From contig NZ_CAMKXG010000011.1 in NCBI RefSeq assembly GCF_946477055.1, forward strand, positions 1-27,337: a DNA stretch of 27,337 bases. Reading direction: 5' to 3'. The number at the start of each line of letters is the position of its first letter. Within the stretch, counting starts at the first letter, position 1. The notes under the pieces were generated by a model that made no database searches, was not told where the DNA came from, and saw only the letters and a list, made by a program, of their open reading frames with translations. A program made the translations under genes and the position numbers. The DNA comes from Lonsdalea britannica. GTDB lineage: Bacteria; Pseudomonadota; Gammaproteobacteria; Enterobacterales; Enterobacteriaceae. Of the stretch, positions 1 through 27,337 are shown piece by piece.

Positions 1-964
1 CCATGTACATGTCCGGCACGTCCTGCTGACGCACCGCGTCGGCGAGCAGCGAGTGAACCACCGGTCCCAGACAGGCGACGCCCCTCAGCCGCGGCGATTC
101 CAGATACGCAAGCCGAACGGCGATATTGGCGCCGAAGCGGAATCCAAAAGCCCCGACGCGGGTGTGATCCACCCACGGCGCGTCAGGCAAGGCTTTCAAC
201 ACCTGCTGATGCAGAAAACTAGAGTCCTGATCCAGCTTCCAGCGCGACGAAAAACCGACCGACGGCATATCGATGGTCAGCATCGCCATGCCCGCCGGTG
301 CCAGATAGTCATGGAACAAGCGGTAATAATCGCTTTGCAACAGGTCCAGACTGCCGCACACCAGTACGGTGGGGAACGGCGCGGTGCCCTGGGAAGGCAT
401 ATGCAGAAAACCGGTCAGCGTTCCACCGCCGTCGACCGGAATAGACAGCGTTTTTAGCTCATAGCTCAGGAGGTTGGCGGCTTCTTCATAAGCGCGATTC
501 GCCATCGTCTGCGCCTGTTCGGCAAGCTCATCCCCTTTCAGATGCGGATAAGCGGCGATGCTATAGAGGGTAGCGGCCTTCAGCCAGCACTGCCCTTTTG
601 TTTCGTCATCCTGCTCGCCCTCGCTTTCCGTCGCCTGCTGCTGCCAGCGCATCCCCTGCACAACCCATTCGTAAATCCAGTTTCCGCCGCGATAACCGAT
701 GACCGTATCCAGCAAGGTGTCGTCGCTTCGCGGGGCCGTACTGGCGGCGATGCGCGACAGGACCTCTTCGATTTCCAGCGGGGCGACGCCGCGCCAAATC
801 CACATCAGGCGGTTAACCATCCGATACCAGGCGCCGTTATTGCTGCCCTCCAGGGCGGATTGCATCGCGCGAGTGGAATGGTGGGCGCGCGGGATCAGGG
901 TAGAGGTTTCCGGATGTTTGAAGGATGGTTTGAACAGCTTTTCGGACAGATTGGCCTGAACCAC
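1..964 (-). CDS. frsA: FrsA (YafA), alpha/beta-hydrolase-fold protein, C-terminus beyond left edge
   Basis: The reading frame stays open to the window edge and gives about 321 residues. From memory of the roughly 414-residue E. coli protein, about 90 C-terminal residues are missing. Recognisable FrsA stretches include QANLSEKLF near the N-terminus, [49 protein letters not shown] and [20 protein letters not shown] (hydrolase-like nucleophile-elbow region). The family is known in E. coli for binding dephosphorylated IIA-Glc and shifting the respiration/fermentation balance; its catalytic role is disputed. I chose the GTG at 964 because TGGAGG lies 5 bases upstream and the resulting N-terminus MVQANLSE matches E. 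coli in length. An in-frame ATG at 976 forms part of that ribosome-binding site. It lies downstream of gpt in the same direction, as in E. coli. Confidence 0.93.
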
Positions 965-1070
965 GGCAGCCTCCATAAAGGTCAAGCAGCAGAGAGAGAG
1001 CGTTTCGCTAAAGTGTACTCAACACCACGAGGAAAAGCAGTACGGGAGAGGGAAAAGAATCAGAAATGAC

Positions 1071-1093
1071 AACGCCCGGCAAGGCCGGGCGTT
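1071..1093 (-). terminator. Hairpin after gpt
   Basis: The arms AACGCCCGGC and GCCGGGCGTT are perfectly complementary around a 3-base loop, starting 24 bases past the gpt stop. On the minus strand the stem is followed by a T-rich but interrupted stretch (GTCATTTCTGATTCTTTT), so it may be a partial terminator between gpt and frsA. Confidence 0.6.
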
Positions 1094-1116
1094 ATAGACG
1101 ATACATCAGGGAGCGA

Positions 1117-1575
1117 TTAGCGGTCAGACAGCGGCGGTACGAACACCACGCCCATGTCCCAAGGCTGCTCAATCCAGGTATCCTGCGGGATATCAACCTG
1201 ATAATCGTCCACCAGCGGTTTCCCAGCCGGTTTCGCAAAAATGGTGATGAAGTGCGCTTTCGGATACATATCGCGAATCGCTTTGGCGGTGCCGCCAGTA
1301 TCGACCAGATCGTCCACCACGATGAAGCCTTCGCCATCGCCTTCGGCGCGTTTCAGCACCTTCAGCTCGCGCTGATTGTCATGGTCGTAGCTGGAGATGC
1401 ATACGGTATCCACATGACGGATGCCCAGTTCGCGGGCCAGCAGAGAACCAGGGACCAGACCGCCACGGCTGACGGCGATGATGCCTTTCCATTGGTCCGC
1501 CGGCAGTAAACGCTCGGCCAGTTTGCGGGCATGAATCTGCAACATATCCCAGGTTACGACGTATTTTTCACTCAT
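1117..1575 (-). CDS. gpt: Xanthine-guanine phosphoribosyltransferase
   Basis: Encodes 152 residues, the same length as E. coli Gpt and near identical to it: [20 protein letters not shown] at the start, the PRPP-binding motif [12 protein letters not shown], and [19 protein letters not shown] near the end. The enzyme salvages xanthine, guanine and, more weakly, hypoxanthine with PRPP to give nucleotides, at the inner face of the membrane. The reading frame continues 13 codons upstream, but homology places the start at the ATG at 1575, with a weak GGGA 8 bases before it. It is divergent from pepD across 341 bases. Confidence 0.97.
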
Positions 1576-1916
1576 ATAATATATCCCGGCCAACGGTGGA
1601 GTCGGCTTTATCATAGTCGGAGGGGGAAAAAGGTTGCGCGAGATTATAGATAGGCAACCTCATAAAAACCAGCCTTAATCCGATTGAGTTTTGTTTATGG
1701 CGACAAAATCCCCGTCATCATCGTCTGCTATCCCGCGGCTATCGCCTGCCTCAGCCCGTTCAACGCGACCACGATTGACAGACTCTCCCCGGCGGCGGGA
1801 AAGTGATACTCTGTCTCATGATGCCTGATCGTCATGCTCAAAGACGATTGTTTTTTAACCTGTAGCGCCTCACGCGCCAGACGCGGACTTAGGCTGCTGA
1901 AAAGGAGACGTGAATA
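1576..1916. other. gpt-pepD divergent intergenic region
   Basis: This 341-base stretch between the two divergent starts holds the candidate gpt promoter and the AAGGAG ribosome-binding site of pepD (about 1901-1906). Two short A/T runs lie at 1662-1668 and 1851-1857. I see no convincing pepD promoter, RNA gene or small coding region. Confidence 0.6.
1643..1671 (-). promoter_or_regulatory. Candidate gpt promoter
   Basis: On the minus strand a consensus -10 TATAAT (1643-1648) sits 17 bases from a poor -35 TGGTTT (1666-1671). This would give a leader of about 60 bases before the gpt ATG. Only the -10 is convincing. Confidence 0.35.
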
Positions 1917-3377
1917 GTGTCTGAATTGTCTCAGCTTTCCCCACAGCCCCTGTGGGATATTTTTGCCACGATCTGTTCCATTCCGCATCCCTCCTATCAT
2001 GAAGAGGCGCTGGCGGCGCACATCTTGTCATGGGCGCAGGCGCGCGGCCTTCATGCAGAGCGCGATAGCGTCGGCAACATTCTGCTGCGCAAACCGGCGA
2101 CGCCGGGTATGGAAAACCGTAAGCCGGTCGTGCTGCAAGCACATCTGGATATGGTGCCGCAGAAAAACAACGATACAACGCACGATTTCACGAAAGATCC
2201 GATTCAGCCATACATCGATGGCGAATGGGTGAAAGCGCGCGGCACCACGCTGGGCGCAGACAACGGCATCGGCATGGCGTCAACGCTGGCCGTCCTGTCC
2301 GACGACAGCGTTGAACACGGCCCGCTGGAAGTGCTGCTCACCATGACGGAAGAGTCCGGTATGGACGGCGCTTTCGGCCTGCAGCCGAACTGGCTGCAAG
2401 GTGAGATCCTGATCAACACCGACTCGGAAGAGGAAGGCGAAGTCTACATGGGCTGCGCGGGCGGGATCGATTTCCTGACGCGCCTGCCGCTGCAGCGGGA
2501 AGCGGTTCCTGCGGGCTATCAGGTTCTGAAGCTGGTCATTAAAGGGCTGAAAGGCGGACATTCCGGTTGCGATATTCACCTGGGACTGGGCAACGCGAAT
2601 AAACTGCTGGGCCGTTTTCTGGCGGAACAGGCGGCAACGCTGGACCTCCGTATTCTCGATCTGAACGGCGGAACGCTGCGCAACGCCATCCCTCGCGAAA
2701 GCGCGGTCACGCTGGCCGTCGCGGAAGATAAGGTCGCCACGCTGAAAGCCGCGGCGCAGGACTATGTGGCCGTACTGAAACATGAACTGGCCGCAGTGGA
2801 AAAAAACATCGCTGTTCTGGTCGAACCCTCGTCGGATGACGCGGCGGCCCTGACCGCCGATAGCCGCGATCGGCTGGTGGCCCTGCTCAACGCGATCCCC
2901 AACGGCGTGATCCGCATGAGCGACGAGGTGAAAGGCGTGGTGGAAACCTCACTGAACGTCGGCGTGATCACCATGACGGAAACACAGGCGGAAGTGCACT
3001 GCCTGATCCGTTCGTTGATCGACAGCGGCAAGGATTATGTGGTGAGCGTGCTGACGTCGCTGGGACAGCTGGCTGGTGCGGAAACTCGCCCCAAAGGCGG
3101 CTACCCAGGCTGGCAGCCGGATGCGCAATCGCCGGTCATGCAATTAGTGCGGGAAACGTATCAGCAGCTGTTCGACAAAATGCCGAGCGTGCAGGTGATC
3201 CACGCCGGTCTGGAATGCGGCCTGTTCAAGAAGCCCTATCCGGAGATGGATATGGTTTCCATCGGTCCGACCATCACCGGACCGCACTCGCCGGATGAAC
3301 AGGTCAATATCGCCAGCGTTGGCCTGTATTGGAAACTGCTGACCGCGGTCCTGAAAGCCATCCCTGAGAAAAGCTAA
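1917..3377 (+). CDS. pepD: Cytosol aminoacyl-histidine dipeptidase (peptidase D)
   Basis: An M20-family dinuclear zinc peptidase of 486 residues (E. coli PepD is 485) that cleaves Xaa-His dipeptides such as carnosine in the cytoplasm. Visible metal and catalytic positions are His76 and Asp78 in QAHLDMV, Asp115 in GADNGIGM, Glu145/Glu146 in MTEESGMDG, Asp169 in INTDSEEEG, and the late His in TGPHSPDE. The start is GTG at 1917, preceded by AAAGGAG; E. coli pepD, as I recall, also uses GTG. The gene is monocistronic, convergent with dinB, and has no frame disruption. Confidence 0.97.
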   Translation: MSELSQLSPQPLWDIFATICSIPHPSYHEEALAAHILSWAQARGLHAERDSVGNILLRKPATPGMENRKPVVLQAHLDMVPQKNNDTTHDFTKDPIQPYIDGEWVKARGTTLGADNGIGMASTLAVLSDDSVEHGPLEVLLTMTEESGMDGAFGLQPNWLQGEILINTDSEEEGEVYMGCAGGIDFLTRLPLQREAVPAGYQVLKLVIKGLKGGHSGCDIHLGLGNANKLLGRFLAEQAATLDLRILDLNGGTLRNAIPRESAVTLAVAEDKVATLKAAAQDYVAVLKHELAAVEKNIAVLVEPSSDDAAALTADSRDRLVALLNAIPNGVIRMSDEVKGVVETSLNVGVITMTETQAEVHCLIRSLIDSGKDYVVSVLTSLGQLAGAETRPKGGYPGWQPDAQSPVMQLVRETYQQLFDKMPSVQVIHAGLECGLFKKPYPEMDMVSIGPTITGPHSPDEQVNIASVGLYWKLLTAVLKAIPEKS

Positions 3378-3399
3378 GGCGTCCGTCGCTTGACCCTTC

Positions 3400-3430
3400 C
3401 CGCATCCGGCTGGACACAACGCCGGATGCG
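3400..3430. repeat. REP-like inverted repeat between pepD and dinB
   Basis: CGCATCCGGC (3401-3410) and GCCGGATGCG (3421-3430) form a perfect 10-bp stem with a 10-base loop between two convergent genes. The right arm reads GCCGGATGCGG, the core of enterobacterial REP/BIME repeats. There is no T tract on either side, so an mRNA-stabilising or bidirectional-termination role is more likely than a classic intrinsic terminator. Confidence 0.55.
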
Positions 3431-3448
3431 GTGCCAAACCCTTCGCCA

Positions 3449-4510
3449 TTAATGTTCCCAGTTAAACACCAACTGCCGCTCCAACTGCGGGTCTAATAGC
3501 GTCACGTGTAACCCCACCAGCCGAACGCCGCGCGCTTCGCGCCGCTGCTCCCAGGTCTGCTTCGCCAACTCAATAAGATCCTCTTTATTGAGCACCGGCC
3601 AGACATGCTCCTGCGTGGTTTGCCGAAAATCATCAAACTTCAGCTTCACTCCCTGACGCGCGATATGCAGATCCGGCTTCACCCGGCGCAGACGCACCTC
3701 CAGCTCGTCATACAGCGTATCGATCAGCGCTTCGCATTGAGACCAGTCGTGAATATCCTGCGCCAGCGTTTTCTCGACGCCGACGGATTTACGCAGCCGG
3801 TCAGGCGACACCCGACGCTCGTCAATGCCGTGACAGCGCTCCCACAGCACTCGCCCAAACTTGCCAAACGACTTCAAAAGCACCGACAAATCATAACGCC
3901 GCACGTCGGCGCAGGTATGCAATCCTCGTTCAGCCAATCGACTGGCCGTCACTTTGCCGACGCCGGGGATCTTCGCCAGCGGCAGCGCCAGAATGAACTC
4001 ATCCACCGAAGCCGGCGTAATGACGTACTGACCATTAGGTTTGTTCTGTTCAGAGGCGACCTTCGCCAAAAATTTGATGGGGGCAACGCCCGCGGAGGCG
4101 GTCAGATGTAGCTCATCGAAAATGGCCTGACGAATCTCCTGCGCCATGAGCGTCGCGGAGCCGTTGCAATGAGGGCTCTCGGTGACGTCGAGGTAGGCTT
4201 CGTCGAGTGATAACGGTTCAATCAGTTCGGTATAGCGGGCAAAGATCTGTCGAATCTGGAGGGAGGCGGCCTTATAGACCTCCATTCGCCCCGGCAGCAG
4301 GGTCAGATGAGGACAAAGCCGCAAAGCGGTCGCGGTCGCCATCGCGCTGTGGACGCCGTAACGGCGGGCCGGATAATTGGCGGTGCTGATCACGCCGCGC
4401 CGCAGCGCGCTGCCGCCGATCGCCAGAGGAATATCGCGCAGGCGCGGGTTGTCCCGCATTTCAATTGCGGCGTAAAAGCAATCCATATCGACATGAATGA
4501 TCTTGCGCAT
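3449..4510 (-). CDS. dinB: DNA polymerase IV (Y-family translesion polymerase)
   Basis: Encodes 353 residues against 351 in E. coli. The catalytic aspartate is Asp8 in HVDMDCFYAA, and the second acidic site lies in PLSLDEAYLDV. The thumb and little-finger region carries ASAGVAPIKFLAKVASEQNK, PGVGKVTASRL and RQGVKLKFDDF. The steric-gate position (Phe13 in E. coli) is Tyr13 here. The open frame extends 34 codons further upstream, but MRKIIHVDMD at 4510 is the conserved start, with GGAGG four bases before it. The polymerase bypasses minor-groove lesions and is error-prone on undamaged DNA. A perfect LexA box lies 16 bases upstream of the start codon. The C-terminus ends in QLVFNWEH rather than the E. 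coli beta-clamp tail. Confidence 0.97.
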   Translation of the reverse strand: MRKIIHVDMDCFYAAIEMRDNPRLRDIPLAIGGSALRRGVISTANYPARRYGVHSAMATATALRLCPHLTLLPGRMEVYKAASLQIRQIFARYTELIEPLSLDEAYLDVTESPHCNGSATLMAQEIRQAIFDELHLTASAGVAPIKFLAKVASEQNKPNGQYVITPASVDEFILALPLAKIPGVGKVTASRLAERGLHTCADVRRYDLSVLLKSFGKFGRVLWERCHGIDERRVSPDRLRKSVGVEKTLAQDIHDWSQCEALIDTLYDELEVRLRRVKPDLHIARQGVKLKFDDFRQTTQEHVWPVLNKEDLIELAKQTWEQRREARGVRLVGLHVTLLDPQLERQLVFNWEH

Positions 4511-4525
4511 ATCCCCCTCCGGTAT

Positions 4526-4541
4526 CTGTATAAAAATACAG
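4526..4541 (-). promoter_or_regulatory. LexA (SOS) box of dinB
   Basis: On the minus strand the sequence TACTGTATTTTTATACAGAT contains CTGT-N8-ACAG exactly, with consensus TA flanks on the promoter-distal side. Its position just upstream of the dinB start fits repression by LexA and induction on DNA damage. Confidence 0.92.
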
Positions 4542-5011
4542 TACCCAAGCAGGGTGATGCAAGCTGGCCGACCACCGCCACAACATCGCGCCAATGACTC
4601 ACGGCAAGTCAAATGCCCTTACCGCGCGCTTATCCGCCTTATTTTCCCAAAACAAACGCAAAAATAAAAAACCGTTCGCTTCCCAGACCGTCACAGCGAC
4701 AGCCGCTATTCGCCAAAGGCATCGAGCGGAATGACAGCCACCAAGTTTCCTAATAATATCTTTGTGTTAGCACGTCTTCGTGATGACCTCACCGCGCCGA
4801 GTCAACTTCGCCCTGAGTCATCATTCCCGCACGCATGACGACCTCCCCCCGCCCACCGAGTCAAAACCGTCGATTTCCGACATCATTTCTCACTTGAATA
4901 AAATAAAAGCAGTGCTAATGTGACAGCGCTACACCGCCCTAGGCACAGGAATACGGGACGACACCACAAAAATACCGTATGTCACACAGCTTCAGTTATC
5001 AGGATCCATCA
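4542..5011. other. dinB-dpaA divergent intergenic region
   Basis: About 470 bases between the dinB SOS box and the dpaA start. It carries A/T-rich tracts (about 4640-4672 and 4890-4910) and the candidate dpaA promoter. In E. coli K-12 this part of the backbone holds several small genes and toxin-antitoxin pairs; I see no trace of them, and no RNA gene. Confidence 0.55.
4894..4921 (+). promoter_or_regulatory. Weak candidate dpaA promoter
   Basis: TTGAAT (4894-4899), a 16-base A-rich spacer and TAATGT (4916-4921). The -10 matches the consensus poorly, but no better hexamer pair was found between dinB and this gene. Confidence 0.25.
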
Positions 5012-5734
5012 ATGCAAAAAATCGCACTGTCATTTGCGACGCTGTTTTTTTTGCCTTCCGTTTTCGTTACCAGCTATGCAAGCGAAGTCATTCCGGTAAC
5101 GACCTCATTTAAGCAGCAAGCATTAGGCTCGCCGGTCTATATTCAGATACTCAAAGAAGAGCGGTTATTGGAGCTGTATGCCAAAGTCGGCACCGATTAT
5201 CGTCTGGTGCAAAGCTATCCCATCTGCAAATACTCGGGCGGTCTCGGTCCCAAACGGGTGGAAGGCGATATGAAGAGTCCGGAAGGATTTTATCAGGTCG
5301 ATTTGCATCAGCTTAAGCCGGATAGCCACTTTCACCGCGCCATCAACGTCGGATTCCCCAACGAATATGACCGCTCTCAGGGCTATTCCGGACGCTATCT
5401 GATGATCCACGGCGAATGCGTGTCGGTCGGCTGTTATGCCATGACCAATCAGTACATCGATGAGATCTACACCTACGTCGAACGGGCGCTATTGAACGGG
5501 CAGGCGAAGGTCGAACTGGCGATCTACCCCTTCCGCATGACGGACAAAAACCTGCAGCGGCATCGCAATTCGACTTACGCCAGTTTCTGGCAGCAATTGC
5601 AGCCGGGTTACGCCTACTTCAACCAACATCACCAGCCGCCCGCCGTCGCGGTGTTCAACGGCCAGTATATGGTGAATCAGTCGACCCCGAACAAGAACCC
5701 GTTTTCAAACTACGCGCTCACCAAAGTGGAATAA
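5012..5734 (+). CDS. dpaA: L,D-transpeptidase-fold murein amidase DpaA/LdtF (YafK)
   Basis: A 240-residue exported protein of the YkuD fold. Residues 1-24 form a Sec signal peptide (hydrophobic core ALSFATLFFLPSVFV, probable cleavage after SYAS). The catalytic signature IHGECVSVGCYAM carries His133 and Cys141. GSPVYIQI, CKYSGGLGPK, KSPEGFY and NVGFPNEYDR match E. coli YafK closely. In E. coli this protein cuts the covalent link between Braun lipoprotein and peptidoglycan in the periplasm, opposing the lipoprotein-attaching L,D-transpeptidases. The start at 5012 has AGGA upstream and begins directly at the signal peptide; an in-frame ATG at 4979 lacks a ribosome-binding site. Its 3' end overlaps that of yafJ by 30 bp on the opposite strand. 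Confidence 0.92.
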   Translation: MQKIALSFATLFFLPSVFVTSYASEVIPVTTSFKQQALGSPVYIQILKEERLLELYAKVGTDYRLVQSYPICKYSGGLGPKRVEGDMKSPEGFYQVDLHQLKPDSHFHRAINVGFPNEYDRSQGYSGRYLMIHGECVSVGCYAMTNQYIDEIYTYVERALLNGQAKVELAIYPFRMTDKNLQRHRNSTYASFWQQLQPGYAYFNQHHQPPAVAVFNGQYMVNQSTPNKNPFSNYALTKVE

Positions 5735-6472
5735 CACGAACTCGCCTGGCTCAATCTGATGCCAGGTTTCATTCCCTGTCAGCGGCTGCGTCGCGAGCAC
5801 GGTCACCACGTCATCCGGCGTGGTCTGCTGCTGAAAATCGATCTCCACATCATCATCCAGCAACGTCGCCTTGCCGAAAGGCGCGCGACGCGTAATCCAG
5901 CACAGCCGTGTGGAGCAATACCCCATCACGAAATGCCCGTCGGATAACAGCATGTTGAACACCCCCTTTTTGCTCAGCGTTTCCGCCAGCGAAGCGATGT
6001 AGCGAAACACCGAGGGCCAGTGCGATGGCGTGCGGGGATAGCGTAACGAGAGATGATGAAGCAACCAGCAGAATGCGTATTCGCTGTCCGTCTGGCCTAC
6101 CGGGCGATAGGTTCCGGTTTTCAGGCTGCGGTAGCCTTTCAGTTGGCCGTTATGGGCGAACGTCCAGTTTCTTCCCCACAGCTCGCGAGTAAACGGATGG
6201 GTATTTTCCAGCGCCACCGCCCCGCGGTTAGCCTGACGGATATGCGACACCACGGCGCAGGACTTGATGGGATATTTCTGCACCAGCTGCGCGATAGGCG
6301 ACGTGGCGCTGGGCAGGGGATCTTTGAACGTTCGGCAACCGTTCCCTTCGTAAAAGGTAATGCCCCAGCCGTCACGATGCGGTCCGGTGCGGCCGCCGCG
6401 TTGCATCAGCCCGGAAAAACTAAAACAGATATCAGTTGGGACATTGGCGCTCATCCCAAGCAGTTCACACAT
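5705..6472 (-). CDS. yafJ: Class II glutamine amidotransferase YafJ
   Basis: A 255-residue protein, the same length as E. coli YafJ. The N-terminus is Met-Cys-Glu, so Cys2 becomes the N-terminal nucleophile after Met removal. It is followed by the Ntn glutaminase signatures GLMQRGGRTGPHRDGWG, VVSHIRQANRG, ENTHPF, WTFAHNGQL and the Asp of GQTDSEYAF. No synthetase partner domain is fused, so the physiological ammonia acceptor is unknown. The frame extends 24 codons upstream, but only the ATG at 6472 exposes the catalytic Cys, and AAGGA lies 8 bases before it. It is downstream of gmhA in the same direction as in E. coli, across 245 bases containing a hairpin, so it may have its own promoter. Confidence 0.93.
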   Translation of the reverse strand: MCELLGMSANVPTDICFSFSGLMQRGGRTGPHRDGWGITFYEGNGCRTFKDPLPSATSPIAQLVQKYPIKSCAVVSHIRQANRGAVALENTHPFTRELWGRNWTFAHNGQLKGYRSLKTGTYRPVGQTDSEYAFCWLLHHLSLRYPRTPSHWPSVFRYIASLAETLSKKGVFNMLLSDGHFVMGYCSTRLCWITRRAPFGKATLLDDDVEIDFQQQTTPDDVVTVLATQPLTGNETWHQIEPGEFVLFHFGERVV

Positions 6473-6678
6473 GGTTGGTTCCTTACCTTTGTGACCCGCC
6501 ATTAGAACCTGAGAGCCGCTGGCGGTGATTAGGCTGCGTCTCAAGGCGCGAGCCGTGCGGTGTGGATGGCCTCAATCGACGACGAACAACGCCGCCCTGT
6601 TCCTTCGGGCCAACGTATGAAGACCGTCTTCTGCCGAGCGCCGGTCCGCGCCTTGATGAAACGATCTTACGGCAACGA

Positions 6679-6705
6679 CCGCACCCCGCATGGGGCGGGA
6701 TGCGG
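6679..6705 (-). terminator. Hairpin after gmhA
   Basis: On the minus strand CCGCATCCCGC pairs with GCGGGGTGCGG (one T-G wobble) around a short loop. It begins 13 bases past the gmhA stop. No T tract follows, so it may act as an attenuator or mRNA stabiliser between gmhA and yafJ. Confidence 0.45.
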
Positions 6706-6717
6706 CCTAATGCACGA

Positions 6718-7299
6718 TTAGCTCTCCGCCATTTCCTTTTCAATCAGCTGGATCAGGATATGGATCGCTTTGATATGGATTTCTTGAATACGGTCGGCGT
6801 AGCCAAAATGCGGCACGCGGATTTCAACGTCCGCCGAACCGGCCATTTTGCCGCCGTCTTTACCGGTCAGCGTGATGACTTTCATACGCTTGGCGCGCGC
6901 GGCCGCAATGGCCCGGATGATGTTACCGGAATTACCCGAGGTGGAAATCCCGAGCAGCACATCCCCTTCCCGTCCCAGCGACTCGATGTAGCGCGAGAAC
7001 ACGAAGTCGTAGCCAAAATCATTGCCGACGCAGGAAATATGACTCGGATCGGAAATGGCAATCGCTGGCAGTCCCGCTCGGTTTTCACGGTAGCGGCCGG
7101 TCAGCTCTTCGGCGAAATGCATGGCATCACAATGAGAACCGCCGTTCCCACAGGAGATAACCTTTCCGCCCGCTTTGAAAGCGTCCGCCAGCAGTACCGC
7201 AGCGGCCTGAATCGACTGAATATTGGCATCGTCGCTTAAAAAGGTATTCAGCGTATCCGCCGCTTCGGTTAGCTCTTTACGGATTAAGTCCTGATACAT
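6718..7299 (-). CDS. gmhA: Sedoheptulose-7-phosphate isomerase
   Basis: Encodes 193 residues with a single SIS domain, almost identical to E. coli GmhA/LpcA (192). It converts sedoheptulose 7-phosphate to D-glycero-D-manno-heptose 7-phosphate, the first step of ADP-heptose synthesis for the LPS inner core. Zinc-site residues His61 and Glu65 sit in [17 protein letters not shown]; the phosphate loop is [27 protein letters not shown] supplies the C-terminal active-site Gln and His. A GAGGG ribosome-binding site lies five bases before the ATG. In E. coli the divergent neighbour is fadE; here it is an esterase gene in the same direction, separated by a strong terminator. Confidence 0.97.
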
Positions 7300-7495
7300 G
7301 GAACCCTCTCATTAGGTGATATCACGATGGTCTGTCGTGCAGTGTAACGGATCGCCCAAACCCGGAGAAGCGGACAATGGTCGATTGGCATGATTCGCGG
7401 CAGCGGTCACGCCGGAGCGGTTATTTTGCGCGCAATGCCCGCCATCTGGACGCCTTGGGTCACACGGAAAAACGCTAAAAGGCGCCACCGGTATC

Positions 7496-7520
7496 AAAAA
7501 ACCGCCGACGAATCGGCGCC
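7496..7520 (-). terminator. Rho-independent terminator of the esterase gene
   Basis: On the minus strand CGCCGA-TTCG-TCGGCG is followed directly by G and six T residues. This is a textbook UUCG-tetraloop intrinsic terminator, 36 bases past the esterase stop. It should insulate gmhA from upstream transcription. Confidence 0.9.
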
Positions 7521-7555
7521 AGGTGGCATGCAAACACAACGTCAACATCCGGTGA

Positions 7556-8578
7556 TTACTGCAGATGCTTTTTCAGCAGCCTGCCAGCCTGGTCCAGCGC
7601 GGCCTGAGCTTCCGGCACCTTCACCAACGCGTTGTGAAAACCGAAGTCGTGGATCATACCGTTGTAACGTACCTGCACGACGTCGACGCCCGCCGCATTC
7701 AGATGGCGAGCATAGGCTTCCCCTTCGTCTCGCAGCACATCGTTTTCTGCGGTTTGGATCAGGGCTGGCGGTAACCCTTTCAACTGCGCTTCGCTCGCCC
7801 TCAGCGGCGATGCGTAAATCTCGGCGCGCTCCGCGTCATTAGTCGTGTAGTGGTCCCAGAACCAGGTCATCATGGCGCGCGTCAAAAAGCGGCCCTCAGC
7901 AAAACGTCGGTAAGATTCCGTATCGAATCCAGCATCCGTGACCGGGCAGAAAAGCACCTGATAACGAAGCGTCGGCGTACCGCGTTCTTTCGCCATCAAG
8001 CTGACCACCGTCGCCATGTTACCGCCCGCGCTATTGCCAACAACGGCCAGACGCTGTCCATCGACGTTGATCTCCGCGCCGTGCTCAGACACCCATTGGG
8101 TTGCGGCATAGGCCTGATGGATCGCCACGGGATAATGCGCTTCCGGGCTGAGGGTGTAGTCCACGAAGACCGCCGCCGCGCCGGAAGCCCGCACCAAATC
8201 CCTGATCATGCGTTGGTGGGCCGGGAAATCACCCAGCACCCAGCCGCCACCATGAAAAAACATGAATGCGGGCGGCATGTCCCCGGCGTTGTCAGGCCGT
8301 ACGATGGTCAATGCCAGCGGATGTCCGTCCACCTGAATCGTTTTATGTGAGATGACGACGCCGGACATATCCACATCGACGCTCGCCTGCAGATCGGACA
8401 GCACCTGTCGTGCCTCGGCCGGGGAGCCTTGTTCAATCGGTTTGCCGTCCCCGCGGTTCAGCGCAGTCAACAAAGCCTGCGTTTCACGTTCAATATACGG
8501 GTCAGCACTGGCCGCATGAGCGATCCCCGACGACGGTAACAGGCTGCCGTCATGTTGATGACAAGCACATTTTTTCAT
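7556..8578 (-). CDS. HSL-family (family IV) alpha/beta-hydrolase, probable esterase
   Basis: A 340-residue protein. The oxyanion-hole motif HGGGW is at 109-113, the nucleophile Ser183 lies in GNSAGGN, Asp280 in ENDVLRDEG and His310 in MIHDFGF, so the full triad of the hormone-sensitive-lipase group is present. Such enzymes hydrolyse short-chain acyl esters; the substrate is unknown. The ATG at 8578 has GGGGAG four bases upstream. The first 25 residues are odd: they end in GIAHAASADP, which resembles a signal-peptide cleavage region, but contain no hydrophobic core (MKKCACHQHDGSLLPSSG). Either the protein is cytoplasmic or its signal sequence is damaged. It has its own terminator and sits alone between gmhA and mtnK. 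Confidence 0.85.
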   Translation of the reverse strand: MKKCACHQHDGSLLPSSGIAHAASADPYIERETQALLTALNRGDGKPIEQGSPAEARQVLSDLQASVDVDMSGVVISHKTIQVDGHPLALTIVRPDNAGDMPPAFMFFHGGGWVLGDFPAHQRMIRDLVRASGAAAVFVDYTLSPEAHYPVAIHQAYAATQWVSEHGAEINVDGQRLAVVGNSAGGNMATVVSLMAKERGTPTLRYQVLFCPVTDAGFDTESYRRFAEGRFLTRAMMTWFWDHYTTNDAERAEIYASPLRASEAQLKGLPPALIQTAENDVLRDEGEAYARHLNAAGVDVVQVRYNGMIHDFGFHNALVKVPEAQAALDQAGRLLKKHLQ

Positions 8579-8979
8579 CTTCTCCCCTCTATCAGCGCGT
8601 TGATGCCGAAAGCCAAGCGTTCATGATGGTTAATGCAACCCTGCTCATGAAAATGATAGGTGAAAATAGTCACAATCCACCGACTTTAACCTTCGGTGTT
8701 TTATGAAAAGATGAACAACGCCCACGCAGCCTCAACGTCGCAAAGCCCTCATTCAAAAACAGTGACACATTCAAGCGGTTCATCACGACAGCACTTGCCT
8801 GAAAGAACCCTTGATTTAGCGATATGTGGGGAAGGAACGAGGAGGAACAACGAGGAGTAAAATTGCGCGCAGCGTTAAAGCGCAGGCGCGCCGCCATGAC
8901 AAATGAGCTCGATATCCGGTGCTTCGACCACCGCCACGGATTCTATTTTCCTGTCGTGACGGCGGCGATACGGAGTTGA
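8579..8979. other. Intergenic region between mtnK and the esterase gene
   Basis: A 401-base stretch with both flanking genes on the minus strand. It must contain the esterase promoter (a TATCAT -10-like hexamer occurs near 8657-8662 without a good -35) and the likely end of the mtnK transcript (hairpin at 8865-8891). I found no recognisable gene, insertion-sequence end or RNA. Confidence 0.5.
8859..8891 (-). terminator. Candidate mtnK terminator
   Basis: On the minus strand GCGCGC pairs with GCGCGC, with an inner GCG/CGC pairing separated by a small asymmetric bulge and loop TTTAA. It is followed by AATTTTAC. It lies about 90 bases past the mtnK stop, so the assignment is tentative. Confidence 0.45.
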
Positions 8980-10182
8980 TCAGACGTCGAACTGACGGAT
9001 CCGCGTCAAAAGCGCGTCGATGTCGCCGACAGCCTGCGCGTCGACGATCAGCGCCCGGCCCAGCGCCAGCGCATGCTTTTTGGCGGCCAATCGCGCCTGA
9101 GTGTCCGCGATACTGTCCAGATCCGCCACATGAGCCAAACCGATGGTGCGACGAATCAATTCGGTACCGCAGTAGCCAATAGCGTCTTGCCACACCTGAC
9201 GTAAAAACAGTTCGGCATAGCCCTCAGCCGCCAGCGCTGGCTCACGGCCTTCTTCTGCGCACAGCGCCACGAAACGCTCAGCAAACGTTCGCCACAGCGT
9301 GGCACACTCGTCGAGACGCTGAGATCGGGCCGCCTTCGCCGCTTCAACCCCCAACAGCCCGGCCGCGCCGCAGTAGTTCAACAGCAGGTTCCCCAACGCA
9401 GAGCCTACGTCAAAACCGATAGGGCCGTAGAAACCGAACTCGGCGTCAATCACCTTGAGCTTGCCTTCCGCGACGAAAATCGACCCGCTATGCACATCGC
9501 CGTGCAACAGCGCTTCCGCTTTGGCGAGAAAACCGTGTTTCAAGGCCGCCACCGCGCGTTTCACCTCGCGATCTTCCCGCAGCGCCAGTACGTTCGGCAG
9601 GAGTTCTGGCTCGAACTGATTGCGTTCATGGTCGATATACGGATCGGTAAAGAACAGATCTTCCGTAATCTGACACAGCTCCGGGTTGGTGAAACGGCTG
9701 ACGGCCGCCTTTTTCTCGTGCGGCGGCTGATAGAAATCCGAGGTATGGAATAGCGTTTGCGCCAAATATTCGCCCAATTGAGCGGCCGCCTGCGGGTAAT
9801 GACGCCCGGCGACCAGCTCGTTACGCCAGATGCGGTGATCGGACAGATCTTCCTGCACCATCACCGCCAGTTCAGGATCGTAATGCAACACCGAGACGGT
9901 ATGCTGCGGGCAAAACTGCGCGTGGGTCAGCAAGGTTTCCGCTTCGATGCGCGATCTGTCCAGCGTCAGCGGCCACGACTCGCCGACGCAGCGCACATAG
10001 GGCAATGCCTGTTTGACGATCACACGGCTGACGCCCTGCGTGTCGCGAATTTTAAAGACCAGATTCAGGTTGCCGTCGCCAATCTCTTCGGCGTCAACCA
10101 ACGTATGCGCCTCTGCCACGCCGCCGTATTGGCGGGCGTATGCTACGGCATCGTCTGCATGAAAAGTACGGTATTGTGACAT
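8980..10182 (-). CDS. mtnK: S-methyl-5-thioribose kinase
   Basis: A 400-residue kinase of the MTR/choline-kinase (protein-kinase-like) fold. It phosphorylates 5-methylthioribose, made from methylthioadenosine by a nucleosidase, to methylthioribose 1-phosphate with ATP. Motifs visible in order are the nucleotide-binding loop [12 protein letters not shown], the lysine of VIVKQALPY, the catalytic segment [13 protein letters not shown] and the metal-binding [17 protein letters not shown]. The frame extends 11 codons upstream, but [11 protein letters not shown] at 10182 is the family-like start with GGGG nearby. It is divergent from mtnA over a 140-base region full of MetJ boxes, so methionine repression of both genes is likely. 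Confidence 0.96.
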
Positions 10183-10229
10183 TGCGAATCCCCTGGTAGG
10201 CGGTGTCTGTGCCATTTTCTTGTTGTTTT

Positions 10230-10261
10230 AGACATAAAAGCGTTTGGACGTCTATACATCC
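10230..10261. promoter_or_regulatory. Tandem MetJ boxes between mtnK and mtnA
   Basis: Four consecutive 8-mers on the plus strand read AGACATAA, AAGCGTTT, GGACGTCT and ATACATCC. Against the consensus met box AGACGTCT the third matches 7 of 8 and the others about 5 of 8, as is usual for cooperative MetJ operators. Candidate promoters overlap them: on minus CTGCCA-N16-TATAGA for mtnK, and on plus TTGGAC-N18-CATACT for mtnA. MetJ with S-adenosylmethionine would therefore repress both genes. Confidence 0.82.
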
Positions 10262-10322
10262 GAAAAGCATACTGGCAGAATTAAAAAATTGATGCAATAG
10301 CGCAACACGGATTTAACCCTAA

Positions 10323-11354
10323 ATGCAAAACATTAACACCACAAGCCTAAAGGTTATTGATAACCAGCTCTGGATCCTCGATCAGCAGGCGCTGCCTCAG
10401 GAGAAGGTCTGGCATCCCTGCCCAGACGTCGATGCGCTGGTGGAACACATCAAAGCGCTGCGCGTACGCGGCGCACCGGTCATCGGGCTATCGGCGAGTC
10501 TGCTGCTGGCTTTGCTGGCGGAACACGGCCTCTCTCAATCAGCGCTGGCGACCGCGCTGGAGACGCTGCGCGCGGCACGCCCGACCGCCGTCAACCTGAT
10601 GAACAATCTTGATCGCATGAAGCAAGCGCTGGCGGCGCCGGAGTGGATCCCGGCACTGGGACAGGAAGCCCTGCGGCTGATTGAGGAAGATCGCGCCCTG
10701 TGCGATCGCATCGCGGATTACGGCGCTGCGCTGGTCACCCCCGGCAGTCGGCTGCTGACGCACTGCAATACCGGCGGACTGGCGACGGCGGGCGTCGGCA
10801 CGGCGATCGGCGTTCTGCTGCGCGCACATCAGCAAGGCAAGATAGAAAACGTGTGGGTGGATGAAACCCGGCCGTTGCTGCAAGGCGGACGCCTGACCGC
10901 CTGGGAGCTAGGTGAATTAGGCATTCCCTATCATCTGATCTGCGACTCCATGGCGGCATCGCTGATGGCGCAGGGCCAGGTCGATGCCGTATGGGTGGGC
11001 GCAGACCGCATCGCTGCCAACGGCGATATCGCCAACAAAATCGGCACCTACAGCCTGGCGGTACTGGCGCAGTATCACCGCATTCCGTTCTACGTCGCCG
11101 CGCCTCATACAACGCACGATCCGCACTGCCCGGATGGCGGAGCGATCCCCATCGAACAACGCGCGGCCGCCGAAGTCACCGGCGTTTCAGGAAGCTTTGG
11201 CCATACCCAGTGGGCGCCGCAGGATGCGCCTGTCTATAACCCGGCGTTCGACGTCACCCCGGCCGCCTTGATTAGCGGTTGGGTGCTGGACAGCGGTGTG
11301 ATTACGCCCGAGCAGGTGCAGGAAGGTATTTTTCAGCAGACGTTATCGCGTTAA
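10323..11354 (+). CDS. mtnA: S-methyl-5-thioribose-1-phosphate isomerase
   Basis: Encodes 343 residues, closely like Klebsiella MtnA. It isomerises methylthioribose 1-phosphate to methylthioribulose 1-phosphate, the step after MtnK. The family (related to eIF2B regulatory subunits) uses a Cys and an Asp: Cys148 in [14 protein letters not shown] and Asp228 in [13 protein letters not shown]. The phosphate-binding [10 protein letters not shown] lies near residue 47. The ATG at 10323 agrees with the Klebsiella N-terminus, although no good ribosome-binding site precedes it. It is transcribed alone towards mtnD, with a GC-rich hairpin between the two stops. Confidence 0.96.
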
Positions 11355-11365
11355 TGCGGTAGAAC

Positions 11366-11396
11366 ACGCCTCCCCGCCGCGCGGGTGGGGAGGCGT
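11366..11396. terminator. Bidirectional hairpin between mtnA and mtnD
   Basis: ACGCCTCCCC (11366-11375) and GGGGAGGCGT (11387-11396) are perfectly complementary, and the loop folds further (CCCGC/GCGGG). It lies midway between convergent stop codons. It lacks a strong T tract on either strand, so it is an efficient stem but a weak intrinsic terminator. Confidence 0.6.
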
Positions 11397-11411
11397 TGAG
11401 AGGCAGGAATA

Positions 11412-11954
11412 TCAGGCGAGCTTCGGATACGCCGTAGCGATATCGTCGCCGGTGAAGTGCGCAACCCACCCTTCCGGGTTATCGAACAGGCGAATGGCCG
11501 TAAAGTTCGGAGACGATCCCATATCGAACCAGTGCGGCGTTCCCGCCGGGACGGACAACAGATCGTTCTTCTCACACAGGATCTGGAAGATCTGTCCTTC
11601 GACATGCAGGCAGAACAGCCCCGCGCCCTCGACAAAGAAACGCACTTCATCTTCCCCGTGCGTATGCTCAGACAAAAACTTGCCGCGCAGCGCTTCCTTC
11701 TGAGGATTGTCGGCGCGCATGCTGATCACATCCCAGCTCTGATAGCCTTTTTCCGCCACCAGTTTATTGATTTCGTGCTGATAGGCCGCCAGCACCTCTT
11801 CCGCGTCAGGCTCGGCGCTCAATGCGCGATCCGCCTGCCAACGTTCGAAGCGGACGCCGATTGCCGTCAAACGCTGACGGATCGCCTCTGCATCCTGGCT
11901 CTGCCACACCGGTTGTGATGCGTCTTGGTCGCTGAAAATAGTGAGTGCGCTCAT
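11412..11954 (-). CDS. mtnD: Acireductone dioxygenase (ARD/ARD')
   Basis: A 180-residue cupin. The metal ligands His97, His99 and Glu103 lie in [15 protein letters not shown], and His141 in [10 protein letters not shown], the pattern of the Klebsiella enzyme. With Fe it oxidises the acireductone from MtnC to 4-methylthio-2-oxobutyrate and formate; with Ni it makes an off-pathway product and CO. The frame runs 33 codons further upstream, but MSALTIFSD at 11954 is the real start, with AGGAG eight bases before it. Its ATG overlaps the mtnC stop (ATGA), so translation is coupled. It is the last gene of mtnBCD. Confidence 0.96.
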
Positions 11955-12640
11955 GAGGAAATCTCCTGTACGTCGATATGATCGAAGCGGCTCACCTGCG
12001 GGTGATCGCTGTGGGGGTCTGCTTCGCCGCGCAGCAGCTGACAGGTATGCCAACCGGCGCTTCGCGCCGCGTCCAGCTCCTGATGAATATCCGAAAGGAA
12101 CAGGATTTCAGCCGCCGGAAGCGCAATGGCTTCGGCGATGTTCCGATAGGAAGCGACTTCGCGTTTGGCACCGACGCGGGTATCGAAATAACCGCTGAAC
12201 AGCGGCCGTAAGTCACCGACGTCGCTGTGGCCGAACAGCAATTGCTGCGCCTCGACCGAACCGGAAGAGTAAACGTACAGCTTGATGCCCTGCTCAAGCC
12301 ACGCATGCAGCTGCGGCGCGACATCGCTGTAAACGTGGCCGTGGAAGTCGCCCTGCCGATAGCCGGTGCGCCAGATAATGCCCTGCAACGTTTTCAGCGC
12401 CGTCGACTTGCGATCTTGATCCATAAACTGCGCCAGCGCGTCCACCAGCTCAGTCTCGCTGGCTTCCGGCTGCCCAAGCTCGGTCCGCAGCGCCGCCAGC
12501 GCATCGGCGACTTCCTGCTGCTCGCTGGCCTGAGCCACGATGTCCGCCAGACGAGCGCGCGCGTAGGGAAACAGAACGTCGTGTACGAAGCGAATGTCGC
12601 TGGTGGTGCCTTCAATGTCGGTCACGATAGCCTTAATCAT
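11951..12640 (-). CDS. mtnC: Enolase-phosphatase E1
   Basis: A 229-residue HAD-superfamily enzyme carrying out two steps, enolisation and dephosphorylation of 2,3-diketo-5-methylthiopentyl 1-phosphate to the acireductone. HAD motif I is TDIEGTTSD (Asp8, Glu10), motif II is VYSSGS, and motif III/IV is around GAKREVASY and [13 protein letters not shown]. The start at 12640 (MIKAIVTD) has GGAGG close upstream. It overlaps mtnB upstream and mtnD downstream, each by ATGA. Confidence 0.96.
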
Positions 12641-13251
12641 TGCGCCTCCAGCAAACGTCGTTGCAGTTCGCACTGGAACAGAAACTCCAGCCCCTCGAGA
12701 TGACGTCGCGCTTCCTGCACGTTCTGTCCCCAGCAGTACAGGCCGTGGCCGCGCACCAGGAAACCGTAACGCAGCGGCGTGGACGCATGGCGAACCGCCA
12801 CCCGCTCGGCCAGCGCCGGAATATCCTGATCGTTATCGAAAATAGGGATGATCACTCGGTCCAGATGCGAACGCTGGCCTGCCAGCGACTTCTGCATCTC
12901 GTAGCCTTCCAGCATCAAGGCATCGCTTTTCTCTACACGAGACAACACCGTGGCGTTGACCGAGTGTGTATGCAGCACGGCGCCGATATGCGCGTCGAGG
13001 CGATACAGCAAGGTGTGCAAACCGGTTTCCGCAGACGGCGTACGGCCGCTGGGCACGTGGTTGGTGGCAATATCGACCTGTAGAAAGTCTTCCGGTTTCA
13101 GGTTGCCCTTGTCTTTGCCCGATGCCGTGATCAGGCTACGCGTCTCATCGAGACGGACGGACATATTGCCGCCGGTGGCAGGACACAAGCCTTTTTCCCC
13201 GATCCAGTGGCAGGCCGCCAGCAGGTCGGCCAAAAATACGTTATCGCTCAT
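12637..13251 (-). CDS. mtnB: Methylthioribulose-1-phosphate dehydratase
   Basis: A 204-residue class II aldolase-fold zinc enzyme that dehydrates methylthioribulose 1-phosphate to the diketone used by MtnC. Zinc ligands are His94 and His96 in [10 protein letters not shown] and His169 in [21 protein letters not shown] and ITASGKDKG form the phosphate and substrate loops. It is the first gene of mtnBCD and ends in an ATGA overlap with mtnC. The ribosome-binding site is weak. The leader contains a short stem at 13287-13302. No clear MetJ box was seen in front of it, unlike mtnK/mtnA and mtnE. Confidence 0.95.
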
Positions 13252-13535
13252 GGTCTATTCCCAGTGCAGGTGAATCCCCAAACGTTCCGACGCAACCGTC
13301 GGCGTTCAGTGTTGTTATTGCCGCTCATTGAGCATGAATTTTTATAAATATCAGAGAGAAATACAGATCAATGCGCGGGTCTCATTCCGCCTGCGTTTCA
13401 CCTCTCTGATTCGATCGGTGGCATATACGCTAGGCGCCTTCGCATGATGACAGGTATCACATTAACGCGTGAGATTACCCGGAGAAAACGGGGATCTCAA
13501 GAAGATCATCGGCCCTTCCCGCCAAGGAGAATACC
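13252..13535. other. Region upstream of mtnB and of the small exported-protein gene
   Basis: A 284-base divergent interval. It holds an inverted repeat CCGACG-CAAC-CGTCGG at 13287-13302 in the mtnB leader, the palindrome GCTCATTGAGC at 13323-13333, and an A/T-rich segment around 13337-13375. On the minus strand TTGATC followed 18 bases later by TTATAA is a weak candidate mtnB promoter. AAGGAG at 13524-13529 serves the plus-strand gene. Confidence 0.45.
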
Positions 13536-13966
13536 GTGAAAAGCAGGAGGATAATCCCCCTTTTTTATACTGTTTTTTCGTTTTCTGTCCGCCAACTCAG
13601 GCCGCCCCGTCGCCTGACGACACGTTGCTGTTTTCTTGTCCGACGGACGATGACGATAACATCACACTGGCAAAACGGGAGGGGAAGTTGATATTGACCT
13701 ATAACGGCAAAAGCGATGTCTTGGATGAAACCGTGCAGGAAATCAGTCGAACCTATCGCCGCAGCATCAGAACATCACCGGAGTACAATGTGGTCAGCTT
13801 CCACATCAACGGGATTAGATACAGCATGGGTTCATTCAAAACGCTCGCGACGCAAGCAGAACCTACGGGGCAGTTTTTCTCTTATTCTTCCGATAAAAAT
13901 CGAATTCCCGACGTGATCTGCTCATTTGGCGAGGACGTCAATCAACTGTCTGCGTTGGCAAAATAA
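13536..13966 (+). pseudogene. Small exported protein, frameshifted in its signal peptide; possible immunity protein
   Basis: GTG at 13536 is preceded by AAGGAG at ideal spacing and opens a signal-peptide-like sequence, MKSRRIIPLFYTVFSF. That frame then turns to nonsense and stops within about 50 codons. The continuation of an exported protein (FCPPTQAAPSPDDTLLFSCP, with an AXA-type cleavage region) lies in another frame that stays open to 13966. One inserted or two deleted bases in the homopolymer-rich stretch 13558-13585 would join them into a precursor of about 143 residues. The body is acidic at its start, has two cysteines (FSCPTD and VICSFG) suited to a periplasmic disulphide, and ends in LSALAK. 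I do not recognise the family. It converges with the GH19 gene. Either a real inactivating mutation or a sequencing error in the T runs. Confidence 0.55.
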
Positions 13967-14032
13967 TTCGTCGCTCTTCATTGAAGACGTAAACGTCGTG
14001 GCATTCACCGCATGCGCTTGCGCGATTTACGG

Positions 14033-14061
14033 ATAAATAAAAAGGGGCTGAATCAGCCCCT
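14033..14061 (-). terminator. Terminator of the GH19 gene
   Basis: On the minus strand AGGGGCTG-ATT-CAGCCCCT is followed by TTTTATTTAT. This is a strong intrinsic terminator six bases past the GH19 stop. On the plus strand the same stem is followed by only a short T run, so it may work weakly for the convergent small gene too. Confidence 0.88.
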
Positions 14062-14066
14062 GTCGT

Positions 14067-15149
14067 TTAACTTAAACGGTTTATTCGCGTCTGGATCGCG
14101 CTCACTTTGGCGGTATCCTTCGCCGCTTGATATAACGCCAGCGCCCTTTTGTAAGCCACCAGCGCCTCTACCTTATCTTTGCGAGTGCCCTGCTCTTGGC
14201 TTAATGGGTCGTGATAACGCCCCCAGCTGTACGCATAGACTTTATTGTTATAAATGGCGCTTTCCTCGAACGTGAATCCTTTTTCCTTTCTTAATTGATT
14301 CAGGTGCTCACATCTCAGCACCTCAACGGCCTTATCGAAATAGCGCAACCTGTCGTCATAACCATTAAACCCGCCGTTAATTCTGGCCGTGATCATATTG
14401 AAATCATCTTTTTTGGCGTAACTGTCCAGATTCTGGTTGCCATAATCCATGTAAAACCAAAAGGCGGATGTCACACAGTGAGGCGAGGTAGTCAGTTTAT
14501 TTCGATTGTCTTCACTGGAATAAACATCTTCGCCCACGGCGCTGCCATAGGCGCGATAGTTCTTCTCGAAGGTCAGTTGAATCAAGCCACGGCCGTACCA
14601 GGGCGCATAGCTTTTTTGACTCCCGCCGATTTCCGCGGTGTAGACCAAGCCCATACTTTCGTGACAGCACTGTGCGAGAAAATGCGCTTTCTCCCTGCAT
14701 GTGGTCATTCCGTATTTGGCGAATCCCGCGTTGAACGCTTTCAGGTACGTCGTCAGCGTGTCTTCGTCCGCCTCCGGGGCAATTTTTCGTAACTCGGCGA
14801 ACGTAATATCACGGCGACAGGCGCAGGTGGTCGGTTCCGCCGTAGTGGTTCCATACGCCTGCCCCGTCATCGGTAACGTTGAATGAAGAAAGGTTCGCGG
14901 TAGCGCCGTCGCCAGCATCGCGCGGGCACAAACCTTTGCCCTTGAGGCTAACGCATTGGCGGCTCGACGGGGCGTCAAATAAACACGGGGCGGGAGATAA
15001 GACGACAGGCTTTGGGGTAACTGTTTCACGCTGAAAATCAACTTTTCATACGGTATCAATGTGGCATATAACTCTTTGGGGTTTCGAATAGATTGACCGT
15101 TTTCAAAATCAATAATCTCGACGTTTTTCATTACGTTATTCATAAACAA
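14067..15149 (-). CDS. GH19-type chitinase/peptidoglycan hydrolase, possible secreted effector
   Basis: A 360-residue protein. Residues about 110-290 form a glycoside hydrolase 19 domain: catalytic Glu164 in HFLAQCCHES, the signature YGRGLIQLT at 185-193, and ARINGGFNGYDDR around 255-267. Many bacterial members cleave peptidoglycan rather than chitin. The N-terminal 110 residues are of unknown type, and there is no Sec signal peptide, as in phage endolysins and type VI effectors. I favour the TTG start at 15149, which has AAGGA six bases upstream; the ATG at 15143 is the alternative. The C-terminal tail is Lys/Ala-rich and helical. Base composition is visibly more A/T-rich than the mtn genes around it. 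It has its own strong terminator. No T6SS or phage genes are in the window. Confidence 0.8.
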   Translation of the reverse strand: MFMNNVMKNVEIIDFENGQSIRNPKELYATLIPYEKLIFSVKQLPQSLSSYLPPRVYLTPRRAANALASRAKVCARAMLATALPRTFLHSTLPMTGQAYGTTTAEPTTCACRRDITFAELRKIAPEADEDTLTTYLKAFNAGFAKYGMTTCREKAHFLAQCCHESMGLVYTAEIGGSQKSYAPWYGRGLIQLTFEKNYRAYGSAVGEDVYSSEDNRNKLTTSPHCVTSAFWFYMDYGNQNLDSYAKKDDFNMITARINGGFNGYDDRLRYFDKAVEVLRCEHLNQLRKEKGFTFEESAIYNNKVYAYSWGRYHDPLSQEQGTRKDKVEALVAYKRALALYQAAKDTAKVSAIQTRINRLS

Positions 15150-15341
15150 ACAATGTCCTTATGTTTTCCAATGTGCCAACTATCCAGCATTCACGCTGGG
15201 GTTCCTGTTCCTCAGGATTGTTTATGCCGACTTATATCCGTCCTTTATCGCTCTCTGGTTTAAAAACAAACTTCAACAACCTTTTCCTTAAATAACAATC
15301 CGATAAGTCCGTTTTCTCCTCGCTGACGCGTTATGTCATTT

Positions 15342-15396
15342 AGCCATATAGACGTTCAAACGTCTTAATTGCCAATTATTGACAGCGTGATATATT
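15342..15396 (+). promoter_or_regulatory. MetJ boxes and promoter of mtnE-mtnU
   Basis: AGCCATAT (15342), AGACGTTC (15350) and AAACGTCT (15358) are three adjacent 8-mers matching met box AGACGTCT at about 5, 6 and 6 of 8 positions. They end just before a good sigma-70 promoter: TTGCCA (15369-15374), a 16-base spacer and TATATT (15391-15396). A second weaker pair (TTGACA at 15379) overlaps it. MetJ bound here would exclude RNA polymerase, so mtnE-mtnU should be repressed when methionine is plentiful. Confidence 0.82.
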
Positions 15397-15433
15397 GGCT
15401 AGCTATACACGTTTGCAGGAGTTGTATTCAGTC

Positions 15434-16591
15434 ATGAGCGCGGCGCTAATTCCCCACAGTAAACTCCCTTCTCTCGGCACGACGATCTTCACCCAGATGA
15501 GCGCGCTGGCGCAGAAGCATCAGGCGATCAACCTGTCGCAGGGCTTCCCTGATTTCGACGGTCCTCAGTATCTGCAGGAGCGTCTGGCCTATCACGTTAG
15601 CCAGGGGGCGAATCAGTACGCGCCGATGACCGGCGTCGCGCCGCTGCGACAGGCTATTGCGGAAAAAACCGCGCAGCTGTACGGCTGGAAACCGGATGTC
15701 GACCATGAAATCACGGTCACGGCTGGCGCGACGGAAGCCCTGTTCGCCGCCATCAGCGCGCTGGTGCGCCAGGGTGATGAAGTGATCTGCTTCGACCCGA
15801 GCTATGACTGCTATGCGCCAGCCATCGAATTGGCTGGCGGCATAGTGAAGCGTCTGGCGCTACAGCCCCCCGCTTTTCAGGTGGATTGGGCGCAGTTCGC
15901 CGAGCTGCTGAGCGATAAAACCCGGTTGGTGATCCTCAACACGCCGCACAACCCGTCCGCCACCGTCTGGCAAAAATCGGATTTCGACGCCCTGTGGCAG
16001 GCGATTGCGGAGCGCGAAATTTACGTGTTGAGCGATGAAGTGTACGAGCACATCTGCTTCGACTCGGAAGGTCATGCCAGCGTTCTGGCGCATCCCGAGC
16101 TTCGCCAGCGTGCGGTCGCCGTCTCGTCCTTCGGCAAAACGTTCCATATGACCGGCTGGAAAGTGGGCTACTGCGTGGCTCCCGCGCCTATCAGCGCCGA
16201 ACTACGCAAAATCCATCAATATCTGACGTTTGCCGTCAACACGCCTGCACAGCTGGCGATTGCCGATATGCTGCGGGAACACCCGGAACACTGGCGCGAA
16301 CTGCCTGATTTTTATCGGGCGCGACGAGATCGTTTCGTGAATGCGCTGTCGACCAGCCGCTTTGAGCTGTTGCCGTGTCAGGGCACCTACTTCCTGCTGG
16401 CGGACTACAAAGCGATTTCGACGCAGGATGACGTGAGCTTCTGCCGCTGGATGACCGAACATGTCGGCGTCGCCGCCATTCCGCTGTCGGTTTTCTGCGC
16501 AGACCCTTTCCCCCACACCTTGATTCGGCTATGTTTTGCCAAACAGGAATCAACGTTGGATGCTGCTGCGGAGCGCCTATGTCGACTTTAA
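15434..16591 (+). CDS. mtnE: Methionine (glutamine-dependent) aminotransferase YbdL/MtnE
   Basis: A 385-residue PLP aminotransferase of the class I/II fold, very close to E. coli YbdL (386). It transaminates 4-methylthio-2-oxobutyrate to methionine, the last salvage step, preferring glutamine-type donors. The PLP lysine is Lys235 in SSFGKTFHMTGWKVGY. INLSQGFPDFDGP, NTPHNPSATVW and SDEVYEHI are typical. MSAALIPHSKLPSLGTTIF at 15434 aligns with the E. coli start; an AGGAG lies 12 bases upstream, rather far, and the frame is open for 13 more codons. It shares an operon with mtnU, overlapping it by 13 bp. Confidence 0.95.
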   Translation: MSAALIPHSKLPSLGTTIFTQMSALAQKHQAINLSQGFPDFDGPQYLQERLAYHVSQGANQYAPMTGVAPLRQAIAEKTAQLYGWKPDVDHEITVTAGATEALFAAISALVRQGDEVICFDPSYDCYAPAIELAGGIVKRLALQPPAFQVDWAQFAELLSDKTRLVILNTPHNPSATVWQKSDFDALWQAIAEREIYVLSDEVYEHICFDSEGHASVLAHPELRQRAVAVSSFGKTFHMTGWKVGYCVAPAPISAELRKIHQYLTFAVNTPAQLAIADMLREHPEHWRELPDFYRARRDRFVNALSTSRFELLPCQGTYFLLADYKAISTQDDVSFCRWMTEHVGVAAIPLSVFCADPFPHTLIRLCFAKQESTLDAAAERLCRL

Positions 16592-17346
16592 AAATCACCC
16601 TACTGCAACAACCGCTGGCGTGGATGGATGGTCCCGCCAACCTGAGCCACTTCGACGCGTTATTGGAAAACATTACCGGACGCGACCTGATTCTGCTGCC
16701 GGAAATGTTCACCACCGGATTCGCAATGGAAGCCGCCGGACACAGTCTGGAACAGTCGGTCGTGGAAGCCTGGCTCTGCCAGTGGGCGCAGCGCACCAAT
16801 GCGCTCATCGGCGGCAGCGTGGCGGTGCAGACCCCGAAAGGGGCGGCGAACCGTTTTCTGTTCGCCGATCCGCACGGCACGCTGTACCGCTACGACAAGC
16901 GGCACCTGTTCCGCATGGCGAACGAACATCAGTATTATCAGGCAGGAAAGAAGAAGCTGGTGGTGGAGTGGCGCGGCTGGCGCATCATGCCGCTGGTCTG
17001 CTACGACCTGCGCTTCCCGGTCTGGGCGCGCAATCAGCAGGATTACGATCTGCTGCTGTATGTCGCCAACTGGCCGACGCCGCGCGCTCATCACTGGAAG
17101 ACGCTGCTGACGGCCCGTGCGATTGAAAATCAGAGCTATGTGGCGGGCTGTAACCGCGTCGGCACCGATAACAACGGCCATAGCTATCAGGGCGACAGCG
17201 TCATCCTCGATCCGCTCGGTCAGACGCTGGCCAGCGCCCCAGAGAATCAGCCCGCGCGGCTGGATGCGGAGCTATCGCTGGAAGCGCTGCAAGCCTATCG
17301 GGAAGCCTTCCCCGCCTGGCGCGACGCGGACGCATTCACCCTCTAG
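16579..17346 (+). CDS. mtnU: Omega-amidase / 2-oxoglutaramate amidase (YafV, MtnU)
   Basis: A 255-residue nitrilase-superfamily enzyme with the Glu-Lys-Cys triad at Glu42 (LLPEMFTTGF), Lys107 (YRYDKRHLF) and Cys141 (LVCYDLRFPVW). It hydrolyses 2-oxoglutaramate, the keto product of glutamine when MtnE uses glutamine as amino donor, to 2-oxoglutarate and ammonia, pulling the transamination forward. The ATG at 16579 lies inside the 3' end of mtnE in a different frame (13-bp overlap), with GGAG upstream, so the two are translationally coupled. This arrangement supports MtnE being a glutamine transaminase here. Confidence 0.93.
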   Translation: MSTLKITLLQQPLAWMDGPANLSHFDALLENITGRDLILLPEMFTTGFAMEAAGHSLEQSVVEAWLCQWAQRTNALIGGSVAVQTPKGAANRFLFADPHGTLYRYDKRHLFRMANEHQYYQAGKKKLVVEWRGWRIMPLVCYDLRFPVWARNQQDYDLLLYVANWPTPRAHHWKTLLTARAIENQSYVAGCNRVGTDNNGHSYQGDSVILDPLGQTLASAPENQPARLDAELSLEALQAYREAFPAWRDADAFTL

Positions 17347-17475
17347 TCAGCGCTACGCTGCTTGCTGCCTCATGATGTAAGTCAGCGCTTACACTGATGC
17401 AGCAAAGCCCTCGCCACCCGGCGACATGTCCGCCCCGCACACCGCCTGCGGAGAAGGCTTAACCTGCTCCGCGAG

Positions 17476-18744
17476 TCATCCTTTACGCATTGCGCCGACG
17501 TTCACCACCGTCAGCAATAACGCCTGCAACGCCTGCGCCACATCGTCAGTAAGCACTGACTCATCAGGATGATGGCTAATGCCGCCGCGACAGCGCACGA
17601 ACAGCATGCCTACCGGCCAACGTTCGGCGATGGCAATGGCGTCGTGGCCTGCGCCGCTCGGCAGCGACAGCCCCGTTCCCTGCACCGCCGTCACGGCGTC
17701 AGATAACGTCGCCTGCAGCTCGGCGTCACAGCGCGTCGCGGGAATACGATAATACTCCTCCGCGCTGAACTGACATCCGCGCAGCATGGCGATCTCCTTC
17801 GCCGCCGCCAGCAACCGGGTCAGCAATGTCTCCAGCGCCGTATCTTCCGGACCCCGAATATCCAGCGTCAGCCGCACCTCGCCGGGAATAACGTTGGCCG
17901 CGCCCGGCAAACACTGCAACGTCCCTACGGTTGCCACCAAATGCGGATCGCTCGACTGCGTCAGCGCTTCCACCTGCGTCATCCAGACCGCCGCGGCCGC
18001 CAGCGCATCCTGTCGTTGCCCCATCGGCACCGTGCCTGCATGACCGGCATGACCGACAAACGTACAGTTCAAGCGCCGCGCGCCGTTGATCGCCGTCACC
18101 ACACCCAGCGCCAGTCCCGCTTGCTCCAGACACGGCCCCTGTTCGATATGCAGCTCCAGATAGGCCAGAATATCGCTCGGCGACCGCGCCGCCTCTCCGA
18201 TCGCATCGGCGGACAAACCGGCCTGCGTCAGCGCGTGCGACACGGAAACGCCATCGGCGTCCTGACATTCCAGCCACACTGCAGGCCAGGTGCCGGTCAG
18301 TCCGCGACTGCCCAGCAGCGTGATGCCGAAGCGCGTGCCCTCCTCGTCGCCGAACCCCACGATCTCCAACGCCACCGGCAGCCGAATTTGACGTTGATGC
18401 AGGTAGCGAACGGTCTCCAACGCGCAGAGCACGCCCAACATCCCGTCGTAACGACCGGCATTGCGCACCGTGTCTAAATGCGAACCGAGCAGCAGCGCCG
18501 GGGCATGGGCCGTTTCGCCCTCGTAGCGGCCGCAAATATTGCCCACGCTATCCTGCCAGACACGCATTCCCGCCGCCCGCATCCACTCGCCCACCACCTG
18601 GTTGGCGCGCAGATGCTCTTTCGACAGGTAGACCCGCGTGAGTTGGCCTGCGCCTTCCGAAATCTCCGCCAGCGCATCGCAGCGATCCATAACCTGCCGC
18701 GCGGCGTCGAGCGCCTCGGCAGCCGTCATCGCCACGTGACTCAT
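17476..18744 (-). CDS. hpxK: Allantoate amidohydrolase
   Basis: A 422-residue M20-family (allantoate/N-carbamoyl-amino-acid amidohydrolase) enzyme. Metal ligands are seen at His89 in LLGSHLDTV, Asp100 in RYDGMLGVL, the Glu pair in GFGDEEGTRFG, His in LELHIEQGP and the late His in GISHHPDE. It hydrolyses allantoate, releasing ammonia and CO2 and yielding ureidoglycine, the substrate of HpxJ. The start at 18744 overlaps the hpxJ stop as ATGA. It is the last gene of the six-gene operon. A close relative acting on carbamoyl-beta-alanine cannot be excluded from sequence alone, but the HpxJ neighbour makes allantoate the best assignment. Confidence 0.9.
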   Translation of the reverse strand: MSHVAMTAAEALDAARQVMDRCDALAEISEGAGQLTRVYLSKEHLRANQVVGEWMRAAGMRVWQDSVGNICGRYEGETAHAPALLLGSHLDTVRNAGRYDGMLGVLCALETVRYLHQRQIRLPVALEIVGFGDEEGTRFGITLLGSRGLTGTWPAVWLECQDADGVSVSHALTQAGLSADAIGEAARSPSDILAYLELHIEQGPCLEQAGLALGVVTAINGARRLNCTFVGHAGHAGTVPMGQRQDALAAAAVWMTQVEALTQSSDPHLVATVGTLQCLPGAANVIPGEVRLTLDIRGPEDTALETLLTRLLAAAKEIAMLRGCQFSAEEYYRIPATRCDAELQATLSDAVTAVQGTGLSLPSGAGHDAIAIAERWPVGMLFVRCRGGISHHPDESVLTDDVAQALQALLLTVVNVGAMRKG

Positions 18745-19985
18745 GCGGACGCCTGCTGGCTGGCGTAGACATCCCATGCGGCCTGCAACGCCGCGCCCTG
18801 TACAGAGCGGAAGCCCAGACGGTTCAGTACCGCTTCCAGCGCGGTCAGCGTCTGCATGATGCAGTCTTTGCGCGCGTTGTAGCCCATCGTACCGATCCGC
18901 CAGATCTTGCCCTGCAACGGTCCAAAGGAGGTGCCGATCTCAATGGCGAAATCCTCCAGCAGCAGCTTACGCACGGCTTCACCGTGAATGCCCTCGGGGA
19001 TCGTCACACCCAAAACGTTGTTCATGCGATGCGCCGGATCGCCGTAAGCTTTCAGTCCCATCCCTTCGATCCCGGCCAACAGCGCCTGACCGTGCAGCGC
19101 ATGGCGAGCGATGCAGGTATCCAGCCCCTCTTCCAGAATAATGCGAGCGCACTCGCGGGCGGCGAACAGCATACTGGTCGCTTCGGTGTGGTGGTTTAAC
19201 CGCTCCGGCCCCCAGTAGTCCATGATCATGCCCAGATCGAAGTAGTTGGAGTACACCATCTCCTCATCGCCATCTTGATGATCGTCGGTGCGGATCCCCT
19301 GCTCCACGCACTTGCGCTGGCGGATCGCCGCTTCCATGCGCTCGCTGATCGTCACCGGCGAACTGCCGGACGGACCGCCAAGGCACTTTTGAAGTCCGGC
19401 GGATACGCCATCCAGACCCCAGGCATCGGTCTCCAGCGGGTTACCGCCGAATGACGCGGTGGCGTCGGTGTAAAACAGCACGCCATGACGTCGGCAGATG
19501 TCGCCAAGTTCGTCCAGCGGCTGGAGCATCGTCGTCGAGGTGTCTCCCTGCACGGTCAACAGCAGACGCGGTTTGACCCGCTTCACGGCCTCTTCGATGC
19601 GGTCAGGCGTGAATACTTCGCCCCACGGCGCTTCAATCGTATGCACCTCGGCGCGGCAGCGACGGGCAATCTCACACAGCAGATGACCAAAGCGACCAAA
19701 CACCGGAACCAGCACGCGATCGCCGGGGCGGATCGCAGAAACCAAAACGGCTTCGATCCCGGAACGCGACGTGCCGTCCACCAGCATCGTCCAGCGGTTT
19801 TCGGTACGAAACAGCTGCCGGTATAGCGCCATGACCTGATTCATGTAGCCGGTCATCACCGGATCGTACTGGCCAATCAACTGACTGGACATCGCCCGGA
19901 GCACGCGCGGATCGGCGTTAATCGGGCCCGGCCCCATCAGCAGACGATGAGGCGGATTAATTTGGGCGAACAGTTCGCTTTGCAT
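18741..19985 (-). CDS. hpxJ: Ureidoglycine-glyoxylate aminotransferase
   Basis: A 414-residue class V PLP aminotransferase resembling Klebsiella HpxJ (UGXT) and related to alanine-glyoxylate aminotransferases. LLMGPGPINADPRVLRAM opens the domain, LVDGTSRSGIEA and YTDATASFGGNPL bind PLP, and Lys200 in SAGLQKCLGGPSG forms the Schiff base. GTSFGPLQGKIWRIGTMGYNA is the C-terminal substrate region. It transfers the amino group of unstable ureidoglycine to glyoxylate, giving glycine and oxalurate. CAGGAG lies nine bases before the ATG. Its gene follows the transporter ATPase by 81 bases and overlaps hpxK. Confidence 0.92.
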   Translation of the reverse strand: MQSELFAQINPPHRLLMGPGPINADPRVLRAMSSQLIGQYDPVMTGYMNQVMALYRQLFRTENRWTMLVDGTSRSGIEAVLVSAIRPGDRVLVPVFGRFGHLLCEIARRCRAEVHTIEAPWGEVFTPDRIEEAVKRVKPRLLLTVQGDTSTTMLQPLDELGDICRRHGVLFYTDATASFGGNPLETDAWGLDGVSAGLQKCLGGPSGSSPVTISERMEAAIRQRKCVEQGIRTDDHQDGDEEMVYSNYFDLGMIMDYWGPERLNHHTEATSMLFAARECARIILEEGLDTCIARHALHGQALLAGIEGMGLKAYGDPAHRMNNVLGVTIPEGIHGEAVRKLLLEDFAIEIGTSFGPLQGKIWRIGTMGYNARKDCIMQTLTALEAVLNRLGFRSVQGAALQAAWDVYASQQASA

Positions 19986-20066
19986 AGTGGTTAACTCCTG
20001 ATGTCCTTAATTCATGGTGTGCGTTGACGCGCCGGACGGAGAACAACGTACCGGCTGCGCCGCGCG

Positions 20067-20810
20067 TCAGGCTTCGGTCAGCCCGCGCACGGAGGCAATA
20101 AACTGTTTCAGTTCCGGGGTCTGCGGCTGGGCGAACAGGCGGGACCCTTCGCCCTGTTCCCACACTTTGCCCTGATGCATAAACACCACGCGGTCGCCGA
20201 CTTCGCGGGCGAAGTTCATTTCGTGGGTGACCAGAATCAGCGTCATGCCCTCCGCCGCCAGCTGTTCCAGCACTTTGAGCACTTCGCCCACCAGCTCCGG
20301 GTCTAACGCCGAGGTGATTTCATCGCACAACAGCACCTTCGGATTCATCGCCAGCGCGCGGGCGATGGCGACGCGCTGCTGCTGGCCGCCGGACAGATTG
20401 GCGGGATAGTAGTTTCGCCGTTCGCCCAGTCCGACTTTATCCAGCATCTGCTCGCCCAGACTGCGGCACTCCGCCGCGCTTTTGCCCAGCACCAACCGGG
20501 GCGCCAGCATCACGTTTTCCAACGCGGTCATGTGCGGGAACAGATTGAAATTTTGGAAAATCATGCCGACGGAACGGCTGATTTCACGCGCCTGAGACTC
20601 GCGGTCGGTAATCGTCATTCCGCCCAGCTTGATGCTGCCTTCCTGATAACCTTCCAGACCGTTGACGCAGCGCAGCAGCGTACTTTTTCCCGAGCCGCTG
20701 CGCCCGATGATGGAGATCACTTCGCCCATCTCGACGTCCAGGTCCACGCCCTTTAACACGTGGTTTTGACCGTAAAACTTATGAACCTGATTAATGGTGA
20801 TGAGCGGCAT
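20067..20810 (-). CDS. Polar amino-acid-type ABC transporter, ATP-binding protein
   Basis: A 247-residue ATPase of the GlnQ/HisP type. The Walker A motif is IIGRSGSGKST (residues 35-44), the Q-loop is IFQNFNLFPHMT, the signature is NLSGGQQQRVAIARAL, Walker B is VLLCDEITSALDP, and the switch His lies in LVTHEMNF. The start at 20810 (MPLITINQVHKFYG) lies within the 3' end of the upstream permease gene, a 20-bp overlap. It powers uptake by the two permeases and the binding protein upstream. Position in the operon corresponds to one of hpxF-I of Klebsiella, an inference from gene order; I do not assign the letter. Confidence 0.92.
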   Translation of the reverse strand: MPLITINQVHKFYGQNHVLKGVDLDVEMGEVISIIGRSGSGKSTLLRCVNGLEGYQEGSIKLGGMTITDRESQAREISRSVGMIFQNFNLFPHMTALENVMLAPRLVLGKSAAECRSLGEQMLDKVGLGERRNYYPANLSGGQQQRVAIARALAMNPKVLLCDEITSALDPELVGEVLKVLEQLAAEGMTLILVTHEMNFAREVGDRVVFMHQGKVWEQGEGSRLFAQPQTPELKQFIASVRGLTEA

Positions 20811-21447
20811 TGAATTTCTTCTCCAGATAGCGGCTGTAGTAAGACAGCGGGTAGCACAGCAGGAAGTAGCCGAGCGCCACCAGCCCAAACACCTTGAAGG
20901 GCTGATAGGTGACGTTGTTCAGCATGGTTCCGGCCTTGGTCAGCTCGACAAAGCCGATGATGGACGCCAGCGCCGTGCCCTTGATCACCTGCACCGAAAA
21001 GCCGACCGTCGGGGCAATGGCGATGCGCATCGCCTGCGGCGCGACGACCCGGCTCAAGGTTTGCCAAAAGCTCAGTCCCAGACAGCGCGAGGCTTCCCAC
21101 TGGCCGCGCGGCAGCGCCAGTACGCTGCCGTGCCAGATATCCACCAGAAACGCGCTGGTGAACAGCGTCAGCGCCAGCGCGGCGGCCACCCACGGACTAA
21201 CGTCAATGCCGAACAGACCCAGACCAAAGAAGGCGAGGAACAGCTGCATCAGCAGCGGCGTGCCTTGAAACAGATTGGCGTAAGCGCGGGTCAACCGCAG
21301 CGGCCAGGGACGGCGGGTCAGACGCAGCAGCAACAGCGGTAACGTCACCAGCGCCCCACCGAAGAACGCGGTCAGCGACAGCAACACCGTCCAGCGCCCC
21401 GCCAGCAGCAGGTTGCGCACTATATCCCAGTCGGTAAAGTTCATCAT
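20791..21447 (-). CDS. Polar amino-acid-type ABC transporter, permease 2
   Basis: A 218-residue inner-membrane permease of the HisMQ/GlnP family, with about five hydrophobic segments (for example LLAGRWTVLLSLTAFFGG and VAAALALTLFTSAFLV). The EAA loop that contacts the ATPase is QWEASRCLGLSFWQTLSRVV. It pairs with permease 1 as a heterodimer. Start ATG at 21447 overlaps the stop of permease 1 as ATGATGA; a second ATG follows immediately. The substrate is probably a ureide such as allantoate or allantoin, inferred from HpxJK in the same operon. Confidence 0.9.
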   Translation of the reverse strand: MMNFTDWDIVRNLLLAGRWTVLLSLTAFFGGALVTLPLLLLRLTRRPWPLRLTRAYANLFQGTPLLMQLFLAFFGLGLFGIDVSPWVAAALALTLFTSAFLVDIWHGSVLALPRGQWEASRCLGLSFWQTLSRVVAPQAMRIAIAPTVGFSVQVIKGTALASIIGFVELTKAGTMLNNVTYQPFKVFGLVALGYFLLCYPLSYYSRYLEKKFNAAHHH

Positions 21448-22112
21448 GCGCCCTGCGTTCCCAGAAAACGTCGCCCTAACATCATCAGCAGTTGACGCAT
21501 CAGCAGCGACAACGCCAGATACAGGAGCGTAGTGACCAGATACACCTCAAAGCTTAAGAAGGTGCGAGATTGGATGAGGTTGGCGGCGAACGTCAGCTCT
21601 TCGTACGACACCTGCGACACCACCGAGGAGCCGAGCATCACGATGATGCACTGACTGACCAACGCCGGATAAATCCGTTGCAGCGCAGGCGGCAAAATCA
21701 CCCGCAGAAACGTCTGCGTGCGCGTCAATCCCAGCACCCGGCAGGCTTCCCACTGCCCTTTCGGCGTCACCTGAATGCCCGCGCGGATGATCTCGGTGCT
21801 GTAGGCCCCGAGATTCACCAGCATGGCGATCAGCGCCGCCTCGCCTGCGGTTAATTTCAGCCCCAACCCCGGCAGGCCGAACACGATAAAGAACAGCTGC
21901 ACCACGAACGGCGTATTGCGAATCGCTTCGACGTAAACGCCCCACAGCCCGCTCAACACGTTCGGCTTGCCGCTGCGCAACGCGGCGCCGCAGATGCCGA
22001 TGGCGATGCCGCCGACCGTGGCGAGCACCGTCAGTTGCACGGTGACCCACAGACCGGCCAGCATGTCCGGCCAGTAAGGCCACAGCGAGGCGAAATCAAG
22101 CTGATAGGTCAT
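21444..22112 (-). CDS. Polar amino-acid-type ABC transporter, permease 1
   Basis: A 222-residue permease of the same family as its neighbour but clearly diverged. It has hydrophobic segments such as VTVQLTVLATVGGIAIGI and VVQLFFIVFGLPGLGL. The EAA loop is QWEACRVLGLTRTQTFLRVI with following LPPALQRIYPAL. ATG at 22112, nine bases after the binding-protein stop, with GAGGG overlapping that junction. It forms the membrane channel with permease 2. Confidence 0.9.
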   Translation of the reverse strand: MTYQLDFASLWPYWPDMLAGLWVTVQLTVLATVGGIAIGICGAALRSGKPNVLSGLWGVYVEAIRNTPFVVQLFFIVFGLPGLGLKLTAGEAALIAMLVNLGAYSTEIIRAGIQVTPKGQWEACRVLGLTRTQTFLRVILPPALQRIYPALVSQCIIVMLGSSVVSQVSYEELTFAANLIQSRTFLSFEVYLVTTLLYLALSLLMRQLLMMLGRRFLGTQGA

Positions 22113-22121
22113 GCGTTACCC

Positions 22122-22913
22122 TCACGCGCCCAGATTGGCGGGCAGCGGCGCCTTCAGCCACTTCTGCGACAGGCCATTCAGCGTATTGTCTTTTACCGCC
22201 TTTTCGATCAGCGCATTGACCTTCTCTTTCAAGGCGGGTTCGTCTTTTTTCAGGCCGATAAAGCACGGCGAATCTTTCAGCATGAATTTCGCCACCGGCG
22301 CTTTCGTCGGATTCTGCGCAGCGATGGCCGCGACCACCAGGTTGCCGGTCGCAATGTACTGCACCTGTCCGGACAGATAAGCCGACAGCGTGGTGTTATT
22401 GTCTTCGTAGCGTTTCAGCTGCGCCTCTTTCGGCGCGAGGTCGGTCAGCACCATATCTTCCACCGCGCCGCGAGTGACGCCCACGCTTTTGCCCGCCAGC
22501 GCCTGAGGATTGCTCAGGTCGCCGTCTTTCGGTCCGAACACGCCCAGGAAGAACGGCGCGTAGGCACGGCTAAAGTCGATCACCTTTTCGCGCTCGGCGT
22601 TTTTACCCAGGCTGGAGATCACCAGATCTACCTTATTGGTTTGCAGATAAGGCACGCGGTTGGCGCTGCTCACGGGCACCAACTGCAACTTTAGTTTCAT
22701 CTCGCTGGCCAGATAGCGCGCCATGTCGATATCGTAGCCCTGCGGCTGAAGGTCCGTGCCGACTGAGCCAAACGGCGGGAAGTCCTGCGGCACGGCGACG
22801 CGCAGTACGCCTCGTTTTTCAATGTCTTGCAGCTGGTCAGCCAGGGCATGGCCGGCCTGTACGAAAAACAGTGCCGCGCTGATCACGGCCAAGAAACCTT
22901 TTCGGATATTCAT
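22122..22913 (-). CDS. Periplasmic solute-binding protein of the ABC transporter
   Basis: A 263-residue SBP_bac_3 family protein. Residues 1-25 form a Sec signal peptide (MNIRKG, core FLAVISAALFFVQAG, cleavage after GHALA). The mature part shows the family order: IEKRGVLRVAVPQDFPPFGS, PQGYDIDMARYLASEM, NKVDLVISSLGKNAEREKVI, LAGKSVGVTRGAVED and a C-terminal WLKAPLP. It captures the substrate for the two permeases; family members usually bind amino acids, so the ureide ligand is inferred from the operon. It is the first gene of the operon and is preceded by a sigma-54 type promoter, two NtrC-like sites and a candidate repressor operator. CAGGAGCAGAGCG precedes the ATG. Confidence 0.92.
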   Translation of the reverse strand: MNIRKGFLAVISAALFFVQAGHALADQLQDIEKRGVLRVAVPQDFPPFGSVGTDLQPQGYDIDMARYLASEMKLKLQLVPVSSANRVPYLQTNKVDLVISSLGKNAEREKVIDFSRAYAPFFLGVFGPKDGDLSNPQALAGKSVGVTRGAVEDMVLTDLAPKEAQLKRYEDNNTTLSAYLSGQVQYIATGNLVVAAIAAQNPTKAPVAKFMLKDSPCFIGLKKDEPALKEKVNALIEKAVKDNTLNGLSQKWLKAPLPANLGA

Positions 22914-22937
22914 CGCTCTGCTCCTGGTTCGCCAATT

Positions 22938-22953
22938 TGAAACAAAAGATTCT
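22938..22953. promoter_or_regulatory. Second, weaker candidate HpxU site
   Basis: TGAAAC-AAAA-GATTCT matches the ideal palindrome TGAAAC-N4-GTTTCA in the whole left arm and four of six bases of the right arm. It begins 29 bp from the stronger site at 22967-22982, about three helical turns, in the leader of the transporter operon. Confidence 0.35.
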
Positions 22954-22966
22954 TAATAAATGATAG

Positions 22967-22982
22967 TGAAACTATCGTTACA
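22967..22982. promoter_or_regulatory. Candidate HpxU operator at the transporter operon
   Basis: TGAAAC-TATC-GTTACA overlaps the expected transcription start (near 22981) of the sigma-54 promoter. The same arms occur in front of hpxU at 24332-24347. It is a near palindrome of TGAAAC-N4-GTTTCA, the kind of site RpiR-family regulators bind. A nested palindrome GATAGT-GAA-ACTATC covers 22962-22976. Confidence 0.55.
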
Positions 22983-22990
22983 AATCAGTG

Positions 22991-23007
22991 AGCAAAATAT
23001 ATGCCAA
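22991..23007 (-). promoter_or_regulatory. Sigma-54 (RpoN) promoter of the transporter-hpxJK operon
   Basis: On the minus strand the sequence TTGGCATATATTTTGCT has GG at -24 (23004-23005) and GC at -12 (22992-22993), exactly ten bases apart, with TTGGCA and TTTTGCT matching the consensus TTGGCAC-N5-TTGCT except one base. Transcription would start near 22981, giving a leader of about 68 bases before the binding-protein gene. NtrC-like sites lie 140-190 bp upstream. Confidence 0.78.
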
Positions 23008-23147
23008 TAATGAGATGATGAAACCGGGGGAACTTGCGTCAGAAAAAAGCGCGGGCAATCCTTGAGATAAGCCTTTTCTCAGATGAAGCGGAGAAAATCA
23101 TCGCGCAGAACGGCAAGTATTAAACGGAGACGGGGCCTCGACATGAT

Positions 23148-23181
23148 GCACCAATGAGGAGCAATAGCACTATTGTGGTGC
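23148..23181. promoter_or_regulatory. Tandem NtrC-like binding sites
   Basis: GCACCAATGAGGAGC (23148-23162) and GCACTATTGTGGTGC (23167-23181) fit the NtrC pattern GCAC-N7-GTGC, the second perfectly and the first with one mismatch in its right arm. Their centres are 19 bp apart, at about -174 and -193 of the sigma-54 start. This is an enhancer arrangement for nitrogen-limitation control. Confidence 0.75.
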
Positions 23182-23482
23182 TGAAGACCGGCACATCGCT
23201 GAGCGCTACCGGCATTGATTCGGCATGTGTTCACAAGCGCCCGCCACGCTCTTCAAGGTAAACGGCAATCGCCCATATCGACGACGTTCAGGCCGATGAC
23301 GTCTGGGATTCGGGTTCGTGAGATAAACCGATAATTCTGATGTGGCAAGGGCAGACGCGCGAGATCACCCGGTGAATTGGAGGCCGCGAAAGCCGAAAGC
23401 GAGAAATACCCACGCTCGGATTCGGCAAACTCGGGCAGGACGGGCGAACCGGCCGTGTTTCCCCGCAAGGGCTAAGCTTCGC

Positions 23483-24322
23483 CTAGCGTTGCTCCAACTC
23501 ATCCAGCTGTTGATACAGATCGGCAATATGATGAATACGCTGACGCCCGTCCTGCAACATTTCATGCAACAGCGCGTTGCTTAGCAGATTGACCAATCCC
23601 ATCGCAGAGGCGTAGCTGTCAAAGGCGGATACGCTGTCCAGCGGCGCGCTTAGCGTCCAGGTCGCCAACGGTTGCAGACTGTGGGCCTGCGGCTCGCACA
23701 GCAACAACACCGGCACCTGTTTTTCCTGTAATTGGCGAAGCAGAGACGGGATCAGGCGTGGACGGCGGCGGAACGCGGCCACGATCACGACATCCTGTGG
23801 ACTCAGATCGGCCAGCTCTTCCGCCAGCGTCTGACCCGGCTGGGCTAAAAGACAGACCTGCGGCCTTACCTGCAACAGCTGCTGGCGTAGATGCAGCGCC
23901 ACCGGATAACTGTTGCGCAGCCCGATCAGGCAGACGCGCTGAGCCTGCTGCAGCGCGGCGATGACCGCGCCGAACTGCACCGGATCGATCTGATTAACCC
24001 ACTGGGTCAGGTTCGCCATTTCCTGCTTATAGTGGCGCGCCAGCAGGGTATTTCCCTGCACCGCATCGCGGTTGTCGGCCAGCGGCATACCGCTTTGGCG
24101 CAGCGTGCGCAGCTCATCGCGCATTTCCCGGTAGCTGGGGTAGCCGAGGCGACGAAACAACCGGCTGACGGTCGCCTTGGAGACGCCGCACAGGCGCGAC
24201 AGCTCCGCGCTGTTGTAGCTGATCAGGTCGTCGAGGTGATCGAAAATAAACTCCGCGACCCGCCGCTCCTGAGGGGAGAGCGCATTAAAGTGGCTGCGTA
24301 GCCGTTCATCAATCTGCTTCAT
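23483..24322 (-). CDS. hpxU: RpiR/MurR-family transcriptional regulator HpxU
   Basis: A 279-residue regulator. The N-terminal HTH_6 domain (residues about 1-75) contains LSPQERRVAEFIFDHLDDL and the helix-turn-helix ELSRLCGVSKATVSRLFRRL. A SIS domain follows from about residue 110 (RVCLIGLRNSYPVALHLRQQLL, LSPQDVVIVAAFRRRPRLIPS), which in this family senses a small, often phosphorylated, ligand. The start at 24322 has AGAGG five bases upstream; the in-frame ATG at 24352 does not. It is divergent from hpxWXY, and a TGAAAC-N4-GTTACA motif lies 10 bases before its start, suggesting autoregulation. The name rests on the match of gene context to Klebsiella hpxU-W-X-Y; the inducer is unknown. Confidence 0.85.
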   Translation of the reverse strand: MKQIDERLRSHFNALSPQERRVAEFIFDHLDDLISYNSAELSRLCGVSKATVSRLFRRLGYPSYREMRDELRTLRQSGMPLADNRDAVQGNTLLARHYKQEMANLTQWVNQIDPVQFGAVIAALQQAQRVCLIGLRNSYPVALHLRQQLLQVRPQVCLLAQPGQTLAEELADLSPQDVVIVAAFRRRPRLIPSLLRQLQEKQVPVLLLCEPQAHSLQPLATWTLSAPLDSVSAFDSYASAMGLVNLLSNALLHEMLQDGRQRIHHIADLYQQLDELEQR

Positions 24323-24331
24323 GCCTGCCTC

Positions 24332-24347
24332 TGTAACTTTCGTTTCA
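24332..24347. promoter_or_regulatory. Candidate HpxU operator at hpxU
   Basis: On the minus strand TGAAAC-GAAA-GTTACA has the same 6+6 arms as the site at 22967-22982. It lies immediately upstream of the hpxU ribosome-binding site, in the hpxU-hpxW divergent region. Confidence 0.55.
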
Positions 24348-24410
24348 GCCATTCACGGTATCGCTGCACCTTAGCACACCTCTCAGCGAGAACGGCAAGA
24401 GGAAAAATAG

Positions 24411-24426
24411 TGGAATGCTTCTTGCT
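24411..24426 (+). promoter_or_regulatory. Sigma-54 (RpoN) promoter of hpxWXY
   Basis: TGGAATGCTTCTTGCT has GG (24412-24413) and GC (24424-24425) exactly ten bases apart, and matches TGGCACG-N4-TTGCT at all but two of the fixed positions. Transcription would begin near 24437, about 107 bases before the hpxW ATG. Only an NtrC half-site (TGCACC at about 24365) is visible upstream. Confidence 0.6.
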
Positions 24427-24543
24427 TTTGTTAGTTATCGATTGTCCGTGGGCATCCCTCACCGCGCGATGTCTGGCCTTGGATTGATGACTCGCCAGCG
24501 TTGGCCGCCGGAGTCTTGCCCCCTAGCGTTGGGAATCTTTTAT

Positions 24544-26130
24544 ATGATGCACAGTAATATTGCGCCTGCCGGTATGGCGGTGACGCCTCATCACCTCGCC
24601 AGCGCCTCCGCGCAGGCGGTGCTGCGGGAGGGCGGAAATGCGATCGAAGCGATGGTCGCCGCCGCCTCCACCATCGCCGTCGTCTATCCGCACATGAACA
24701 GTCTGGGCGGAGACGGTTTCTGGCTTATCGTGCCGCCGCAGGGCGACCCCATTGCCATCGACGCCAGCGGACCGGCTGGCTCGCTGGCCAACCGCGCAAT
24801 GTATGACGGAATGGCGCGCATTCCTCATCGCGGTCCCAACGCCGCCATCACCGTGGCGGGCACCGTCGGCGGATGGCAGGAAGCGTTGCGCTACGCCGCC
24901 GAGCTGGGCGGGAAATCGCTGCCGCTGAAGCGGCTGCTGGCCGATGCGATCCGCTACGCCGAACACGGTATTCCCGTCACGCCCTCGCAGTCGGACGCGC
25001 TCACGCAGCACTTTGAGGCTCTCAGCGCCCACGCCGAATTTCGCCGCGTCTTCTTGCCGGACGGCACGCCCCCTTCCCCCGGGAGCCGCTTCACTCAGCC
25101 CGATCTCGCCCGCACGCTAACGCAGCTGGCGCAAGACGGTCTGGACAGTTTTTATCGCGGCCCGCTGGCCGATACCTTAGCGGCGGCGATGACCCAGGTC
25201 GGGATGCCGGTGACCCGAGACGATCTGGCCAACTATCGCGCCAAACGCGTCACGCCCCTGAGGCTGGCCCACAGTCAGGGCGAGATCTTCAATCTGGCGC
25301 CGCCGACGCAGGGGCTGGTGTCATTGGCGATCCTCGGGATCGCCGACCGCCTCGATATGGCCGATCTCAACGATGCGCAAACAATCCATCGCGTCGTCGA
25401 AGCCACCAAGCTCGCGTTCGAACTGCGCGATGCCTTCATCACCGATCCCAGACTCGTCACGCAAGATATCCCCGCGCTGCTCAGCGCCGATGCGCTGGAA
25501 GCATTGAGCGCCCGCGTGAATACCGATGCCGCCGCGCCGTGGGGAGAAGGTAAAGGCCCCGGCGATACCGTCTGGATGGGCGTATGCGACGGCAACGGCC
25601 TGTCGGTTTCCTTTATTCAAAGCATCTATCACGAATTCGGCAGCGGCGTCGTACTGCCCGAGACCGGCATCGTCTGGCAGAACCGGGGAGCCTCGTTCAG
25701 CCTCGATCCGCACCATCTATTGGCGCTGGAACCGGGCAAACAGCCGTTTCACACCCTGAATCCCGCCGCCGCACGGCTGTCCGACGGGCGGACGATGGTC
25801 TACGGATCGATGGGCGGAGACGGCCAGCCGCAAACTCAGGCGGCGCTGTTTATCCGCCATATCGTGCAGGGACTGCCGCTCCAGCAGGCCATCGCCGCGC
25901 CCCGCTGGTTGCTGGGGCGCACCTGGGGACAAACCTCCGATAGCCTGAAACTGGAGGACCGCTTCACGGCCGCCACCGTCGACACGCTACGCGGGCTGGG
26001 CCACGAGGTGGAGATGCTACCCGACTTCAGCGAGAGCGTCGGACACGCAGGCGCCATCGTGCGCCATACTAACGGTATGCTCGAAGGGGCGTTCGACCCG
26101 CGCAGCAACGGCAGCGCCCTCGGCTTTTAA
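24544..26130 (+). CDS. hpxW: Oxamate amidohydrolase, gamma-glutamyltransferase fold
   Basis: A 528-residue Ntn-hydrolase of the gamma-glutamyltransferase family. It should self-cleave before Thr342 in GPGDTVWMGVCDGNG to give two subunits, with Thr as nucleophile. VYPHMNSLGGDGFW, ASGPAGSLA, TVAGTVGGW, FIQSIYHEFGSGV, TLNPAAARL and YGSMGGDGQPQTQA are typical. There is no signal peptide, unlike periplasmic GGTs. The K. pneumoniae homologue hydrolyses oxamate to oxalate and ammonia at the end of the uric acid route. The frame is open 43 codons further upstream, but MMHSNIAPAGMAV at 24544 aligns with Klebsiella HpxW; the ribosome-binding site is weak. First gene of hpxWXY, 39 bases before hpxX. Confidence 0.92.
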   Translation: MMHSNIAPAGMAVTPHHLASASAQAVLREGGNAIEAMVAAASTIAVVYPHMNSLGGDGFWLIVPPQGDPIAIDASGPAGSLANRAMYDGMARIPHRGPNAAITVAGTVGGWQEALRYAAELGGKSLPLKRLLADAIRYAEHGIPVTPSQSDALTQHFEALSAHAEFRRVFLPDGTPPSPGSRFTQPDLARTLTQLAQDGLDSFYRGPLADTLAAAMTQVGMPVTRDDLANYRAKRVTPLRLAHSQGEIFNLAPPTQGLVSLAILGIADRLDMADLNDAQTIHRVVEATKLAFELRDAFITDPRLVTQDIPALLSADALEALSARVNTDAAAPWGEGKGPGDTVWMGVCDGNGLSVSFIQSIYHEFGSGVVLPETGIVWQNRGASFSLDPHHLLALEPGKQPFHTLNPAAARLSDGRTMVYGSMGGDGQPQTQAALFIRHIVQGLPLQQAIAAPRWLLGRTWGQTSDSLKLEDRFTAATVDTLRGLGHEVEMLPDFSESVGHAGAIVRHTNGMLEGAFDPRSNGSALGF

Positions 26131-26169
26131 ATCAATAAGACCGCGACCAAGAGAATCACAGAGGGAAAC

Positions 26170-26367
26170 ATGAGCGAGATAAAACTTGATGACGCCGCGC
26201 TGGCCGACTATCTGCGGCAGATGGAAACGTTGCTGGCGCTGGAGTTAGATCCGGCCCGCCGCCAGGAATTGCAGCGACAGTTCAGCCGCATCGCCGAGAT
26301 GGCGCAGCCGCTGATGGCCTTTCCACTGGACGAACGTCAGGAAGTCGCGGGGGTCTATCAGCTATGA
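26170..26367 (+). CDS. hpxX: HpxX, AtzG-like small subunit (DUF4089)
   Basis: A 65-residue, mostly helical protein (LADYLRQMETLLALELDPARR, then LQRQFSRIAEMAQPLMAFPL). Small proteins of this kind precede AtzE-type amidases. In the cyanuric acid pathway AtzG is needed to stabilise AtzE as a heterotetramer, and HpxX is the expected counterpart for HpxY. GAGGG lies six bases before the ATG. The stop overlaps the hpxY start as ATGA, which fits synthesis of the two subunits in equal amounts. Confidence 0.88.
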   Translation: MSEIKLDDAALADYLRQMETLLALELDPARRQELQRQFSRIAEMAQPLMAFPLDERQEVAGVYQL

Positions 26368-27337
26368 GTACGATGCGTCACCCCGGCAGCTATTCCATTG
26401 ATGAACTTCAGGCGCTGCAAGAGAGCGGCGAACTGTCCGCGCAAGACATCGCTCAGCAGACGCTGGCGCACATTGCGCAGCGTAATCCCCAGCTCAACGC
26501 CTATACCCGCGTCACCGAGACGCGCATGCTGGAAGAGGCCGCGCAGCTCGATCGACAACGCCGCGACGGCTGCGCGCTGCCCGTGCTGACCGGCGTGCCG
26601 TATGCGGTCAAAAATCTGTTCGATGTGGCAGGAGAAACCACGCTGGCGGGAGCCCAACTGTTTAGCCAGCGCGCCCCTGCCGCGCATGACGCCTACGCCG
26701 TCTGTCGACTGAGCGCTCAAGGCGCGCTGCTGTCGGGGATGTTGAATATGGACGCCTACGCCTACGGCTTTACGACGGAGAACACCCACTATGGCGCAAC
26801 CCGCAACCCGCATGACCTGACGCGGATTGCGGGCGGCTCTTCCGGCGGTTCCGCTGCGGCGGTCGCGGCCGGGCTGGTGACCTTCGCGCTCGGCAGCGAC
26901 ACCAACGGCTCCATTCGCGTCCCTTCGTCTCTGTGCGGCATTTTCGGCCTCAAACCCACCTTTGGCCGCCTGTCCCGCCGCGGCACGCAGCCTTTCGTCG
27001 CCAGCCTCGATCACATCGGCCCGATGGCGCGCAACACGGAGGATCTGGCTCAGGTCTTCGACCTGCTGCAAGGCATCGATGCCCACGATCGTTTTCAGAC
27101 GCCGCATTCGTCATTGGACTGCTCGGCCACGCTGAATGATGATACGCCACCGCTGCGCACCAAGATTCTGGCGGGTTATTTCGCCGACTGGTGCGACGAA
27201 CACGCTAAAACCGCCGTACTGCGGGTCGCGCGCGCGCTGGGAGCCAATGAGAATGTGTTGATCGACGATGCCGCGCTGGCCCGCACGGCCGCCTTCCTCA
27301 TCTCCGCCAGCGAAGGCGGTAATCAATACCTGCCCGC
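26364..27337 (+). CDS. hpxY: HpxY, AtzE-family amidase, 3' end beyond right edge
   Basis: The first 324 residues of an amidase-signature enzyme (full family length about 460). The Ser-cisSer-Lys triad is visible: Lys83 in GVPYAVKNLFDV, cis-Ser159 in IAGGSSGGSAAAVAAG, and nucleophile Ser183 in GSDTNGSIRVPSS, with the 24-residue spacing usual for the family. It resembles AtzE, which deaminates 1-carboxybiuret. In the hpx setting I infer a ureide amidase, possibly acting on oxalurate ahead of HpxW. ATG at 26364 overlaps the hpxX stop. In Klebsiella hpxZ follows, and it should lie just past the window. Confidence 0.9.
   Translation, partial: MSTMRHPGSYSIDELQALQESGELSAQDIAQQTLAHIAQRNPQLNAYTRVTETRMLEEAAQLDRQRRDGCALPVLTGVPYAVKNLFDVAGETTLAGAQLFSQRAPAAHDAYAVCRLSAQGALLSGMLNMDAYAYGFTTENTHYGATRNPHDLTRIAGGSSGGSAAAVAAGLVTFALGSDTNGSIRVPSSLCGIFGLKPTFGRLSRRGTQPFVASLDHIGPMARNTEDLAQVFDLLQGIDAHDRFQTPHSSLDCSATLNDDTPPLRTKILAGYFADWCDEHAKTAVLRVARALGANENVLIDDAALARTAAFLISASEGGNQYLP

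Follow-up and report, generated by a model that had tools for sequence, protein, structure and literature searches.

We analyzed a 27,337-nucleotide stretch of DNA from Lonsdalea britannica (hereafter the window) and propose that its allantoate-salvage operon, hpxFGHIJK, is read from a sigma-54 promoter that would be activated by NtrC and gated by the RpiR-type regulator HpxU. Judging from sequence, we consider this model as a whole very likely. The elements on which it is built, along with their positions, conservation and specificity, were read directly from the window and from related loci.

Gene Content of the hpx Cluster

The six operon genes, which we take to be hpxFGHIJK, all lie on the minus strand from 22913 to 17476, in the single direction described by a first reading of the window made from the letters alone (the sequence-only reading), and presumably form one transcript. 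They encode a solute-binding protein of family 3 (hpxF, 22122..22913), two ABC permeases (hpxG, 21444..22112; hpxH, 20791..21447), an ABC ATPase with an uncertain start codon (hpxI, 20067..20888), a ureidoglycine-glyoxylate aminotransferase (hpxJ, 18741..19985; match to PDB 3nnk with E 7.6e-235) and an allantoate amidohydrolase (hpxK, 17476..18777; 775.5 bits to NF006773 against a cut-off of 584). The best library names for the transporter were amino-acid or ectoine transporters, below cut-off, and the company of the other genes suggests allantoate as its substrate.

Adjoining these transporter, hpxJ and hpxK genes, as in an hpx allantoate cluster, is hpxU (23483..24352, minus strand), an RpiR-type regulator with HTH_6 and SIS domain matches. 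Among the matches listed, many relatives of hpxU start at residue 11, and its true start is possibly codon 11, at 24322. We assigned the name HpxU from gene position and from the title of Guzman et al. (2013, Int Microbiol 16:165-176), in which HpxU is the RpiR-type repressor of the allantoate-catabolism cluster of Klebsiella pneumoniae.

Divergent from hpxU lies hpxW (24415..26130, plus strand), which encodes a gamma-glutamyltranspeptidase-like protein with a match to PDB 5hft. Many of the matches listed for hpxW start at residue 44, the listed ATG falls within a sigma-54-like element, and the true start is probably near 24544. Located 3' of hpxW are a 65-residue frame and a frame that by eye is amidase-like, which we take to be hpxX and hpxY. 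An ORF of 249 amino acids (26358-27107, minus strand) was considered as a further neighbour gene and rejected, being antisense to the amidase-like frame, which runs off the end of the window. Genes of the hpxW type are often misannotated as ggt, as stated in PMC3560190.

Five genomes of a single genus (G001-G005) served as near relatives. None of the five had an AllB-type allantoinase above cut-off, and all five had one of the TIGR03212 type above cut-off, approximately 5.3-5.5 kb from hpxF in each. We take TIGR03212 proteins to act as allantoinases; the operon may therefore be fed by allantoin as well as by allantoate, and the idea that these bacteria depend solely on imported allantoate was dropped.

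A Conserved Sigma-54 Element Precedes hpxF

The sigma-54 -24/-12 element predicted for hpxF, TTGGCATATATTTTGCT (22991..23007, minus strand), starts 94 bp upstream of the hpxF start codon and is of the TGGCAY-N5-TTGC type with GG-N10-GC spacing. The sequence-only reading had placed a GG-N10-GC promoter at exactly these positions. The element is unique in the window, as the strict pattern YTGGCAYR-N4-TTGCW gave one match in these 27 kb and none in 100 dinucleotide shuffles. Ten of the 12 specified bases agree with the E. coli sigma-54 consensus TGGCACnnTTnTTGC, as published in PMC8743547.

To assess conservation, we used the 80 closest of at least 557 confirmed relatives together with the loci of the five near relatives (L090-L094), giving 85 loci from Enterobacterales and Pseudomonas. 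The element was present in 86/86 promoters, including that of the window; scored with weights of our own, it reached the full value in 78 and differed at the first base in eight. The strict pattern matched 79 times in the 1.39 Mb of these 85 loci, in 77 of them, and the eight loci without it are those with A or G as the first base. Among 26 representatives, approximately one per genus, mean pairwise identity was 0.79 for the element and 0.89 for the operator 2-type repeat described below, values that arise partly by construction since both features were located through their own patterns, versus a near-random 0.26-0.36 in the flanks; the 34 bases preceding the element had 0.26-0.29.

At the genome scale, the strict pattern matched nine places in G001 and 11 in G003, against zero and one for the reversed-pattern control. 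Only the two hpxF promoters among these 20 places have an NtrC-type site with all eight arm bases (8/8) within 400 bases upstream, and 7/8 sites lie upstream of three further places in G003. Other places precede frames that by eye encode a glutamate-type and a branched-chain-type binding protein, a PrkA-type kinase and Hcp. G001 is the genome nearest to the window (83% identity over 22700-23600; 29% of sampled words in common), and rpoN was found above cut-off in 5/5 near relatives.

A scan of 17300-23500 found no sigma-70 promoter on the minus strand before hpxF; it gave three sigma-70-like matches versus 1.4 expected, one of them on the plus strand at 22937-22964. Terminator-like sites numbered five versus 5.8 expected.

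An NtrC-Type Enhancer Pair Lies Upstream of the Element

Two tandem GCAC-N7-GTGC-type sites lie between hpxU and the sigma-54 element: a promoter-distal site with 8/8 arm bases, GCACTATTGTGGTGC (23166..23182, plus strand), and an imperfect promoter-proximal site with 7/8, GCACCAATGAGGAGC (23147..23163, plus strand). They are spaced by 19 bp and located 140-191 bp from the element, which bears out the tandem sites that had been noted 140-190 bp upstream. Of the 14 bases of the E. coli NtrC consensus TGCACCAnnnTGGTGCA, as given in PMC8743547, 11 agree with the 8/8 site and 12 with the 7/8 site; the latter is without the TnnTGC arm, described there as highly conserved.

Could these be chance matches, or inherited sequence without function? 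Single NtrC sites with one mismatch do occur at chance level in the window (four found versus 4.7 expected), and one 8/8 site arose in 13 of 2000 shuffles of 22914-23482. Against this explanation, no pair scoring this high with a spacing of 16-36 bp arose in any of the same 2000 shuffles, the sigma-54 pattern was absent from all of its own shuffles, and the elements persisted while their flanks diverged to near-random identity. We regard chance as extremely improbable.

For the comparative analysis of the pair, we considered the 70 of the 85 loci that have hpxW, hpxU and hpxF in order, and defined a pair by a spacing of 18 or 19 bp, a combined score of at least 13 and at least 6/8 at each site. 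In 51/70 loci, the hpxU-hpxF gap contains such an NtrC-like pair; for each of four neighbouring segments, namely hpxF, hpxU, the hpxW-hpxU gap and the initial 600 bases of hpxW, the count is 0/70. Similarly, 45 sites with 8/8 arm bases fall in the hpxU-hpxF gap versus one in the neighbouring segments. With a looser pair rule, 66 of the 78 linked loci qualify. The other 12 have no good 18/19-bp pair, with a combined score below 13 of 16 (L015, L021, L032, L039, L053, L055, L060, L061, L073, L074, L077 and L080), and include three of the five Pseudomonas loci (L039, L053 and L061). Conservation in orthologous regions, the check proposed by the sequence-only reading, did not refute its case: the sigma-54 element is universal in the sample, with these 12 linked loci lacking a good pair.

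In qualifying loci the enhancer is 92-216 bp from the hpxF element, except in five Pectobacterium loci (L002-L006), in which it is at 458-506 bp. Several hundred extra bases separate the NtrC pair from the promoter in these Pectobacterium loci; in the window and closely related loci, extra DNA sits between hpxU and the enhancer instead. This hpxU-enhancer stretch of approximately 300 bp (23183-23482) is absent from most other loci and poorly conserved even among members of the genus. A repeat search of 22914-23482 at the settings used gave none of at least 12 bases, and a simple IHF consensus had no match between enhancer and promoter in the window or in any of the 78 loci.

The glnA promoters of two same-genus relatives served as a positive control, and there too a GCAC-N7-GTGC pair precedes a TGGCA-type element, as at hpxF. 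In the nearest relative, G001 (L139), glnA has the sites AGCACCAATATGGTGCT and AGCACTATTTTGGTGCA, and the 8/8 site of the window is one base off the second of these over a 15-mer. The resemblance to glnA enhancers, which the sequence-only reading drew with E. coli, holds in these relatives for the sites; the spacing differs, being 32 bp at their glnA versus 18-19 bp at hpx loci (19 in the window). A match to ntrC above cut-off is present in 5/5 near relatives. In G001 it extends across three frames and that of glnA across two (G001:C24:33555-37611), each being a single frame in the relatives shown, and these frame breaks are probably assembly errors.

A sigma-54 promoter could be served by an enhancer-binding protein other than NtrC, and the GCAC-N7-GTGC pair would then be a secondary or incidental feature. 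Each near-relative genome encodes many proteins that partly match the NtrC model (TIGR01818, 34 to 40 matches at E<=0.001), a large share of these matches being to the receiver domain alone, and the 12 linked loci mentioned above keep the sigma-54 element without a good NtrC pair. What makes this explanation highly unlikely in our view is that the hpx sites share their type with the glnA sites of the same genus, that 18/19-bp pairs are restricted to the hpxU-hpxF gap among the segments scanned, and that hpxJ promoters separated from the transporter genes carry in 7/7 cases a 7/8 or 8/8 site together with a weaker one spaced 19 bp from it (see below). Taken together, the position, strength and conservation of the elements, and the presence of rpoN and ntrC in relatives, support the predicted control of hpxF-K by sigma-54 and NtrC.

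A Predicted HpxU Operator Overlies the Expected Start Site

An inverted repeat, GAAYC-N4-GTTYCA or one close form, was found in the hpxU-hpxF gap of 70/70 loci. In the window this is predicted operator 2, AAGAATCTTTTGTTTCA (22938..22954, minus strand). It starts 14-15 bases after the sigma-54 element in 18 of the 26 representatives, 26 bases after it in Pluralibacter, and 37-38 bases after it in Dickeya, Pectobacterium, Brenneria, Serratia marcescens (L026), Symbiopectobacterium, Prodigiosinella and the window. The window and 9/70 loci have in the same gap an additional repeat of the form TGWAAC-N4-GTTTCA, which in the window is predicted operator 1, TGTAACGATAGTTTCA (22967..22982, minus strand), beginning eight bases after the element. 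Transcription from sigma-54 promoters starts approximately 12 bases below the GC; with the start assumed there, the nearest repeat overlies the start site, and the window copy of the repeat conserved in all loci lies some 28-44 bases below it.

A sister copy is located at the start of hpxU, TGTAACTTTCGTTTCA (24332..24347, plus strand), and precedes the possible start codon (24322) by approximately 10 bases. The strict form TGWAAC-N4-GTTTCA is present at this place in 62/70 loci and missing in 8/70. To evaluate specificity, we searched whole genomes with TGWAWC-N4-GTTTCA, a pattern that includes operator 1 and the hpxU copy and leaves out operator 2, counting palindromic places once. Two places belonged to hpx in every genome, out of totals of two in G001, five in G002, three in G003, six in G004 and two in G005. 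The reversed-pattern control gave 1, 3, 1, 2 and 1 matches in the same genomes, and the matches outside hpx can thus be taken as background.

The repeat, then, is inverted and sits at the target promoters, is rare elsewhere and co-occurs with HpxU. On the grounds of motif and linkage, the conserved repeat after the hpxF element and its sister copy at hpxU are probably the HpxU operator. An alternative is that the repeat is the site of another regulator, or an RNA or leader feature. Its left arms do differ between the hpxF side (GAAYC) and the hpxU side (TGTAAC), the strict TGWAAC form is absent from the hpxU-hpxF gap in 61/70 loci, and binding by HpxU is itself a prediction from sequence. This alternative nonetheless appears unlikely, as the repeat has inverted arms that are perfect in L026 (TGAAACGATAGTTTCA), it has copies at both hpxF and hpxU, it is rare in the remainder of the genome, and it accompanies HpxU in unlinked loci as well.

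The probable HpxU operator changes how the promoter should be read. The sequence-only reading had called the sigma-54/NtrC architecture complete, and in doing so overlooked the conserved HpxU-operator-like repeat at the expected start site. Its prediction of a direct switch by nitrogen starvation fares well as regards the supported sigma-54/NtrC control, but the repeat at this position suggests that starvation alone is probably insufficient.

Split Clusters Retain the Promoter Module on Both Sides

In seven of the 80 closest loci (L023, L031, L049, L062, L066, L071 and L078), the transporter genes have no adjoining hpxU. All seven genomes encode HpxU elsewhere, with 68-71% identity and beside hpxJ. 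The transporter genes keep their sigma-54 element and repeat in 7/7 loci, the repeat of L078 being GAATT-N4-GTTTCA; the NtrC-like sites there are weaker, with an 8/8 site in the best pair in 0/7. The separated hpxJ has its own sigma-54 element in 7/7 genomes, and a repeat was located by pattern in six of the seven, that of the remaining one, L146, reading GAACC-N4-GTTTCA in the printed sequence. An NtrC-like site with seven or eight arm bases has a weaker partner 19 bp on in all seven. The presence of a sigma-54 element and a repeat on either side in 7/7 genomes indicates that both halves of the split cluster retain the core promoter and the repeat.

A Putative Divergent hpxW Promoter and a Possible Shared Enhancer

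A second sigma-54-like element, GTGGAATGCTTCTTGCT (24410..24426, plus strand), points toward hpxW. An element of this TGGAAY type is found divergent from hpxU in 72/78 regions, including L026, L044 and L060, three loci in which hpxW gave no match; the frame that comes next in L026 and L044 resembles by eye the small gene located 3' of hpxW in the window. The six regions without the element are four from Pseudomonas, whose loci gave no match to hpxW, and two from Tatumella, which read GCGGAACAAAAATTGCTA at this place. The TGGAAY-type pattern is otherwise rare in the 85 loci, with 75 matches in 71 of them.

By eye, no repeat was seen just after the hpxW element in 22 printed regions, those of L026 and L044 excepted. 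In these two loci, TGCAAC-N4-GTTTCA, one base off the hpxU form, overlaps the end of the divergent element, and hpxU is without its strict repeat; a move of the operator to the divergent promoter is possible.

In the vicinity of hpxW, an NtrC pair was found in 0/70 loci (hpxW-hpxU gap, hpxU and the first 600 bases of hpxW), and single sites are few: the 42 kb of hpxW scanned contain one 8/8 site, and neither hpxU nor the hpxW-hpxU gap has any. The nearest candidate enhancer is that of the hpxU-hpxF gap, located 928-1379 bp from the hpxW element in qualifying loci. It is possible, and we put it forward tentatively from this layout, that one NtrC pair at the 3' end of hpxU drives both divergent sigma-54 promoters, those of hpxF and hpxW. 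The hypothetical arrangement would place hpxF approximately 0.1-0.5 kb to one side of the enhancer and hpxW approximately 0.9-1.4 kb to the other, with hpxU between and operators at hpxF and hpxU. Such sharing would fit the induction of HpxWXYZ reported for nitrogen-starved K. oxytoca, in which HpxAB-HpxO-HpxWXYZ were strongly upregulated (PMC8381380).

Proposed Regulation and Relation to Known Systems

Under the proposed model, phosphorylated NtrC would bind the enhancer pair upon nitrogen limitation and loop to RNA polymerase-sigma-54 at 22991-23007, leading to promoter opening. The sigma-54 promoter would then drive hpxFGHIJK and with it allantoate uptake, allantoate amidohydrolase and ureidoglycine aminotransferase. 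In the absence of ligand, HpxU would bind TGAAAC-N4-GTTTCA-type repeats at and after the start site and block transcription; its ligand is probably allantoate or a product, and HpxU probably represses itself through the copy at hpxU. We infer protein binding, direction of control and ligand alike. The operon would thus respond to a two-key switch of nitrogen scarcity and substrate.

The hpxPQT operon of Klebsiella, reportedly found by de la Riva et al. 2008 to be dependent on sigma-54 and Ntr, is said to be a purine-nitrogen operon that combines Ntr control with a substrate signal, as we propose for hpxF-K, with genes and a regulator reportedly other than those of hpxF-K. At the hpxF promoter itself, the Klebsiella loci of our sample (L016, L018 and L019) have one operator-like repeat after the promoter, whereas the window has two.

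The hpx promoters of K. oxytoca have been said to suggest NtrC and sigma-54, with data not shown in that source (PMC8381380); the available part of this purine-scavenging report names no hpxF-K and gives no sites. Among the titles and abstract openings listed for hpx operons, HpxU, hpxW and NtrC with allantoate, none describes the hpxF promoter.

The present analysis supplies the exact predicted HpxU operator, and the loci offer two natural experiments: one on enhancer distance, in the five Pectobacterium loci whose enhancer lies at 458-506 bp, and one on module mobility, in the seven split genomes, each of which has the module twice. The proposed control of hpxF-K would illustrate well a type of gene switch that is already familiar.

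Our results suggest direct nitrogen control of allantoate salvage for many Enterobacterales, several of them plant-associated, and for some Pseudomonas. Plants transport nitrogen in the form of allantoate, among other compounds, so a gate that answers to both starvation and substrate is a plausible adaptation to life in plants.
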